Translations under genes and position numbers: made by a program
The notes under the pieces: generated by a model
Database searches by the model: none
The model's input: the letters and a program-made list of their open reading frames with translations, nothing else
What the model was told of the DNA's origin: nothing
Origin: Paenarthrobacter sp. GOM3
GTDB lineage: Bacteria; Actinomycetota; Actinomycetes; Actinomycetales; Micrococcaceae
DNA length: 64,000 nt
Assembly (NCBI RefSeq): GCF_018215265.2
Contig: NZ_CP136562.1
Span: forward strand, 2,976,001 to 3,040,000
Direction: 5' to 3'
In this document: positions 1 to 64,000 of the stretch, piece after piece
How positions within the stretch are numbered: the stretch's first letter is position 1
Layout: each line of letters begins with the position of its first letter

Positions 1-675
1 CGTGCCTGCCTGGCGCGGAGCATCCTCCGTCCGGCATTCGATGGCCAGCGCCCCCTGCCCCGGTGCGGGCAGCATGACGTCGGTTTCGAAGAACTCGCTG
101 ACGGTGTCCAGCCGGCCCATCCGCTCCAGGCCGGCAGCGGCGAGCACCACGGCGTCGAGGTCGCATGACTTACCGGGAACAACCTCGGACGTGGTGTTTC
201 CCGGGAGGCCCGGGACCCTGCCGAGGCGGGTGTCCACATTGCCTCGAATATCGAGGACCTCGATGTCCGGGCGCGCGGCCCGAAGCTGGGCTGCGCGGCG
301 GGGTGAGCCCGTGCCCACTTTCGCCCCGCCCGGCAGTTCCGCGAGAGTCATGCCGTCGCGCGCGCAGAGGACATCCCGCACGTCGACGCGCTTTGGCGTC
401 GCAGCGATACTCAGGCCAAGGGCCGCCCCAGTGGGCAGGTCCTTCAAGGAATGCACGGCAACATCGCAGGTGTCAGCCAGCAACGCATCCCGAAGTGCCG
501 CCACGAACACGCCCGTGCCGCCCATTTGGGAGAGGGAACCGGTCTTGACGTCGCCCTCGGTCCGGATGTGCACGAGGTCTACCGGGAAGCCGCCGACAGC
601 AGCCAGCTTATCGGCAGTCTGCTGCGTCTGAGTCAGGGCCAGCTTGCTGGCCCTGGTGCCAATGCGGACGGTCAC
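1..675 (-). CDS. hemC: Hydroxymethylbilane synthase (porphobilinogen deaminase), 3' part outside window
   Basis: Condenses four porphobilinogens into hydroxymethylbilane in cytoplasmic heme synthesis. The reading frame from a GTG at 675 gives TVRIGTRASKLALTQTQ, then HSLKDLPTG and GSPRRAAQLRA, the substrate- and cofactor-contacting motifs of the family. The 225 codons present run off the left edge, so the cysteine that carries the dipyrromethane cofactor is not visible. The GTG start overlaps the hemH stop by 3 bases (GTGA), implying translational coupling at the end of the hemE-hemY-hemQ-hemH-hemC run. Confidence 0.95.
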   Translation of the reverse strand, partial: MTVRIGTRASKLALTQTQQTADKLAAVGGFPVDLVHIRTEGDVKTGSLSQMGGTGVFVAALRDALLADTCDVAVHSLKDLPTGAALGLSIAATPKRVDVRDVLCARDGMTLAELPGGAKVGTGSPRRAAQLRAARPDIEVLDIRGNVDTRLGRVPGLPGNTTSEVVPGKSCDLDAVVLAAAGLERMGRLDTVSEFFETDVMLPAPGQGALAIECRTEDAPRQAGT

Positions 676-1895
676 TTGGCGGCCTCCGACGCGGCGTACG
701 CGTCGTGGCCGATGCCAACGCGGGTACCCACTTCGGCAATGACGGGTTTGGCACCGCGGAAGTTCTCGCAGCAGTTGGGGCGGCACACGTCGTACCACGG
801 TCCGAGGTCGGTGACATGCGGACGATCGGCGATGTTGTTCTCCACGGTACGTTCGCAAATAAGGTCCACGAGGCCGGAAACGAAAGCTGCATGCGTGCCC
901 GGAGTGGGAACGCGCGTTGCCTCGATGTTGAGGTTCTTGCACGTTTCCAGTGCTTCCGTGTCAAGGTCCCAGGCAACTTCCATGTGGTCGCTGACGAAAC
1001 CCAGGGGCACAATGACAACGCCCCGGACACCTTCAGGAGCGATCTCCTCAAGGTGGTCGTTGATGTCGGGTTCCAGCCAGGGAATGTGCGGCGCGCCCGA
1101 GCGTGACTGGTACACGAGATCCCAAGCAACGTTGGGTGCCACGGTGTCCATGATGGCCTTGGCGTTGGCAAGGTGCTGGGCTGCGTAGGCAGATCCTTCA
1201 GCGAACTCGCGCGGCTCGTCGTCGGAACGACCGGCGGCCTCGGCATCGCGGGTGGGAATGGAGTGGGTAGCGAACAGGACCCGGATCTTCGAGTCCGGGT
1301 CGGCTTCTCCGGCAGCAGCCAGCTTCCCGCGGATTTCTTCCAGACCGGCGGCGGTTCCCTCAAGGAAGGGCTGAACTACCCCGGGGTGGTCGAAGTACTG
1401 CCGGATCTTGTCGACCTCGAGCTTGCCGTCCAGGCCGGTTTCGGTCAGGGCAACGCCGATGTCTTCGCGGTACTGGCGGCAGCTGGAGTAACAGGAGTAG
1501 ATGCTGGTGGTGAGCATCAGGATCCGGCGGTGGCCGGCGTCGTAAGCGTCCTGCAAAACGGGGGCGATGTAAGGGTCCCAGTTACGGTTGCCCCAAAGGA
1601 CGGGCAGCTCGATCCCGCGTTGTGCCAGCTCCGATTCGATCGCTGCCTTCAGCTCGCGGTTCTGCTGGTTGATGGGGCTGATGCCACCGAATGCGCGGTA
1701 GTGGTGCGACACCTCTTCCAGCCGCTCGTCCGGGATGCCGCGCCCGCGGGTGACGTTGCGCAGGAAGGGAATGACGTCTTCCTGGCCTTCGGGTCCACCA
1801 AAGGAAGCCAGCAGGACGGCGTCGTACTGCTTGGGTTCCTGGCGGCCACGCTCGGTCACGCTGTTGGGTTCGGTGGAAATGGGGAACTCGCTCAT
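672..1895 (-). CDS. hemH: Ferrochelatase (coproporphyrin III ferrochelatase type)
   Basis: Inserts ferrous iron into the porphyrin; in actinobacteria the substrate is coproporphyrin III (CpfC) and the product is decarboxylated by HemQ. The protein has 407 residues. The catalytic His is His211 (ATHSIP) and the conserved Glu is Glu306 (DHMEVAWD). A C-terminal extension carries CRPNCC (Cys371, 375, 376), and Cys135/139 lie in SCYSSCR; these could supply the [2Fe-2S] ligands known in some actinobacterial ferrochelatases (inference). Its ATG overlaps the hemQ stop by four bases and its stop overlaps the hemC start. Confidence 0.95.
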   Translation of the reverse strand: MSEFPISTEPNSVTERGRQEPKQYDAVLLASFGGPEGQEDVIPFLRNVTRGRGIPDERLEEVSHHYRAFGGISPINQQNRELKAAIESELAQRGIELPVLWGNRNWDPYIAPVLQDAYDAGHRRILMLTTSIYSCYSSCRQYREDIGVALTETGLDGKLEVDKIRQYFDHPGVVQPFLEGTAAGLEEIRGKLAAAGEADPDSKIRVLFATHSIPTRDAEAAGRSDDEPREFAEGSAYAAQHLANAKAIMDTVAPNVAWDLVYQSRSGAPHIPWLEPDINDHLEEIAPEGVRGVVIVPLGFVSDHMEVAWDLDTEALETCKNLNIEATRVPTPGTHAAFVSGLVDLICERTVENNIADRPHVTDLGPWYDVCRPNCCENFRGAKPVIAEVGTRVGIGHDAYAASEAAK

Positions 1896-2593
1896 GCCAG
1901 GACCTCAGCAATCTCGGCGGCGCTGACGCGGCGGCCTGTGTAGAAGGGGATCTCTTCGCGCACGTGGTTGCGGGCTTCGGTGGCACGCAGGTGGCGCATC
2001 AGGTCAACCAAATCCACCAGTTCAGGAGCCTCGAGCCCGAGGATCCACTCCCAGTCACCTAGGGCGAACGAGGAGACCGTGTTGGAAATGACCTGCGGGA
2101 ATTCGCGGCCGAGGAGGCCGTGGTCACGGAGCATCTTGCCGCGTTCTTCGGCCGGCAGGATGTACCACTCGTAGGAGCGGACGAACGGGTACACGCAGAG
2201 CCAGGTGCTGGGCTCGACGCCCCGGGCGTATGCGGGCACGTGGCTCTTGGCGAACTCGGCCTCTCGGTGCACGCCCATGGCGGACCAGACGATCTCCGTT
2301 CCTGCGAACAGCTTGCTGCGGCGGATGGAGCGGACGGCGGACTGCAGGTCCTCCGGCTTGGCGCCGTGGAGCCACACCATGATGTCGGCGTCCGAGCGCA
2401 TCGCCGACACGTCATAGCTACCGCGAAGGACCACGCCGCCATCGGCGAGCGTTTCGGTCAGGGCTTCGAATTCCTGGACAGCATCGCCGCTGCGCAGGAC
2501 GTCGGCCGAGCGCTTGAAGACGGTCCAAAGCGTGAAGAACTGCTCGTCGGTTCCAGCAGTTTTAGTGACAGATTCGGCAGAAGTGTGGCTCAT
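1892..2593 (-). CDS. hemQ: Coproheme decarboxylase (HemQ/ChdC, chlorite dismutase-like)
   Basis: Oxidatively decarboxylates two propionates of coproheme to give heme b, the last step of the coproporphyrin-dependent pathway. The 233 residues match the family, with VFKRSADVLR near the N-terminus and the core KSHVPAY...VYPFVRSYEWY. His118 and Tyr135 sit where the distal His and catalytic Tyr of actinobacterial ChdC are expected. hemQ overlaps hemH by four bases and lies 72 bp after hemY. A weak -10 (CAAACT) six bases before the ATG might give an internal promoter. Confidence 0.95.
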   Translation of the reverse strand: MSHTSAESVTKTAGTDEQFFTLWTVFKRSADVLRSGDAVQEFEALTETLADGGVVLRGSYDVSAMRSDADIMVWLHGAKPEDLQSAVRSIRRSKLFAGTEIVWSAMGVHREAEFAKSHVPAYARGVEPSTWLCVYPFVRSYEWYILPAEERGKMLRDHGLLGREFPQVISNTVSSFALGDWEWILGLEAPELVDLVDLMRHLRATEARNHVREEIPFYTGRRVSAAEIAEVLA

Positions 2594-2665
2594 GGTTCAA
2601 GTTTGCCCCGTGCCAGCCGCTAAGTCGAAACGGATCAGTTCTACAGAGCGTAGAAGTGACGTAAA

Positions 2666-4165
2666 TCACGCAAAAGCGGGCCCGTCCTTGATGGCTTGGC
2701 TAAGTTGCTTCCGGGTATCCGCCACGACGGCGGCCAAGCCATTTCCGGCCAACCACCCCCCGACCACAGTCAGCCCATCAGCAGCGGCGCATACCTCGCG
2801 GACGTTCGCCACGCGCTGTTTATGACCGACGGCGGCAAACGGCAGGGCACCCGCCCAGCGCACCACATCCCAATCCACAATGTCCGCCCTGGAAACCGGC
2901 ACCGTCAATAACCGTGAGGCATCAGCCAAGGCCGCAGCGAGGAGGGATTCGTCATCCATGACCACGTCAGCGGAGCCACCCGCGTCTTCGCGTCGACCAT
3001 AGGACAGGCGCAGCACGTGGGTACCCGGGCCGGCTTCCGCAGCGAGCCAGTCCCATTTTGCTGTCGCGTGGGTCAAGGCCTTCGCCGTGATGCCGGGGGT
3101 TTGCGGCGCCACCAGGATGCCGGTTCCCCGGGGTCGTCGATCAAGTTCGGGCACGTCCACCACCATCGTCACCAGGCTCACCAAGGGTCCTGGCGCCGGA
3201 CGCAGATTGGACAATGCCGGCAGCGACTTTTCCAGCAATGCCACCGCCGACGGGCCGTCGAGCGCTACTACCAGATGGTCGGCGTCGTACGTGGAATCGC
3301 CAGCGGTGACGCGCCAGCCGGGAGCGGTCTTCGCGACGTCCGTTGCGGCAGCATCCGTGAGCAGGTCCACGCCCCGCCCACGCAGGTCCGCCACCAAGGC
3401 CGTCACCAAGGTGTTCATGCCACCCTCCAAACCGGCGACGGCGGAACCCGCCTTGGCCAGCCCGGAGCCACCCTGCTGGGCTGCTGCATCTTTGCCACTG
3501 CGGACCGCAGCAACCTTGCGCTGGGCTGCGACGGCCGCCGACAGCGAACCGTGTGTTCGAATTCCGGCCCGCAGCCCCGGCGCAACCATGTCCACGTCCA
3601 GGAGTGCGGGGTCCGCGGAGTGGACACCGCCTACCACCGGGGAAACAAGCCGCTCCAGGACCTTCCTGCCCATCCGGGTCCGCACAAGGGAGGCAACACT
3701 GGTGACATCCGAGGACGTTCCCAGTGACGCCGGCAACCAACGATCCCAGGAAGCCCGCAGCGCACCGAAGAAACCCAGTGAACGCCGGACCTCGGGGTCC
3801 CACGGGTTCGCCGGAATGCCGAGGACCCCGGTTTTAGGCAATTCCTGCGGACCGTCGGGCAACTGCACCCAGGCACCACCGGGGTGCGGGGCTACGATCC
3901 TGTCGCCGAGTCCGAGCTCCCGAGCAAGGTCGGCTACCGCCGAGGACCTCGTGGCATATGACTCTGCGCCGCTGTCCAGTTGGAGCCCCGCAACAACATG
4001 GCTGCCCACGCAACCACCCCACGCGCCAGTTGACTCGAGAACAGTGACCGGCATGCCGGCCATGGCAAGTTCCCGCGCAGCCAGCAGCCCTGAGACGCCA
4101 CCACCCACCACCACGGCACGTGGTCCTGCCGGAAGGGCTGTGGGCGTTGGATGTACGCCGCGCAT
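2666..4165 (-). CDS. hemY: Coproporphyrinogen III oxidase (HemY/CgoX), FAD-dependent
   Basis: Oxidises coproporphyrinogen III to coproporphyrin III using FAD and oxygen. The 499-residue protein opens with the dinucleotide-binding motif VVVGGGVSGLLAAREL (about residues 18-33) followed by an acidic strand end (VTVLEST). It has the ESYATRSSAVADL substrate-side region and the C-terminal GGWLAGNGLAAVV FAD motif of the PPOX family. Neighbouring hemQ and hemH argue for the copro- rather than the proto-substrate. The start lies four bases after the hemE stop, so the two are almost certainly co-transcribed. Confidence 0.93.
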   Translation of the reverse strand: MRGVHPTPTALPAGPRAVVVGGGVSGLLAARELAMAGMPVTVLESTGAWGGCVGSHVVAGLQLDSGAESYATRSSAVADLARELGLGDRIVAPHPGGAWVQLPDGPQELPKTGVLGIPANPWDPEVRRSLGFFGALRASWDRWLPASLGTSSDVTSVASLVRTRMGRKVLERLVSPVVGGVHSADPALLDVDMVAPGLRAGIRTHGSLSAAVAAQRKVAAVRSGKDAAAQQGGSGLAKAGSAVAGLEGGMNTLVTALVADLRGRGVDLLTDAAATDVAKTAPGWRVTAGDSTYDADHLVVALDGPSAVALLEKSLPALSNLRPAPGPLVSLVTMVVDVPELDRRPRGTGILVAPQTPGITAKALTHATAKWDWLAAEAGPGTHVLRLSYGRREDAGGSADVVMDDESLLAAALADASRLLTVPVSRADIVDWDVVRWAGALPFAAVGHKQRVANVREVCAAADGLTVVGGWLAGNGLAAVVADTRKQLSQAIKDGPAFA

Positions 4166-4169
4166 GGCC

Positions 4170-5285
4170 CTACTCTGCCGGAATCGAGTGGATGAGTTCC
4201 ACGACCCGGGTCAGGACGGTTGGATCCGTCTCCGGAGGAACGCCGTGGCCCAGGTTCAGGACGTGGCCCGGGGCGTGCGAGCCGGCCGCAATAACCTCGC
4301 GAACGTGCGCTTCAAGGACGTCCCATGGCGCGGACAGCAGTGCCGGATCGATGTTGCCCTGCAGCGGAACGGTTCCGCCAAGGCGACGGTTCGCTTCATC
4401 AAGGGGAAGCCGGTAGTCCACGCCCATCACGTCAACCCCCACATCGTGCATGGCAACCAGGAGTTCGGACGTGCCGGTGCCAAAGTGGATCAACGGAGCG
4501 CCGAGGTCCCGGACATGGTCGAGTGCCCGGGCGGAGGCCGGTGCTACGTACTTGGTGTAGTCGGCAAGGCCCAGGGAACCTGCCCAGGAGTCAAAGAGCT
4601 GTGCGGCCGAGGCGCCTGCTTCAAGCTGCGCCTGGAGGAACATTCCCGACGTATCGGCGGCCCAGTTGGCCAGGGCATTCCACGTCTCAGGGTCGGCGTG
4701 CATCATGGTCCGCGGGCCGAGATGGTCGCGGGAGGGCTTGCCCTCAACCATGTAGGCAGCGAGCGTGAACGGTGCACCCGCGAAACCGATCAGCGGAGTC
4801 TTGCCGAGTTCCGCGACTGTCAGGCGCACGGCCTCACGGATTGGCTCCAGCGCCTCCCATGTCAGGGTGGGAAGCGCGGCGACATCGGCTGCCGTGCGGA
4901 CAGGCTTGTCCAGGACCGGGCCCACACCGGGGACGATGTCCACGCCGACGCCTGCAAGCTTCAACGGAATGACAATGTCCGAAAAGAAGATGGCGGCATC
5001 GACGTCATGGCGCCGGACGGGCTGCAGCGTGATCTCGGCGGCGAGTTCGGGGCGCAGGCACGAGTCCAGCATGGCAACGCCTTCGCGGACCTTCAAGTAC
5101 TCAGGAAGGGAGCGGCCAGCCTGGCGCATGAACCATACAGGCCTGCGTGACGGCTTGCCGCCACGGTATGCCGTGATCAGCGGTGAGTCCGGGGTACGGC
5201 CGTCCTTCAGCGGGTGGTTGGGGCCGAGGGCTCCCGCCGGGGCGTTGGAGGCCGTACTCTGGGATGCTGCCGAGCTAGAAGTCAT
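4170..5285 (-). CDS. hemE: Uroporphyrinogen decarboxylase
   Basis: Decarboxylates uroporphyrinogen III to coproporphyrinogen III. The start is placed at the ATG at 5285 (MTSSSAASQ), giving 371 residues; an upstream extension to 5372 would only add non-homologous sequence. The signature [15 protein letters not shown] is present, as are FFSDIVIPL and the [17 protein letters not shown] segment. It heads the minus-strand heme operon and diverges from hemA across a 158-bp promoter region. Confidence 0.95.
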
Positions 5286-5428
5286 GCCTTCGATTGTGCC
5301 GAAAATCCGGGGCAAAAGATAACGACAAGCTGTCACGTCGCGCCCCAAGGGGGCCGCTGTGGCGGGGATCACGCATCAGCGTGTGGATCACCACGGCGCC
5401 ATATTGTTCTACCGGGCTACGAAAAAGC

Positions 5429-5434
5429 TATGAT
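5429..5434 (+). promoter_or_regulatory. Probable hemA -10 box
   Basis: TATGAT differs from the -10 consensus by one base and lies nine bases before the GTG at 5444, so the transcript would have a leader of only two or three bases. A TTGTTC 19 bases upstream (5404-5409) is a possible -35. Inference from motif and spacing only. Confidence 0.5.
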
Positions 5435-5443
5435 GGGGTTGCT

Positions 5444-6763
5444 GTGGTTCTTTTCTCATTGGTGGCTACACACGCCGACATCGACCTCGAAACTGTCGCT
5501 CAGTTGAGCAACGGTTCCTCCGGGCTTGCCTCCGCAGCCCTCACCGATTCCCCCGTGGTTTCCGGAGCGGTGGTTCTGGCCACCTGCAACCGCTATGAGG
5601 TTTACGGCGAAACAGGTAACGGGGCTGACGTAGAAGCGGCCCGTTCCGCCTTGGTTTCCCAGATCAGCGAACTGAGTGGCTTGAACGAGCAACTCGTCTC
5701 CCGCTCTTTTGCAACCCACACCGGTCCCGAAGTCACCAGGCACCTCTTTGCCGTCAGCGCTGGACTGGATTCGGCAGTAGTGGGTGAGCGCGAAATCGCC
5801 GGCCAGGTCCGTCGCGCCCTGATCACTGCCCAGCAGGAAGGCACAGCGAGCTCCGGCTTGGTCCGGCTTTTCCAGGCCGCATCCAAGACCGCCAAGGACG
5901 TGGGGGCGCAGACCGCGTTGGGCTCCCGCGGCTTGTCGATTGTCTCCGTTGCTTTGGACCTCGCTACCGACCTCGCCGAGAACGATGATTGGTCCACCAA
6001 GAAAGTAGTGGTCTTCGGCACTGGCGCATATGCGGGTGCCACCATGTCACTCCTGCGCGAACGCGGCTGCACCGCGATCTCGGTCTATTCTTCCTCCGGC
6101 CGCGCCGAGGCTTTCGTGGCCACCCGCGGTGGTACAGCGCTCGACGCCGAGACATTGCCCGCCGCTGTCGCAGCAGCTGACGTCATGATCGGGTGCAGCG
6201 GTTCAGACAACCGCGTGGAAGCTGCGGACCTGGCACGCGTCCGGGCACAGTCGGATAAGCCGTTGATTGCGATCGACCTCGCCCTGACCCATGACTTTGA
6301 TCCCGCCGTTGGCGAACTCGACGGCGTTGAACTCCTCACCCTCGAGTCGGTCCGGCTCGCTGCACCACAGGAACAAGCAGAATCGCTGTCCCAGGCCAGC
6401 GCGATCGTGACCGGTGCGGCCTCTTCCTTTGAGTCCGAGCGCGAGGCACGCTCCGTGGACACGGCCATCGTGGCGTTGCGCCGGCACACCATGAACGTGT
6501 TGGACGCGGAGATGGAGAAGGTCCGCGCCCGACACGGTTGTACGGCTGCCGCGGAGGAAGTCGAATTCGCGTTGCGCCGGATGGTCAAGCAGCTCCTTCA
6601 CATTCCCACCGTCAGGGCCCGTGAACTGGCCGCCAACGGCCAGCAGGAGGAGTACGTCGCAGCGTTGGAGGCCCTGTACGGCATCCAGGTTGAGCAACCG
6701 GCCGCAGCCCCGGCCGCGGAGTGCCCTGTGGATCACGGGCAGCTCCGCTCCGAAAGCGCCTGA
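5444..6763 (+). CDS. hemA: Glutamyl-tRNA reductase
   Basis: Reduces glutamyl-tRNA(Glu) to glutamate-1-semialdehyde, the entry step of C5 heme synthesis. The GTG at 5444 is chosen because the family begins with a strand such as [15 protein letters not shown]; the frame is open further upstream but that part is not conserved. It has 439 residues. The catalytic Cys48 is in [27 protein letters not shown] is the conserved tRNA/substrate region, and FGTGAYAG is the NADPH-binding loop. It is divergent from the rest of the heme cluster, which allows separate control of the committed step. Confidence 0.95.
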
Positions 6764-6772
6764 CTCCGCCTG

Positions 6773-7762
6773 CTAGGCGAAAGCGTTGATCCCTGTCAGC
6801 TTCGCGGACAAATCCCATAGCTTGGTGGCATCGGCCTTGTCGATGGCGTGCGCGTCCACGCCCTGGTACCTGGCCAACGGCGATTCCTTGTCCGTGGGAT
6901 TGGCAATATCGCAGTCTTCGCAATAGACGCCGCCCTTACCGGACAGTGCCGGGGAAGTCGCGGCCCATACCGAGGTGGCAGCGCCCTGCTCCGGCGTTTT
7001 GAATCCTTCGCGGACGTTTCCCTCCGCATCCATCCACCCCGCTGCGACCATCTCTTCTTTGGGCAAATGCCTTTGGAGCTCGGTCATGATGCCACCCGGA
7101 TGGACAGCGAACGCCCGAACCCCGGAGTCCTTGCCGAGGCGATCCAATTCCACGGCTAAGAGGGCGTTCGCCGTTTTTGCCTGGCCGTAGGCGCGCCATT
7201 TGTCGTAGCCGCCGTCAAAGTTGACGTCGTCGAACCTGATGGGCGACAACTTGTGGCCCGTGGATGAGAGGGAAATGACGCGGGCGTCACCCGAGGCGGC
7301 AAGGGCCGGCCACAAGGAATTCACCAGGGTGTAGTGCCCCAGGTGGTTGGTCGCGAACTGGGCCTCCCAGCCCGGACCTACCCGTTGTTCCGGGCTGGCC
7401 ATGATGGCGGCGTTGTTGATCAGGATGTCCAAGGAACCGTGCCCGGCCAAGTATCGCTGCGCGAATGCCTTGACGCTGGCCTGGTCGGCCAGGTCCATTT
7501 CTTCGACTGTGACCACATCGGCGAGCCCGGCCGCGGCAAGCACTTCCTTGGCATGCTCCAAGCGCCTTGCGGGGACAGTCACGGCGGCGCCGGCTGAGGC
7601 CAGCGCCCGCACGGTCTCGAGGCCCAGCCCCGAATATCCGCCCGTTACGATGGCCGACTTTCCGGAGAGGTCGATCCCGTCAATGACTTCCCGGGCGGTG
7701 GAACCGTGCCCAAAACCGGAACCAATAGGGTGTTGCAGGGTTTCTGCCAGTTCTTCGCTCAT
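6773..7762 (-). CDS. Short-chain dehydrogenase/reductase (SDR, retinol dehydrogenase-like)
   Basis: An NAD(P)-dependent oxidoreductase of unknown substrate, 329 residues. The cofactor motif is TGGYSGLG, the NNA strand motif is present, and the catalytic triad is Ser in ISLSSTGH plus YGQAK (Tyr/Lys). PARRLEHA after strand 2 suggests NADP preference. The size and the ELQRHLP region resemble the 'extended' SDRs close to light-dependent protochlorophyllide reductase and retinol dehydrogenase, but no substrate can be inferred. It lies 38 bp downstream of the MoeZ-like gene on the same strand and converges on hemA with nine bases between. Confidence 0.85.
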   Translation of the reverse strand: MSEELAETLQHPIGSGFGHGSTAREVIDGIDLSGKSAIVTGGYSGLGLETVRALASAGAAVTVPARRLEHAKEVLAAAGLADVVTVEEMDLADQASVKAFAQRYLAGHGSLDILINNAAIMASPEQRVGPGWEAQFATNHLGHYTLVNSLWPALAASGDARVISLSSTGHKLSPIRFDDVNFDGGYDKWRAYGQAKTANALLAVELDRLGKDSGVRAFAVHPGGIMTELQRHLPKEEMVAAGWMDAEGNVREGFKTPEQGAATSVWAATSPALSGKGGVYCEDCDIANPTDKESPLARYQGVDAHAIDKADATKLWDLSAKLTGINAFA

Positions 7763-7800
7763 GGTTGAGCTTTGCAGATAAAAGCCGGAACGGGCAACGC

Positions 7801-9003
7801 TCAGTAGACGGGCTTTTGGGGTTCCACGTCACGCACCCAGGCGAGGATGCCGCCGTCGAGATGGCTGACACGCGTGTAGCCGGCCTTCTGCGCCGCATCC
7901 AGGACCGCAGCCGAGCGGGTGCCGGCCTTGCAGTGGAACACAATGTCCTTATCCTGTGGCAGGTGGGCCCACGCCTCTCCGGCCAGGATCCGGCCTTGCG
8001 GGATGAGGACGGAACCATCAATATTCACGATGCTGTACTCGCCCGATTCACGGACATCCACCAGTTCAAAGTCCCGCTCCCCCGACACCCGCTCGGCCAG
8101 CATCCGTGCGAGCTCGGTGGCAGTGACCGTGTGGTCCTGGTCGGTGGCGGAGATGGGAGTGACGCCGCAGAAGGCCTCGTAGTCAGTCAGTTCGGTGATT
8201 GGTTCCGCTTCCGGATCCTTGGACACCTTGATTTCCCGCCAACTGCCGCCCAAGGCGTCAAAGAGTGCCACGCGTCCCAGCAAGGAACGGCCGACGCCGG
8301 TGATCAGCTTCACGGCTTCGGTCACCATGAGCGATCCAACAGCCGCGCACAACATGCCGAACACGCCGCCCTCACCACAGGACGGTACTGAACCGGCCGG
8401 AGGCGCTTCGGGATAGAGGTCCCTGTACGTGGGTCCGTGTTCGGCCCAGAAGACACTGACTTGCCCATCGAAGCGGAAGATGGAGCCCCACACGTAGGGT
8501 TTGCCGAGGATGGCGGCGGCGTCGTTCACGAGATACCGCGTGGCAAAGTTGTCGGCACCGTCCAGGATGAGGTCATACTGCGCAAACAAATCCAAGGCGT
8601 TGGAGGAGTCCAGGCGGACGTTGTGCAGGACCACGTCCACCAAGGGGTTGAGCTCGGCGATGGCGTTGCGGGCGGACTCGATCTTGGGCGTACCCACGTC
8701 CTTCACACCGTGGATGACCTGGCGTTGCAGGTTGCTGAGGTCCACGGTGTCGTCGTCCACGATGCCCAGGGTTCCCACTCCCGCTGCAGCCAGGTACAGC
8801 AAGGCCGGGGAACCTAGCCCGCCGGCGCCTATGACCAGGACTTTCGCATTCTTAAGCCTGCGTTGGCCCACAGCGCCGATTTCCGGAATGATGAGGTGCC
8901 GGGAGTACCGCTCCACCTCGGCCTGAGTAAGTTCGGCGGCAGGTTCCACAAGGGGTGGAAGGACGGTGGGCGCAGCGGTGCGGACAGCAGCAATTGAGGC
9001 CAT
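7801..9003 (-). CDS. moeZ: MoeZ/ThiF-type adenylyltransferase with C-terminal rhodanese domain
   Basis: Adenylates the C-terminal glycine of ubiquitin-like sulfur carriers and transfers sulfur to form a thiocarboxylate. In 400 residues, the E1-like domain (about 25-270) has VIGAGGLGSPALLYL, the RQVIHG arginine loop and PSCGEGGVFG. The rhodanese domain (about 290-395) carries the persulfide Cys in FHCKAGTRS. In mycobacteria MoeZ serves several carriers. The thi operon in this window has thiS but no thiF, so this protein probably also charges ThiS (inference). An open -10 (TACATT) lies five bases before the ATG. Confidence 0.92.
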   Translation of the reverse strand: MASIAAVRTAAPTVLPPLVEPAAELTQAEVERYSRHLIIPEIGAVGQRRLKNAKVLVIGAGGLGSPALLYLAAAGVGTLGIVDDDTVDLSNLQRQVIHGVKDVGTPKIESARNAIAELNPLVDVVLHNVRLDSSNALDLFAQYDLILDGADNFATRYLVNDAAAILGKPYVWGSIFRFDGQVSVFWAEHGPTYRDLYPEAPPAGSVPSCGEGGVFGMLCAAVGSLMVTEAVKLITGVGRSLLGRVALFDALGGSWREIKVSKDPEAEPITELTDYEAFCGVTPISATDQDHTVTATELARMLAERVSGERDFELVDVRESGEYSIVNIDGSVLIPQGRILAGEAWAHLPQDKDIVFHCKAGTRSAAVLDAAQKAGYTRVSHLDGGILAWVRDVEPQKPVY

Positions 9004-9008
9004 ACCCC

Positions 9009-9014
9009 AATGTA
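9009..9014 (-). promoter_or_regulatory. Candidate moeZ -10 box, near-leaderless
   Basis: TACATT read on the minus strand lies five bases before the ATG at 9003. The spacing is slightly shorter than in the other leaderless cases in this window, so confidence is lower. Confidence 0.35.
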
Positions 9015-9087
9015 TGCCTGCAGATACCGCCCGGTCATATTACCCACCGGTAGAGTGGTCATAACTGCAAAGGAAAGGCGGCAGACT

Positions 9088-9744
9088 GTGGCTGACGGCA
9101 CACGGGCAAACGATGGAGCACCCGCGAAGCAGGAACGGACCGGTTCGCCTCGTTCGCCAAGGTTGCCGCGGGACGAGCGTCGCGCGCAGTTGCTTAACGC
9201 AGCGTTGGAAGTCTTCGTCGCCAACGGGTTCCACGGCGCAGCAATGGACGAAATCGCAGAGACGGCACACGTGAGTAAGCCGGTCCTCTACCAGCACTTC
9301 CCGTCGAAACGCGAGCTCTACATGGCGCTCCTGGATAGCCATCTCGCAACGTTGACCGACCTGATGCTGAGCGCACTGAATTCCACCACGGACAACAAAG
9401 AGCGCGTCAAGGCAGTGATGCGGGCCTACTACCGGTTCGTTGCCGACGACGACCAAGCCCACCGCCTGGTGTTTGAGTCGGACCTGATCAACGATCCCGA
9501 CGTCAGTTCCCGCCTGGAAACGTTCAACAAAACGTTCGCGGACGCCGTAGCCCACGTCATCGCCGAGGACACCAAGCTACCGCCCTTGGAAGCGCAGCTC
9601 CTGGGCCGGGGCCTGGCAGGAATGGCGCAGGTCAGCGCCCGGTATTGGCTTGAGACGGACGGAAACCTGGACCTCGATGTGGCCAGTGATCTGATCTATC
9701 GTTTAGCTTGGCGCGGAATCAGTCGATTCCCCAAAGAGTCCTAA
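9088..9744 (+). CDS. TetR family transcriptional regulator
   Basis: A 218-residue repressor-type regulator. The GTG at 9088 is chosen because it follows AAAGGAAAGG at SD distance, and the frame further upstream overlaps the moeZ promoter. The N-terminal HTH spans about residues 30-75 (RRAQLLNAALEVFVANGFHGAAMDEIAETAHVSK, split here, then VLYQHFPSKRELY). The remainder is the ligand-binding helical domain. The order moeZ, tetR (divergent), DUF3107 recalls the Rv3206c-Rv3208A neighbourhood of mycobacteria. Ligand and targets are unknown. Confidence 0.9.
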   Translation: MADGTRANDGAPAKQERTGSPRSPRLPRDERRAQLLNAALEVFVANGFHGAAMDEIAETAHVSKPVLYQHFPSKRELYMALLDSHLATLTDLMLSALNSTTDNKERVKAVMRAYYRFVADDDQAHRLVFESDLINDPDVSSRLETFNKTFADAVAHVIAEDTKLPPLEAQLLGRGLAGMAQVSARYWLETDGNLDLDVASDLIYRLAWRGISRFPKES

Positions 9745-9794
9745 GCTACAAATAGAGGATTGACTTAACACTTGATTGGCTTGGAGGCCTTGCT

Positions 9795-10019
9795 GTGGAA
9801 GTAAAGATCGGCATTCAGAACGTTGGCCGCGAAATTGTGCTCGAATCCGCTTTGGATGCCGACGCCGTTGCCAAGATCGTGGCGGAGGCCGTGTCCAAGG
9901 GCTCGGAATTGCGCCTCACGGATGAGAAGGGACGCCAGGTCATCGTTCCTGGCAGCGTTTTGGGCTATGTGGAGATCGGAGCCGAGGAAGTCCGCCGCGT
10001 GGGCTTCGGCGCCCTCTAG
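9795..10019 (+). CDS. DUF3107 family protein (TB9.4-like)
   Basis: A 74-residue actinobacterial protein of unknown function, related to mycobacterial TB9.4 (Rv3208A). It begins at a GTG preceded by TTGGAGGCC, a good ribosome-binding site. Beta-rich opening VEVKIGIQNVGREIVLES, then DADAVAKIVAEAV and RQVIVPGSVLGYVEIG, match the family. It follows the TetR gene by 50 bp, the conserved arrangement. Confidence 0.88.
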   Translation: MEVKIGIQNVGREIVLESALDADAVAKIVAEAVSKGSELRLTDEKGRQVIVPGSVLGYVEIGAEEVRRVGFGAL

Positions 10020-10055
10020 CAGTCCCCAACACCCGTCGTCCGTTAAGGAGTCTTC

Positions 10056-10358
10056 ATGCTTTCACTCGTCGTGGTGGTTCTTGCAGCCATTGCCACAGGC
10101 TTTATTGTCTGGGCCAACGACAAGCGGCACGGCAGATACGGCGTCGCCCTTCCGGTGGGTGTATCAACGGCTGTTGCGGCGCTGAGCTGGATTGCCTTCA
10201 TCAGCGCCGGCCTGGGCTACCAGCCGGGGGTCACGTGGATTCCGTGGGTACTCCCCATCGTCATTGGAACCGCAGCAGCTGCGGCCGTAGTGGTCTACCT
10301 GGGCCGGACGCGGACCAAGCACGATACCGAGGCCCTCACCAAGGCCCTCCGGCTCTAA
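10056..10358 (+). CDS. Small integral membrane protein, unknown function
   Basis: A 100-residue protein with three hydrophobic helices (about residues 3-20, 28-52 and 63-83) and a basic C-terminal tail (GRTRTKHDTEALTKAL). The start has TAAGGAG six bases upstream. It follows DUF3107 by 36 bp and ends just before a strong terminator hairpin. I do not recognise the family. Confidence 0.75.
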   Translation: MLSLVVVVLAAIATGFIVWANDKRHGRYGVALPVGVSTAVAALSWIAFISAGLGYQPGVTWIPWVLPIVIGTAAAAAVVVYLGRTRTKHDTEALTKALRL

Positions 10359-10371
10359 CGGCACCTGACAA

Positions 10372-10405
10372 CAATGGCCATCACCCGCGCGGGTGATGGC
10401 CATTG
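10372..10405. terminator. Bidirectional terminator hairpin
   Basis: A perfect 34-base palindrome with 17-bp arms centred on CCCGCGCGGG. It lies between the convergent membrane-protein gene and thiG, so it can end transcription from both sides. Confidence 0.75.
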
Positions 10406-10429
10406 GTGGTTAACGCGCTCCCAGTACCC

Positions 10430-11230
<801 letters not shown>

Positions 11231-11467
11231 TCAGCCTCCCTGGACTGCGGTAACGAGTTCGAGTTCATCGCCGTCGGCGAGCGCTGTTGCCGCCCACTGG
11301 CTGCGTGGCACCACCTCGGAATTGCGCGCGACGGCGACACCCAGCTTGCCGCCGTCGGCCGCCTGTCCGCGGTGGTCCAGGACGCGGCCTGTGATGGCGG
11401 TGACGAGCGTGCTGACAGAGGCGTCATCGGCCACTGCATGGTCGGATCCATTGAGTTTGATGTTCAT
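11231..11467 (-). CDS. thiS: Sulfur carrier protein ThiS
   Basis: A 78-residue ubiquitin-fold sulfur carrier. It ends in the Gly-Gly that is adenylated and thiocarboxylated (LVTAVQGG). The N-terminus MNIKLNG and the VAVARNSEVVPRSQW turn fit ThiS. Its start overlaps the thiO stop by four bases. Confidence 0.94.
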   Translation of the reverse strand: MNIKLNGSDHAVADDASVSTLVTAITGRVLDHRGQAADGGKLGVAVARNSEVVPRSQWAATALADGDELELVTAVQGG

Positions 11468-12717
11468 GCGGTTTCCTTGCTGCGGACGTGTGCTGGGATG
11501 AAGTTCCGTGGATCGGGGGCGCTTGCCGTAAAGCGATCAGGGCGGAAAGGGGCCCACCTTGGATCGGCCGACCCGTTGATCAGTTCGCCGACAATCCTTG
11601 CGGCTACCGGTGTCAGCAGGACTCCGTGACGGAAGAACCCGGTGGCAACCACCAACCCCTCGATGTCGCCCTTGGTTCCGGCGACGCGGCCAAGCAACGG
11701 CGCGTTGTCCGGCGTCCCTGGCCTGGCTCGGGCAGTTACCTCGAGGAGTTCCAGTTCCGCGACCGCGGGGACCAGGACCTGGGCGTCGCGCAGGAGCTGG
11801 TACACGCCACCGGCCGAGACGGCATTGGACGCTGTGGACAGTCCGTCCTCACGCTGGGTAGCGCCGATCACCACCGTCCCGTCGTCGCGGGGGACGACGT
11901 ACACCGGAACACCCCGCACTATCCCCCGCACGGTGGAGGTGACCAGTGGTTGCAGGCTTTCCGGAACCCGAAGCCTGAGGATGTCGCCATACACCGGCCG
12001 CAGGGGAAGCGTGAGTCCTTCAGGCAGGCCCTTCAAGCCGGCTGCGCCGAGCCCGTTGGCGACCACGGTCTCGGCGGCCACCACGCTGACGCGCGAATCG
12101 AGTTCGACTCCTGCAACCCGCCCCTCGTCCCACAGCACGCGCTCCGCCAGGGCTTCCAGGGCGAACCCATTGTTCACCCCCGTGACCCAGGTGGGATCGT
12201 CCGGCGAATGCGCGGCCAGCCCGGCCAGGAGGCAGTCCGCGAGCCTGCGCGGGTCCACCTGGTGGTCGGCGGGGATGTCGAAGGCGCAGGAAATTTGTGG
12301 ACTGAGCAGTGGTTCACGCTCCCTCGCGTCCCGAAGGGCCAGGGGTTCCACGCCCAGGCCGGCAGCCTTCTGTACCGCGCGGAGGTCTGCGAGCGCCCGT
12401 CGGTCGGCGGCGTCGGCACCCACGGCGAGGGTCGGCGTCGTGCGATATCCGGCGGCGTCCCCGCCTCCGGTGAGTGTGGCGACAAAAGACGGCCACAGCC
12501 GCGAGGATTCGACCATGAGTTCCAGGAGATCTTCTTCCTGGTAGTGCAGTTCACTGACGGGTGCCAACATCCCGGCAGCTGCGAAGGTTGCGCCGCTGGC
12601 GGGGTGGGGGTCGATGAGGACGACTGAGCGGCCCAGCCTGCGCGCCTGGTGGGCGATGCCCAATCCGATGATGCCGCCGCCGATGATGGCCACATCTGCA
12701 TGAATGGCGTCTGCCAT
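11464..12717 (-). CDS. thiO: Glycine oxidase ThiO
   Basis: An FAD-dependent oxidase that turns glycine into dehydroglycine for thiazole synthesis. It has 417 residues, with the N-terminal FAD motif VAIIGGGIIGLGIAHQARRLG, GATFAAAGMLAP, and the C-terminal GLVVATGFFRHGVLLTP. It uses oxygen, consistent with an aerobe that lacks the ThiH route. It is the first gene behind the TPP riboswitch and overlaps thiS by four bases. Confidence 0.94.
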   Translation of the reverse strand: MADAIHADVAIIGGGIIGLGIAHQARRLGRSVVLIDPHPASGATFAAAGMLAPVSELHYQEEDLLELMVESSRLWPSFVATLTGGGDAAGYRTTPTLAVGADAADRRALADLRAVQKAAGLGVEPLALRDAREREPLLSPQISCAFDIPADHQVDPRRLADCLLAGLAAHSPDDPTWVTGVNNGFALEALAERVLWDEGRVAGVELDSRVSVVAAETVVANGLGAAGLKGLPEGLTLPLRPVYGDILRLRVPESLQPLVTSTVRGIVRGVPVYVVPRDDGTVVIGATQREDGLSTASNAVSAGGVYQLLRDAQVLVPAVAELELLEVTARARPGTPDNAPLLGRVAGTKGDIEGLVVATGFFRHGVLLTPVAARIVGELINGSADPRWAPFRPDRFTASAPDPRNFIPAHVRSKETA

Positions 12718-12721
12718 GTGT

Positions 12722-12825
12722 TCCCTTCCCTACGCCGGTATTAGCCGGATCAGGTCAAGCGGTCGGCTCTGAAGCCCTCTCAGCCGGACGGTCACAAAGT
12801 CGAACGTCGCGGCTCCCGCAGTACG
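12722..12825 (-). promoter_or_regulatory. TPP riboswitch (THI box)
   Basis: Read on the minus strand, the leader shows GGGAGCC, then GGCTGAGAGGGC, and finally ACCTGATCCGGCTAATAC with CGGCGTAGGGA. These match the conserved TPP aptamer elements (CUGAGA; ACCUGAUC; GCGUAGGGA). It ends about nine bases before the thiO ATG, which suggests control of translation initiation. It covers thiO-thiS-thiG only, because thiE is transcribed the other way. Confidence 0.95.
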
Positions 12826-12843
12826 TGCCCAGTTTAGAGGAAC

Positions 12844-12849
12844 TACTCT
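12844..12849 (+). promoter_or_regulatory. thiE -10 box, leaderless
   Basis: TACTCT lies seven bases before the thiE ATG, placing the transcription start at or next to the start codon. No SD sequence is present. Confidence 0.5.
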
Positions 12850-12856
12850 GGTTCCC

Positions 12857-13540
12857 ATGACCCAGCCTGAATCCCTCGCCTCAGCCCGACTCTATTTGTG
12901 CACCGATGCCCGGAAGCGGCAGGGCGATTTCGAAGACTTCATCGATGCCGCCTTCGAGGGTGGGGTGGACATTATCCAGCTCCGGGACAAGTCGATCGAG
13001 GCAGCCGAAGAACTGGAGCTGTTGGCCATCCTGCGCAGTGTGGCCGAGCGGCATGGACGGCTGTGGGCTGTCAACGATCGGGCCGATATTGCCAGTGTTT
13101 CCGGGGCTCCTGTGTTCCACGTGGGCCAGAAGGACCTGCCCTTGACGGTTGCCCGGACCTTCCTCCCCTCCCCTGCCGCGATCGGCCTTTCCACGCACAC
13201 TCCGGAGCAAGTCAATGCTGCCATCGCGGCTTCGACCGGCGACGGTGGCCTGGACTACTTCTGTGTTGGTCCGGTCTGGGCGACACCCACCAAACCGGGG
13301 CGCGAAGCAATAGGGCCGGACCTGGTCACATATGCCGCAGAAGCGATGAAGCGTGCAGACGAAGCGACAGGTGGTGCGGTGCAGCTGCCTTGGTTCGCGA
13401 TCGGTGGCATTGACCTGGGCAACGTGGAACAAGTCCTTGCTGCGGGGGCCAGCAGGATCGTCGTCGTCCGTGCCATCACGGAAGCTGGAGACCCTACGGC
13501 GGCGGCCAAGTCGCTGCTGCAGGCATTGGACTCCGTTTAG
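12857..13540 (+). CDS. thiE: Thiamine-phosphate synthase
   Basis: Joins the thiazole phosphate and HMP pyrophosphate into thiamine phosphate. The 227 residues include LYLCTDAR, the IIQLRDKS strand, [41 protein letters not shown] and the phosphate-binding [11 protein letters not shown]. It diverges from the riboswitch-led operon and appears leaderless, so it is probably outside riboswitch control. Confidence 0.95.
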
Positions 13541-13591
13541 GGAATCGTTCACCTTGCGGCCTTGACATGGTGTGATCCCCGAAATGCGGGA

Positions 13592-13597
13592 TAACCT
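13592..13597 (+). promoter_or_regulatory. RNB ribonuclease -10 box, leaderless
   Basis: TAACCT ends seven bases before a GTG at 13605 and supports that GTG as the start. A TTGACA further upstream is too distant to be its -35. Confidence 0.42.
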
Positions 13598-13604
13598 GAT
13601 TTTC

Positions 13605-15095
13605 GTGTCACATCATCGGATTGCACCCAACGTCGACGACTCGTCGGACCAGCTCGCAGCGGCCCTCGCAGCACTGCGGACGGAGCTGGAACTCCCAGGC
13701 GCCTACCCCGCGAACGCAGTGGAGGAAGCCCAAAGAGCGGTGGCAGAACTGAGGCTGCCGGAACGCGACCTTCGGGACATTCCGTTTGTCACCATCGATC
13801 CCGCGACGTCGACAGACCTGGACCAGGCGCTGTTCATAGAGCGCGCCAGCGACGGTTACAAGGTCCTCTATGCGATTGCCGATGTCCCTTCCTTCGTGGC
13901 TCCCGGAGGTGCCCTCGACGCGGAGACACGCCAGCGCGGACAGACCTTCTACGCCCCGGATGGTCGGATTCCCTTGCACCCGGAAGTCATCAGCGAACAT
14001 GCGGGAAGCCTGCTGGCAGAACAGGACTGTGGCGCCTTCGTCTGGGATTTCGTCCTGGACGCGAAGGCCGAAGCGGTGACGGTGACAGTAGGCCGCGCCA
14101 CCGTGCGCAGCCGGGCCAAGCTAAGTTACAAGGGCGTCCAGGAGCAGATCGACGACGGGACGGCACCGCCCGTACTGCAGCTCCTCAAGGAAGTGGGGTT
14201 GAAGCGGGTTGAACTGGAACGCCTCCGCGGCGGCGCGAGCCTGAACATGCCCGAACAGGAGATCGTCCAAGCGACCGACGGCGGCGGCTACAGGATCGTT
14301 GCTGCCCCGTCGTTGCCGGTGGAGGACTGGAACGCCCAGATTTCACTGATGACCGGGATGGCGGCGGCCCAGCTGATGCTGGACGGAAAAGTTGGCATCC
14401 TGCGCACCATGCCCGCACCGGATGAACGCTCCCTGCAGCACTTCAAGAGGCAGACCACCGCCCTCGGCAAACCATGGGACGGCCGGATTACCTACGGAGA
14501 ATACCTGCGGACCCTGGACGCATCGGATCCGAAGCAACTCGCCATCCTGCACTCAGCCGGGACCCTGTTCAGGGGTGCCGGCTACACACCCTTCGATGGC
14601 GAGGTGCCGGCCGACGTCATCCAGGCAGCCATTGGCGCTCCATATGCGCACACCACGGCGCCTTTGCGCCGCCTGATCGACCGGTTCGTCCTGGTGATCT
14701 GCGAGGCATTGAGCAACGGCCACGACATTCCTGCCTGGGCCCGGGAGGCCTTGCCATCCCTGCCCGAGATCATGGCGTCGTCCGACCAGTTGGCTGGCCG
14801 CCTCGAACGTGCCGCCGTGGACACGGTGGAGGCGGCGCTGGTCGCCAACCACATCGGCCAGGAGTTCGATGCCGTCGTCATTTCCGGCTCAAAGCCAAAC
14901 GGATCAGGAAACGGAAATGGCAAGGCCAACGGGAACGGCAACGGGAACGGCGGTCCTTACGGAATCGTCCAAATAGCGGAACCCGCAGTGACCGCCCGTT
15001 GCGACGGCGAACTGGAGTCCGGGACCGAAGTCCGTGTCCGGCTCGTCAAGGCTGACATCGCAAGCCGGGAGATTCGGTTTGAACTGCTGCCGTAG
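13605..15095 (+). CDS. RNB-domain exoribonuclease (RNase II/R type)
   Basis: A 3'-5' exoribonuclease with a central RNB domain. The GTG at 13605 (MSHHRIAPNVDDS) is preferred over one at 13572 because a -10 box sits seven bases before it, giving 496 residues. The catalytic Asp cluster is in FVTIDPATSTDLDQALF, followed by YAIADVPSFV and GRIPLHPEVISE. The C-terminal part has the RRLIDRFV helix and a short S1-like end. It is shorter than E. coli RNase II/R and lacks recognisable N-terminal cold-shock domains. A Gly/Asn-rich insert lies just before the C-terminal strand. Confidence 0.88.
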   Translation: MSHHRIAPNVDDSSDQLAAALAALRTELELPGAYPANAVEEAQRAVAELRLPERDLRDIPFVTIDPATSTDLDQALFIERASDGYKVLYAIADVPSFVAPGGALDAETRQRGQTFYAPDGRIPLHPEVISEHAGSLLAEQDCGAFVWDFVLDAKAEAVTVTVGRATVRSRAKLSYKGVQEQIDDGTAPPVLQLLKEVGLKRVELERLRGGASLNMPEQEIVQATDGGGYRIVAAPSLPVEDWNAQISLMTGMAAAQLMLDGKVGILRTMPAPDERSLQHFKRQTTALGKPWDGRITYGEYLRTLDASDPKQLAILHSAGTLFRGAGYTPFDGEVPADVIQAAIGAPYAHTTAPLRRLIDRFVLVICEALSNGHDIPAWAREALPSLPEIMASSDQLAGRLERAAVDTVEAALVANHIGQEFDAVVISGSKPNGSGNGNGKANGNGNGNGGPYGIVQIAEPAVTARCDGELESGTEVRVRLVKADIASREIRFELLP

Positions 15096-15137
15096 CGCCG
15101 TTCCACCCGGGATCCGGGCTTTCCGGCTCCCAGAGGA

Positions 15138-15371
15138 TAGACTGGGCGTGTAGTAATGGATGCCCGGTCGTTGATTCAGTTAATTTTTGAACTCAACAAG
15201 CCCGCCCCTACGCGATCTTGAGATGTACCAACTGGTCACCAGTGCCAGTACTTAGATAGCCCGCGATCGGCTTCCACTGGACTTGCTTGCGCGCCCGTTC
15301 GTGCTCCGGTACGGCTCCACCGCCCCGTTGAGCATGCAGCGCCATTGCCCAAATGAATAAGGAAACTCCCT
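15138..15371 (+). promoter_or_regulatory. Promoter and long 5' leader of the DEAD-box helicase gene
   Basis: TAGACT at 15138-15143 is the best -10 in the gap after the ribonuclease gene. It would give a leader of about 220 nt before the GTG at 15372, unlike the leaderless genes around it. Long structured leaders are typical of cold-regulated RNA helicases. I could not identify a named RNA family. Confidence 0.4.
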
Positions 15372-17108
15372 GTGAGTGAATTGCATACCCACGAAGTCCT
15401 GACGGACTCCACCGGAACTGAAACCATCGAACCCGAGGAAACGATCGTCTCGGACGAGACGCCCCACGAGATCGAAGAAAAGTCGTTCGCGGACTACAAC
15501 GTCCGTGCCGACATCGTTGAGTCCTTGGCCGACGCCGGAATCACCCACCCGTTCCCCATCCAGGCCATGACCCTCCCGGTCGCCTTGAGCGGCCACGACA
15601 TCATTGGCCAGGCCAAGACGGGTACCGGCAAGACGCTCGGATTCGGCATTCCTGCGCTTCAGCGGGTCTCTGGCCGCGACGACGCCGGCTATGAGAAGCT
15701 CGCCGTCCCCGGTGCACCGCAGGCCCTGGTCATCGTCCCCACCCGCGAACTTGCCGTGCAGGTCGCCAACGATCTCCAGACGGCCTCCCGCAAGCGCAAC
15801 GCACGCATCGCCACCATCTACGGCGGCCGGGCGTACGAACCCCAAATCGATGCGCTGCAGAAGGGCGTCGAGATCGTAGTGGGCACCCCTGGCCGACTCA
15901 TCGACCTCTACAAGCAGAAGCACCTGAGCCTGAAGAACGTCAAGATGGTCATTCTTGACGAGGCCGACGAAATGCTGGACCTTGGCTTCCTTCCGGACGT
16001 TGAGACCCTGATCGCCGGCACCCCCGCCGTACGACAGACGCTGCTCTTCTCCGCGACCATGCCCGGTCCCGTGATCGCCATGGCCCGCCGCTACATGACG
16101 CAGCCCACCCACATCCGTGCAGCAGACCCGAACGATGAGGGCCTGACCAAACGGGACATCCGCCAGCTCATCTACCGTGCGCACAGCATGGACAAGACCG
16201 AAGTCGTTGCCCGCATCCTGCAGGCCCGCGGACGTGGCCGGACCATCATCTTCACCAAGACCAAGCGCACCGCCGCTAAGGTCGCCGAGGAACTCGTGGA
16301 CCGCGGATTCGCGGCTGCAGCCATTCACGGCGACCTCGGCCAGGGCGCCCGCGAACAGGCCCTCCGCGCCTTCCGCAACAACAAAGTGGACGTCCTGGTT
16401 GCCACCGACGTCGCCGCCCGTGGCATTGACGTTGATGACGTCACGCACGTGATCAACTACCAGTGCGTGGAAGACGAGAAGATCTACCTGCACCGTGTTG
16501 GCCGTACAGGCCGCGCCGGCAACAAGGGCACCGCAGTCACGTTCGTTGACTGGGACGACATGCCCCGCTGGGGACTCATCAACAAGGCCCTGGGACTCAG
16601 CGTTCCTGAGCCCGTTGAAACGTACTCCTCCTCGCCGCACCTCTACACCGACCTCGACATTCCCGAGGGCACCAAGGGACGCCTCCCCCGGAACAAGCGG
16701 ACGCTGGCAGGTGTGGACGCCGAGGTCCTGGAGGACCTGGGTGAGACAGGCAAGAAGAACTCCCGCTCTGGTGGTTCGGACCGCAATGGCTCCCGTGACG
16801 GCGGACGTGGCCGCGACAGTGGCCGTGACAGTGGCCGCGGACGCGACGGCGACCGTGATGGCGGCCGTGGCCGTTCGGGCAAGACCGACTCCGGCGAATC
16901 CAACGGCGAGGGCGGACGCAACCGTACGCGCCGTCGTCGTACTTCCGAAGGCGAAGCAGCACCGGCTGCCGTTGCGTCGGAAACGGGCACGGCAACGGAC
17001 AACTCCGAGAAGCCTGCACGCACACGCCGCACCCGGACCCGTCGCCGCAACGGCGAAGTGGTCTCCAGTGAGACCGCAGCTGCCCAGTCCGGCAGCACCG
17101 AGGCCTAA
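15372..17108 (+). CDS. DEAD-box ATP-dependent RNA helicase
   Basis: An RNA helicase for ribosome assembly or mRNA turnover, 578 residues. Motifs in order: Q motif (GITHPFPIQAMTLP), I (AKTGTGKT), Ia (PTREL), Ib (GTPGRLI), II (DEAD), III (SAT), IV-VI (IIFTKTKRTA, DVAARGIDVDDV, HRVGRTGRAG). The last 130 residues are a disordered tail of Arg/Gly/Asp repeats followed by Arg-rich blocks, as in RhlE/DeaD proteins, likely for RNA binding. GTG start with AAGGAAAC upstream. Lying next to an exoribonuclease gene suggests a shared RNA-decay role (inference). Confidence 0.93.
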   Translation: MSELHTHEVLTDSTGTETIEPEETIVSDETPHEIEEKSFADYNVRADIVESLADAGITHPFPIQAMTLPVALSGHDIIGQAKTGTGKTLGFGIPALQRVSGRDDAGYEKLAVPGAPQALVIVPTRELAVQVANDLQTASRKRNARIATIYGGRAYEPQIDALQKGVEIVVGTPGRLIDLYKQKHLSLKNVKMVILDEADEMLDLGFLPDVETLIAGTPAVRQTLLFSATMPGPVIAMARRYMTQPTHIRAADPNDEGLTKRDIRQLIYRAHSMDKTEVVARILQARGRGRTIIFTKTKRTAAKVAEELVDRGFAAAAIHGDLGQGAREQALRAFRNNKVDVLVATDVAARGIDVDDVTHVINYQCVEDEKIYLHRVGRTGRAGNKGTAVTFVDWDDMPRWGLINKALGLSVPEPVETYSSSPHLYTDLDIPEGTKGRLPRNKRTLAGVDAEVLEDLGETGKKNSRSGGSDRNGSRDGGRGRDSGRDSGRGRDGDRDGGRGRSGKTDSGESNGEGGRNRTRRRRTSEGEAAPAAVASETGTATDNSEKPARTRRTRTRRRNGEVVSSETAAAQSGSTEA

Positions 17109-17116
17109 ATCCCTCA

Positions 17117-17995
17117 ATGACTGAAACTGTTTGGGCGCCGGACGGCGGCAACCTGGTGGTGCACGCGGATAACGCGGAGTTCCTTCCAACGCTGCCGGAC
17201 GGCGCCTTCACACTCATTTACGTGGACCCTCCGTTCAACACGGGTCGGGTCCAACGACGCCAGGAAACCCGGATGGTCCGCAACTCGGACGGCGACGGCG
17301 ACCGCGTGGGCTTCAAGGGCCGCTCCTACGACACCATCAAGGGCGCCCTGCACAGCTACGACGACGCCTTCAGCGACTACTGGTCCTTCCTGGAGCCCAA
17401 GCTTGTGGAAGCCTGGCGCCTGCTGGCAGACGACGGCACCCTGTACCTGCACCTGGACTACCGCGAGGTCCACTACGCCAAGGTGATGCTCGACGCCATC
17501 TTCGGCCGGGAGTGCTTCCTGAACGAAATCATCTGGGCCTACGATTACGGCGCCCGGGCCAAAAACCGCTGGCCCACCAAGCACGACAACATCCTGGTGT
17601 ACGTGAAGAACCCCACCAAATACCACTTCGACAACGCTGAAGTGGACCGTGAGCCCTACATGGCCCCGGGCCTGGTGACCCCCGCCAAACGCGAACTGGG
17701 GAAGTTGCCCACGGACGTCTGGTGGCACACCATCGTTTCGCCGACCGGCCGGGAAAAGACCGGCTACCCCACGCAGAAACCCGAAGGCCTGGTCCGCCGG
17801 ATTGTCTCCGCATCAAGCCGCGAGGGCGACTGGTGCCTGGACTTCTTTGCCGGATCCGGGACCCTCGGGGCTGTCGCGGCGAAACTGGGGCGAAACTTCG
17901 TGTGCGTCGACCAGAACGAACAGGCCATTGAGGTCATGCGGAAACGCCTGGGCAGCAAGGCCGTGTTCCACCAGGCCCAAGCCACCGCCCCCTAG
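17117..17995 (+). CDS. Site-specific DNA methyltransferase (N4/N6 type, beta class), orphan
   Basis: Transfers a methyl group from SAM to adenine N6 or cytosine N4. In 292 residues the catalytic motif YVDPPFNTG (motif IV, about residues 36-44) precedes the SAM-binding DFFAGSGTLGAVAAKLG (motif I, about 250), the beta-class order. YPTQKPEGLVRRIV is the usual motif before it. It starts eight bases after the helicase stop, so it is probably co-transcribed. No restriction endonuclease gene is nearby, which makes it an orphan. The recognition site cannot be read from sequence. Confidence 0.88.
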   Translation: MTETVWAPDGGNLVVHADNAEFLPTLPDGAFTLIYVDPPFNTGRVQRRQETRMVRNSDGDGDRVGFKGRSYDTIKGALHSYDDAFSDYWSFLEPKLVEAWRLLADDGTLYLHLDYREVHYAKVMLDAIFGRECFLNEIIWAYDYGARAKNRWPTKHDNILVYVKNPTKYHFDNAEVDREPYMAPGLVTPAKRELGKLPTDVWWHTIVSPTGREKTGYPTQKPEGLVRRIVSASSREGDWCLDFFAGSGTLGAVAAKLGRNFVCVDQNEQAIEVMRKRLGSKAVFHQAQATAP

Positions 17996-18005
17996 CCTGG
18001 AACGC

Positions 18006-18614
18006 TCAGGCGACACCCTTCACGAAGGCCGTCACCGAGTCAGCGATCATCTGCACGGCGATGGCAGAGAGCAGGAGGCCCGCAATCCGGGTAACCAGCT
18101 CCACTCCGTTCTCCCCGAGCACCCGCTGGACCACGCCCGCGAACCGCATGGCCAGGTACAGCGAGGCGAGCACCACAGCGATGCCCAGGCCTACGGCAAG
18201 GTAGCCGGACAGGTCCTCGGACTGCTGGACAAACACCATGACCGCCACAATGGCTCCCGGCCCGGCCATCAGCGGGGTACCGAGGGGAACGAACGCCACG
18301 TTCTTGTACTTGGCGGCGTTTTCCTCGCCACTGGTGGACCCAGTCAACAGCTGGAGGGCAATGAGTACCAGCAGCAGGCCACCGGCACCCTGCAGGGCGG
18401 CCAGCGAAATGTGCATGTAGTTCAGGATCGACTGGCCGAAGATCGCGAAAACCACAATGACGCCCGTCGCCACCAAGAGAGCCTGGAAAGCCGAGCGGTT
18501 CCGGTCCTTGGGTGACATCTGGGCCGTCAGTGACATGAAGATCGGCACCGTACCCGGCGGGTCCATGATGACGAACAGGGTAACGATCACCGAGGCCAGC
18601 AACTGCAGGTCCAT
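18006..18614 (-). CDS. MarC family integral membrane protein
   Basis: A 202-residue polytopic membrane protein (about six helices) of the MarC/UPF0056 family. The family signature FVIMDPPGTVPIF lies near the N-terminus and FVPLGTPLMAGPGAI at the middle repeat. Despite the name, a role in multiple antibiotic resistance is not established. Its start overlaps the stop of the PHP gene by one base (TGATG), indicating coupled translation. Confidence 0.88.
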   Translation of the reverse strand: MDLQLLASVIVTLFVIMDPPGTVPIFMSLTAQMSPKDRNRSAFQALLVATGVIVVFAIFGQSILNYMHISLAALQGAGGLLLVLIALQLLTGSTSGEENAAKYKNVAFVPLGTPLMAGPGAIVAVMVFVQQSEDLSGYLAVGLGIAVVLASLYLAMRFAGVVQRVLGENGVELVTRIAGLLLSAIAVQMIADSVTAFVKGVA

Positions 18615-19459
18615 CAGCGGACTACCGTGGTTCCCGTAGCCAACTCCTCAATACGGGCAAGAACGTCAGCCGGCGTCGTGTTTTCGCCGAGGAGGTTCGG
18701 TTTGCCGGCGCCATGATAATCGGAGGATCCCGTCATCAACAGCCCGTGCGCGGCAGCCAAGTCGCGCAGGAACCGCCTGCCGTCCTCCGGGTTGTCCCGG
18801 TGGTCCACCTCAAGCCCGAGCAGGCCGGCGTCGATCATTTCACGGTAGGTGCCCTCCCCCACGATCCGCCCCCGGGACGAAGCCACCGGATGGGCGAACA
18901 CCGGAACGCCCCCTGCTGCGCGCACCAGCTCGACGGCGACAGCCGGGTTTGGCGCATAGTGCTGGACAAAGTAGCGCGAATGGGAAGTAAGGATGGACGT
19001 GAAGGCTTCCGTGCGGTCCGCAACCACCCCAGCGGCCACCAACGCATCGGCGATGTGCGGGCGGCCCACTGTTGCACCGGGTGCCACGTGGTGGATGACA
19101 TCGTCCCAGGTCAACGGGTAGTCCTCGGACAGCAGAGTGACCATATGCTCGGCGCGGGTGAGGCGCGCGTCCTTGGACTTGGTGATTTCCTCCAGGAGGC
19201 CCGGGTGGGCCGGGTCGTGAAGGTAGCTGAGCAAGTGGACGCTGATGCCCTGCTCCGTCCGGCAGGAGATCTCCATGCCAGGCACAAACTCAATACCGTG
19301 TTCCAGTGCGGCTGCTGCCGCCTGCTCCCAGCCATCCGTGGAGTCGTGGTCCGTCAACGCCACGGCGTCCAGGCCAGCAGATACGGCGGAAATGATCACC
19401 CCGGCCGGTGTCTCGGTTCCGTCGGAAACATTGGAGTGCGCATGCAGGTCTATCCTCAC
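18614..19459 (-). CDS. PHP-domain phosphoesterase (YciV/RNase AM-like)
   Basis: A metal-dependent phosphoesterase of 281 residues. Metal ligands are in DLHAHSNVSDGT, LTDHDSTDG, GMEISC, HPVASSRG and SSDYHG, the pattern of the PHP family that includes 3',5'-nucleotide bisphosphate phosphatase/5'-3' exoribonuclease AM. The GTG at 19459 is supported by a -10 box six bases before it. It forms an operon with marC. Confidence 0.87.
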   Translation of the reverse strand: MRIDLHAHSNVSDGTETPAGVIISAVSAGLDAVALTDHDSTDGWEQAAAAALEHGIEFVPGMEISCRTEQGISVHLLSYLHDPAHPGLLEEITKSKDARLTRAEHMVTLLSEDYPLTWDDVIHHVAPGATVGRPHIADALVAAGVVADRTEAFTSILTSHSRYFVQHYAPNPAVAVELVRAAGGVPVFAHPVASSRGRIVGEGTYREMIDAGLLGLEVDHRDNPEDGRRFLRDLAAAHGLLMTGSSDYHGAGKPNLLGENTTPADVLARIEELATGTTVVR

Positions 19460-19465
19460 TTTCCC

Positions 19466-19471
19466 AGCCTA
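19466..19471 (-). promoter_or_regulatory. PHP gene -10 box, leaderless
   Basis: TAGGCT on the minus strand, six bases before the GTG at 19459. Confidence 0.5.
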
Positions 19472-19539
19472 TGGGATGCGGGGCTGCTTGGAGCGTTGCG
19501 CCATTGGCCTCCTCACCGAACTGGTGGGACGATGTAACG

Positions 19540-21123
19540 GTGAACGATGCCGAAAACACCCAAAACATGGACTCCGCAAATTCCCAGCCGCTGCAGGAGC
19601 GCGTTAACAACCGCTCACAGAGGCCAACATCCGATGCTTTCAAAGCATTCATGGCCAGCAATTGGGCTGCCGCGCCGCAGGTGACCCCTGGGCGCGACGC
19701 CGTTGCAGACCACGCTGCGCGCCGCCGTCGTGCTATCTCCGAACTGTTCAAAGGCGAACGTCTTGTCATCCCGGCCGGTCCACTGAAGGTCCGTTCCAAC
19801 GACTGCGACTACCGCTTCCGCCCCCACTCCGGTTTCGCGCACCTCACGGGTTTGGGCCTGGACCACGAGCCCGACGCCGTCCTCATCCTTGAGCCGGTGG
19901 CTGAAGGCAAGGGCGACGACGACGGTCACCACGCCGCGACGCTCTACTTCCGTCCCTTGGCCGGCCGCGATACCGAACAGTTCTACGCCGACTCACGCTC
20001 CGGTGAGTTCTGGATCGGCGCACGTCCGACGTTGGCGGAATTCGAGGCCCGCCTGGGACTGCCCACCGCCCACATCGCCGAACTCGAAATGGCAATCACC
20101 AAGAACGTGGGTGCCCCGGAAATCGGTGGTATCTCCATTCGCCTGGTCCGCAAGGTGGACGAGAACATTGACGCCTTGGTGGACACCGCCCGCTACAACA
20201 CCGCCAAAGACCCCGAAACCCTTGACCTCGGTGAACTCGACGCCCTGGACGAGAAGCTCAGCGAAGCACTCTCCGAATTGCGCCTCCTCAAGGACGAGTG
20301 GGAAATCGAGCAGATGAAGATCGCCGTGGCGGCCACCGTGGAGGGTTTCGCCGACGTCGTTCGTGCCCTTCCGCGGGCCCTGACCCACGCACGTGGCGAA
20401 CGTGTCGTAGAGGGCGCCTTCTTCGCCCGCGCCCGCGAGGAAGGCAACGAGCTCGGTTACGACACCATCGCTGCCTCGGGAAACAACGCCACCGTTCTGC
20501 ACTGGACCCGGAACACGGGCAAGGTCAACGCAGGCGAACTCCTCCTCCTCGATGCAGGCGTGGAGGCTGATTCCCTCTACACTGCCGATGTCACCCGTAC
20601 CCTCCCCGCCACCGGCACCTTCACTGATGTCCAGCGCAAGGTCTACGAGGCCGTCCTGGACGCAGCCGATGCCGGTTTCGCAGCCGCGCAGCCGGGCGTG
20701 AAGTTCCGCGACATCCACACCGCCGCAACCACCGTCCTGGCCGAACGCCTCGCCGAGTGGGGCCTGCTCCCCGTCTCCGTCGAGGAAGCCATCAGCCCCG
20801 AAGGCCAGCAGCACCGTCGCTGGATGCCGCACGGCACCAGCCACCACCTCGGCCTGGACGTCCACGACTGCGCACAGGCCAAGCGTGAACTCTACCTGGA
20901 CGGGATCCTCACCGAGGGCATGGTCTTCACCATCGAACCAGGCTTGTATTTCAAGGACGAGGACCTCGCGATCCCTGCCGAATACCGCGGAATCGGTGTC
21001 CGGATCGAGGACGACATCCTGATGACTGCCGATGGCCCGGTCAACCTCAGCGCCGCCCTGCCCCGCAAGGCAGACGACGTCGAATCCTGGATGGCCGGTA
21101 TCTACCAAGAGGCGCAGGGCTAA
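19540..21123 (+). CDS. pepP: Xaa-Pro aminopeptidase (aminopeptidase P, M24B)
   Basis: A cytoplasmic metallopeptidase that removes an N-terminal residue ahead of proline. From the GTG at 19540 it has 527 residues. The N-terminal creatinase-like domain has YRFRPHSGFAHLTGL. The catalytic domain has the pita-bread metal ligands: Asp in LLDAGVEADSLYTADVTR, His in HGTSHHLGLDVHD, Glu in FTIEPGLYF and GVRIEDDI. The frame is open further upstream, but that sequence covers the divergent PHP promoter. Confidence 0.92.
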   Translation: MNDAENTQNMDSANSQPLQERVNNRSQRPTSDAFKAFMASNWAAAPQVTPGRDAVADHAARRRRAISELFKGERLVIPAGPLKVRSNDCDYRFRPHSGFAHLTGLGLDHEPDAVLILEPVAEGKGDDDGHHAATLYFRPLAGRDTEQFYADSRSGEFWIGARPTLAEFEARLGLPTAHIAELEMAITKNVGAPEIGGISIRLVRKVDENIDALVDTARYNTAKDPETLDLGELDALDEKLSEALSELRLLKDEWEIEQMKIAVAATVEGFADVVRALPRALTHARGERVVEGAFFARAREEGNELGYDTIAASGNNATVLHWTRNTGKVNAGELLLLDAGVEADSLYTADVTRTLPATGTFTDVQRKVYEAVLDAADAGFAAAQPGVKFRDIHTAATTVLAERLAEWGLLPVSVEEAISPEGQQHRRWMPHGTSHHLGLDVHDCAQAKRELYLDGILTEGMVFTIEPGLYFKDEDLAIPAEYRGIGVRIEDDILMTADGPVNLSAALPRKADDVESWMAGIYQEAQG

Positions 21124-21155
21124 GCCCCAGCAGCTCAAGGGAACCCAACAGCGCA

Positions 21156-21193
21156 AAAGGGAAGGCCACCGGAGATCCGGTGGCCTTCCCTTT
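21156..21193. terminator. Bidirectional terminator hairpin
   Basis: Perfect 17-bp inverted repeat (AAAGGGAAGGCCACCGG) with a four-base loop, between the convergent pepP and stress-protein genes. Confidence 0.8.
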
Positions 21194-21208
21194 GTGCTTT
21201 GCTGGGGG

Positions 21209-22018
21209 CTACTGCTGCTTGGGTGCGTCCTCGGACCCGGCTTGCTGTCCGTCTTCCTGGGTCGCGTTTTGGCCCTCCGTCACGCGGACACCATACTGCG
21301 GGCGCCCGTCGGGCAGGTCAGGGTAGCGGACAGCTGCCGGGGGCTGTTGAGTCGACGGCGCAGCACCAGCGTGGGTGTTCCCGCTTTCCGGCGCGCCGGC
21401 TTCGGCGTTACCGCGCTGGCCGTACGGGTCGTTCCAGGTGGACGGCCGCTCGGGCGCCTGGCCCGGCTGCTGCAGCGGAGCGCTGTGCTGGTTGTAGTTG
21501 GTGGCCTGCGGCGCTGCCGCCTGCGAGGGGTTCATCGGGAGCTGGTGGAGCAGGCGACGGGCCTCGTGGGCTGCTTCAATGGCGACGATGACGTCATAGT
21601 TGGTGGCCACCACCTGACTGGTGGATGTGAAGTCGCGCTTCCCGCGCTGGGTGGCATAGGTGACGATGCCGAACAGCATGAAGAAGGCCGCGCCCATCAG
21701 GACCGAGGTGATGATGGAAAACGGTCCGCCGCCCGGGGTAAAGAAGGACAGCATCACGCCGACGAAAAGGCCAAACCACATACCGCTCAAGGCACCTGAC
21801 AAAGCCACCCTCGGATAGCTCAGGCGACCGGTCACCCGCTCCACCATTTTGAGGTCGTTGCCCACGATCGACACCAGCTGAACCGGGAACTGCTGGTCCG
21901 CCAGGTAATCCACCGCCTTTTGGGCATCCAAATACGAAGTGTATGAGCCAACGGTGTCTCCTTGGGGGACGCTCCGGGACTCCTCGACGGCTTTGGGACC
22001 ACCAAAAATGTTAGACAT
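21209..22018 (-). CDS. General stress protein 17M-like membrane protein with Pro/Gln-rich tail
   Basis: 269 residues from the ATG at 22018 (MSNIFGGPK). The first 85 residues (SYLDAQKAVDYLADQQFPVQ) resemble the general stress protein 17M domain. Then come two glycine-rich hydrophobic helices (about 70-120) and a roughly 110-residue Pro/Gln/Ala-rich C-terminal tail with no fold signature. The frame continues upstream but only as the shadow of the divergent MgtE-N gene. Cellular role unknown; likely a membrane stress protein. Confidence 0.8.
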   Translation of the reverse strand: MSNIFGGPKAVEESRSVPQGDTVGSYTSYLDAQKAVDYLADQQFPVQLVSIVGNDLKMVERVTGRLSYPRVALSGALSGMWFGLFVGVMLSFFTPGGGPFSIITSVLMGAAFFMLFGIVTYATQRGKRDFTSTSQVVATNYDVIVAIEAAHEARRLLHQLPMNPSQAAAPQATNYNQHSAPLQQPGQAPERPSTWNDPYGQRGNAEAGAPESGNTHAGAAPSTQQPPAAVRYPDLPDGRPQYGVRVTEGQNATQEDGQQAGSEDAPKQQ

Positions 22019-22082
22019 AGCCCCATTGTGTCCCATGGACATGTGAAGCGGCTGGAATTCAGCTAAAAGAGAGCAGACTCGG

Positions 22083-22088
22083 TAGCCT
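22083..22088 (+). promoter_or_regulatory. -10 box of the MgtE-N/CBS gene, leaderless
   Basis: TAGCCT six bases before the ATG at 22095. Confidence 0.55.
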
Positions 22089-22094
22089 GTAAAC

Positions 22095-23378
22095 ATGAGC
22101 ACACATCCCTCACGCGTCTTTGTCGCGCGCCTGCTCGGCTTGGACGTCTTCGACCCCTTGGGCGATCGTCTTGGCCGGTTGCGCGATGTCGTGGTGCTCT
22201 CCAGGGGCACCCGTGGAGCCCCGCATGTGGTGGGCATCGTGGTTGAAGTGCCGGGCAAGAAGCGCGTTTTCGTGCCGATGACCCGCATTACGTCCATCGA
22301 CCAAACGCAGATCATCTGCACCGGCCTGGTTAACCTGCGCCGCTTCGAGCAGCGGGGAGCCGAGACACTGGTGGTGGCCGAGATGTTCGATCGCCGCGTC
22401 ACCTTGGCGGACGGCAGTGGAGATGCCACCATCGAGGACATCGCCATGGACCAGCACAGGTCCAAGGACTGGTTCGTCAGCAAACTTTTCGTCCGCCGTG
22501 GCCACTCCCTGTCGCCATTGAGCCGGCTGCGCCGCAACGAGACCCTGATCATCGATTGGGCCGACGCCCAGACCGGCGCCCATAACGAACCACAGGCGGC
22601 GACGCAGTTCGTGGCCACCCACGAGGATCTTAAGCCTGCCGACTTCGCCGAAGCCCTGCAGGAAATGAGCGACAAACGCCGGTTCGAAGTGGCCAGCGAG
22701 CTCCAGGACGAGCGCCTCGCGGACGTGCTTCAGGAACTTCCCGAAGACGACCAAGTGGAGATCCTCTCGGCCCTGGACGTGGAGCGCGCCGCCGACGTCC
22801 TTGAAGAGATGGACCCCGACGACGCCGCTGACCTCCTGGCTGAGCTCCCCACGGCGCAGGCCGAGGAACTACTGCAGCTCATGGAGCCGCAGGAAGCCGA
22901 GGACGTGCGCCGGCTCCTGGAGTACGACGAAGACACTGCCGGTGGCCTCATGACCCCTGTCCCTGTCATCCTCCCGCCCGAGGCCACGGTCGCGGAGGCC
23001 CTCGCACACGTCCGGCGCGAGGAGCTCTCCCCTGCCCTGGCGTCGTCGATCTTCATTGCCCGCCCTCCGCTGGAGACACCCACGGGCCGTTTCCTCGGCG
23101 TGGTGCATATCCAGCAGCTCCTGCGTTTCCCGCCGCCGGAACCGCTGGGCAACCTTGTGGATAAAAACCTTGAGCCGCTCTCGGACCAAGCCCACATCAG
23201 CGAGGTAGCCAGGACATTGGCCACCTACAACCTGAATTCACTTCCAGTTGTCGACGACGACGGCCGCCTTGTGGGGGCGGTGACTGTTGATGACGTGCTG
23301 GATCACCTGTTGCCGGATGACTGGCGCGCCCACGAGGACGACGCCCCTATAAGGAGACTTGGAGGCCGCATTGGCTGA
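22095..23378 (+). CDS. MgtE N-terminal domain/CBS domain protein without channel domain
   Basis: 427 residues. The first 80 or so resemble a PRC-barrel (FDPLGDRLGRLRDVVVLSR). Residues about 190-280 form the acidic helical MgtE intracellular N domain (repeats such as LADVLQELPEDDQVEIL and AADLLAELP). The C-terminal 140 residues are a CBS pair (GGLMTPVPVILPPEATVAEAL, LPVVDDDGRLVGAVTVDDVLDHL). No transmembrane MgtE domain follows, so it is not itself a Mg2+ channel. It may sense Mg2+ or regulate the downstream DUF1003 membrane protein, which overlaps its end (inference). Confidence 0.87.
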   Translation: MSTHPSRVFVARLLGLDVFDPLGDRLGRLRDVVVLSRGTRGAPHVVGIVVEVPGKKRVFVPMTRITSIDQTQIICTGLVNLRRFEQRGAETLVVAEMFDRRVTLADGSGDATIEDIAMDQHRSKDWFVSKLFVRRGHSLSPLSRLRRNETLIIDWADAQTGAHNEPQAATQFVATHEDLKPADFAEALQEMSDKRRFEVASELQDERLADVLQELPEDDQVEILSALDVERAADVLEEMDPDDAADLLAELPTAQAEELLQLMEPQEAEDVRRLLEYDEDTAGGLMTPVPVILPPEATVAEALAHVRREELSPALASSIFIARPPLETPTGRFLGVVHIQQLLRFPPPEPLGNLVDKNLEPLSDQAHISEVARTLATYNLNSLPVVDDDGRLVGAVTVDDVLDHLLPDDWRAHEDDAPIRRLGGRIG

Positions 23379-24090
23379 TAACAACGCCACCCGATCACCC
23401 AAGTCCACTGGACGTTCGGGCAGCAGCCTGGACACTCCCCTGAGCGGGCGCCAACGCATCCTGCCTAAGTTCTCCCCCAACCCGGACGCCTTCGGTAACG
23501 CCACCGAGGGCTTCGCCAGGTTCATGGGCACGCCGACGTTCCTCGTCTACATGACGGTGTTCTGTGTGTTTTGGCTGGCTTGGAACTCCTTTGCGCCCAC
23601 CGAGTGGCAATTCGACCGGATGGAGCTTGGTTTCACCCTGCTGACCCTCATGCTGTCGCTCCAGGCTTCCTACGCAGCCCCGCTGCTCCTCCTGGCGCAG
23701 AACCGACAGGATGACCGCGACCGTGTCTCCCTCCAGCAGGACCGCCAGCGCGCCGAGCGCAACCTTTCCGACACCGAGTACCTGACCCGGGAACTGGCGT
23801 CGCTGCGCATTGCCCTGCGTGAAGTGGCCACCCGCGACTACGTCCGCGCCGAGCTGCGGAGCCTCCTGGAAGACATCATCGACGCCCAGGAAGAACTTCG
23901 CGAGCATGATCCGGCCACCGACGGCAGCGAATCCTCCGGAGACAAAGTTAAGGAGAAGTTGAAGGAGAAGCGGGACAAGTCGCGTGGACCCCGCACCCAG
24001 CAGATCCCCAAGGTCCGTCCGCCGCGGACCGCCGGCCCACAGCATTCCACCGCCAAGCAAACACCTGAGAACCCCGAAAGCAGAGCCTGA
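23371..24090 (+). CDS. DUF1003 family membrane protein
   Basis: 239 residues from a TTG at 23371, chosen because GGAGG lies five bases upstream; another TTG at 23359 is possible. It overlaps the previous gene by eight bases. Two hydrophobic helices (FLVYMTVFCVFWLAWNS and GFTLLTLMLSLQASYAAPLLL) are followed by the family motif AQNRQDDRDR and a coiled-coil region, then a Lys/Pro-rich tail. Function unknown; pairing with the MgtE-N/CBS gene is common in actinobacteria. Confidence 0.85.
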   Translation: MADNNATRSPKSTGRSGSSLDTPLSGRQRILPKFSPNPDAFGNATEGFARFMGTPTFLVYMTVFCVFWLAWNSFAPTEWQFDRMELGFTLLTLMLSLQASYAAPLLLLAQNRQDDRDRVSLQQDRQRAERNLSDTEYLTRELASLRIALREVATRDYVRAELRSLLEDIIDAQEELREHDPATDGSESSGDKVKEKLKEKRDKSRGPRTQQIPKVRPPRTAGPQHSTAKQTPENPESRA

Positions 24091-24094
24091 GCGT

Positions 24095-25222
24095 ATGAGC
24101 ACCGTATCTGCCGAGGCGCTCCGTGCTGCCCTGGCAACCGTCATTGATCCGGAGCTCCGCCGCCCCATCACCGAACTCGGAATGGTCGAATCGGTCTCTG
24201 CCGATGATGCCGGCGCTGTCCACGTTGCTGTCCTCCTGACCATCGCCGGGTGCCCCTTGCGCGAAACCATTACCGAGGACGCCACTGCGGCGTTGTCCAG
24301 GGTGCCGGGCGTGACCGGGGTGGACGTGGAACTCAAGGTCATGACACCGGCCCAGCGCGAAGCACTCAAGGAGCAGCTCCGTGGTCCCGGCGGCCAGCGC
24401 GGAATACCGTTCACCAAGCCGGGTTCGTTGACCAAGGTGTACGCTGTGGCCAGCGGGAAGGGCGGTGTGGGCAAGTCCTCCGTTACCGTGAACCTCGCCT
24501 GCGCCCTGGCTGCCCAGGGCCTTCGCGTCGGCATAGTGGATGCGGACGTCCATGGCTTCTCCGTGCCGGCCCTTATGGGAATCACGCAGAAACCCACACA
24601 GGTTGACGACATGATCCTCCCGCCGGTGGCTTATGGCGTGAAAGTCATTTCCATCGGCATGTTCGTGGCAGGCAACACGCCCGTGGCGTGGCGTGGCCCC
24701 ATGCTTCACCGGGCCCTGGAACAGTTCCTCACGGATGTGTATTTCGGCGACCTCGACGCGCTGTTCCTCGACTTGCCTCCCGGCACGGGCGACATCGCCA
24801 TCTCCGTGGCCCAATTGTTGCCCAACGCGGAGATCCTGGTGGTCACCACACCGCAGGCAGCCGCCGCCGACGTTGCTGAACGCGCCGGAACCATAGCCAC
24901 CCAGACGGGTCAAAAAGTTGCCGGCGTTATCGAGAACATGTCGTTCCTGGAAATGCCCGACGGCGGCCGCATGGAATTGTTCGGAAGCGGCGGTGGCGCC
25001 ACCCTGGCTGCGCGATTGAGCGCCGCCGTGGACACCGACGTTCCGCTGCTGGGCCAGATTCCCTTGGACATCCGTTTGCGGGAAGGCGGGGACGCCGGAA
25101 AGCCCGTGGTCCTGGCTGCGCCGGAAACGGCTGCCGCTAAGTCCTTGGAGGGTATTGCCACAGCCCTGGCTGCCCGGCCGCGTGGCCTATCCGGCATGCC
25201 TCTGGGAATCCAACCCCGCTGA
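24095..25222 (+). CDS. mrp: Mrp/NBP35-type iron-sulfur carrier ATPase
   Basis: A P-loop ATPase thought to load iron-sulfur clusters onto target proteins. The ATG at 24095 gives 375 residues: an N-terminal MIP18/DUF59 domain (about 1-90, TVIDPELRRPITELGMV) and the ATPase domain with VASGKGGVGKSSVTVN, IVDADVHGFSVPALMG and LDLPPGTGDI. The C-terminal CxxC that binds the cluster in many ApbC proteins is absent: the region reads ENMSFLEMPDGGRMELFGSGGG (22 residues, split as ENMSFLEMPD and GGRMELFGSGGG). It starts four bases after the DUF1003 stop. Confidence 0.9.
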   Translation: MSTVSAEALRAALATVIDPELRRPITELGMVESVSADDAGAVHVAVLLTIAGCPLRETITEDATAALSRVPGVTGVDVELKVMTPAQREALKEQLRGPGGQRGIPFTKPGSLTKVYAVASGKGGVGKSSVTVNLACALAAQGLRVGIVDADVHGFSVPALMGITQKPTQVDDMILPPVAYGVKVISIGMFVAGNTPVAWRGPMLHRALEQFLTDVYFGDLDALFLDLPPGTGDIAISVAQLLPNAEILVVTTPQAAAADVAERAGTIATQTGQKVAGVIENMSFLEMPDGGRMELFGSGGGATLAARLSAAVDTDVPLLGQIPLDIRLREGGDAGKPVVLAAPETAAAKSLEGIATALAARPRGLSGMPLGIQPR

Positions 25223-25269
25223 CCGGCCCGGCCTGGCATGTCCGGGCGGGCAAAACGCTGCGGTTCGCC

Positions 25270-25662
25270 TCAGGTGGCTTCAGTGTCGAAAGGCGCGGCT
25301 TCGCCATCTGCAAGCCGCTCGATGATCCTCGCCGGAGGTTTGGGTTTGGTGTCCTCAGCAGATGCAGTTGCTGCGGCGACCGGCGCATCGGCACTGACCG
25401 GCTTGGTGTCGTCCTCCAGGAGTGCATCCTTGATGATGCGCCGGGGGTCATACTGGCGCGGATCGTACTTCTTCCAGTCGACCTCATCGATGTCGATGCC
25501 GACTTCTTCTTTGATCTGCTCGCGCGCGCCGGATGCCATCCGCCGGACTTCCTTGACCAGGTTGGCGAGCTTTTGAGTGTATTCGGGCAAACGGCTGGGA
25601 CCGATGACGAGTACGCCGATAATCAGAAGGAGTATGAACTCCGGGCCGTTGATTCCAAACAC
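25270..25662 (-). CDS. tatB: Sec-independent translocase subunit TatB
   Basis: 130 residues from a GTG at 25662. The N-terminal membrane helix and glycine hinge (VFGINGPEFILLLIIGVLVI, then GPSRLPEYTQKL) are typical TatA/B. The longer amphipathic helix and an acidic/proline tail favour TatB. It works with TatC in twin-arginine protein export; TatC is not in this window. It lies 31 bp after the anti-sigma gene. Confidence 0.88.
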   Translation of the reverse strand: MFGINGPEFILLLIIGVLVIGPSRLPEYTQKLANLVKEVRRMASGAREQIKEEVGIDIDEVDWKKYDPRQYDPRRIIKDALLEDDTKPVSADAPVAAATASAEDTKPKPPARIIERLADGEAAPFDTEAT

Positions 25663-25693
25663 GCTACGAAGATTACCTTGTCTGTGGTGCCGC

Positions 25694-26605
25694 TCATAAA
25701 CCGGCGGGACGGAGGAGGGTCTGGAGGCCACGAAGGAGCCGCCCGTACCAGGACTCGGAGCCCTCCCTGTGCCCCGCCCGCGTCATGGAATCGCCGGCCC
25801 GGACGATTTCCGGGACCGCATCATCAGCGCTTTCCGGAGGCAGGTCAGAGGCGTAACTGATCACGGCTGCGGGCATGGCGTAGACAGCCTTCCACGGCGT
25901 TCCCTGAGTGAGGGAGAGCTGCGCAGTGCTCGACTGGTCAGCTGGTTGCCGGTCGGGCGGCAGGTGCTCTTCCGTGATGGTGGCGTAATGGCCGTTGCTT
26001 TCGAGCTGGATTTCCACAGCGGGGTGTCCGTTGCGCATCGAGGCTTGGGCGGAGACGACGTGGAAGCCCATGGACAGGAGTTCCGGACAGGCCCACCCTT
26101 GGTCCCGCAGGGCGTCCAGTTGCGACGCACTCAGGCTCATGGTGCTGCCGGCCTTGAACGTCGAACCCATGGCGTCCACTGGTCCAGCGCTCCAGGCCCC
26201 CACCAGCGCTCCAGCATTGCTGGTCCCGGCAAGCACCTGGGGTTGGTCATCCCCGGCCACCACGTAAGCGGCGACGCCCAGGGCTCCGGCGCTCACAGCG
26301 AGGGTGCCGGCTGCGACCGCGGCGAAACGGAGGCCCCGGGACAGTCCACCCGGTTGTGGCTGGCTCCAGGGATCCTGTGCCGTTTCGCTGGCCAGCCGTT
26401 CCGTGTGCTGGATCAGCCGCGCAGCGAGGTCCTGGCTGGCTTCGGGCACGGCCGCACCCCGGAGCCGCTCAAGGTACTGCCGTTCACGGCCTACCGCGGC
26501 GCGGCAGTCCGCACATTTCTGCAAGTGTTCCGGTAGCCGCGAATGGCGGCGGCCAGCGAATGCGCTCCGGGACAAGGCTCCCGGACGGATAGGACGTCGA
26601 GGCAT
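25694..26605 (-). CDS. rseA: Anti-sigma factor (RseA-like, zinc-finger)
   Basis: A membrane-anchored regulator that holds SigE inactive. The zinc-binding motif HLQKCADC (H-x3-C-x2-C) is about 30 residues in. A single hydrophobic helix (GLRFAAVAAGTLAVSAGALG and following) lies at about residue 95-118, and the remaining 180 residues would be extracytoplasmic. The ATG at 26605 is used; a TTG two codons upstream is an alternative. It lies seven bases after the sigE stop, the standard sigma/anti-sigma pair. Confidence 0.85.
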   Translation of the reverse strand: MPRRPIRPGALSRSAFAGRRHSRLPEHLQKCADCRAAVGRERQYLERLRGAAVPEASQDLAARLIQHTERLASETAQDPWSQPQPGGLSRGLRFAAVAAGTLAVSAGALGVAAYVVAGDDQPQVLAGTSNAGALVGAWSAGPVDAMGSTFKAGSTMSLSASQLDALRDQGWACPELLSMGFHVVSAQASMRNGHPAVEIQLESNGHYATITEEHLPPDRQPADQSSTAQLSLTQGTPWKAVYAMPAAVISYASDLPPESADDAVPEIVRAGDSMTRAGHREGSESWYGRLLRGLQTLLRPAGL

Positions 26606-26612
26606 CGACAAC

Positions 26613-27236
26613 CTAGTGGATACTGGCGATGCGGGGCATCTTCAAGCGTGGCTTACGGGCCTCGGCGGGTCGGGGATCGCGGTGGGCCAGCTTCTCGCGC
26701 AGCATGGTCCTGCCCCGGTGGATACGGGACCTGACGGTCCCCAGTTTTACCCCGAGCGCCTCGGCGACTTCGTCATAGGAGAGGCCTTCAAGATCACAAA
26801 GGACGACGGCGGCACGGAAGTCGGGCGGGAGCTCCTCCAGCGCCCGCTGGACGTCCAGGTCAAGGTTGTTGTGCTCAAAGCTCTGCTCGGGTCCGGGCTC
26901 GCGGCCAGGAAGCCGGGACTCGGCGTCCTCGGCAAGTGCGTCAAAGCGGATGCGGCTCTTACGGCGTGCCTGGTCGAGGAACAGGTTGGTGGTGATGCGG
27001 TGCAACCAGCCGTCCAATGTTCCTGGCTTGAAGTTCTCAAGCGAACGGAACACGCGGACGAAGACCTCCTGGGTGAGGTCTTCGGCGTCGAACTTGTTGC
27101 CGGTCAGGCGATAGGCGAGGCGATATACCTTGGCGGAGTGGTTCGCAACCACTTCCTCCCAGCTGGGCATGACCCATTCGGCAACGGCCTCGAGGCCTTC
27201 TGATGTTTGGACTGGCGCAGCATGCGATGCCGGCAT
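26613..27236 (-). CDS. sigE: ECF RNA polymerase sigma factor SigE
   Basis: A 207-residue extracytoplasmic-function sigma factor for envelope stress. Region 2 has [28 protein letters not shown], split here, with the RRKSRI region-2.4 basic end. Region 4 has [44 protein letters not shown] (split by function: helix 1, turn, recognition helix). The order O-methyltransferase (divergent), sigE, rseA, tatB, mrp matches the mycobacterial Rv1220c-Rv1229c block apart from a missing htrA. Confidence 0.92.
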
Positions 27237-27326
27237 CGTCCACTCCCCTCAAACTGTGGTTCACCGAAGAATCCGGTGCCGCCCACCTCATGGATGACCG
27301 GAGCAATATCATCCCAAGGTTGTCTG

Positions 27327-27350
27327 GGAATTTCCTGACTGGCCGCCGTT
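27327..27350 (+). promoter_or_regulatory. Possible ECF (SigE-type) promoter toward the O-methyltransferase gene
   Basis: GGAAT and CGTT separated by 15 bases resemble the GGAAC/CGTT pattern of SigE-type promoters, in the 236-bp gap between sigE and the O-methyltransferase gene. A second, ordinary -10 (TAGTCT at 27430-27435) lies closer to the gene. Weak evidence. Confidence 0.25.
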
Positions 27351-27472
27351 TTCTCCGCAGGGCGGAAAACGTCAGTGGACACAGCCGCATGCCACTCCCC
27401 CAACAGCGGGTTTACGCGGGGCAACGCAGTAGTCTGGTACAAACACCCCTACCCGCGGAAAGCGAATCCTTC

Positions 27473-28105
27473 ATGAGTGCCGACAAGTCAACCAGCTGGT
27501 CCTATGCAGAAGATCTGCCGGCTGAGGACGACGTCTTGTTGCGTGCCCGGGAGCGGTCCTTCGAGCTAGGTGTTACCCCGATCAGCCCGGGTGTTGGTGC
27601 GGTACTGACAGTCCTTGCTGCCGCTTCGAAGGCGCAGACAGTAGTTGAAGTCGGCTCCGGCGCTGGCGTTTCCGGCGTCTGCCTGCTGCGGGGCCTCAGC
27701 CCGCAGGCGGTCCTGACAACCATCGACGTCGACGTTGAGCACCTGAAAGCCGCACGGGAAGCGTTCCTGGAATCCGGCAGCCCGGCAAACCGTACGCGTA
27801 CGATCTCCGGCCGCGCGGCTGATGTGTTGCCTCGACTGACGGATTCGGCCTACGATCTCGTCTTCATCGACGCGGACAAGCCGAACTTCCCCAAATACGT
27901 TGAACAGGCGGTGCGCCTGCTTAAGTCCGGTGGCACTTTGGTCATCAACGACGCCCTGGATAAGGACCGCGTCTCCAACCCTGCGGCGCGGGACGCCACC
28001 ACAGTGGTCCTGCGCCAGATCGGCAAAGCCATCCGCGACGACGAGCGCCTGGCTTCCGCCATGCTGCCAACGGGCGACGGACTTCTGGTGGCAGTCAAGA
28101 AGTAG
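27473..28105 (+). CDS. SAM-dependent O-methyltransferase (family 3)
   Basis: 210 residues from the ATG at 27473. Motif I VVEVGSGAGVSGVCLLRGL, the acidic strand TTIDVDVEHLKAAR and the metal-ligand segment DLVFIDADKPNFPKYVEQA identify a cation-dependent class-I O-methyltransferase (catechol/caffeoyl-CoA type). VINDALDKDRV is the second metal-binding region. It is divergent from sigE, as in mycobacteria (Rv1220c). Substrate unknown. Confidence 0.88.
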   Translation: MSADKSTSWSYAEDLPAEDDVLLRARERSFELGVTPISPGVGAVLTVLAAASKAQTVVEVGSGAGVSGVCLLRGLSPQAVLTTIDVDVEHLKAAREAFLESGSPANRTRTISGRAADVLPRLTDSAYDLVFIDADKPNFPKYVEQAVRLLKSGGTLVINDALDKDRVSNPAARDATTVVLRQIGKAIRDDERLASAMLPTGDGLLVAVKK

Positions 28106-28111
28106 CGGGGA

Positions 28112-28173
28112 GCTGCGTCCAACGGCGCAGCCTTTAAACTCAAAGCAGGGCTCCAGCTTCCGCCGGGCCCTGC
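28112..28173. terminator. Two adjacent hairpins between convergent genes
   Basis: GCTGCG/CGCAGC (28112-28131) is followed by CTTTAAA, and GCAGGGC/GCCCTGC (28145-28173) follows. Together they can end transcription from both sides. Confidence 0.5.
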
Positions 28174-28182
28174 CTGGTAAAT

Positions 28183-28350
28183 CTATTCGGTCACACCTAC
28201 GAGGCATTCCTTGAGGTTCTCCGCTTCGGAGGCGTTGAGCTCGACCACAAGCCGGCCGCCACCTTCGAGCGGCACACGCATGATCAGGCTGCGTCCCTCC
28301 TTGGTCACTTCCATAGGGCCGTCGCCAGTACGTGGTTTCATAGCCGCCAT
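28183..28350 (-). CDS. DUF3117 small protein
   Basis: A 55-residue actinobacterial protein (MAAMKPRTGDGPMEVTKEGR, then LIMRVPLEGGGRLVVELNA). The ATG at 28350 has GGAGGGG upstream. The sequence is highly conserved in the phylum but its function is unknown. Confidence 0.88.
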   Translation of the reverse strand: MAAMKPRTGDGPMEVTKEGRSLIMRVPLEGGGRLVVELNASEAENLKECLVGVTE

Positions 28351-28575
28351 TAGGAAAATCCCCTCCATTTGTCCCAAGTACGCCCAACCCGGCCGGGCTG
28401 GATCCGCGTAGCAATTGCAGCCGGCGGCAACGCTTGGGAGGCCGCCTTGGCCGGGCACTTTAGGTGCTTTGTCCTTGCTAGTAGTCCATTATCCCGTACT
28501 TACCCGTCCGTAACGAAATCAACAGCCTGTTTGTCAGGGCTTTGTACATATTGCCTTCCGGAACAAAGCTCCACG

Positions 28576-29853
28576 TCAGGGCGGATAATCGCCGCCACCG
28601 GGCAAAGGAGCCCACGCCCAGAGCCATACCACCCAGACGATCTGGAGGAGGATGAACATGACGACGACGGTTCCCCGGTACGCCTTGGACCTGGACAGCA
28701 TCGCAGTTGCCAGGGCCAGGGGAAACAGCGGCAGGAGCATCCGGAAGGTACTCGTTTGCGGGTGCAGGAACACCAGCAGGTAACCCATGTAGCAGGCGCA
28801 CCATAGCCGGAGCTCCGTACCCAGCGCCCGGACGGGCCTGGAGATCATGACCAGCACGAACATAGCGGTGAAGACGAAGGGGGCGAGCACGCCCAGGACA
28901 GGACCAAAAAGCATCCGGCCGGTGTCAAACCAGGGCTTGAAAGGCACCAGGTCATGTCCGCGCCAAGCCGTTTCCGTGCGGGTATAGGCCGCCGGGTCGC
29001 CGGTGGCCGCCCAGGCAATGGCTGGCCATGCGAGGGCTGCGATACATGTGGCTCCCACCAGGGCACCCAGCGACAACAGGCTTCGCGTAGACAGGGGCTG
29101 GTTGCTGTCACTGATGCCCTGTACGTTCCTTGCCGGCCCGAAACGCTGCCATAGACGCCAGACGAACAGGAGACCCACCATGGCCGCGAACGGCACCCCC
29201 GCGGGCCGCGACAGGGCCATCAGGAGAACCACGGGGATGGCAGCCAGGTAGTGCCGCCGTACAACCAACAACAGGGACGCGGCAAGGAGCAGGAGGTTCA
29301 GCGACTCCGCGTATGGGACCTGGAGGATCGGCGAGACGGGGAAGGTCGAAACGAAGATGACGCCCCACATGGCTGTTCGCCTGCCCGCGAACTCCCGGAA
29401 GAGCTGGTGGATGACCAGGGCGGCTGCAAGCCCTGCCACCATCGCGATGGCAGTGAGCGCAGGGAGAGTGCCCAGCCCGGTGACGGCCGAAAGCCCACGT
29501 GCGAGCAAAGGAAACAACGGATAGAAGGCCCAGGCGTTTTCCTTCACCACGCCGTTCTGGTCGACGGGCAGGACGGTCGGGTAGCCGTCGTCAACGGCCT
29601 CCTGGTACCAGCGTCCGTCCCAGATGGTGATGAAGTTCCAGTAGTCCGGAGCCGGCGCAAACCATGGGTTGGTTCCTTGCTGCACTGCGGCCGCCATGAA
29701 GATGCAGGCGCTGACCAAACGGGCGACGACGAACGCCACGGCAACCTGCAGCCACCACGGCCACCCGGCCATCCGTGCGCCTGCGTCCGACACTACGCGG
29801 GAAAGGCGTGCCGTGGGTCCCACTCCGGCCGGGATCGGAGCCCGGGAACTCAC
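28576..29853 (-). CDS. PIG-V-like mannosyltransferase, polytopic
   Basis: A 425-residue membrane protein with roughly ten hydrophobic helices. FITIWDGRWYQEAVDDGYP contains the W-D-G-x-x-Y motif of the GPI mannosyltransferase II (PIG-V) superfamily, and FYPLFPLLARGL and SRPAGVPFAAM fit too. Actinobacterial members are polyprenol-phosphate-mannose-dependent and act on the outer membrane face; the acceptor here is not known. It overlaps the DivIVA-like gene by four bases. Confidence 0.78.
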   Translation of the reverse strand: MSSRAPIPAGVGPTARLSRVVSDAGARMAGWPWWLQVAVAFVVARLVSACIFMAAAVQQGTNPWFAPAPDYWNFITIWDGRWYQEAVDDGYPTVLPVDQNGVVKENAWAFYPLFPLLARGLSAVTGLGTLPALTAIAMVAGLAAALVIHQLFREFAGRRTAMWGVIFVSTFPVSPILQVPYAESLNLLLLAASLLLVVRRHYLAAIPVVLLMALSRPAGVPFAAMVGLLFVWRLWQRFGPARNVQGISDSNQPLSTRSLLSLGALVGATCIAALAWPAIAWAATGDPAAYTRTETAWRGHDLVPFKPWFDTGRMLFGPVLGVLAPFVFTAMFVLVMISRPVRALGTELRLWCACYMGYLLVFLHPQTSTFRMLLPLFPLALATAMLSRSKAYRGTVVVMFILLQIVWVVWLWAWAPLPGGGDYPP

Positions 29854-30191
29854 TGCTTGGCCCGGGTGTTCTCGTCGTCGCCGGGCCGCTGCGGTGTGAG
29901 CGCTTTGAGCCTCTCGATCTCCCTGTCCTTCGCCTGCAACTGGTCCCGGAGTTCATCGAGCACCTGGTCCACCTGGTCCATCCGGTAGCCCCGCAGGCCC
30001 AAGGCGAACCGGACCGTGTCGACGTCGGACGGCTTGGCGTCCGACGGCAGCAGGACAGGAGGCAGGTTGGGAGTTGGGTCGTCGAGCCCCGCCCCCATGG
30101 AGCGACCGCGAACGATTCCCGCGCCCACAAAGAGGGCAGCGCCAACCAGGACAATCGCTACAAACACCAGAAAAAAGCTCACAGGGTCCAT
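29850..30191 (-). CDS. Membrane-anchored DivIVA-domain protein
   Basis: 113 residues: an N-terminal membrane helix (about 6-27) and a DivIVA-like motif DVDTVRFALGLRGYRMDQVD with following coiled coil (VLDELRDQLQAKDREIERL). DivIVA-type proteins mark polar growth and septal sites in actinobacteria. This small version has no known role. It sits 18 bp after the LOG gene. Confidence 0.75.
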   Translation of the reverse strand: MDPVSFFLVFVAIVLVGAALFVGAGIVRGRSMGAGLDDPTPNLPPVLLPSDAKPSDVDTVRFALGLRGYRMDQVDQVLDELRDQLQAKDREIERLKALTPQRPGDDENTRAKQ

Positions 30192-30209
30192 GGTGCCAGA
30201 AACCCCTTG

Positions 30210-31046
30210 CTACTCCGGGCGTTGCTCTCCGGTGGGGCTGGGCAGCGGCGCCCCATGGAGCACGCGGTGGACGGCGTCCGCCGGGTCATCGACCAACTGG
30301 ATCAGATCGAGGTCCTTTTCGGACACCATGCCCTCTGCCACCAGTGTTTCCCTGATCCACTCGATCATGGGGCCCCAGAACCGGACTCCCAACAGAACAA
30401 TCGGGAATGAGGTCACCTTGCGCGTCTGGACGAGGACCATGGCCTCGAACAGTTCGTCCAGGGTGCCGAGGCCGCCTGGCAGGACAACGAAGCCCTGCGC
30501 GTACTTGACGAACATGGTTTTGCGGGCAAAGAAGTACCTGAAGTTGATGCCAAGGTCCACCCACTGGTTGAGGCCCTGTTCGAAGGGAAGCTCGATGCCC
30601 AGGCCGACGGAGACCCCGTTGCCCTCCACGGCACCTTTGTTGGCTGCCTCCATGGAACCCGGTCCGCCGCCGGTTATGACCGCGACTCCGGCTTCGGCGA
30701 GCTTTCGACCAACCTCGACAGCCATCTCGTAGTACTCGGTTCCCGGCTTGGTCCGTGCCGAACCGAACACGCTGACAGCTGGCCCCAGGTCGGCCAAGGC
30801 ACCGAAGCCCTCAACGAATTCGCTCTGGATCCGAAGGACGCGCCAAGGGTCCGTATGGATGAACTGGCCGGCACCGCTCGTGTCCAGCAAATGCTGGTCC
30901 GACATCCCCGTATCGGCCTGTTTGCGACGAAGCTCCAAGGAGCCTTTGTGCTTGGCAGGCGCTATTTCAGACGGCAGGGGCACATGGGTGGCCTTGACGC
31001 GTCCGTTGGCATCCGGATGGGGAACTGGGTGCTGGCTGATGCTCAT
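30210..31046 (-). CDS. LOG family protein (TIGR00730, nucleoside-monophosphate phosphoribohydrolase-like)
   Basis: 278 residues. The signature ITGGGPGSMEAANKGA and VVLPGGLGTLDELFE form the catalytic and nucleotide-binding site of LOG proteins, which cleave ribose 5-phosphate from (cytokinin) nucleotides. FGSARTKPG is the Rossmann start. The bacterial substrate is unclear. Its ATG has a TAGCCT -10 box six bases upstream. It leads the downstream DivIVA-mannosyltransferase run. Confidence 0.87.
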   Translation of the reverse strand: MSISQHPVPHPDANGRVKATHVPLPSEIAPAKHKGSLELRRKQADTGMSDQHLLDTSGAGQFIHTDPWRVLRIQSEFVEGFGALADLGPAVSVFGSARTKPGTEYYEMAVEVGRKLAEAGVAVITGGGPGSMEAANKGAVEGNGVSVGLGIELPFEQGLNQWVDLGINFRYFFARKTMFVKYAQGFVVLPGGLGTLDELFEAMVLVQTRKVTSFPIVLLGVRFWGPMIEWIRETLVAEGMVSEKDLDLIQLVDDPADAVHRVLHGAPLPSPTGEQRPE

Positions 31047-31052
31047 TGCCCA

Positions 31053-31058
31053 AGGCTA
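31053..31058 (-). promoter_or_regulatory. LOG gene -10 box, leaderless
   Basis: TAGCCT on the minus strand, six bases before the ATG at 31046. Confidence 0.55.
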
Positions 31059-31197
31059 GTCCCTATGGACCCCTGCTCCGCCCCAGCGACCCGCCTGTTG
31101 CATTGCAGTCTGGTATATCGCTGAAGGACAGGTTTCTGTTCAGTCACGATCTTGGGGAAGTTGCCGTGACCGTGGTCATATTTGCGTCTTTGTTCGC

Positions 31198-31203
31198 TAG
31201 ATT
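31198..31203 (+). promoter_or_regulatory. gluA -10 box, leaderless
   Basis: TAGATT six bases before the gluA ATG; no SD sequence precedes the ATG. Confidence 0.55.
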
Positions 31204-31209
31204 CTTCGT

Positions 31210-31965
31210 ATGACTACTCAAGCGTCCGGCGATGCCCTCGTCTCACTGAACGGCGTCAATAAGCATTACGGTCAATTGCACGTCCTGAAAGACATCAACC
31301 TGCAGGTTCGGAAGGGCGAAGTCGTGGTGGTCATCGGACCGTCAGGCTCCGGCAAGTCCACCTTGTGCCGCGCGATCAACCGCTTGGAAACGATCGACGA
31401 CGGCGATATCGCCATCGACGGGAAGAAGCTTCCCGAAGAAGGCAAGGATCTCGCCCATCTTCGGGCCGACGTCGGAATGGTCTTCCAGTCCTTTAACCTG
31501 TTTGCCCACAAGACGATTCTTGAGAACGTCACTCTTGGGCCAATCAAGGTCAAGAAGGTCGCCAAGGGCACCGCGGACAAGGAAGCCATGGCCCTTCTTG
31601 AGCGTGTCGGCGTCGGACACCAGGCTCCGAAGCTTCCTGCACAGCTCTCCGGCGGACAGCAGCAGCGTGTGGCTATCGCCCGCGCTCTTGCCATGAAGCC
31701 CAAGGTGATGCTGTTCGACGAGCCTACGTCCGCGTTGGACCCCGAAATGATCAACGAAGTCCTGGACGTCATGATCCAGCTGGCCAAGGAAGGCATGACC
31801 ATGATCGTGGTAACCCACGAGATGGGCTTTGCCCGCAAGGCTGCTGACCGGGTGGTGTTCATGGCCGACGGCCAGATCGTGGAAGACGCAACCCCGGAAG
31901 AGTTCTTCACCAACCCGAAGAGCGACCGTGCCAAGGACTTCCTGTCCAAGCTACTGACCCACTAG
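31210..31965 (+). CDS. gluA: Glutamate-type amino acid ABC transporter, ATP-binding protein
   Basis: The 251-residue ATPase of a polar amino-acid importer. Walker [11 protein letters not shown]-loop [13 protein letters not shown], signature LSGGQQQR, Walker [17 protein letters not shown] and the switch VVTHEMG are all intact. It heads gluABCD, the order of the corynebacterial glutamate uptake system. The substrate assignment is by gene order and similarity. Confidence 0.93.
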
Positions 31966-32021
31966 CTCCTTACAGCCCGCACCCTGAGGCCGTAAGGCGG
32001 CCATCCAATGAAAGGAACGTC

Positions 32022-32897
32022 ATGAAGTCTCTTATTACCCGGAGGAAGTCACTCCTGGTGGCCGCTTCAGCTGCTCTTGCCCTGACGCTGAGCGCTTGTG
32101 GTGGCGGCACGTCCACCACTCCCCCAGTCGCCTCCGCCAGCTTCGCAGCCGGCACCACCATGGAAAAGCTTAATAAGGCGCAGAAGATCACTATCGGCAC
32201 CAAGTTCGACCAGCCGCTTTTCGGCCAGAAGGGCCTTGACGGCAAGCCTGTCGGTTTCGACGTGGAGATGGGCAAAGCTATCGCCGCCAAGCTGGGTATC
32301 CCCGCCGATAAGATCGAATGGGTGGAGACAGTGTCCGCCAACCGCGAACCATTTATTGAACAGGGGCGCGTCGACATTGTCATCGCGACTTACACCATCA
32401 ATGACTCCCGCAAGGAAAAAGTGTCCTTCGCCGGACCGTACTACGAAGCTGGCCAGGCCCTCCTGGTGAATAAGGACGACAACTCCATTACCAAGCCGGA
32501 GGATGTCAAGGGCAAGAAGGTCTGCTCCGTCACGGGATCCACGCCGGCCAAGACCATCGTCGACAAGTACGGCGCAGAACTTGTTCCTGCTGCCAACTAC
32601 ACCGCCTGCCTGGAGCCGCTGCGCAACAAGCAGGTTGTCGCTGTTACTACTGACAACGTCATCCTGGCCGGATATGTGGATAAGGAACCGGACGCATTCA
32701 AGCTCGCTTCGGACCAGACATTCACCAAAGAGCCCTACGGCATCGGCCTGAAGAAGGATGACACCGTCTTCCGCAACTGGATCAACGACCAGCTTGAGGG
32801 ATTCGCAAAGGACGACACCTACAAGAAGGCTTGGGAAGCAACTGCAGGCAAAGTTATCAAGACGGTCCCTGAGCTTCCAAAGATCGACCGTTACTAA
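32022..32897 (+). CDS. gluB: Glutamate-type ABC transporter substrate-binding lipoprotein
   Basis: 291 residues with an N-terminal signal and lipobox (LTLSACGGG), anchoring it outside the membrane. Family 3 solute-binding signature GFDVEMGKAIAAKLG, and RVDIVIATYTINDSRKEKV. AAAGGAACG precedes the ATG. Second gene of gluABCD, 56 bp after gluA. Confidence 0.93.
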   Translation: MKSLITRRKSLLVAASAALALTLSACGGGTSTTPPVASASFAAGTTMEKLNKAQKITIGTKFDQPLFGQKGLDGKPVGFDVEMGKAIAAKLGIPADKIEWVETVSANREPFIEQGRVDIVIATYTINDSRKEKVSFAGPYYEAGQALLVNKDDNSITKPEDVKGKKVCSVTGSTPAKTIVDKYGAELVPAANYTACLEPLRNKQVVAVTTDNVILAGYVDKEPDAFKLASDQTFTKEPYGIGLKKDDTVFRNWINDQLEGFAKDDTYKKAWEATAGKVIKTVPELPKIDRY

Positions 32898-32991
32898 TTA
32901 GAACCGGTGGATGTCGCCGTTCCGTACCGGAGCGGCGACATCCTTTCATCTTTAGGATTCAGTCCTAGTCCCGCCACAGACGAAGGAAGCC

Positions 32992-33642
32992 ATGGACGCC
33001 ATCTTCGAGAGCCTTCCCCAATATTGGGATGGATTTCTCCGAACCCTGTTTCTAGCTGTTGTTTCGGGCGTCATCGCCCTGGTCATTGGTACCCTCCTGG
33101 CCGCCATGCGCGTCTCACCTGTCGCCGCATTGCGGGGTTTCAGTACGTTCTACGTTGAGGTTGCCAGAAACACTCCCCTAACCATCATTTTCTTCTTTTC
33201 CGCAATTGTGCTTCCCCGCCTTGGCGTCAAATTTGAACAGTTCGAAGTCGCAGCAATCATTGCCCTCAGCAGCTACACCGCCGCCTTTGTCGCGGAAGCT
33301 GTACGCTCGGGCGTCAATAGTGTCCCTGTGGGACAAGCGGAAGCCGCGCGCAGCGTCGGCATGACATTCACTCAGGTCTTGGGGCTGGTTGTTCTGCCCC
33401 AAGCACTCCGTACCGTAGTTCCCCCCTTGATCAACATCATGATCGCCCTGGTCAAGAACTCATCCGTTGCCGGCGCGTTCTTTGTCCTCGAACTTTTCGG
33501 CTACGGCCTTCAGCTGTCCAACAGCCGGGGTGACGCGGTCATGTGGATCCTGATCGGGGTGGCCTTCTTCTACCTCCTGATCACAGTTCCGCTCGGACTT
33601 CTTGCTCACTTCGTCGAGAAAAAGGTGGCGATCGCCCGATGA
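32992..33642 (+). CDS. gluC: Glutamate-type ABC transporter permease 1
   Basis: A 216-residue permease with five to six helices and the EAA loop (QAEAARSVGMTFTQVLGLVVLPQALR, split at GMTFTQ). ARNTPLTIIFFFSA is typical of His/Glu/Gln/Arg permeases. Its TGA overlaps the gluD ATG (ATGA). Confidence 0.92.
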   Translation: MDAIFESLPQYWDGFLRTLFLAVVSGVIALVIGTLLAAMRVSPVAALRGFSTFYVEVARNTPLTIIFFFSAIVLPRLGVKFEQFEVAAIIALSSYTAAFVAEAVRSGVNSVPVGQAEAARSVGMTFTQVLGLVVLPQALRTVVPPLINIMIALVKNSSVAGAFFVLELFGYGLQLSNSRGDAVMWILIGVAFFYLLITVPLGLLAHFVEKKVAIAR

Positions 33643-34499
33643 CTTCGGTTCTCTATGACGTTCCCGGCCCTAAGGCCAGGCGCATGTCCCTCGTCGCCTC
33701 GGTGATTGGCGCGCTCATCATCCTCGCTGGGGTGATCGGCGCTATCGTAATCCTGTCGTCCCAAGGCATCTTTAGCGCCTCCAGATGGGAAGTCTTTGTC
33801 AACGAGTCAGCCAAAGATGTCTGGACGCAGCTTGGCTTGGGTTTGCTGGCCACATTGCAGGCCGCTGGTGTCGCCGCCGTGATTGCGTTTCCTTTGGGCG
33901 TCGCCCTCTGCCTGCTGCGCATCTCGCTGATTCCATGGGTCCGTGTTCCCACCCAAGTGGTTCTCGAGTTCCTCCGCGGTATGCCGGTAGTCCTGATGAT
34001 CCTGTTCGTGCTCCTGGTGTTTGCCACGAGCCCGTTCGTGGCGGTTGTCAGCGGCCTTGTGTTGTATAACGCCGCCATTTTCGCTGAGATCCTGCGTGCC
34101 GGTATCCAGTCGCTGCCGAAAGGTCAACGCGAAGCCGGCCTGGCGATTGGCCTTCGCAGTTTCCAGTCGCGAATGAGCATCGAGTTTCCGCAGGCAATCC
34201 GGCGAATGCTCCCGTCACTCGTCGCCCAATTGGTGGTGCTCCTGAAGGACACGTCCTTGGGATACATCGTGGCGTACGAAGAGCTCCTTCGTAAGGTGAA
34301 GTTGATTTCGGATCTTGAACCGAGTCTCCTGTTCTCGGCATTCTTCGTGGGCGCCGCGATCTACATCCTGATCAACCTCTCGGTCTCCCGGCTTGCGATC
34401 TGGATCGAGCGCCGCGGTTCCAAGAAGGCCGCCGGTGGCACTGCGCCGGCAATCAAAACGGTGGATTTGGAGGTCAACGCACCGGGCGCTGGCAAATAA
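33639..34499 (+). CDS. gluD: Glutamate-type ABC transporter permease 2
   Basis: 286 residues from the ATG at 33639, overlapping gluC by four bases. An extra N-terminal helix (about 17-40) precedes the permease core. LRGMPVVLMILFVLL and the EAA loop QREAGLAIGLRSFQSRMSIE identify it. The operon ends at a strong terminator 30 bases on. Confidence 0.92.
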   Translation: MTSVLYDVPGPKARRMSLVASVIGALIILAGVIGAIVILSSQGIFSASRWEVFVNESAKDVWTQLGLGLLATLQAAGVAAVIAFPLGVALCLLRISLIPWVRVPTQVVLEFLRGMPVVLMILFVLLVFATSPFVAVVSGLVLYNAAIFAEILRAGIQSLPKGQREAGLAIGLRSFQSRMSIEFPQAIRRMLPSLVAQLVVLLKDTSLGYIVAYEELLRKVKLISDLEPSLLFSAFFVGAAIYILINLSVSRLAIWIERRGSKKAAGGTAPAIKTVDLEVNAPGAGK

Positions 34500-34529
34500 G
34501 CGCTCCGGCGTGGAAAACTCCTATTAAAA

Positions 34530-34571
34530 AAATTGAGACGCCCATTCTCGTCAGAATGGGCGTCTCAATTT
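34530..34571. terminator. gluABCD terminator hairpin (bidirectional)
   Basis: Perfect 19-bp inverted repeat (AAATTGAGACGCCCATTCT) with a four-base loop and A/T tracts on both sides. It also lies at the end of the convergent secreted-protein gene. Confidence 0.9.
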
Positions 34572-34582
34572 AATGTAATGAA

Positions 34583-34963
34583 CTAAATAGTTATGCAGGG
34601 CCTGGAACTTATGCTTTCAGGACCGAGTCCACTCGATACGTAGATGTTGATCTGACCACAGTAGGTACCAGATCCATTCATCGGCACCGCAAATCCATTC
34701 CCTGAATACCAGGTACCTGGCGTCGGTGTGGTCCATTGGTTGCCGCCGTTACTCGGGAACGTTGCCATGGACACTGAGCCAGTTTGCTGGTAGCAGACGA
34801 AGCTTGGATAGAAGATTATTACACCGTGATAGCCGTCCACCTCCGACCACGAGCTCAACTCGCAACTTGCAGCTGCGTGCCCCGGTCCCGCCGATGCAAT
34901 CAGAGACCCCATCGCCAGCACAAGGACTGCCGTGTGGCTAAGCATTCTTTTCACGATGTTCAT
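34583..34963 (-). CDS. Small secreted Cys-containing protein, unknown function
   Basis: 126 residues from an ATG that overlaps the stop of the preceding gene by one base (TGATG). A signal peptide (NIVKRMLSHTAVLVLAMGSL and IASAGPGHA) is followed by a mature part of about 95 residues rich in Ser/Gly/Tyr with four cysteines (SCELSS, FVCYQQ, TYCGQI, RPCITI), so two disulfides are likely. No family recognised. Base composition is lower in GC than the flanking dap and glu genes. Confidence 0.7.
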   Translation of the reverse strand: MNIVKRMLSHTAVLVLAMGSLIASAGPGHAAASCELSSWSEVDGYHGVIIFYPSFVCYQQTGSVSMATFPSNGGNQWTTPTPGTWYSGNGFAVPMNGSGTYCGQINIYVSSGLGPESISSRPCITI

Positions 34964-35406
34964 CACGGGCACCCCGCTCCGGTGCTTGAGGCCGATTGCT
35001 GGAACTTTCCGGTTCCGGGCTCGATGTAGTCAATGAGGACCCGCGAACACCAGTTTCCCGAAGCATAGGCCGAAGTCACGTTTATGCCCTGACAGTCGCC
35101 GCCGCCAGACGACAGCGAACAGCTCGTATACGAGTCATTTACGTACCACCCATTGTGATACAAGATAACAGCCACGCCCAGTGTCAATGGCGGGGTGTAC
35201 ATGCAGCGACCAAACCCATAGGCAGTAATAGAACTGCCCACAGCCAATCCAGGACTTGCGAAACAGTTGGGTGTGGCCACTGTCGAGGCGGAAGCATCTC
35301 CCGCCACCTGCATGGCTGCCGAGTCCGAAGCTACAGCAGAGCCCATGAATCCAAGTGAAAATAGCGCAATGCTGATCGATGCAGCTGCTTTCAATCTAAA
35401 TCGCAT
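34963..35406 (-). CDS. Small secreted Cys-rich protein, unknown function
   Basis: 147 residues from the ATG at 35406, preceded by GGGGGAAGT. A signal peptide (RFRLKAAASISIALFSLGFM, GSAVAS) precedes a mature region with six cysteines (PNCFAS, GRCMYT, TSCSLS, GDCQGI, NWCSRV, AGCP). The cysteine pairs and Gly/Ser/Tyr richness resemble the next gene, with which it is translationally coupled. No enzyme motif is visible. It could be a surface or antimicrobial protein; that is speculation. Confidence 0.7.
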   Translation of the reverse strand: MRFRLKAAASISIALFSLGFMGSAVASDSAAMQVAGDASASTVATPNCFASPGLAVGSSITAYGFGRCMYTPPLTLGVAVILYHNGWYVNDSYTSCSLSSGGGDCQGINVTSAYASGNWCSRVLIDYIEPGTGKFQQSASSTGAGCP

Positions 35407-35514
35407 ACTTCCCCCAACTAAGTAGTCAATAATCGACAAAACTTGACTAGTCTTGTCATGCGAGTCTACATGCTGCGCACAATGAGACAAGTGGTAAGAA
35501 CTGGCACACATAAA

Positions 35515-35546
35515 GAAGGCCCGCAGCTACCAAGCTGCGGACCTTC
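35515..35546. terminator. Terminator hairpin downstream of dapE
   Basis: Two stem segments (GAAGG/CCTTC and CCGCAGCT/AGCTGCGG, one mismatch between them) with a four-base loop, flanked by AAA and CTCTTT. It separates dapE from the upstream end of the secreted pair. Confidence 0.75.
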
Positions 35547-35571
35547 CTCTTTGCTGTGCCCGAGTCCGGGA

Positions 35572-36696
35572 TTACTGCGCCAGCCACGTCCTCAGTGCCC
35601 GCAGGCACTCACGGATGGCATCGGCGTCGACGTGCTCGTTGTCCTTGTGTGCCAGCAGTGGGTCGCCGGGGCCAAAGTTCACGGCCGGGATGCCCAGCTC
35701 GCTGAAACGCGCGACGTCGGTCCAGCCGTATTTGGGCTTTGGTTCAGCACCGACGGCGGCAACGAAGGACGCCGCGGCGGGGTGGTTGAGTCCTGGCCGG
35801 GCGCCTGCGGCAGCGTCTGTGCGGACGACGTCGAACCCCTCCAGGAGCTCGCGGACGTGGGCTTCTGCCTGGTCCGGGGTCTTGTCCGGTGCGAAGCGAT
35901 AGTTGATCTCCACCACGCAGCGGTCCGGGATGACGTTGCCTGCCGTTCCACCGTTGATCTTCACCGCGTTGAGGCTCTCGCGGTAGTCAAGGCCGTCCAC
36001 GTTGATGGTTCGCGGCTCGTAGGCGGCGAGCCGCGCCAGGATGGGGGCTGCGGCGTGGATCGCGTTGACGCCCATCCACGCCCGCGCCGAATGCGCGGTC
36101 TCCCCGAGAGTAGTAGCTTCGAAACGACTGGTTCCGTTGCAACCACCTTCCACTGTGCCGTGGGTTGGCTCCAGCAGGATCGCGAAGTCACCGTGCAACA
36201 GGTCCCCGTGGTTGCGGACCAAGCGTCCGAGCCCGCTCTTGACGGCTTCCACTTCCTCATGGTCGTAGAAGACGAAGGTGACGTCCTTGTCCGGCTGCTT
36301 GCCGTCGTCGAACATTGTTGCCGCGAGGGCAAGCTGCACAGCAACGCCGCCCTTCATGTCCGTGGTGCCACGGCCATAGAGGACACCTTCACCAGGAACG
36401 CCGGATTCCCACGTGGCCGGTACGGTGCCCAGCGATCCCTCCACGGTGGGCAGGGGCACGGTGTCCAGGTGCCCGGCCAGGATGACGCGCTCGGAGCGGC
36501 CAAGTTCGGTACGCGCAATGATGGCGTCGCCGTCCCGGATCACGGTATAGGCAGGGATGGCGCGCAAAGCGGACTCAACGGCGTCGGCGAGCTCAGTCTC
36601 ATTGCCGGAAACGCTGTTGAAGTCGATAATTGCGGCAGTCAGCAAGGCAACGTCCTGGCGCAGGTCAAGGAGGGCGGGAGCAGGATTCAGGGTCAC
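35572..36696 (-). CDS. dapE: Succinyl-diaminopimelate desuccinylase
   Basis: A zinc peptidase-fold hydrolase that releases LL-diaminopimelate for lysine and peptidoglycan. In 374 residues the metal ligands are His in LAGHLDTVP, Asp in YGRGTTDMKGG, Glu in YDHEEVEAVKSG and EPTHGTVEGG, and His in LAHKDNEHVDAD. The GTG start is set by a -10 box six bases upstream. It is divergent from dapD, so both succinylase-branch genes share one control region. Confidence 0.94.
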   Translation of the reverse strand: MTLNPAPALLDLRQDVALLTAAIIDFNSVSGNETELADAVESALRAIPAYTVIRDGDAIIARTELGRSERVILAGHLDTVPLPTVEGSLGTVPATWESGVPGEGVLYGRGTTDMKGGVAVQLALAATMFDDGKQPDKDVTFVFYDHEEVEAVKSGLGRLVRNHGDLLHGDFAILLEPTHGTVEGGCNGTSRFEATTLGETAHSARAWMGVNAIHAAAPILARLAAYEPRTINVDGLDYRESLNAVKINGGTAGNVIPDRCVVEINYRFAPDKTPDQAEAHVRELLEGFDVVRTDAAAGARPGLNHPAAASFVAAVGAEPKPKYGWTDVARFSELGIPAVNFGPGDPLLAHKDNEHVDADAIRECLRALRTWLAQ

Positions 36697-36702
36697 CCGT
36701 CC

Positions 36703-36708
36703 AGCCTA
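36703..36708 (-). promoter_or_regulatory. dapE -10 box, leaderless
   Basis: TAGGCT on the minus strand, six bases before the GTG at 36696. Confidence 0.55.
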
Positions 36709-36769
36709 ATGCCCGCAAATGCGACTTCTGTGGCGTGAGACGGGTTTTAACCGACCTCTGCCTGCTGGA

Positions 36770-36775
36770 TAGACT
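36770..36775 (+). promoter_or_regulatory. dapD -10 box, leaderless
   Basis: TAGACT six bases before the dapD ATG, in the 85-bp gap shared with dapE. Confidence 0.55.
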
Positions 36776-36781
36776 TGGCCC

Positions 36782-37807
36782 ATGACTGAAACTGCTTCCT
36801 CCGCTGCGCCCGCACAGGCGCCCGTAAACAACCGATCGGCCTACGGATTCGGCCTCGCCACCATCGCCACCTCGGCGTCCGGGGAAGCAACCGTGCTGGA
36901 CGTCTGGTACCCGGCCCCAGCATTGGGCGTCGCCGCTGACTCCCTGCGGGACGTGGAGAACGCCGATCCTGCGCTGACAGCACTCGCGGACGAGAGCAAG
37001 GATGCAGATCGCGGCACCGAGCAGAAGGTGGTCTTCGCACAGATCGACCTCGACGCCGCCCCGGCTGACACCGCGGATGCCTACCTCCGCCTGCACCTCC
37101 TCTCGCACCGACTGGTCACGCCGAACAGCATCAACCTGGACGGCGTCTTCGGCAAGCTTCCCAACGTCGTGTGGACCAACTTCGGCCCCGCAGCGGTTGA
37201 CGGCTTCGAGCTGACCCGCGCACGCCTGCGCAAGCGCGGCAACGTGGTGGTTTACGGCGTGGACAAGTTCCCGCGCATGGTTGACTATGTGGTCCCCTCC
37301 GGTGTGCGCATTGCCGACGCCGACCGCGTCCGCCTCGGCGCCCACCTCGCCGAAGGCACCACCGTGATGCACGAAGGCTTCGTGAACTTCAACGCCGGAA
37401 CCCTGGGCACCTCCATGGTGGAAGGCCGCATCTCGGCCGGCGTCGTGGCTGGCGACGGAACCGACGTCGGTGGTGGAGCGTCCATCATGGGCACGCTCTC
37501 CGGTGGCGGCAAGGAAAAGATTGCCCTGGGTGAGCGCGTCCTGCTCGGCGCTAACTCCGGCGTGGGCATCAGCATCGGTGATGATTCCGTGGTCGAGGCT
37601 GGCCTGTACGTCACAGCAGGTACCCGTGTTCGGGTTCCGGGCCCCAAGGACGAAAACGGCGAGGACACCAGCAAGATCATCAAGGCCGTGGAACTCTCCG
37701 GAGTCCCCAACCTGCTCTTCCGCCGCAACTCCACCACCGGCGGCGTGGAAGTCCTTCCGCGCAAGGGCCAGACGGTGGAGCTGAACGAGGCACTTCACGC
37801 CAACTAG
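36782..37807 (+). CDS. dapD: Tetrahydrodipicolinate N-succinyltransferase (actinobacterial type)
   Basis: Succinylates tetrahydrodipicolinate in the lysine/DAP pathway. The 341 residues show a left-handed beta-helix ([58 protein letters not shown]) typical of hexapeptide acyltransferases. The long N-terminal domain matches the actinobacterial DapD form rather than the shorter enterobacterial one. Confidence 0.94.
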
Positions 37808-37820
37808 CAGGAGGAAATCC

Positions 37821-38663
37821 GTGCGCCGGTTCCGCCGCGCCATCGTTGCGGTGCTGGCATTGGCCCTCGTAGCAGGGGCCATCTACGCGATCGTGGCTGT
37901 ATTGCAGCGCTCCGAAACCCTGGTTACGGAGCGCTGCGTCGCCGTCGTGGGTTCTGACAGCCACGAACTGGCCACGGACCAAGCGGCTAACGCTTCGCTG
38001 ATTTCCGCGATCTCCGTCAAGCGGGGCCTTCCGCCGCGTGCCGCGAGCATCGCCCTCGCCACGGCGATGCAGGAGTCCAGGCTCCGCAACATCAACTACG
38101 GTGACGACGCCGGCCCCGACTCCCGCGGCCTGTTCCAGCAACGGCCCTCGCAGGGCTGGGGCACGGAAGCCCAAGTGATGGACCCCGTGTATGCAACCAA
38201 CGCGTTTTACGACGGGCTGGTCAAAGTGCCCGGCTTCGAAACCATGGAGATCACCCAAGCCGCGCAAGCCGTCCAGCGCTCAGCGTTCCCGCGCGCCTAC
38301 GCCCAGCATGAGCCGATGGGCCGGGCCTTCGCTTCGGCGCTGACCGGGCATTCGGAATCTTCACTGAACTGCGAACTGCGCATGCCGGAAGCGGCGGGTG
38401 ACCCTGCCGCCGTCGTCGATGAACTTTCGACGGCGTTCGGCACCCAGGCGGCCACGGTCCAGGGCCGCACGGTGCAGTTGGATATCGCCGGAACCCAAGC
38501 TTGGGCTGTGGCTCATTGGGCGGTGGCGAATGCCAAGACGCTGTCCATCACGCAGGTTGATGTTGCCGGCCAGACCTGGAACCGGGAGAAGCGGAACGGC
38601 TGGCAAGCGTCGGCCGCCCCATCCGGCCCCGTCACCATCACGGTGTCCGCCCCCACCGCCTGA
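37821..38663 (+). CDS. Membrane-anchored lysozyme-like (transglycosylase-fold) protein
   Basis: 280 residues. The GTG start has AGGAGGAAA upstream, 13 bases after the dapD stop. One N-terminal membrane helix (about 7-29) is followed by GLPPRAASIALATAMQESRL and DSRGLFQQRPSQGWG, the pattern of SLT/lysozyme folds with a candidate catalytic Glu in MQESR. The remainder to residue 280 has no clear match. Co-location with dapD suggests a role in the cell wall; activity is unproven. Confidence 0.7.
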   Translation: MRRFRRAIVAVLALALVAGAIYAIVAVLQRSETLVTERCVAVVGSDSHELATDQAANASLISAISVKRGLPPRAASIALATAMQESRLRNINYGDDAGPDSRGLFQQRPSQGWGTEAQVMDPVYATNAFYDGLVKVPGFETMEITQAAQAVQRSAFPRAYAQHEPMGRAFASALTGHSESSLNCELRMPEAAGDPAAVVDELSTAFGTQAATVQGRTVQLDIAGTQAWAVAHWAVANAKTLSITQVDVAGQTWNREKRNGWQASAAPSGPVTITVSAPTA

Positions 38664-38664
38664 G

Positions 38665-39276
38665 TCAGGCCAGGAGCTCTACCACCGGCTGGACGTAACT
38701 GCGGAACACGTCCGGCTCCGACAGGAGCCGATGGCTCATGATCATGGTGTTGGGCTCCAGATACCAGGCACGGGGTTCGTTGAGTGGGAGTTCGATGATG
38801 GTGAGCTCGAAGTCACGCGAACTCCTCCCGACCTCCAGGAGCCTGTCCTCCACCATTTCGTTCAGCACATGGGTGACACCATTCGCCTCCCGCGCCGCTT
38901 CGAGGTCCGCGTACTCGTCGATCCTGTCCGTTGCCCAACCAAGGGCTGAACCAAAATGGGCCTGCAGGACACGCTGGAGGGCCGGCGAATTCCCGAAAGC
39001 CTTGAAGCTGGGCGGCGCCAGTTCGGAGGCCGGCTTGGGATAGGACTTCACGAGGCTCTCCCACCAGGCCTCCCACTCGGTCTTGAGGGCCTGGATGCCC
39101 CCTACATCCGACGTAAGGTGGCTATGGTCGGCGTGCCGGACCTTGGGGGCTGCGTGGGACAGCAGTGGTGTGCCGGCATCGTCAAGACCGGCAATATCGC
39201 GCAAGTACAAGGCGATGAGCATCGGCCCTGATGTGTCCATGGTGATGCGCCATCCCGGGCCGCCCGACTCATGCAT
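38665..39276 (-). CDS. Conserved hypothetical protein
   Basis: 203 residues from the ATG at 39276, which has AGGGAGGAA upstream. No signal or membrane segment. The sequence has GPMLIALYLRDIAGLDDAG near the start and IIELPLNEPRAWYLEPNTMI near the end. I do not recognise a domain. It converges on the lysozyme-like gene with one base between them. Confidence 0.7.
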   Translation of the reverse strand: MHESGGPGWRITMDTSGPMLIALYLRDIAGLDDAGTPLLSHAAPKVRHADHSHLTSDVGGIQALKTEWEAWWESLVKSYPKPASELAPPSFKAFGNSPALQRVLQAHFGSALGWATDRIDEYADLEAAREANGVTHVLNEMVEDRLLEVGRSSRDFELTIIELPLNEPRAWYLEPNTMIMSHRLLSEPDVFRSYVQPVVELLA

Positions 39277-39380
39277 CCGAATTCCTCCCTTTGGCAGGTC
39301 CCCGACAAGTCCCAGTCTATTCCCGTTGGCCCCCTGCGGTAGAGGCCTGGACCCACTGCTTGGCAGGCCTGCGGTAACCG

Positions 39381-40007
39381 CTAATGCGCCGCCGGCAACG
39401 CCTCCAGGGAACGCAGGTGGGCGGCGAGGACGTCGCTGCACATCTCAGCGGTCATCCACTCGGGCTGGAGCAACGCGTGCATGCACAGCCCGTCAAGGGT
39501 GGCCAGGAGCCTCTCGGCTTCCGCCACGAGTGTTTGATGGGCCTCGGCTTCCCCGGGGCTCAGAAGCATGATGAGACGCCCGACGACGGCAGCTACGGCA
39601 CGGTGGCTCCGCTCGGCTTCTGCGGCCAGTACCGGTTTGATGCGTGCAGCGTGACGGAAGGCCATCCAGACGCAGGCATCCACCGCCAGTTCTTCGTCCA
39701 GGGGAAGGAATTGGCCGAGCAGGTTCAGGACGGCCGCGTGCTGTTCCTTGCTGCCGAGAGGCTCCGCTTCGACGGCGGTGAGCGCGGCCTCAAGCCTGCC
39801 GGCAATACGGTCAATCACCGCGCCGAAAGAGAAGGCCAGGAGTTCGTCGCTGCTGGCGAAGTAGTGGCGTACCGAGCCCACTGCCAGCCCGGCCTCATCT
39901 GCTACTTCCCTCAGGGATGCCCGTTCCAAGCCATCACTGGCAATGATCCGGAAAACAGCTTGGACAACTTCCTGGCGCCGGGCTTCGGCATCAACAATTT
40001 TGGGCAC
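39381..40007 (-). CDS. TetR family transcriptional regulator (BetI/KstR2-like)
   Basis: 208 residues from a GTG at 40007. The HTH is in VVQAVFRIIASDGLERASLREVADEAGLAVGSVRHYFASSDEL (helix 1, turn and recognition helix). The C-terminal ligand domain is of the BetI-like group. A 14-base palindrome 12 bases upstream of the start is a candidate autoregulatory operator. No obvious target operon is adjacent; galE is divergent. Confidence 0.87.
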   Translation of the reverse strand: MPKIVDAEARRQEVVQAVFRIIASDGLERASLREVADEAGLAVGSVRHYFASSDELLAFSFGAVIDRIAGRLEAALTAVEAEPLGSKEQHAAVLNLLGQFLPLDEELAVDACVWMAFRHAARIKPVLAAEAERSHRAVAAVVGRLIMLLSPGEAEAHQTLVAEAERLLATLDGLCMHALLQPEWMTAEMCSDVLAAHLRSLEALPAAH

Positions 40008-40018
40008 TAATTGTTTTT

Positions 40019-40032
40019 AGCACGAACGTGCT
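40019..40032. promoter_or_regulatory. Candidate TetR operator palindrome
   Basis: AGCACGAACGTGCT: six-base arms around AA, in the gap between the TetR gene and galE. Size and position fit a TetR dimer site. Confidence 0.45.
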
Positions 40033-40074
40033 TCCACAGCGCTCAACACTGAGCGGCGTGGCTTCGATTTCCGA

Positions 40075-40080
40075 TAGCGT
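40075..40080 (+). promoter_or_regulatory. galE -10 box, leaderless
   Basis: TAGCGT seven bases before the galE ATG. Confidence 0.5.
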
Positions 40081-40087
40081 AGGGACC

Positions 40088-41104
40088 ATGAAAATTCTTG
40101 TCACGGGTGGCACCGGCTACATCGGTTCCCACACCGTTTTGTCCCTTCAGGAAGCCGGCCACGACGTCGTCGTACTGGATAACCTGGTGAATTCAAGCGA
40201 GGAATCCCTCCGCCGGGTCTCGGAGCTGACCGGCAAGAGTGCCGCTTTCCACAAGATTGACCTGGTGGACGAGCCGGCCGTCGAAGCCGTTTTCGACCAG
40301 CACCAGATCGACGCCGTGATCCACTTCGCCGGGCTGAAGGCAGTGGGCGAGTCGGTTCAGGAGCCATTGGCCTATTACTACAACAACATTGTGGGCACGC
40401 TGAACCTGCTCCGGGCCATGGACAAGCACGACGTCCGCTCCATCGTCTTCAGCTCCTCCGCAACCGTATACGGCGAGCACAACCCGATCCCCTACATCGA
40501 GAAGATGGAAATCGGCGCCAACAACCCTTACGGTCGCACCAAGGAACAGATCGAGGACATCCTCTCGGACCTGGGCAACGCGGATGACCGCTGGCATATC
40601 GCACTGCTGCGCTATTTCAACCCGGTGGGCGCCCACCCGTCGGGCCGCATCGGCGAGGACCCCCAGGGCATTCCCAACAACCTCGTGCCGTTCATCGCGC
40701 AGGTGGCCGTGGGACGCCGGGAGAAGCTCATGGTGTTCGGCGGAGACTACGACACCCCTGACGGCACCGCACAGCGCGATTACATCCACGTGGTGGACCT
40801 CGCGGACGGCCACGTGGCGGCCCTGAACTACATTGCCGAACGTGCAGGCGTTCGCCGCTGGAACCTCGGCTCGGGCCGCGGCTCCTCCGTCCTGGAAGTC
40901 CTGCGCTCCTTCGAGAAGGCCGTGGGACAGCCGATCCCCTATGAGATCACGGGCCGCCGCGCAGGCGACCTTCCCGCCTTCTGGGCCGACGCTTCCTCCG
41001 CCTTGGCTGACCTTGGCTGGTCCACCACCAAGACAGTGGACCAGATGTGCGAGGACCACTGGCGCTGGCAGAAGAACAACCCCTACGGGTACAACGCCTC
41101 CTGA
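40088..41104 (+). CDS. galE: UDP-glucose 4-epimerase
   Basis: Interconverts UDP-glucose and UDP-galactose for sugar use and cell-surface glycans. 338 residues; NAD motif VTGGTGYIGSHT, catalytic Ser in SSSATVYG and NPYGRTKEQIED (Tyr/Lys), LRYFNPVGAHPSGRIGEDP, and RDYIHVVDLADGHVAAL. The upstream frame is non-conserved. It ended originally at a hairpin shared with gltA, now split by an IS30 element. Confidence 0.95.
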   Translation: MKILVTGGTGYIGSHTVLSLQEAGHDVVVLDNLVNSSEESLRRVSELTGKSAAFHKIDLVDEPAVEAVFDQHQIDAVIHFAGLKAVGESVQEPLAYYYNNIVGTLNLLRAMDKHDVRSIVFSSSATVYGEHNPIPYIEKMEIGANNPYGRTKEQIEDILSDLGNADDRWHIALLRYFNPVGAHPSGRIGEDPQGIPNNLVPFIAQVAVGRREKLMVFGGDYDTPDGTAQRDYIHVVDLADGHVAALNYIAERAGVRRWNLGSGRGSSVLEVLRSFEKAVGQPIPYEITGRRAGDLPAFWADASSALADLGWSTTKTVDQMCEDHWRWQKNNPYGYNAS

Positions 41105-41108
41105 ACCA

Positions 41109-41144
41109 ACGACGGCGGCCGTCCACCTCGCGGGCGGTTTCTAG
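41109..41144. terminator. Left arm of the galE/gltA terminator, split by IS30
   Basis: ACGACGGCGGCC followed by CCACCT and GGCGGTTTCTAG. It is complementary to 42784-42816 on the far side of the IS. Joined, the two arms form one long hairpin with CTAG at the apex. Confidence 0.7.
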
Positions 41145-42783
41145 GGGTCGTTGCAACACCTGCTGGTTAGGTGGTTAGAAGTAGATCACGTAAACGCTCG
41201 GCTGGAGTCTTCCAGCCGAGCGTTTTACGTGGGCGGCCGTTGAGTTCCTGGGCGACGTGTTCGAGGTCTTCGGGTCCGTAGACGGACAGGTCGGTGCCTT
41301 TGGGGAAGTATTGGCGCAGCAGTCCGTTGGTGTTTTCGTTTGAGCCGCGTTGCCAGGGGCTGGCAGGGTCGCAGAAGTAGACCTGCATGTCGGTGGCGAG
41401 GGTGAAGGATTTGTGGGCGGCCATTTCCGAGCCCTGGTCCCAGGTCAGGGATCCGCGTAGGTGGGCCGGTAGGGTGGCCATGGTTTTTATGAGGCCGTCC
41501 CGGACGGTTCCGGCGGTGTGGTCGCCGGGGAGGTGGACGAGCATGACGTAGCGGGTGGTGCGTTCGACCAGCGTCGCGATCGCGGACTGGTTATTGGCGC
41601 CGGTAATGAGGTCGCCCTCCCAATGGCCCGGTACGGCGCGGTCTTCGATTTCGGGTGGACGCTCGGAGATCATGACCATAGGGTCCACGAACCGTGGTGT
41701 GCGTTGTTCGCCGGTCGTGTGTGGTTTGCGGCGGCTCCGTCCGGTGCGCAGCGCTGCCTGTACTTCGCGTTTGAGTCCGCCCCTGGCCTGGATGTAGAGG
41801 GCTTGATAAATGGTTTCTGGGCTCACGCGCATCTCCGGGTTGTTGGGGAACTCTTCGATCAGCGTGTTGCTGATCTGTTCCGGAGACCAGCGTATGAGCA
41901 GCTTGTCCTTGACATAGTCCCGCAACTCCGATTCATCGACCAGTTTGGCGGTCTTGGGACGTGCCCGCCGGAGCAAGGCTCGCCGGTGTGCCCCGTGGGG
42001 CAGATAGCCCATGTGGGGATCAGTATTTCGAGCCAACTCGCGGCTGACTGTTGAGGGCGATCGGCCCAGGATATGGGCTATCGCCCTGAGCGAGGATCCC
42101 GCCGCTTGCAGATCCCGGATCAGTTCCCGTTCCTGAACATTGAGGTATCGCGGGTCGATGGGCTTCTCTAAGGCCGCGACCGGCACCAGCGCCGTTTCGG
42201 TTATGCCGGTCGAAGAGGTCATGGTGGTCACACCACGTTTGTAGTCGACTACGCGCCCATCAGGATAAATGCGTCGCCCGCCGGACTTCCGGATCCCGCG
42301 CTCCCACTCCCGGGCGGTCTTGGGATTGACGCCCACGGCGGAGATGGCTTCGCTTCGGCTCATCCCGATCCCACGCAACTGGAGGAATTTCTCCCGCCGG
42401 CCCGATCCTGGGGCCTTGCTGGAAATTCCCGCTTCTCCAGCCCAACGGTGGCAGGTATTGACGTTCAAACCAAGTTCGGCGGCGGCCAGAGTCACACTCT
42501 CCACGCGCCGAAGGACCAAGAAGAACTCTTCCTTCTGTCTTGGCGTGTATCGCATCCGGAGGGCCTGCTCGTTCCGGATGCCGGCCTTCCGGCACCACTG
42601 GTAACAAGTCATCCTATTCAGCCCGAGCTCCAAAGCTGCGGCGGTGACACTGCCCAGGCGATCAAGGGCTTGGAAGAACTGAACCTTTTGCTCAGGCGTG
42701 TACTTCCGCCGGCTTACCGATTCGTTCGTTAAAGACGACACGGTCGTTGCAACTCCCAAAAATTCCTGGTGTTGCAACGACCG
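41145..42783. mobile_element. IS30 family insertion sequence, complete
   Basis: About 1.64 kb with 15-bp perfect terminal inverted repeats GGTCGTTGCAACACC (41146-41160 and 42768-42782), a single transposase gene, and a CTAG directly repeated on both sides (41141-41144, 42784-42787) as target duplication. Because CTAG is palindromic and part of the host hairpin, the exact duplication length (2-4 bp) is uncertain. Confidence 0.88.
41167..42741 (-). CDS. IS30 family transposase with duplicated N-terminal HTH
   Basis: DDE transposase of 524 residues if the GTG at 42741 is used; the frame is open to a TTG at 42777, which would lie in the terminal repeat. Catalytic Asp in GHWEGDLITG, Asp in SLTWDQGSEM and Glu in RGSNENTNGLLRQYFPKGTD are all present. 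The IS30 HTH (SSLRAIAHILGRSPSTVSRELARN) lies mid-protein. The N-terminus carries two similar HTH units (KYTPEQKVQFFQALDRLGSV and RYTPRQKEEFFLVLRRVESV), making it longer than typical IS30 enzymes. Confidence 0.92.
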   Translation of the reverse strand: MSSLTNESVSRRKYTPEQKVQFFQALDRLGSVTAAALELGLNRMTCYQWCRKAGIRNEQALRMRYTPRQKEEFFLVLRRVESVTLAAAELGLNVNTCHRWAGEAGISSKAPGSGRREKFLQLRGIGMSRSEAISAVGVNPKTAREWERGIRKSGGRRIYPDGRVVDYKRGVTTMTSSTGITETALVPVAALEKPIDPRYLNVQERELIRDLQAAGSSLRAIAHILGRSPSTVSRELARNTDPHMGYLPHGAHRRALLRRARPKTAKLVDESELRDYVKDKLLIRWSPEQISNTLIEEFPNNPEMRVSPETIYQALYIQARGGLKREVQAALRTGRSRRKPHTTGEQRTPRFVDPMVMISERPPEIEDRAVPGHWEGDLITGANNQSAIATLVERTTRYVMLVHLPGDHTAGTVRDGLIKTMATLPAHLRGSLTWDQGSEMAAHKSFTLATDMQVYFCDPASPWQRGSNENTNGLLRQYFPKGTDLSVYGPEDLEHVAQELNGRPRKTLGWKTPAERLRDLLLTT

Positions 42784-42816
42784 CTAGAACCCGCCAAAGG
42801 TGGGGGCCGCCGTCGT
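42784..42816. terminator. Right arm of the galE/gltA terminator
   Basis: CTAGAACCCGCC, then AGGTGG and GGCCGCCGTCGT, complementary to 41109-41144. It still lies downstream of gltA but no longer has its partner adjacent. Confidence 0.65.
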
Positions 42817-42829
42817 TATTGGCTTGGTA

Positions 42830-44113
42830 CTAGTTGGCCGGGTAGTTGCGCTCCGGTTCCCCTGTGTAGAGCTGCCGCGGGCGGCCGATCTTGGTCTGGG
42901 GATCGTTGATCATTTCGCGCCATTGGGCAATCCAGCCCGGGAGGCGGCCGATGGCGAACAGGACGGTGAACATCTTCTCGGGGAAGCCCATGGCCTTGTA
43001 GATCAGGCCCGTGTAGAAGTCGACGTTCGGGTACAGCTTGCGCTGGATGAAGTAGTCGTCCGCGAGGGCCTTCTCTTCGAGGCGCATGGCAATGTCCAGG
43101 AGTTCGTCGTTGCCGCCGAGCTTGCCAAGAACTTCGTGTGCCGTTGCCTTGATGATCTTGGCGCGGGGGTCGTAGTTCTTGTAGACACGGTGTCCGAAGC
43201 CCATGAGGCGGACGCCGTCTTCCTTGTTCTTGACCTTCTCCATGTAGTCCTCGGGCTTGATGCCGTCGGCCTGGATCTGGCGGAGCATCTTCAGCACTGC
43301 TTCGTTGGCGCCACCGTGGGCGGGGCCGAAGAGGGCGTTGATACCGGCGGAGACCGAGGCGAAGAGGTTCGCGTTGGACGAACCCACCAGGCGCACGGTG
43401 GACGTGGAACAGTTCTGCTCGTGGTCAGCGTGAAGGATGAGCAGGAGGTCCAGGGCCTTGACCACCACCGGATCCATTTCATACTGCTCGGCGGGAAGGC
43501 CGAAGCTCAGGCGCAGGAAGTTCTCTACCAGGTTCATGGAGTTGTCCGGGTACAGCATCGGCTGGCCGATGGACTTCTTGTGCGCGTAAGCGGCGATGAC
43601 CGGGAGTTTGGCCATGAGGCGGATGGTGGAAACTTCCACGTGCTCCGCGTTAAAGGGATCCAGCGAGTCCTGGTAGAACGTGGACAGCGCGGAAACGGCC
43701 GAGGAAAGCACCGGCATGGGGTGGGCGTCGCGCGGGAACCCGCCGAAGAACCCCTTGAGTTCTTCGTGCAGGAGCGTGTGGCGGCGGATCTTCTGATCGA
43801 ACTCTTCCAACTCCGTCGGGGTGGGAAGGTTGCCGTAGATCAGCAGGTAGGAAACTTCGAGGAAGCTCGAGTGCTGCGCGAGCTGCTCGATGGGGTAACC
43901 GCGGTAGCGCAGGATGCCTGCGTCGCCGTCGATGTAAGTGATGGCCGAGGTGGTGGCCGCTGTGTTCATGAAGCCGGGGTCATAGGCAACGGCGCCCGTC
44001 TGCTTCAGCAGCTTGGAAACGTCGTAGCCTTCGTTTCCTTCTACAACCTTGATACGCGGCAGTTCGAGTTCGCCGCCGGCATGGCGCAGTGTCGCGCTGG
44101 TGGTCTCAGTCAT
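42830..44113 (-). CDS. gltA: Citrate synthase
   Basis: Condenses acetyl-CoA and oxaloacetate at the start of the TCA cycle. The ATG at 44113 (MTETTSATLRH) follows GAAGGGGAC. It has 427 residues. Catalytic residues: His in LILHADHEQNCST, His in LMGFGHRVYKNYDPRA, Asp in YPNVDFYTGLIYKAMGFP. Length and PMPVLSSAVSALSTFY match the type-II (hexameric, gram-negative-like) enzyme of actinobacteria. Confidence 0.95.
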   Translation of the reverse strand: MTETTSATLRHAGGELELPRIKVVEGNEGYDVSKLLKQTGAVAYDPGFMNTAATTSAITYIDGDAGILRYRGYPIEQLAQHSSFLEVSYLLIYGNLPTPTELEEFDQKIRRHTLLHEELKGFFGGFPRDAHPMPVLSSAVSALSTFYQDSLDPFNAEHVEVSTIRLMAKLPVIAAYAHKKSIGQPMLYPDNSMNLVENFLRLSFGLPAEQYEMDPVVVKALDLLLILHADHEQNCSTSTVRLVGSSNANLFASVSAGINALFGPAHGGANEAVLKMLRQIQADGIKPEDYMEKVKNKEDGVRLMGFGHRVYKNYDPRAKIIKATAHEVLGKLGGNDELLDIAMRLEEKALADDYFIQRKLYPNVDFYTGLIYKAMGFPEKMFTVLFAIGRLPGWIAQWREMINDPQTKIGRPRQLYTGEPERNYPAN

Positions 44114-44254
44114 GGAGTCCCCTTCATGAGGCCTTTGGGCCTCTATCGAACGCTTGTCCAACCAACTTCTGGTGCCGCCGCCTTCGGCCCTACTGTTGCA
44201 GGGCTCCAACGGCCGAAGTGCTTTCTTAGTGAAGGCCACCATTGATAGTCAGTT

Positions 44255-44311
44255 AAAAAGCTACCGCCAGTAACCCCACGGAACTAATCCGTGCCTTCCG
44301 GTTACCGGCGG
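44255..44311 (-). terminator. Nested-hairpin terminator of the fdxA-dapC operon
   Basis: On the minus strand an outer stem CCGCCGGTAACC/GGTTACTGGCGG (one mismatch) encloses an inner stem CACGGA/TCCGTG and is followed by TAGCTTTTTAA. A further small hairpin GCGCCA/TGGCGC lies just upstream (44316-44331). Confidence 0.75.
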
Positions 44312-44345
44312 AATAGCGCCATAAGTGGCGCAAGTCACAGCTTTG

Positions 44346-45494
44346 TTATGAGCCCGTACCCAAGCGCTCCACGGCGGCATCAATCCGTTCGTCGCTGCCC
44401 GTGAGCGCGACGCGAATGAAGCCGTTTCCTGCATCTCCGTAGAAAACTCCCGGTCCGACCACGATTCCCAGCTCCGCGAACCGCGCCACGGTGTCCCATG
44501 TAGGTTCGCCCGCCGTGGACCAGAGGTACAGTCCGGCCTTGGACTCCTGGATGTCCAGCCCGAACTTTTCCAGCGCCGGGACCAGCCGTTCGCGACGGCC
44601 GCGGTACAGGTCCTTTTGGGCGAGGACATGGCTGACATCACCCAGTGCCACACGCATGGCTTCCTGGACGGGGTACGGAACGATCATGCCGGCATGCTTC
44701 CGGCTGTTGACCAGATTGGCCATGATGGCGGAGTCACCGGCGACAAAGGCTGCACGGTACCCGGCGAGGTTCGACTGTTTGCTCAGCGAATACACACTGA
44801 GCAAACCGTCCGTGGAACCGCCCGAAACGCGGGGATCCAGGATGCTGGGCACAGCTTCTCCCCCGCGCTGGGCATCCCATTCACCCCAACCGAGCTCGGC
44901 GTAGCATTCATCCGAAGCCACCACTGCGCCAATTTCGCGGGCCTGGGCCACGATCCGGCGCAGCGACTCAACGTCCCGGACGCTTCCTGTGGGGTTGCCC
45001 GGCGAATTGATCCAGATCAGCCGGACCTTCGCGCGGGTGGCGGGATCCAAGGCATCGAGGTCGTCCGCGGCGACCGCCGTGGCGCCAGCCAGCGAGGCGC
45101 CGATGTCGTAGGTCGGGTAGGCAACCGTGGGGCGCACAACGACATCGCCGGCGCTCAGACCGAGGAGGAATGGCAGCCAGGCCACCATCTCCTTCGACCC
45201 GACGGTCGGCATGACATCCTTGGGGTCCAGACCATGCACGCCTCGCCTGCTCGCGAACCAGTCCACCACTGCCTGGCGAAGCGCCTCAGTGCCGTGGACA
45301 GTCGGGTAACCATGCGCGTCTGACGCGTTGGCCAGCGCCTCACGAATCAACCCGGGAGTGGGATCCACCGGCGTACCGATGGAAAGATTCACTGCGCCGC
45401 CAGGGTGCTTGGAAGCGGTGGCAACGTAAGGCGCCATGGCCTCCCACGGATAGTCAGGCAGGTTCAGGCCGAAAGCCGGCGCCGCGGAAATCAA
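44346..45494 (-). CDS. dapC: N-succinyldiaminopimelate aminotransferase
   Basis: A PLP aminotransferase (class I/II), 382 residues. Cofactor motifs: INSPGNPTGSV, SDECYAELGW and the Schiff-base Lys in YSLSKQSNLAGYRAAF. Assignment to DapC rests on its place 14 bp after ferredoxin, the actinobacterial fdx-dapC pair, and on dapD/dapE nearby. N-terminus begins at FGLNLPDYPWEAM. Confidence 0.9.
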   Translation of the reverse strand: MISAAPAFGLNLPDYPWEAMAPYVATASKHPGGAVNLSIGTPVDPTPGLIREALANASDAHGYPTVHGTEALRQAVVDWFASRRGVHGLDPKDVMPTVGSKEMVAWLPFLLGLSAGDVVVRPTVAYPTYDIGASLAGATAVAADDLDALDPATRAKVRLIWINSPGNPTGSVRDVESLRRIVAQAREIGAVVASDECYAELGWGEWDAQRGGEAVPSILDPRVSGGSTDGLLSVYSLSKQSNLAGYRAAFVAGDSAIMANLVNSRKHAGMIVPYPVQEAMRVALGDVSHVLAQKDLYRGRRERLVPALEKFGLDIQESKAGLYLWSTAGEPTWDTVARFAELGIVVGPGVFYGDAGNGFIRVALTGSDERIDAAVERLGTGS

Positions 45495-45508
45495 CGAAAC
45501 TACCGCCC

Positions 45509-45835
45509 TTAGTGGTCTTGGTTCTGCGGGGGCAGTGCGGCAATGAAGGGGTGGTCCTTGCCCGTGTTACCCACCTTGGCGGCTCCACCCGGCGAACCGA
45601 GATCATCGAAGAACTCGACGTTGGCCTTGTAGTAGTCGGCCCACTCTTCGGGGGTGTCATCCTCGTAGTAGATGGCCTCAACAGGGCACACGGGTTCACA
45701 GGCACCACAGTCGACGCATTCATCGGGGTGGATATAGAGGGAACGCTCACCTTCGTAAATGCAGTCGACAGGGCATTCCTCAATACATGCCTTGTCCTTG
45801 ACATCCACACACGGCTGCGCGATTACGTACGTCAC
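45509..45835 (-). CDS. fdxA: 7Fe ferredoxin (FdxA/FdxC type)
   Basis: 108 residues from a GTG at 45835 with GGAGAGG upstream. Cysteine patterns for [3Fe-4S] (PCVDVKDKACIEECP) and [4Fe-4S] (CVDCGACEPVCP) clusters are intact. The C-terminal stretch after WADYYKANVEFFDDLG is the usual actinobacterial tail. A low-potential electron carrier, co-transcribed with dapC. Confidence 0.94.
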   Translation of the reverse strand: MTYVIAQPCVDVKDKACIEECPVDCIYEGERSLYIHPDECVDCGACEPVCPVEAIYYEDDTPEEWADYYKANVEFFDDLGSPGGAAKVGNTGKDHPFIAALPPQNQDH

Positions 45836-45958
45836 GTCCCAGACCTCTCCACGGTTTGTCCCGGCGATGGCCGGGGTAATACTGCCGGCATCATGCCGGG
45901 CACTCAACTTCCGAGCCTATTATCCAACAGTGCGCCGACGCCAACCTAGCCCGCGTCT

Positions 45959-45964
45959 TAGTAT
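45959..45964 (+). promoter_or_regulatory. -10 box of the 82-residue protein, leaderless
   Basis: TAGTAT six bases before the GTG at 45971. Confidence 0.5.
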
Positions 45965-45970
45965 GAATCC

Positions 45971-46219
45971 GTGACTTCCCCGCATTTGCCACCCGGACAG
46001 TTCCTACGCAGCGCCGAGCCAGGAATCCGGGTCGTGGTGCGCTACAGGATCGACGACGGATTAACGGACGCGCTGGGCTACTTGCTGAAGACCAGCGAAA
46101 GCAGCTGCACCGTGCGGACCCGGACATCCGACGTCGACATTCCCCTGGCGATGGTTATCGCCGCGAAAGAGGTTCCGCCACCACCGCTGCGGCGGGCCTC
46201 CCGAATCGTAGGCGACTGA
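45971..46219 (+). CDS. Small protein resembling the N-terminal domain of actinobacterial GNAT acetyltransferases
   Basis: 82 residues. GIRVVVRYRIDDGLTDALGY followed by SCTVRTRTSDVDIPLAMVIAAKEVPPPPLR resembles the small beta domain found before the GNAT fold in actinobacterial acetyltransferases. Here the acetyltransferase part is missing. The 3' 65 bases overlap the convergent membrane-protein gene. A -10 box at leaderless spacing supports the start. Function unknown. Confidence 0.7.
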   Translation: MTSPHLPPGQFLRSAEPGIRVVVRYRIDDGLTDALGYLLKTSESSCTVRTRTSDVDIPLAMVIAAKEVPPPPLRRASRIVGD

Positions 46220-46568
46220 CAACCACCAGCATGAGCATAGTCACAGCGCCGATGCCAAAGACCCACACATTGCCGACGACGTCGCCCAGCACCAGCTGCT
46301 TGGCCGGGCCCGCAGACGACAAAACGCCGACGGCGGCATAGCTCACCACACCGGCTACCGCCGTCGGCGCTATGGAGCGTGCCCAGGCGCCCAGCCACAG
46401 CTGGACGGACGCCAGAAGCAACAAAGCAGCAGCGACTCCCCAGGGGACCTCGACGCCGGCCACCGGCACTGTTTGGCGGTGCAGGGCTGTTCCTGCCTCA
46501 GCAACGAAAAGAGCCGCCAGTACGGCCGCGGCAATGCCACGAACCGTACCGGCGGCTCCTCTCTTCAT
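46155..46568 (-). CDS. Integral membrane protein, unknown function
   Basis: 137 residues with four hydrophobic helices (about 8-26, 40-60, 66-84, 98-118). It follows typA by 33 bp on the same strand and probably shares its transcript. The position near typA resembles that of small membrane proteins in mycobacteria (Rv1171 region). Its C-terminal 21 codons overlap the convergent 82-residue gene. Confidence 0.75.
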   Translation of the reverse strand: MKRGAAGTVRGIAAAVLAALFVAEAGTALHRQTVPVAGVEVPWGVAAALLLLASVQLWLGAWARSIAPTAVAGVVSYAAVGVLSSAGPAKQLVLGDVVGNVWVFGIGAVTMLMLVVVSRLRFGRPAAAVVAEPLSRR

Positions 46569-46601
46569 TCAGCTGTTCCTGACTGTTTCAGTCAGAGCAG
46601 G

Positions 46602-48518
46602 CTAGGACTTGGCGCGGGCGCGGTTGGCCTTGGCGCGCTCGTTGGAGTCCAGGATGACCTTACGGATACGGATGGATTCCGGGGTGACCTCGACGCACTC
46701 GTCTTCGCGGGCGAATTCGAGGGACTCTTCGAGGGTGAGGTCGCGCGGCGGCGTCAGGTTCTCGAAGGTGTCGGAGGAAGCGGCACGCATGTTGGTGAGC
46801 TTCTTTTCCTTGGTGATGTTGACGTCCATGTCATCAGCGCGGGAGTTCTCGCCGACGATCATGCCTTCGTAAACCTCGGAGGTGGGCTTCACGAAGAAGG
46901 AACCGCGCTCCTGCAGGTTGATCATGGCGAATGGCGTAACAACACCGGCGCGGTCGGCGATCATGGAACCGTTGGTACGGTATTCGATCGGTCCGGCCCA
47001 CGGCTCGTAGCCCTCGGAGATGGAAGCAGCAATACCAGCGCCACGGGTGTCCGTCAGGAACCGGGTACGGAAACCAATCAGGCCACGCGCGGGGACGATG
47101 AACTCCATGCGGCACCAGCCGGTGCCGTGGTTGGCCATGTTGGTCATGCGGCCCTTACGGGCAGCCATGAGCTGCGTGACGGCGCCAAGGTATTCCTCAG
47201 GCACGTCGATGGTCATGTGTTCCATCGGCTCGTGCAGCTTGCCGTCGATGGTCTTGGTGACAACCTGCGGCTTGCCCACGGTCAGCTCAAAGCCTTCACG
47301 ACGCATCTGCTCAACCAGGATGGCCAGCGCGAGCTCGCCACGGCCCTGGACTTCCCAGGCGTCGGGACGCTCGGTGGGGAGGACCTTGATGGAGACGTTA
47401 CCGATCAGTTCCTTGTCCAGGCGATCCTTCACCTGACGGGCCGTCACCTTGGCGCCCTTGACCTTGCCGGCCAGCGGCGAGGTGTTGATACCGATGGTCA
47501 TGGAGATCGCGGGATCATCCACGGTGATCAGCGGCAGCGGCTGCGGGTTCTCGGCATCCGTGAGGGTTTCACCAATGGTGATTTCCTCGATGCCGGCCAC
47601 TGCGACGATTTCGCCCGGGCCTGCGGATTCGGCGGGAACACGGGTGAGAGCCTTGGTGGCAAGCAGTTCGGTGATCTTGACGTTCTTGAGCTCACCGTTG
47701 GCACGGGCCCAGGCAACGGTCTGGCCCTTGCGGAGGGTTCCGTTGTAGATGCGGAGCAGGGCGAGGCGGCCAAGGAACGGCGAGGCGTCCAGGTTGGTCA
47801 CGTGTGCCTGCAGCACGCCGTCCGGGTTGTACGTCGGAGCCGGGATGTGCTCGATGATGGTCTTGAAGAGGGGCTCGAGGTCCTCGTTCTCCGGTGCCGA
47901 GCCGTTGGCGGGCTGGTCCAGGGATGCGCGGCCAACCTTGGCGGCGGCGTAAACGACGGGAACTTCGAGGACCTTGTCGAGGTCCAGGTCAGGAACTTCG
48001 TCGGCGAGGTCGGAGGCGAGGCCCAGGAGCAGGTCCATGGACTCGTGGACTACCTCGTCGATGCGGGCGTCGGGACGGTCGGTCTTGTTGACCAGGAGGA
48101 TGACCGGCAGGTGCGCTGCAAGGGCCTTGCGGAGCACGAAGCGGGTCTGCGGCAAGGGGCCTTCGGAGGAGTCGACCAGCAGGACAACGCCGTCAACCAT
48201 GGACAGTCCGCGCTCAACCTCGCCACCGAAGTCGGCGTGGCCGGGGGTGTCGATGACGTTGATGGTGATGGTTTCGCCATTGGACGACGGGCCGTTGTAA
48301 GCGACCGTGGTGTTCTTCGCGAGAATGGTGATGCCCTTTTCGCGCTCCAGGTCACCGGAGTCCATGACGCGGTCCTCAACCTCACCATGGGAAGCGAAGG
48401 AGTTGGTCTGCTTGAGCATGGCGTCGACCAGGGTGGTCTTACCGTGGTCAACGTGTGCGACGATCGCGACGTTGCGCAGATCGCTCCGCGACGCAGTGTT
48501 GGTGATGGTTTCAGACAT
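46602..48518 (-). CDS. typA: Translational GTPase TypA/BipA
   Basis: A ribosome-associated GTPase linked to stress and cold growth. 638 residues: G1 [11 protein letters not shown]3 [13 protein letters not shown]4 [10 protein letters not shown]; then an EF-Tu domain 2 and the EF-G-like C-terminal domains ([36 protein letters not shown]). The last domain ends in a basic tail. Confidence 0.95.
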
Positions 48519-48632
48519 GCGTTAATGACTCGTTTCAGTGGTGAAGTCAGCTGTTTGTATCCGCGCGCATACCTGATCGACTTGATCGGAACACACAGCG
48601 AAAAGACCCCGGGACACAGGGCACCTAAATCC

Positions 48633-48638
48633 AGTCTA
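48633..48638 (-). promoter_or_regulatory. Candidate typA -10 box
   Basis: TAGACT on the minus strand about 115 bases before the typA ATG. Best -10 in the 282-bp gap between typA and the divergent SGNH gene. Weak without a -35. Confidence 0.3.
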
Positions 48639-48800
48639 AACGCAGAAGCATTTATGCGCCTAAAAAGCAAGCCATCGACGGCCGGGATGTGGCGTCGCTC
48701 ACAGCACATCACTGTTCAGTAACCACACGTCCACTTGCTGGATTTTCCGGCGTTCGTGCCCCATGATTGCAGCAGAACCAGTGCCACACGGAGACCAACG

Positions 48801-49652
48801 ATGCGCAAAGCCCCGGCAACGTTCCGCATGCTCGCACCATTGATCGCCGTCGGCGTTCTACTGGTGGGCTGCGGACAGAACCAAACACCCCTAGAGTCTG
48901 TCCCAACGCGCTCAGCCGCGCCCGGGCCAGCCCCGACGTCCGCGGCGGAAAAGCCACTCCGATCGGCGCCCTCGCCCTCTGCACTGAACCTGCCTGTCGG
49001 TTCCCTCTACAAGAACCCTGCGAACAACCGCAATGAACTGGTACTGGCCGACGTCCGCCACACCGCAGTATTGATCGGCGATTCTCAGGCCATGCCCAAA
49101 GACTCCTGGCCGCAGCAGGGCGTTGCCGCCCTGGGATACAAGCTGCACGTCGTGGGCATGGGCGGGACAGGTTTTGTTGCCACCAACGGCAAGACGGGCA
49201 ATTACATTGACGCGCTTCAGCGTGGCGACTGGGTGCTCCCCTATGGCGAGCCTCCCCTCATCGTCATTGAGGGTGGCGGCAACGACGCCACCCAGCGGGC
49301 CACCGATGCCCAGATCACCAGCAATGCGGAGCGGCTTCTGGCGGCACTGACCAAGCGCTACCCGGGCTCCAAGCTCGCCATGATCGGTACCCTGGCCCGC
49401 GGAGCCAACTACGGCGGCGCCCGACGCACCGAGGTGGACGCACTCGTGGGCAGGATCGCAGCAAAGCACGGCATTCCCTTCGTCAGCGCCGGCGACTGGC
49501 TCACCCGATACAACGCCGTGGGAGATCTCCAGGATGGCGTCCACCTGAAACCCGCAGGACACGCGAAGCTGGGGGCCGTCCTGGCGCGTGAACTGACCGC
49601 ACTGGGCCTCACAGCGCGTCCTGACGGTGAAGCTGCGACACCGGCGCAGTAG
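48801..49652 (+). CDS. SGNH/GDSL hydrolase lipoprotein
   Basis: 283 residues from the ATG at 48801 (CGGAGA upstream). Signal with lipobox (GVLLVGCGQN) gives an anchored exported protein with a Pro/Ser/Ala linker to about residue 55. SGNH blocks: I in VLIGDSQAMP, Gly block GMGGTGF, III in IEGGGNDATQ, V in LQDGVHLKPAGHAKLG. Possibly an acyl or acetyl esterase on surface glycans; substrate unknown. Confidence 0.85.
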   Translation: MRKAPATFRMLAPLIAVGVLLVGCGQNQTPLESVPTRSAAPGPAPTSAAEKPLRSAPSPSALNLPVGSLYKNPANNRNELVLADVRHTAVLIGDSQAMPKDSWPQQGVAALGYKLHVVGMGGTGFVATNGKTGNYIDALQRGDWVLPYGEPPLIVIEGGGNDATQRATDAQITSNAERLLAALTKRYPGSKLAMIGTLARGANYGGARRTEVDALVGRIAAKHGIPFVSAGDWLTRYNAVGDLQDGVHLKPAGHAKLGAVLARELTALGLTARPDGEAATPAQ

Positions 49653-49725
49653 GTCGCGTTGCGGGGCCTGCTCCACGCCCCCAGGTCTGGCATTAGCCCG
49701 CGGAGCGGGCCCCACAAGCAGCTTT

Positions 49726-49777
49726 AACGGCAAGAGCCGGTGGTTCCCATTGAGGGGAACCACCGGCTCTTGCCGTT
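49726..49777. terminator. Strong bidirectional terminator hairpin
   Basis: A 23-bp perfect inverted repeat with a six-base loop between the convergent SGNH gene and the dipeptide transporter operon. Largest intact hairpin in the window. Confidence 0.88.
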
Positions 49778-49805
49778 TGCGGCTTTGTTGGAGTTCGACC
49801 CCGGG

Positions 49806-51515
49806 TCAGGCAACCGCGGGAGGCAACAATAGCGACCCACCGGGAATGGCATCCAGGAGAGCCTGGGTGTAAGCCTCACGCGGACTGTCGAAGACACCGT
49901 CCGTGCTGCCGGTCTCAACAAGCTTGCCCTTTTCCATGACACAGACGTGGTCCGCGATCTGGCGCACAACGGCGAGGTCGTGGGTGATGAACAAGTACGT
50001 CAGGCCCAGGTTGTCCTGAAGGTCGGCCAGAAGGTTGAGCACCTGTGCTTGGACCAGGACGTCCAAAGCCGAGACGGCCTCATCACAGATGATCACTTCA
50101 GGATCGAGAGCCAGTGCACGTGCAATGGCAATACGCTGCCGCTGGCCTCCTGAGAGCTCATTGGGGTACCTCTGCATCATGGACTGAGGGAGTGCCACCT
50201 GGTCCAGCAGCTCGCGCACCTTCTTCTCTCGGCTGGCGGCGTTACCGATCTTGTGTACCCGCAATGGTTCTTCAATGGTCCTGAAGATGTTGTACATCGG
50301 GTCCAAGGAACCATACGGGTCTTGGAAGATAGGCTGCACACGACGGCGGAATTTGAAGAGTTCTTTGCCCTTCAGCCCCGCCGTGTCCACTCCGTCGAAA
50401 ACGATCTGACCCTCTGTGGGCTTTTCCAGCTGGAGAACCATTTTGGCCACAGTGGACTTACCCGAACCCGACTCCCCCACAATGGCAGTCGTGGTCCCCC
50501 GCTTTACCGCAAAGCTGACATCGTCAACTGCAGCGAAGTCAGAAGTCTGACCGAGGCCCTGGCGCAACTTGTAGATCTTGCGCAGGTTCTTGATCTGGAG
50601 TAGTTCATCCGTGGAGTGTTCCTTGGCAACAGCCACAGGAGCCAGCAAGTCCTCCGCTTCCACGCCCTGTTCCTTCGCAACCTGGATCCGGCGCGAGGCC
50701 AGCGAAGGTGCCGACTCAACGAGGCGACGGGTATAGGGGTGCTGCGGGTTGCGGAGCAGCTCCAGGGAAGGTCCTGCCTCCACCACATTGCCCTGATACA
50801 TCACGATGACTTTGTCCGCGCGCTCAGCAGCAAGGCCGAGGTCGTGGGTGATGAGCAGCACCGAGGTACCGAGTTCGGTAGTCATCTTGTCGAGGTGGTC
50901 CAGGATCCGGCGTTGAACCGTGACGTCCAAAGCGGACGTGGGCTCATCGGCGATCAGGAGCTTGGGCTGGCAGCTCAAACCGATGGCGATAAGAGCGCGC
51001 TGACGCATACCGCCCGAGAACTCGTGCGGATACTGCTTGGCACGCCGTGCAGCATCAGGAAGGCCGGCCTCGGCAAGGACGCGGGCAACGTCCTCAGGTC
51101 CGTCCGGACGACCGTTGGCCTTCAGGGTTTCACGAACCTGGTAACCGATCTTCCAGACCGGGTTCAGGTTGGACATGGGATCCTGGGGAACCATGCCGAT
51201 GTGGCTGCCACGGAGTTCGATCATGCGCTTTTCCGGCGCATGGGCGATGTCTTCGCCGTCGAGCAGAATCTGCCCGCTTGAGACGCGACCGTTGTTGGGC
51301 AACAAGCCGATGGCGGCCAGTGCCGTCGTCGATTTACCTGAACCCGACTCACCCACGATGGCGACAGTCTCGCCCGGCATGATGGTCAAGTGCGCGTTCT
51401 TTACCGCCTTGACCTCACCGGAACCGGTCTTGAAGGTGATGGCCAGGTCCTTGATCTCCAGGATCGGCCGTACTGGTGCCGTGGCTTCATCAATTCTGAT
51501 GTTGGCAGAAGTCAT
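49806..51515 (-). CDS. Dipeptide/oligopeptide ABC transporter, fused DppD-DppF ATPase
   Basis: 569 residues from the ATG at 51515 (AAGGAGG upstream). Two complete ATPase domains in one chain: the first (about 15-265) with [31 protein letters not shown] and [12 protein letters not shown]; the second (about 315-560) with [26 protein letters not shown] and [12 protein letters not shown]. The oligopeptide-type C-terminal [10 protein letters not shown] follows the first domain; the equivalent in the second is [10 protein letters not shown]. It powers the DppB/DppC channel. Confidence 0.93.
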
Positions 51516-51525
51516 GTTCGCCTCC

Positions 51526-52470
51526 TTAGCGCTGACGGCTCTTGGGATCAAGAGCATCGCGGACGGCGTCGCCAAGCATGATGAAGCTCAGGACGGTGAT
51601 GGACAGGGCGGCTGCGGGGTAGAGCAGAATGCCCGGGTTGGTACGGATGGACGCATTGGCCGCGGAGATGTCATTGCCCCACGACATCACGCTGCCGGGC
51701 AGGCCGACACCCAGGAATGACAGGGTGGCTTCCAGAACAATGAAGACACCCAATTCCAGAGTTGCCAGCACGATCACCGGGGCAAGTGCGTTCGGCAAAG
51801 CATGCTTCACCAGGGCACCGAACTTGGAGACACCCAGCGACCGGGCGGCGGTGACAAAGTCTGCATTGCGCACTTCGATGACCGCACCTCGGGTGATACG
51901 CGCCATTTGCGGCCACGCCAGCAGGGATATGGTCAGGACCACGGTCCAGACACTTCTGTTCTCACGGAACAAGGGAAGCTGCGTGATGACCAAAGCACCG
52001 AGGATGATCGGAAGGGCAAAGAAGATGTCACCGAGGCGGGCCAGGACCGCGTCAAGCCACCCACCGTAGTAGCCGGCCAGCGCACCCAGAGTGACACCGA
52101 TGATGACGACGGCGAGTACGGACAGGACACCTACGGACAGAGACGCCTGGGTTCCATGAATGACCCTGGAGTAAACGTCGCAGCCCTGCAAGGTGAAGCC
52201 AAGCGGGTGCCCGGCAGTGGGCGCACCTTCAGAGTTGGAGAGCTGGCAGTCGTTGTTCGGCTCAACACTTGTGAAGAGTCCCGGGAACAGCGCAACCGTC
52301 ACCAGGAGGAGGATCAGAAGCGAGGAAACGATAAAGAGGGGGCGGCGGCGTAGCTTGCGCCACGCATCAGCCCAGAGGCTCAGGGGCGCCTGATCTGTCT
52401 TGACAGCGTCAGTTGCCAGCAGCGGTGTCTCCTCGACAGGAGCCACAAAGTGTTCAGTATTACTGGTCAT
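51526..52470 (-). CDS. Dipeptide/oligopeptide ABC transporter permease DppC
   Basis: 314 residues from the ATG at 52470 (GAGGATCC upstream); six helices. The EAA loop reads DFVTAARSLGVSKFGALVKHALPNAL (split at GVSKFG). N-terminal cytosolic segment then RRRPLFIVSSLLILLLVTVA. It overlaps dppB by 11 bases. Confidence 0.92.
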   Translation of the reverse strand: MTSNTEHFVAPVEETPLLATDAVKTDQAPLSLWADAWRKLRRRPLFIVSSLLILLLVTVALFPGLFTSVEPNNDCQLSNSEGAPTAGHPLGFTLQGCDVYSRVIHGTQASLSVGVLSVLAVVIIGVTLGALAGYYGGWLDAVLARLGDIFFALPIILGALVITQLPLFRENRSVWTVVLTISLLAWPQMARITRGAVIEVRNADFVTAARSLGVSKFGALVKHALPNALAPVIVLATLELGVFIVLEATLSFLGVGLPGSVMSWGNDISAANASIRTNPGILLYPAAALSITVLSFIMLGDAVRDALDPKSRQR

Positions 52471-53389
52471 AGCGGATCCTCGGGTCAAGCCAGGCGTACA
52501 GGAGGTCAACCAAGAGGTTGGTGATAACGAAGACCAGAACCAGGACGCTGACGATGGCTACGATGGTTGGCCCCTCGCTGCGCTGGATGGCCTGGAACAG
52601 CTTGTTTCCCACTCCGGGCACGTTGAAGATGCCTTCCGTGACAATGGCGCCGCCCATGAGGCCACCGAGGTTCGCCCCCAGGTAGGTCACCACAGGAATC
52701 AGCGAGTTCCTCAGGATGTGGGCGATCACGACGCGGGGACGGGACAGCCCTTTGGCCGTGGCCGTACGGACGTAGTCCGCGTTCATGTTTTCACTCACTG
52801 ATGCACGCGTGAGGCGAAGGACATAGGCGAAGGAGACAAGACCGAGGACAACTGCGGGAAGAATCAGGTTGCCCCAGTCCGCATTGGCACCCACTGTGGG
52901 CTTTGCCCATCCGAGTTGGACGCCAAAGATGAGCTGGAAGACGAACCCGAGAACGAACGTTGGAACGGCGATCACCAGGAGTGAGACCACCAGGACCGTG
53001 GAGTCGAACAGCTTGCCCTTTTTCAGACCAGCAAAAACACCGAAAGCGATGCCAAAGACAGCTTGGATGATCAAGGCCTCGATCGCCAGCATGGCAGTAA
53101 CGGGGAACGCCCTGCCAAGAGCGGCAGCAATGGGCTGCTGGGTGAAGTCGACGCCAAGGTTGAAGGTGAACAGGTTCTTGAGGAAGAGTCCGTACTGAAC
53201 CCAGAACGGCTGGTCCAGGTTGTACTGGGCCCGCAGGGCGTCGATAACGCTCTGCGGAGGCTGGCGGTCACCGAAGAGCGCGGCAATGGGGTCCCCGGGA
53301 AGAGCGAAGACCATGTAATACACGAGGAGCGTGGTCCCCAAGAATACCGGGATGACCTGGAGGAGCCTGCGGAATATGAAGCGAACCAC
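52460..53389 (-). CDS. Dipeptide/oligopeptide ABC transporter permease DppB
   Basis: 309 residues, six helices. VRFIFRRLLQVIPVFLGTTL is the classic DppB N-terminus. FALPGDPIAALFGDR and the EAA loop DYVRTATAKGLSRPRVVIAH agree. It follows dppA by 124 bp containing a hairpin. Confidence 0.92.
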   Translation of the reverse strand: MVRFIFRRLLQVIPVFLGTTLLVYYMVFALPGDPIAALFGDRQPPQSVIDALRAQYNLDQPFWVQYGLFLKNLFTFNLGVDFTQQPIAAALGRAFPVTAMLAIEALIIQAVFGIAFGVFAGLKKGKLFDSTVLVVSLLVIAVPTFVLGFVFQLIFGVQLGWAKPTVGANADWGNLILPAVVLGLVSFAYVLRLTRASVSENMNADYVRTATAKGLSRPRVVIAHILRNSLIPVVTYLGANLGGLMGGAIVTEGIFNVPGVGNKLFQAIQRSEGPTIVAIVSVLVLVFVITNLLVDLLYAWLDPRIRYDQ

Positions 53390-53451
53390 CGGTCACCCCT
53401 CTCCGTTGGTTGGGCGTTGGAATGTCATGTGTGCCTTCCTGCCAAGCAAGC

Positions 53452-53484
53452 AAGGGGGGCCCGGCGCGTTGGCCGGACCCCCTT
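53452..53484 (-). terminator. Intercistronic hairpin between dppA and dppB
   Basis: On the minus strand AAGGGGGTCCGGC pairs with GCCGGGCCCCCCTT around a short loop, with no strong U-tract. Such hairpins often cause partial termination or 3' protection so that the binding protein is made in excess. Confidence 0.5.
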
Positions 53485-53513
53485 TGCCTTACGGCAAGTT
53501 CAGATCCTGAGGA

Positions 53514-55196
53514 CTACTTGGCCTCAATGTCGAAGTAACGGATGCCGCCGTTCCAGCCGGTTTCAGCTGAGACGACATTGTTGCTCCAGACGATCGGGGT
53601 TGCGCGGTACCACAACGGCAGGCCGGGGAGGTCCTTGAAGAGGACTTCCTGTGCCTGGTTGAACTTCTTGTTGGCGTCCTCGGGCGTTTTGGCTGCAAGG
53701 CCTTCCTTGAGGAGCTTGTCGAACTCAGGGTTCGAGTACTTCTCGTAGTTGGACGATGCGTTGGTTGCCCAAACCGGTCCCAGGAAGTTGTACAGGGACG
53801 GGTAGTCACCCTGCCAGCCGGCGCGCGTCAGACCCGGGAGAGACTGCGACTTGCGCAGATCAAGAACTTCAGCAAACTTGGCGAACGGCTGGATTTCAGC
53901 CTGGATGCCGAGGTTGTTCTTGAAGCCGTTTGCTACGGCGTCGATCCATTCCTTGTTGCCACCATCAGTGTTGGAGGCGATGAGGAGCGGCTTGGAGCCG
54001 TCGTAAGGCTTGATCTTCTCAGCCTGTGCCCACAGGTCCTTGGCCTTCTGGACGTCGAACTTCAGGACGTCGCTTCCGGGGATGGAATCGTTGTAACCGT
54101 CGAGGACCGGTGCGGTGAACTCGGTGGCCGGGGTACGCGTGCCGTTGAAAATGACCTTGGTGATCTCTTCACGGTTGATGGCGTGGGAAAGAGCCTGACG
54201 ACGCAGCGTTCCAGCTTCGCCCTGGAAGTTCGGGTTGTAGCCCGGGATGTTCAGGGTGGAGTTGTTGGCGTTCGGGCGGGTGGAGTTCCGGTCCGGGAAG
54301 TCCGTGGTGTAGGTCTTCAGGGCGTTCGACGGAACGACGTCGGTGACGTCGAGGTTGTCAGCCTGGAGATCCGTGTATGCGGGGCCGGGATCGGTGTAGA
54401 ACTTGAAGGTCACGCCACCGTTCTTGGCTGCACGCGGGCCGCTGTAGTCCGGGTTCTTGACCAGGGAGATGGACTGGTCGTGTACCCAGGCACCTTCCTT
54501 TTCAAACTTGTACGGACCGTTGCCGATGGGGTTCTCGCCGAACTTCTTGGGGTCCTTCAGAGCCTCGGAGGGAAGCGGGTAGAAGGCGGAGTAGCCAAGA
54601 CGCAGGGACCAATCAGCCTCCGGCTGGGAGAGCTTGACTGTGATGGTCTGGTCGTCCTTGGCAGCGAGACCGGACATGGTCTGTGCCGTCGGCGCCGGAG
54701 TGGAGGTCTTCTTGCCGTCAGCGCCCGTGGTCTGGGTGACCGCGCTGACATCGGCGTAGCCTTCGATGGACTCGAAGAAGAAGCCATTGTTCTGGAGGTT
54801 GGTGCTCAGAGCGGCGAAGTTCCAGGAATCAACGAAGGTCTTGGCTGTGATGGCCTCACCGTTGGTGAACTTGGCACCGGACTTGACCTTGATGGTCCAG
54901 TTCTGCGAGTCGGTTGTCTCGATCGAATCCGCCAGGGCGTTAACCGGCTTGCCGTCGGAGTCGTAGGCGCGAAGGCCTTCGAACAGCAACTCGACGACGC
55001 GGCCACCGTACACCTCGTTGGTGTTGGCCGGCAGCAGCGGGTTCTGCGGTTCGTTGCTGTATGCGGAGATGACCTTGTTGGGGTCAGCTGCGGCTGAGCT
55101 GTTGTTGTTGCTGCCGCCGCCGCCGCCGCAACCGGTCACTGCGAGGGCGATGATCGCCGCTACGCCTAGAGCTTTGGAAGTGCGCGAGAAACGCAT
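53514..55196 (-). CDS. dppA: Dipeptide/oligopeptide ABC transporter substrate-binding lipoprotein
   Basis: 560 residues with signal and lipobox (ALAVTGCGGGGG). Family 5 solute-binding features: GGRVVELLFEGLRAYDSDGK, AKFTNGEAITAKTFVDSWNF and RQALSHAINREEI. ATAGGAGGCGG precedes the ATG. First gene of the dppA-B-C-DF operon. Confidence 0.93.
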   Translation of the reverse strand: MRFSRTSKALGVAAIIALAVTGCGGGGGSNNNSSAAADPNKVISAYSNEPQNPLLPANTNEVYGGRVVELLFEGLRAYDSDGKPVNALADSIETTDSQNWTIKVKSGAKFTNGEAITAKTFVDSWNFAALSTNLQNNGFFFESIEGYADVSAVTQTTGADGKKTSTPAPTAQTMSGLAAKDDQTITVKLSQPEADWSLRLGYSAFYPLPSEALKDPKKFGENPIGNGPYKFEKEGAWVHDQSISLVKNPDYSGPRAAKNGGVTFKFYTDPGPAYTDLQADNLDVTDVVPSNALKTYTTDFPDRNSTRPNANNSTLNIPGYNPNFQGEAGTLRRQALSHAINREEITKVIFNGTRTPATEFTAPVLDGYNDSIPGSDVLKFDVQKAKDLWAQAEKIKPYDGSKPLLIASNTDGGNKEWIDAVANGFKNNLGIQAEIQPFAKFAEVLDLRKSQSLPGLTRAGWQGDYPSLYNFLGPVWATNASSNYEKYSNPEFDKLLKEGLAAKTPEDANKKFNQAQEVLFKDLPGLPLWYRATPIVWSNNVVSAETGWNGGIRYFDIEAK

Positions 55197-55502
55197 TCCG
55201 CCTCCTATGAGTCGGGAAGTTGATCAGGGGAATTTTGGTAGGTTCCCCCAAGGCAAGGCACAGATTCCTACTGTGACGTTGCCTACATGTGAGTGTAAGC
55301 CTACCCACATTGCGTCCGGATGTTGGAACATGCTGGCCAAACTGTAACCGTTCCGCAACCTCTACATGCCTAAACTGGCGGGAATTTCAAGTCAAACGCT
55401 ACTCGGTGGTAGCATTCGCTGTCTGACAGCAGGACAGGAACCTTTTTAGCCTGCGGCGGGGCGCCGTCGGGCCGCCGTCGGGCATGTAGTTAGGCTGGGT
55501 GG
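55197..55502. other. Intergenic region between dppA and the histidine phosphatase gene
   Basis: 306 bases without a gene. On the minus strand TTGACT (55390-55395) stands 17 bases before TAGGCA and may be the dppA promoter, which would leave a leader of about 165 nt. The right end holds the leaderless -10 of the phosphatase gene. No repeat or RNA motif recognised. Confidence 0.4.
55491..55496 (+). promoter_or_regulatory. Histidine phosphatase gene -10 box, leaderless
   Basis: TAGGCT six bases before the ATG at 55503. Confidence 0.55.
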
Positions 55503-56195
55503 ATGGCGACAGTTATCCTCGTGCGGCACGGCCGCACCACAGCCAATGCCTCCGGACTCCTGGCTGGCCGGGCCCCCGGCATCAGCCTCGACCAGATCGG
55601 CCGCGACCAGGCAGCCGTCACCGGAGACCGGCTTGCGCCGGTGCCATTGGTCGGGGTGGTGTCGAGCCCTCTTGAGCGTTGCCAGCAGACCGCCCAGCTC
55701 ATCCTTGACCGCCAGGACGGCTCGCCCTACTCGCCGATCGAACCTGCGCTCACCGAGTGTGACTATGGACAGTGGCAGGGACGCAAGCTCAGTGATCTCG
55801 CGACCGAGGATCTGTGGCAAGTCGTACAATCCCAACCATCCGCAGCCGTCTTTCCCGGCGGCGAGTCGATGGCCGCCATGCAGGCCCGCTCAGTAGCAGC
55901 CATCAGGCGCCACGATGCAGCTTTCGAAGCCGAACACGGTCCGGAGTCCGTATGGGTGGCGGTCAGCCATGGCGACGTCATCAAGTCCATACTCGCCGAT
56001 GCGCTGGGAATGCACCTTGACCTCTTCCAGCGCATCAGCGTTGACCCCGCCTCGGTATCGATTGTCCGCTACGGCTCCCCTCGGCCTACCGTCGTCGCGA
56101 CCAACACGGTGGCCGGCGATCTGTCCTGGCTCTCCAGAGCTGTGCCTTCCGGCGACGCTCCGGTTGGCGGCGGCGCAGGGCATACGACGCCGTGA
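55503..56195 (+). CDS. Histidine phosphatase (phosphoglycerate mutase-like, MSMEG_4193 family)
   Basis: 230 residues. The phospho-acceptor motif LVRHGRTTANASG (His9) and second catalytic His in VAVSHGDVIKSIL are intact, with ECDYGQWQGRKL between. It is the first of the conserved actinobacterial trio with DUF3090 and SCO1664 that usually precedes mshC. The physiological substrate is unknown. Confidence 0.88.
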   Translation: MATVILVRHGRTTANASGLLAGRAPGISLDQIGRDQAAVTGDRLAPVPLVGVVSSPLERCQQTAQLILDRQDGSPYSPIEPALTECDYGQWQGRKLSDLATEDLWQVVQSQPSAAVFPGGESMAAMQARSVAAIRRHDAAFEAEHGPESVWVAVSHGDVIKSILADALGMHLDLFQRISVDPASVSIVRYGSPRPTVVATNTVAGDLSWLSRAVPSGDAPVGGGAGHTTP

Positions 56196-56207
56196 GCGTC
56201 CTCTGCC

Positions 56208-56213
56208 TAGAAT
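56208..56213 (+). promoter_or_regulatory. DUF3090 gene -10 box, leaderless
   Basis: TAGAAT six bases before the ATG at 56220; gives the second gene its own start besides read-through. Confidence 0.5.
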
Positions 56214-56219
56214 ATTGAC

Positions 56220-56771
56220 ATGCCTACACGTGTTCACGAGTTTGCCTGGCCCGATCGGGTGGTGATCGGCACGATCGGTCTTCCGGGAGAGCGCACGTTC
56301 TACCTGCAGGTGCGCGCAGGGAAGCAGATCGTCAGTATCGCCCTGGAGAAACAACAGTCTGCTCTCCTGGCCGAGAAGATCGACGAGATTCTCGACCAGC
56401 TCATCACGGTCGGAGGCAACCCCTTCAGCGTTCCCACGGGCACTCCCATTGAGCTTGTGGACAATGACCCGTTGGAGGCCGTTGAGGAGCAGTTCCGTAC
56501 CGGAGCCATCAGCCTTGGTTGGGACCCAACAACGGCCCAGGTCGTCATAGAGGCCTACCCCATCTCCGAGCTTGATGACGAGGACGATGAGGCACTGGAT
56601 TTGGACGATGCGACCGACGGCGAAATGCTGCTGGTGCGAATGCCGGTAGGCACCGCCCGTGCTTTCGCCAAGCGCACCCGGGAAATCGTGGACGCCGGCC
56701 GTCCGCTGTGTCCGCTGTGTGGCAACCCGATGGATGCCGACGGTCACGTCTGCCCCTCCCCCGGGTTCTGA
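56220..56771 (+). CDS. DUF3090 family protein with C-terminal zinc ribbon
   Basis: 183 residues. VHEFAWPDRVVIGTIGLPGE near the N-terminus is the family signature. A central acidic stretch (SELDDEDDEALDLDD) and the C-terminal CPLCGNPMDADGHVCP, a four-Cys zinc-ribbon-like motif. Its stop overlaps the next start (TGATG). Function unknown. Confidence 0.88.
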   Translation: MPTRVHEFAWPDRVVIGTIGLPGERTFYLQVRAGKQIVSIALEKQQSALLAEKIDEILDQLITVGGNPFSVPTGTPIELVDNDPLEAVEEQFRTGAISLGWDPTTAQVVIEAYPISELDDEDDEALDLDDATDGEMLLVRMPVGTARAFAKRTREIVDAGRPLCPLCGNPMDADGHVCPSPGF

Positions 56772-57538
56772 TGCCGACGCCGGACTTGCTGACCGGGGAG
56801 CTCACCCTCACCGGACGCATCACGACGGCATCCAACGCCACATTCCTCGGCACCATCGGCGAACTCGTGGTGGTCTACAAGCCCAGGGCCGGTGAGAGCC
56901 CGCTCTGGGATTTTCCCAGCGGTACCCTGGCGCATCGTGAGGCTGCCGCCTACAAAGTTTCCGAAGTGTTCGGCTGGAACATCGTGCCCCACACCTGGTT
57001 GCGCGATGGGCCGCTGGGCGAAGGGATGGTCCAGGCCTGGCAGGAGGAAGACCCCAGCCAAAATCCAGTGGACCTCGTTCCGGCAGAGGCCGTACCCGGC
57101 AGCGACTGGAAACAAGTGCTCCGCGGGCAGGGCGAGGACGGGCAGATGGTGGCCCTTGTCCATGAAGATTCAGCGGCGCTCAGGAGAATGGCTGTGTTCG
57201 ACGTCGTGGTCAACAACGCCGACCGCAAAGGCAACCACATCCTGGCCATGACGGAGGGCCACCGCCACGGCGTAGACCACGGGCTCACCTTCCACCACGA
57301 ACATAAGCTGCGCACGGTGTTGTGGGGGTGGATCGGAGACGCCCTGAACGCCGACGAACTCGAAGGCATAGATCGTGTCCGCGAAGGGCTCCAGGGTCAG
57401 CTGGGCCAACAACTGGCAGACCTGCTTAGCGCAGAAGAAGTCGAAGCACTTGCTCTGCGCTGCGACCGCTTGCGCTCTGATGGGCAATTCCCCGCGCCCA
57501 GCGGACAAGCGCCCGCGGTGCCCTGGCCGTTGTTTTAG
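56771..57538 (+). CDS. SCO1664 family protein (PI3/4-kinase-like fold)
   Basis: 255 residues from the ATG at 56771, overlapping the DUF3090 stop. VYKPRAGESPLWDFPSGTL is the N-lobe lysine region; AVFDVVVNNADRKGNHIL and GVDHGLTFH carry Asp/Asn/His residues placed as in phosphatidylinositol-kinase-like folds. It is conserved next to the phosphatase and DUF3090 genes. Unlike many actinobacteria, no mshC follows. Confidence 0.87.
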   Translation: MPTPDLLTGELTLTGRITTASNATFLGTIGELVVVYKPRAGESPLWDFPSGTLAHREAAAYKVSEVFGWNIVPHTWLRDGPLGEGMVQAWQEEDPSQNPVDLVPAEAVPGSDWKQVLRGQGEDGQMVALVHEDSAALRRMAVFDVVVNNADRKGNHILAMTEGHRHGVDHGLTFHHEHKLRTVLWGWIGDALNADELEGIDRVREGLQGQLGQQLADLLSAEEVEALALRCDRLRSDGQFPAPSGQAPAVPWPLF

Positions 57539-57587
57539 GGGCGAACTCCAGCATCATCAAGCCATGCGCTTTTGCTGCTCCCTGCCG

Positions 57588-58112
57588 TCAACCAATCATG
57601 TACGCGAATCCGCGCCTGTCCGAAGCCACCGTGGCTGCAAACCGGCTGGCTCGATGTAGATACTCGGTAGCGTAGGCCGCATCAGCTTCCCATGAACTAG
57701 CAGGCGAGAGGCTTCCGCTGAGGCTGGCTATGATGTCGTGGTCACTAATGTTTTCAAGATCCCGGGCGATCGCCGCGACAACGTCCGGCGGAAGGGCGCG
57801 CACCCACGGTCGCCATGAACAGCCGTCGTCGTCGAAATCCACCTGCCCCTCGAACATTTGATAGGCCATCCTCGGTGTGGCGCCTGGGTGTCGGGCAGCA
57901 GTGGCCAGTCGCAGGTATCTCCACGCTTTGTCAAGGTACAGGAAGTCACCTTCTGGAAGAGCCGGCCGAGAGCCCACGATGCCCAGCGAGGACCATGGCT
58001 CTATACCCCACGCATCCGCGAGTGGGTCGGATCCAATCACGGAGCGGGGGTCAGCAAGTGCTCTCGTGGTCTGATCGCTGTCAAAGGCATAAGCGTAATA
58101 TCTGATTCCCAT
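57588..58112 (-). CDS. DUF1877-like hypothetical protein
   Basis: 174 residues. The opening MGIRYYAYAFDSDQTTRALA and FLYLDKAWRYLR resemble actinobacterial DUF1877 proteins; the C-terminal half is compatible. No membrane or export signal. Candidate -10 CAGACT lies six bases before the ATG. It lies on the chromosomal side of attL, in the position that would follow ychF before integration. Function unknown. Confidence 0.65.
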   Translation of the reverse strand: MGIRYYAYAFDSDQTTRALADPRSVIGSDPLADAWGIEPWSSLGIVGSRPALPEGDFLYLDKAWRYLRLATAARHPGATPRMAYQMFEGQVDFDDDGCSWRPWVRALPPDVVAAIARDLENISDHDIIASLSGSLSPASSWEADAAYATEYLHRASRFAATVASDRRGFAYMIG

Positions 58113-58236
58113 AAAGACAGTCTGCGCCGGACAGCGTGCTGCCCAGCACAGAAAACTGCCTTATGTGGGTAAACGAGCGGCTGCCTAACAGGATGCCGCC
58201 CTATGCTCTAAGGGCACCAAACCGGTCCGCACTGCT

Positions 58237-58253
58237 ACACGTTGAAGCGGAAC
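58237..58253. repeat. attL core, 17-bp direct repeat
   Basis: ACACGTTGAAGCGGAAC, identical to the 3' end of ychF 4.7 kb away. The flanking sequences on either side differ. Confidence 0.78.
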
Positions 58254-58374
58254 GTACCTTATTTACCCTCGTATTCCCCCAGCGGCCCGCAACTGCTGAT
58301 TCTTGGGAGGTTTTGAGCCAACAGGAGCTGTTCCTGCCCTTGGATTCCCGGCCATGCTGCGGACTTTTTGCGGA

Positions 58375-58614
58375 CTACGCGAATGGATCATGCCCTACGC
58401 CCGATTCCTCCACCCAGTCAGTCGGCCCCTTTTTCCGCTGACGTAGCCAAGCGACAATGTTGGCAACGTCGTCCTCGTGGAGCAAGACCTTGTCGCGGCT
58501 TCCTCGCGTATGATGTCCAGACTCTATGCTGTAGCGCCGTAACTCCGTCTTCGTCAAGCCGAGCTCGGGGGCAACTTCTTCTGGCGTACGGAAGACGCTG
58601 TTCGGAATCGTCAT
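58375..58614 (-). CDS. Small HTH DNA-binding protein (excisionase/MerR-like)
   Basis: 79 residues from the ATG at 58614. VFRTPEEVAPELGLTKTELR and YSIESGHHTRGSRDKVLLHE form a MerR/excisionase-type winged-helix, followed by DVANIVAWLRQRK. A TAGGAT -10 box seven bases upstream supports this start. Within an integrated element it is a candidate directionality factor or repressor. Confidence 0.65.
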   Translation of the reverse strand: MTIPNSVFRTPEEVAPELGLTKTELRRYSIESGHHTRGSRDKVLLHEDDVANIVAWLRQRKKGPTDWVEESGVGHDPFA

Positions 58615-58621
58615 AGGAACG

Positions 58622-58627
58622 ATCCTA
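58622..58627 (-). promoter_or_regulatory. -10 box of the small HTH gene, leaderless
   Basis: TAGGAT on the minus strand, seven bases before the ATG at 58614. Confidence 0.5.
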
Positions 58628-58676
58628 GATGCTCGGTTCTGAGTAGGATACGGCCATGGTTGAACAGCGTTCCTAA

Positions 58677-58899
58677 ATGACCGCCCAAAGAGATGGCTGC
58701 GAAGTAACGCATCGATGATGGGGCGGTGAGGCGTGAGGCCCAGGCGGGCGAATGGCGTTGTGGCCGTATCGGCCGGCTCTACCGGTTCTCCCCCGACCAG
58801 CAAAACGAAATCGCGCAAATTATTCCAACCGGCCCCGCCCTGCCCATGACAGAGACCAATTCGCAGCAACCCCTACGGAATCTAACGGGAGGTAACTAG
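58677..58899 (+). pseudogene. Remnant of an excisionase-like DNA-binding gene
   Basis: The frame from 58705 reads RIDDGAVRREAQAGEWRCGR and then IGRLYRFSPDQQNEIAQII. The R-I-G-R-L-Y-R-F pattern is the wing of excisionase/HTH-17 proteins. An in-frame TAA (58705-58707) lies just upstream. A short frame from the ATG at 58677 (TAQRDGCEVTHR) stops at 58718, as if one frameshift separates the halves. Its last 57 codons could still be translated from a GTG at 58726. Confidence 0.45.
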
Positions 58900-58958
58900 T
58901 TCGTCCAATGGCGCCAGTTGCCAAGTCCAGCCCTCCGGGCATCGCCAAAAAGCCGTGT

Positions 58959-59443
58959 CTACTCTCCTGGTAACGGCCGCGGACACGCCCCCCGCGTCAC
59001 AGGACAGACTGCGGGATCATATGGAGTCGTCGCGGCTCCTGTCTGTAGCCCCTCTCGCGTCACCGGGTCGGGAGTGAGATACCTTGCAATGGGGAGTATA
59101 GACACCTTCGAAGCCCCTTGACGCTTGGCTTGGATTGCCAGTGATAGTGCATTTCCACCCGACACCCAGGAGTCCTCCAATATCAGCAAATGGTCCCCGT
59201 TCGGCGAGACGGAGAAATCGAAGTTCGCTTCTGTCTCCTGGAATCGGGCAAGGTCCTCCCATGGACATTTGAGCCGGGCCGATGGGAGCCCAGGTTTCTT
59301 CGCCTTCTTCCTCCATCGCTATAAACGCGATGGGGATGCTTGACTCCCAGTTTGACTACGCGCACTTCTTAAAGGCTGTCGTTCTTACGGGCTCGGTATG
59401 CCCAGTGGGAGTTGATCGCTAGTTCTGAGGCTTGCTTGACCAT
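58959..59443 (-). pseudogene. Decayed gene: conserved hypothetical N-part joined to a phosphoribosyltransferase C-part
   Basis: From an ATG at 59443 the frame reads VKQASELAINSHWAYRARKN and hits a TAA after 24 codons, then continues EVRVVKLGVKHPHRV. A second frame gives IAFIAMEEEGEETWAP and a third gives ARLKCPWEDLARFQETEANF. Together these match one protein with two frameshifts and one nonsense codon. The third frame goes on to HLLILEDSWVSGGNALSLAI, a PRPP-loop-like motif, and ends TPYDPAVCPVTRG, as in actinobacterial phosphoribosyltransferases. TAAATT six bases before the ATG is a relict leaderless promoter. Confidence 0.6.
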
Positions 59444-59566
59444 TGGTGGAATTTATCAGCAGAAGGCGTTCGCGAGATAGATCCTTTTGTCTCCGAAGGG
59501 AGGTCGTCAACCAGCTTCAAGTGCCTATGGTCGCAATGCCGGTAGAAGGAGCGTGCTGTAACGGCT

Positions 59567-60148
59567 CTACTTTGTGGTCGGCGAGGGGCTGGGACTCGCT
59601 TCCTGCCTGTCCAATTCCTTGTAGATTGCGGTTTGGTCTCCGGCGATGCAGACGGTGTCCATCTCCAGACTGGAGCCTTTAATGTTTGCGTAGTAGGACA
59701 GAAGGTGTCCGCCGTTCTCGTCAGCGTAGAGGCGGATGAGACCTGGGTCCCGGGGGTTGGTTTCGGTTCGGGTCGTGAAGCCCTTGGATTCCCAGAACGT
59801 TCTGACGACGTTTACTGACGCTTCCAGATCGACGGGGTCGGAAGTTTGGCTCAGGATACTGTAGTTCACTCCGTCTTGCCGGTCGGATGTGCTGCAGGCG
59901 CTGTTGACAGGGTTGTCTGTATCCGCCCATTTTTGGGTTCCGATGACTTTTTGGGTTTCGGTTTTGAAGGCGTGGAGATCCTTGAGGGCTTGTTTTAGTT
60001 CTTCTACCCGGGCTTTGACGGTTGCGGGGTCGCTGTTGTTTGAGCCGGTCATGGGGTTCTCCGTGGTAGGGGGCGTGCAGGCGGTCAGTGCAAGAGTCGC
60101 GCAGAACAATCCGGCGAGTATGCGGCGTGCCTTGGGTTCATGGGGCAT
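59567..60148 (-). CDS. Lipoprotein of unknown function, candidate partner of the DUF1023 hydrolase
   Basis: 193 residues from the ATG at 60148, with AGGAAG ten bases upstream; the frame also opens at a TTG (60175) overlapping the hydrolase stop. Lipobox ATLALTACTPP gives a lipidated Cys at residue 24. The mature part starts with a helical segment (TVKARVEELKQALKDLHAFK) then a mixed fold with cysteines in SACSTSD and DTVCIAG. It ends in a Ser/Pro tail. Tight linkage downstream of a hydrolase with secretion-like N-terminus suggests an immunity or chaperone lipoprotein (inference). Confidence 0.75.
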   Translation of the reverse strand: MPHEPKARRILAGLFCATLALTACTPPTTENPMTGSNNSDPATVKARVEELKQALKDLHAFKTETQKVIGTQKWADTDNPVNSACSTSDRQDGVNYSILSQTSDPVDLEASVNVVRTFWESKGFTTRTETNPRDPGLIRLYADENGGHLLSYYANIKGSSLEMDTVCIAGDQTAIYKELDRQEASPSPSPTTK

Positions 60149-60171
60149 GTGGTTCACTCTTCCTGAGTTGT

Positions 60172-62226
60172 TCAACGGCCCGCAAATCCAGCCGGTGGCG
60201 ATACGGGTCGTGCGCCTGGCAGGATTCGGTCTCCGTTGCCGGTTGTTGTTAGGGCAGCTTCATACAGGGCGGTAGTTCCCTTGTCTAGGTACCCGTAACC
60301 GCCACCGCCCTTTTCGTTCACCAGTGTGTTGTGTTCGGTCGTGCCTTGGTACTGGGTCCCCTCGATTGTGGCCTCTTCCGAGGAGAACACATTCGCACCG
60401 AAGGACTCCAGCCGCGGATCCTGGCGTTGGAAGCGACCCAAATCAGCCAGTCCGTCACCGCTGGCTTCGGTGGTGTAGACCTGCCCGGCGGGCACGTGGA
60501 GATCTCCGGCGTTCCGGATCTCTTTCTCTATCCCGGCCGAGCCGAGCATCGTGAAGGAAGCGACGTTCAATTCCGCGGACGCGAGGGCGTTGGATGTCAC
60601 AGTGGTGCCGTAGGAATGAGCCAGCACGTTCAAGGTCTCCGGGGCCCTGTTACCCAAACCCTCTCTGACGGCGTTGAACCCCTGAAGGTCTGTGACGAAC
60701 CGTTCGGCGCCGGCCCGTGCTGCATCACCGCTGTTCACGGTCGGGACCGTGGGCGGTTCATAGTTGATCCACGCCACCACGGCAAAGGACTCGCCTGGGA
60801 AAAGCCGCTGTTGTTGCCGTTTCAGGTTGTTGGCGTTTGCTGCCCAGCCGTTGAAACCGCTTTGAGGGGTAATGAGCATGCCGGACACAGCGTAGGTAAC
60901 GTTGTCAGCCGTATCGGGATTACCCGCAGAGACCTGTGCTTTCGGTGAGCCGTGAGTCAGATCGAAACCCAGCAGGACAGCTTTGGTTCCGCCCGCGTTC
61001 CTCAGTGCATCGGTGATGCCGTTCAGGGCTTTTTGTTGGGTTTGCAGCCGTGTCCAGGCCGGGTTGGTCATGGACATGCCTTGGCTGGCGGGCAGGAATG
61101 GAGGCGTTCTGGCGAGTTCGGCGTTGATGCGCTCCTGCTCGGTGACGAGGCGTTTGCGGTTGGCGAGGTTCCGGGCGGTCGCGGTGATTCCGTTCAGGTT
61201 CCCGATGACTCCGGGGATGGCCTCGATCAGGAGCAACTGGGCCTCGCCGGGTTCAATTGCCCCGTCGACGATTGTGTGGCCGAGACCGGCCCACCACTTG
61301 GCTGTCACTACGGGGTCAAGCCCCGGTCGGCTGAGGAGTCCCTGAAGTCGGTCCTTGTTCGCAGGGGCGGCGAGCCAGGCTTTCAGTTGTGCGGCGTTCA
61401 GGGCCCCGATGTCGTTCAAACCGATTTGCCCTGGTGGTGCGTACTGTATGAGGGCGCTGTTGAGCATGGTGTCGGCCATGGAGCCGCTGCCGGCTGTTTC
61501 GAATGCCGCGGCGATCTGCTCAAGCCACGTCGCGTCAGCGGCGTTTTCAGTCAGCAGTTCCTCGAATCCCGACACAAACGTGACACTGCCGCTGTTCACC
61601 CACGAACACGCTGAGGTGAAACCGCTCCACGCATTCCGGATTCTCCCCAGCTCCACGTCCAGGATGTTCGCGGCGGCCCGGGACTGGGACACGAACCCGC
61701 GCAGCTTTCCAGGATCAGCCGAGCTTGTTCCGCCTCCCGATCCACCGGCAAACCGGGCCCGGTCGCGTGCGGAAAACACCGCCGAAATCGTTGGCGGCGC
61801 AACCCGCGTTTCCTCGGGTTTCGGATCATCTACCGTGCTCAGCAGGGCCGCCGACTGGCGGGCTGGGTCGAGGGACGCCAGTTCCTGTTCACGAACATCG
61901 GCGCGTTGCCTCCAGGCAGCAAGTTTCTTCTGCCGGGACTTCTCCTCCCGTGCTTTGAGCTTCGCTTGCCGGACGTCCTCCGCCAACATCGCGAGAACAC
62001 CGGCAAGCCTGGCGCGGTCATCACCCCTGATGGCACAAGCCTGGGTGAACAACCGGGCGTATCCTCCTTTGAAGTCCGCCACGGCGTGATCCATGGTTCC
62101 GTCCAGGAATCCACCCTCGCCACGCAGAACCTGATCCGCTGAATCAGCAGCACTGATCAAAGCGTCGGCAGCGCCATCATCAAAGACGATTCCGACGGCT
62201 GGGCTGTCATCATAGGTAAAACTCAT
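60172..62226 (-). CDS. DUF1023 alpha/beta hydrolase with helical N-terminal domain
   Basis: 684 residues from the ATG at 62226 (GGGGGACGGG upstream). The N-terminal 110 residues are strongly helical and charged (DDRARLAGVLAMLAEDVRQA and following), resembling secretion-domain helices of WXG/LXG proteins. The middle is helical. The C-terminal 250 residues are the DUF1023 alpha/beta hydrolase with nucleophile Ser in LNVLAHSYGTTVTSNAL, an acidic loop YTTEASGDGLADLG, and His in TTEHNTLVN. No signal peptide, so export, if any, would need a leaderless route such as type VII. Probably a lipase or esterase. Confidence 0.8.
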   Translation of the reverse strand: MSFTYDDSPAVGIVFDDGAADALISAADSADQVLRGEGGFLDGTMDHAVADFKGGYARLFTQACAIRGDDRARLAGVLAMLAEDVRQAKLKAREEKSRQKKLAAWRQRADVREQELASLDPARQSAALLSTVDDPKPEETRVAPPTISAVFSARDRARFAGGSGGGTSSADPGKLRGFVSQSRAAANILDVELGRIRNAWSGFTSACSWVNSGSVTFVSGFEELLTENAADATWLEQIAAAFETAGSGSMADTMLNSALIQYAPPGQIGLNDIGALNAAQLKAWLAAPANKDRLQGLLSRPGLDPVVTAKWWAGLGHTIVDGAIEPGEAQLLLIEAIPGVIGNLNGITATARNLANRKRLVTEQERINAELARTPPFLPASQGMSMTNPAWTRLQTQQKALNGITDALRNAGGTKAVLLGFDLTHGSPKAQVSAGNPDTADNVTYAVSGMLITPQSGFNGWAANANNLKRQQQRLFPGESFAVVAWINYEPPTVPTVNSGDAARAGAERFVTDLQGFNAVREGLGNRAPETLNVLAHSYGTTVTSNALASAELNVASFTMLGSAGIEKEIRNAGDLHVPAGQVYTTEASGDGLADLGRFQRQDPRLESFGANVFSSEEATIEGTQYQGTTEHNTLVNEKGGGGYGYLDKGTTALYEAALTTTGNGDRILPGARPVSPPAGFAGR

Positions 62227-62312
62227 GCCCGTCCCCCATAAAGCGAACAATAAATCCAACGACTAGCATAACCCCTGTTTGTTCTGCTGACGGACTGACC
62301 AGCCGGACTGTT

Positions 62313-62318
62313 TAGGAT
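62313..62318 (+). promoter_or_regulatory. -10 box of the recombinase fragment, leaderless
   Basis: TAGGAT six bases before the ATG at 62325. Confidence 0.45.
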
Positions 62319-62324
62319 GTATGG

Positions 62325-63182
62325 ATGCCCGATGAAATCAATAAGCCTGGGTTCGTGCCCTTCGTGGCCATGTGTGCATTCGCTGGACTGCGTCTCGGGG
62401 AGGCAGCTGCCGTTCAACTCACCGATATTGACTTCCTGCGACGGACATTGAAGGTGCAGCGCGCCGGCAAAGGCGAAGTGACCATCACTCCCCCAAAGTA
62501 CGGATCCGAGCGACTCGTGCACATCCCGAACGGGCTTGTGACGATGCTGGCCCAGCAAGTGGAGCAGATCGGAGTGCACAGTCCGCAGCAGTGGCTCTTC
62601 CTTGGTGACGGAGGCCTGCCGCCACATCAGAACACGGTGGGCTATTGGTGGCGGAAAACGGTAAAGGCCGCAGGTCTTGAAGCTGTGAAGCTCCATGACC
62701 TGCGGCACTTTTACGCGTCAGGGTTGATTGCGGCGGGCTGCGATGTCGTGACCGTTCAGCGGGCCTTGGGCCACTCCAAGGCGACCACGACGCTGAACAC
62801 TTATGCCCACCTGTGGCCCACGGCCGAGGACCGCACGAGGTCTGCTGCCGGCGCCATGATGGATGATGCTCTCGGCATTACTGCGGACTCGGAACGCCTA
62901 GGCCCTGAAAACAAGCGGGAAAACGGCCAGAATCACACGTTGAAGCGGAACTCAACCACGTCGCCGTCGGCCATTACGTATTCTTTACCTTCAATACGGA
63001 CCTTGCCGCGGGACTTTGCCTCAGCCATGGAGCCGGCGTCGACGAGGTCGTCGAAGGAGACAACCTCAGCCCTGATGAAGCCGCGCTGGAAGTCGGAGTG
63101 GATGACGCCGGCTGCCTGGGGTGCGGTGTCACCCTGGCGGATCGTCCATGCGCGGGTTTCCTTCGGGCCAGCAGTGAGGTAG
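62325..63182 (+). CDS. Tyrosine recombinase, truncated: catalytic domain only, reading into ychF antisense
   Basis: 285 codons. Catalytic residues are present: Arg in CAFAGLRLGEAAAV, Lys near TPPKYGSERLVHIP, HDLRHFYASGL (His/Arg), GHSKATTTLNTYAHLW (His and nucleophile Tyr). The N-terminal core- and arm-binding domains are missing, since only 65 bases separate it from the hydrolase gene. After about residue 203 the frame crosses attR and continues through the antisense strand of ychF to 63182, so the last 80 residues are not native. Probably non-functional alone. Confidence 0.75.
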   Translation: MPDEINKPGFVPFVAMCAFAGLRLGEAAAVQLTDIDFLRRTLKVQRAGKGEVTITPPKYGSERLVHIPNGLVTMLAQQVEQIGVHSPQQWLFLGDGGLPPHQNTVGYWWRKTVKAAGLEAVKLHDLRHFYASGLIAAGCDVVTVQRALGHSKATTTLNTYAHLWPTAEDRTRSAAGAMMDDALGITADSERLGPENKRENGQNHTLKRNSTTSPSAITYSLPSIRTLPRDFASAMEPASTRSSKETTSALMKPRWKSEWMTPAAWGAVSPWRIVHARVSFGPAVR

Positions 63183-64000
63183 GTCTGTAGGCCTAGAGTG
63201 TGGAATCCGACGCGCGCCAGCTGGTCGAGGCCAGACTCGCTCTGACCGTTCATTTCCAGCATTTCGCGGGCTTCTTCCTCGTCCAGTTCAACGAGGTCTG
63301 ATTCAAGCTTGGCGTCCAGGAAGACCGCGTCGGCCGGGGCAACGAGGGCACGGAGTTCTTCCTGCTTGGCCGGGTCGCCCAGGATGCCTTCATCGGCATT
63401 GAAAACGTAGATGAAGGGCTTGGCCGTGAGAAGTCCGAGCTCCTTGAGGTGCTCCATCTCCAGTTTGTCGCTCTTGATCGAGCTGAAAATGGTGTCGCCG
63501 CGCTCCAAGACAGCCTGGGCCGCTTTGATGGCCGCCAGTTCGGCAGCTTCGCGCTTCTTGATCTTGACTTCTTTTTCGATGCGCGGAATCGCGTTTTCGA
63601 TGGTCTGAAGGTCGGCCAGGATCAGTTCAGTGTTGATGGTCTCCATATCGGAGCGGGGATCCACTTTGCCGTCCACGTGGATGACATCCGGGTCATCGAA
63701 CACACGGACCACCTGGGCAATGGCCTCGGCCTCGCGGATATTGGCCAGGAACTTGTTGCCCAGGCCTTCACCCTCGGAGGCGCCCTTCACAATGCCCGCG
63801 ATGTCCACGAAGGATACCGGCGCAGGCAGCAGCTTCTGCGAGCCGAAGATCTCGGCCAGCTTCGCGAGGCGCGGATCCGGCAGGTTGACTACACCCACGT
63901 TCGGCTCGATCGTCGCGAACGGATAGTTCGCGGCGAGCACCTGGTTACGGGTCAGTGCGTTGAAAAGGGTTGATTTGCCGACGTTGGGCAGTCCGACGAT
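62933..64000 (-). CDS. ychF: Redox-regulated/ribosome-binding ATPase YchF, 5' end outside window
   Basis: An Obg-family P-loop NTPase that prefers ATP and binds ribosomes. 355 residues are visible, missing only the first few. G1 [17 protein letters not shown], then [37 protein letters not shown], the N-A-D-E variant of G4 (VFNADEG) and the C-terminal TGS-like [20 protein letters not shown], with [20 protein letters not shown]. The last codons double as the attachment core of the neighbouring element. Confidence 0.95.
62935..62951. repeat. attR core, 17-bp direct repeat in the ychF 3' end
   Basis: ACACGTTGAAGCGGAAC; on the ychF strand it encodes the end of the F-R-F-N-V C-terminus plus the first base of the stop codon. 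Identical to attL. Confidence 0.78.

Follow-up and report, generated by a model that had tools for sequence, protein, structure and literature searches.

A probable integrative element, now decayed, at the ychF 3' end

Does the 4.7-kb block beside ychF in the 64-kb stretch of DNA analysed here (the window) represent an integrated element, and did that element use the 3' end of ychF as its attachment site? A first-pass annotation, made from the letters of the window, had proposed both. We compared the ends of the block, its genes and its surroundings with those of related genomes.

The repeat and the genes that it bounds

The features of the locus are listed below in window coordinates.

57588..58112, minus strand: 174-aa gene of the left flank, outside the insertion; adjoins ychF without the block in genome G126 and lies near ychF in G226 and G142
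58237..58253, plus strand: attL core, the putative displaced original ychF end; exact match to 62935-62951, aligned with the G126 ychF end when the flanks are joined
58254..58266, plus strand: element-side arm GTACCTTATTTAC adjoining attL; from the ACGTTGAAGCGGAACGTACCYTA scan of 206 genomes
58375..58869, minus strand: 164-aa ORF within the block; no family matches
59567..60175, minus strand: 202-aa ORF, presumably lipoprotein-like; no family matches above the cut-off
60172..62226, minus strand: 684-aa alpha/beta hydrolase, either cargo or a later insertion; PF06259, E 2.1e-19
62325..62942, plus strand: tyrosine integrase remnant, catalytic domain alone; PF00589 and PHROG matches, homology to a full-length relative over 62343-62897
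62933..64000, minus strand: ychF, the attachment gene, extending past the window; PF06071 and MMR_HSR1
62935..62951, plus strand: attR core, the final ychF codons and stop TGA; exact repeat, reading frame and PF06071

The 17-bp sequence ACACGTTGAAGCGGAAC occurs in two identical copies (58237-58253 and 62935-62951) that bound the block, as the first-pass annotation had stated. It had also identified one copy with the last codons of ychF, and the right copy indeed ends the minus-strand ychF (PF06071, E 3.8e-39). On that strand the left core reads GTG TAG and the right core GTG TGA, which bears out the claimed change of stop codon at attL. Recurrence by chance had been thought unlikely, and in the 4.46-Mb genome the 16-bp core has exactly two exact copies, both of them the block ends; the nearest other match is a single 1-mismatch site ~2.2 Mb away, followed by eight 2-mismatch sites. 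Genome-wide uniqueness, the alignment of the joined flanks and the core counts across genomes (see below) together lead us to reject a chance or dispersed repeat. A tRNA attachment site is rejected as well, ARAGORN having found no tRNA within the 64-kb window.

The integrase fragment (PF00589, E 5.4e-22; PHROG integrase, E 3.1e-35) aligns to residues 176-364 of a 368-aa relative, and ~175 N-terminal residues are missing. Its open frame (62325-63182) reads through the core into ychF, the normal stop having been lost. The tyrosine recombinase fragment reported beside attR is thus present, but as the catalytic part alone and in a frame that runs into ychF. Full-length integrases are found in six other genomes (G034, G089, G164, G185, G016 and G141). 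No other phage gene was recognised in the block by Pfam or PHROG profile matches. The hydrolase ORF, whose frame is also open in a longer version from a TTG at 62259, has partial copies at other places in the same genome; G008 has a homologue (76%) on a contig other than that of ychF. BLAST clustering showed that the cargo of the block has only the integrase in common with other elements.

The ychF 3' end in related genomes

When joined through one core copy, the window flanks align without a break to the block-free genome G126 of the same genus (79.4% over 1,749 columns), a different species in which the ~100 bp immediately left of the core align poorly. A second alignment, to G226, gave 67%. 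Relatives without the block therefore join the flanks through a single core copy, the arrangement that the first-pass annotation had proposed to look for. In G142, ~575 bp separate the flank gene from the core. Element-free genomes show the left flanks of the occupied sites of G089, G185 and G125 continuing via the core into ychF; the element-free genomes used for these other elements were G062, G001, G007, G029, G023, G182 and G061. In the differences left of the core, attL follows the host and attR follows the element (for example in G034).

In G126, which lacks the block, the 174-aa gene also lies beside ychF, and this rules it out as part of the insertion; its match to Pfam DUF1877 (E 0.027) is below the cut-off. 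A core-like sequence with 2-3 mismatches lies at the far side of this gene in G126 and G142 and may point to an older insertion there. It gives only a hint, since further 3-mismatch sites are present at other points of these stretches.

The survey covered 206 genomes of the genus, the window's own included, and ychF was detected in 203 of them at E <= 1e-60. The end signature ACGTTGAAGCGGAACGTACCYTA, with <=1 mismatch, occurs in nine genomes and in each lies 1.2-27.4 kb away from the 3' end of ychF (reversed-pattern control, 0). Additional exact copies of the core occur in 23 genomes, and in 20 of these they share the contig of ychF and lie downstream of the gene in the same orientation (control, 0); the 15-bp exact core is missing in 51 of the 206, so that counts based on the core overlook divergent sites. 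The suggested search for integrase genes at the 3' end of ychF found that all nine close integrase relatives abut the gene, as does one in G493, which belongs to another genus of the family. The residents vary in state: that of G036 is a remnant just 1.2 kb long; in G205 a second core was not found within 39 kb and the far end of the element was not located; and G104, with a 70% integrase, has two cores ~76 and ~95 kb from ychF, between which a second element probably lies.

Mobile elements are known to insert at the 3' ends of genes, as prophages and islands do at icd, guaA and groEL sites. The present site resembles these in that the core comprises the last codons and the stop, the element restores the gene end and the integrase adjoins the restored end; it differs in its target gene, ychF. 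The list of integration hotspots thereby gains the 3' end of another conserved protein gene, for which the exact att sequences are at hand and several species offer corresponding empty sites.

The first-pass annotation knew of no use of ychF as an actinobacterial site, and we found no such report in open-licence PMC papers (preprints and most subscription papers lie outside that scope). The gene is, however, a known prophage neighbour in Streptococcus pneumoniae: according to three papers, prophage group PPH005 and the satellite prophage PhiBM6001.4 are likewise integrated beside ychF (PMC8637289, PMC10383233, PMC6375853). That insertion is intergenic, on the upstream (promoter) side of ychF, and uses another core, whereas the site described here is the 3' coding end. 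We regard as new the ychF 3' end as a site, its status as a hotspot and its satellite-like residents.

Origin of the block

Sequence comparison establishes the att repeat, the empty site, the integrase-att order and the repeated use of the site. The block (58237-62951) very probably descends from an integrative element that a tyrosine recombinase inserted site-specifically at the ychF 3' end and that has since decayed. The integrated-element reading of the first-pass annotation is upheld with three qualifications, namely that the element is a decayed remnant, that the 174-aa gene left of 58237 belongs to the flank and that ychF was already known as a prophage neighbour, on its upstream side, in S. 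pneumoniae. We infer the spacer position, the direction of exchange and past mobility. Strand exchange would most likely have occurred inside ACGTT-GAAGCGG-AACGT, where 7 bp separate inverted 5-bp half-sites that are complete on the element side only. The element would have supplied a duplicate of the final ychF codons, followed by a stop of its own, so that YchF stayed intact and now ends in TGA, and the original end (TAG) would have been pushed to the far side as attL. With its integrase truncated, the element in the window is hardly able to move on its own. Besides this truncation, what counts against the explanation is that G126 is another species and aligns poorly just left of the core, that G142 has the extra ~575 bp, that the cargo is not shared with the other elements and that G205 lacks a second core within 39 kb; an excised or circular form is not visible in the assemblies compared.

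Could the left copy instead be left over from a partial ychF duplication, or be a chance motif, with the block as ordinary host DNA? In favour of this, displaced copies in some relatives retain ~26 bp of the ychF end, as expected of a duplication, and the window cargo has no phage hallmark except the integrase. Yet identity ends at the core and gives way to a conserved arm unrelated to ychF, an integrase always adjoins in close relatives and the reversed-pattern controls are zero; the joined flanks fit an empty site, and this alignment already largely refutes the idea, which we consider highly improbable. A composite history, refining rather than opposing the decayed-remnant explanation, stands evenly balanced: a ychF-site element would have come first and later been mostly deleted and replaced by an unrelated insertion (the hydrolase and its neighbour) that removed the integrase N-terminus. 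The abrupt start of integrase homology at 62343, the hydrolase copies elsewhere in the genome, the G008 homologue away from ychF and the very short G036 remnant are consistent with this history; against it, we identified neither a boundary repeat nor a transposase that would belong to such a second insertion.

Larger residents and their integrases

Larger elements at the ychF site measure 8-27 kb, and several carry integrase, regulator, replication and excisionase-like genes, the integrase having an overlapping upstream HTH gene and the replication gene lying on the opposite strand. Five (G034, G016, G185, G089 and G164) show most features of the satellite gene set. A small terminase is convincing in G185 only (phrog_1496, E 8e-19; PF05119 below the cut-off). 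Three residents (G034, G016 and G185) have a tail tape-measure gene, and two relatives at yajQ sites also keep tape-measure and replication genes. Capsid, portal and large terminase had no match among the ORFs scanned of the larger relatives, which are part of all their ORFs.

With PICI-type phage satellites the larger relatives share the integrase/HTH pair, replication and excisionase-like genes, the small-terminase-like gene of G185 and sizes of 10-19 kb. They differ in that three carry a tape-measure gene, and the window's copy differs in having a truncated integrase alone: the PICI-like set (regulator, replication, excisionase, small terminase) is absent from the block, which holds the integrase fragment and non-phage ORFs. 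It is close to an even call whether the block descends from a phage satellite of the kind that several of these residents resemble. An ordinary temperate prophage, with the tail-gene relatives as variously eroded prophages, is a serious but somewhat less than probable ancestor. In its favour, major head, portal and large terminase genes accompany a 51% identical integrase on one metagenome contig, tape-measure and tail proteins are ordinary in prophages, and a tail-like protein of G034 weakly matches phrog_697, filed under head and packaging (E 9.7e-6). Against a prophage, the three tape-measure residents and the two yajQ-site relatives keep tape-measure and replication genes with no head or packaging match among the ORFs scanned, and element sizes are 10-19 kb.

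More tentatively, and rather doubtfully, the ychF site may host an actinobacterial satellite lineage with its own tape-measure, which might set or replace the helper tail; its integrases would have moved among the ychF, yajQ, glnA and glpX 3' ends, and competitors may close the site through synonymous ychF ends that mismatch the core. The locus points to satellite-like elements with a tail tape-measure gene in Arthrobacter and relatives, and this is directly testable.

Other conserved genes, namely yajQ, glnA and, once, glpX, have related integrases at their 3' ends, largely by clade. Since the targets largely track the family tree, these enzymes offer a good system for studying how tyrosine integrases switch targets. 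A scan of named genomes found three loci, in Paenarthrobacter sp. AR 02, a Blastococcus and Arthrobacter liuii, and a scan of viral contigs found one clear integrase relative (the 51% one above) and one weak, partial one (26%). Phage records matching the integrase number 801, all at <60% identity; the integrases of Rhodococcus phage Sleepyhead, Arthrobacter phages Kukla and TripleJ and corynephage 304L are homologous over >90% of their length but only ~30% identical.

Repeats, empty sites and probable strand exchange at the ychF 3' end

The 17-mer ACACGTTGAAGCGGAAC occurs exactly at 58237-58253 and 62935-62951 of the window, its right copy forming the end of the minus-strand gene ychF, as the first-pass annotation had proposed for an exact direct repeat with one copy in the last codons of that gene. 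Its further claim that the repeat is very unlikely to be a chance recurrence holds, in that the only exact copies of the 16-bp core of ACACGTTGAAGCGGAAC across the complete 4.46-Mb genome (window, G000:C1:2976001-3040000) are these two. YchF retains its C-terminal FRFNV in the window and in relatives with a classified downstream gene, in agreement with an insertion that leaves the protein intact, and the recombinase fragment described beside attR was recovered as a PF00589 match adjoining ychF.

Features of the block
58237-58253: left copy of ACACGTTGAAGCGGAAC, attL
between the repeats: alpha/beta hydrolase (PF06259)
between the repeats: 202-aa lipoprotein-like ORF
between the repeats: 164-aa ORF, no family match
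between the repeats, adjoining ychF: tyrosine integrase fragment (PF00589)
62935-62951: right copy of ACACGTTGAAGCGGAAC, attR, end of ychF (gene on the minus strand)

The earlier observation is confirmed and its interpretation as an integrated element is supported; the block is a decayed copy of such an element.

Window positions 57001-58253 were fused to 62952-64000 and compared with seven relatives. The predicted joining of the flanks to ychF through one repeat copy in element-free relatives was seen in G126 and G226. In G126 a single alignment spans the fused junction (79.4% identity, 1,749 columns), good in the flank gene, core and ychF and poor or gapped in the ~100 bp left of the core; a homologue (64%) of the 174-aa gene that precedes 58237 adjoins ychF there, with no block between. 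The G226 alignment also spans the junction (67% over 778 columns). The alignment breaks in G142, where ~575 bp separate flank gene and core, and in G191, G197 and G114 ychF and a further-left gene, ending ~105-196 bp from it, align as separate pieces. The seventh relative, G034, has its site occupied by an element.

For other occupied sites, 29 ychF loci were searched with ten left flanks, each of 1.5 kb except that of G164 (only ~140 bp). The flank of G089 reads across the core into ychF in G062 (where the core is an inexact copy), that of G185 in G001, G007 and G029, and that of G125 in G023, G182 and G061 (344 columns). The match of the G141 flank is a second core copy in G015, not an empty site, and the remaining six, the window's included, gave no core-reaching match among the 29 loci. 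A core-like sequence with 2-3 mismatches lies at the far side of the 174-aa flank gene (57588-58112) in G126 and G142 (loci L169, L171), and because of it this gene may be a leftover of an older ychF insertion.

The attL core of the window's type reads ACGTT-GAAGCGG-AACGT, with inverted 5-bp half-sites flanking 7 bp; ychF itself contributes ACGTT-GAAGCGG-AACTC. Lambda-type tyrosine recombinases would be expected to use sites of this layout, with inverted half-sites around a short spacer. Because variation left of the core, in the stop codon and wobble base, is host-like at attL and element-like at attR (in G034, TAG/GTC at attL and TGA/GTG at attR), strand exchange probably falls to the right of these differences, and the element would probably supply its own stop codon to ychF.

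Recurrence of the element and target choice of its integrase

A search with P0001, a full-length integrase relative, gave 25 matches at E <= 1e-45 in 24 of the 206 same-genus genomes. All nine integrases at least 79% identical to P0001 adjoin ychF (G034, G089, G164, G185, G016, G141, G205 and, truncated, G125 and the window), which answers the suggestion that int genes abutting the ychF 3' end be sought in other genomes. G036 has a 68-aa integrase remnant beside ychF, and G008 an int-like scar. The far-end signature ACGTTGAAGCGGAACGTACCYTA, on the element side, was found with at most one mismatch in 9/206 genomes, every time near ychF (reversed control, 0 matches in 206). A tenth match, with two mismatches, lies 26.8 kb from ychF in G100, for whose element the clustering shows no related integrase. 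The far end of the G205 element was not found within 39 kb.

Element lengths (kb)
window 4.7; G034 16.3; G016 14.9; G036 1.2; G089 10.4
G164 19.2; G185 10.2; G125 8.2; G141 27.5; G100 26.8

Sorted by downstream gene through its C-terminal sequence (the window's own by hand), 44 integrase loci comprised 10 at ychF, 11 at yajQ, 11 at glnA and 12 others. Pfam searches of representatives returned glutamine synthetase in one and DUF520 (the YajQ family) in two; among the other loci, a glpX-type fructose-bisphosphatase lies beside one and a glycosyl hydrolase 3 at another, and no family was found at a further one. On a tree of the 40 integrases that reach 300 aa, from which four shorter rows were omitted, the four target labels required 6 changes against 22.4 in shuffles, a value as low in 0/200. 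One supported clade holds seven of the eight ychF rows; the eighth, from another genus (G493), lies outside it.

Gene content of the relatives: satellite or prophage

The int start is overlapped by a gene of one BLAST cluster in G034, G016, G185 and G141; in the three scanned, it had helix-turn-helix/repressor family matches in G016 and G185 and a weak one in G034. AAA, replication-initiation or primase-like genes lie on the strand opposite int in G034, G016, G089, G185 and G164, as do weak excisionase-like matches, that of G185 being on the int strand. G185 also carries a small-terminase-like gene and an HNH endonuclease. Tape-measure proteins are encoded in G034 (1006 aa), G016 (755 aa) and G185 (598 aa). 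Arthrobacter phages Hum25 and Pitbull encode counterparts with ~50% identity to the G034 protein across 94% of the latter's length. Tail-fibre-like proteins occur in G034 and G164, with a G089 homologue by BLAST, and G164 has a minor tail protein. Capsid, portal and large terminase gave no match among the ORFs scanned, a part of the elements' ORFs; the best match of one tail-like G034 protein, a weak one, is phrog_697, a family of the head and packaging category. Among three yajQ elements examined, G177 and G157 have tape-measure genes and G207 has none within ~9 kb of int.

Tape-measure genes
at ychF: L056:7625-10645; L057:5940-8207; L104:11494-13290
at yajQ: L109:16302-19358; L110:642-3959

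These five elements measure 10-16 kb, and none of their scanned ORFs matched a capsid, portal or large terminase.

The leading reading of the relatives at ychF is that they are PICI-like satellites. Against a purely satellite nature stands the 11-kb IMG/VR contig L127, where genes for major head, portal and large terminase accompany a 51% related integrase, as in a prophage or capsid-forming relative. We therefore consider the PICI-like satellite reading, though the leading one, only about evenly balanced; the window's own block does not itself conform to it.

The ychF end as a hotspot

The exact 15-bp core is present in 155/206 genomes and in at least two copies in 23 (reversed control, 0 copies in 206). 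Of these 23 genomes, 20 have their additional core or cores on the same contig as ychF, ~1-95 kb downstream of the gene and in the same orientation; in G113 and G139 the second core is on another contig, and the remaining genome is G209. Several types of sequence follow the extra core.

Sequence after the extra core
GTACCTTAT: the window's type
ATACCTAT..., ATACTTTTC... or GTATTTTC...: G068, G137, G015, G086, G087
single-case types: G133, G011, G104
TCCACCACGTTNCGTARC or similar, ~26 bp of ychF end kept: G024 (twice), G014, G031, G032, G104, G122, G148, G208, others

From these sequences we read several element types as apparently sharing the ychF site, the TCCACCACGTTNCGTARC type with a core shifted slightly into ychF. 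The first type (GTACCTTAT, the window's) is the one studied in depth.

Prophages of S. pneumoniae insert beside ychF: those of group PPH005 between it and a DUF951 gene (PMC8637289), and a satellite prophage on its upstream side (PMC10383233); in 19A ST320 a prophage alters the ychF promoter (PMC6375853). The gene is therefore already known as a prophage neighbour on its 5' side, whereas the window's element uses the 3' end. Searches of open-licence papers found none that describes ychF as an attachment site in actinobacteria. The site is new and the mechanism known; a wider hotspot comes with it, and the candidate satellite lineage behind that hotspot is of interest.

Synonymous changes inside the core of the present ychF end occur in the displaced-core genomes G004, G031, G014, G011 and G208, and such changes might block re-integration. 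Their displaced core-like copies lie 1-6 kb downstream of ychF (L016, L018, L020, L027, L181). The last YchF residues are altered in G104; there a core copy accompanied by a 70% related integrase lies ~76 kb from ychF (L132; L108:9513). In G024 (L212) three tandem exact cores, spaced by 2.0 and 3.3 kb, lie downstream of ychF and would represent stacked insertions or remnants.
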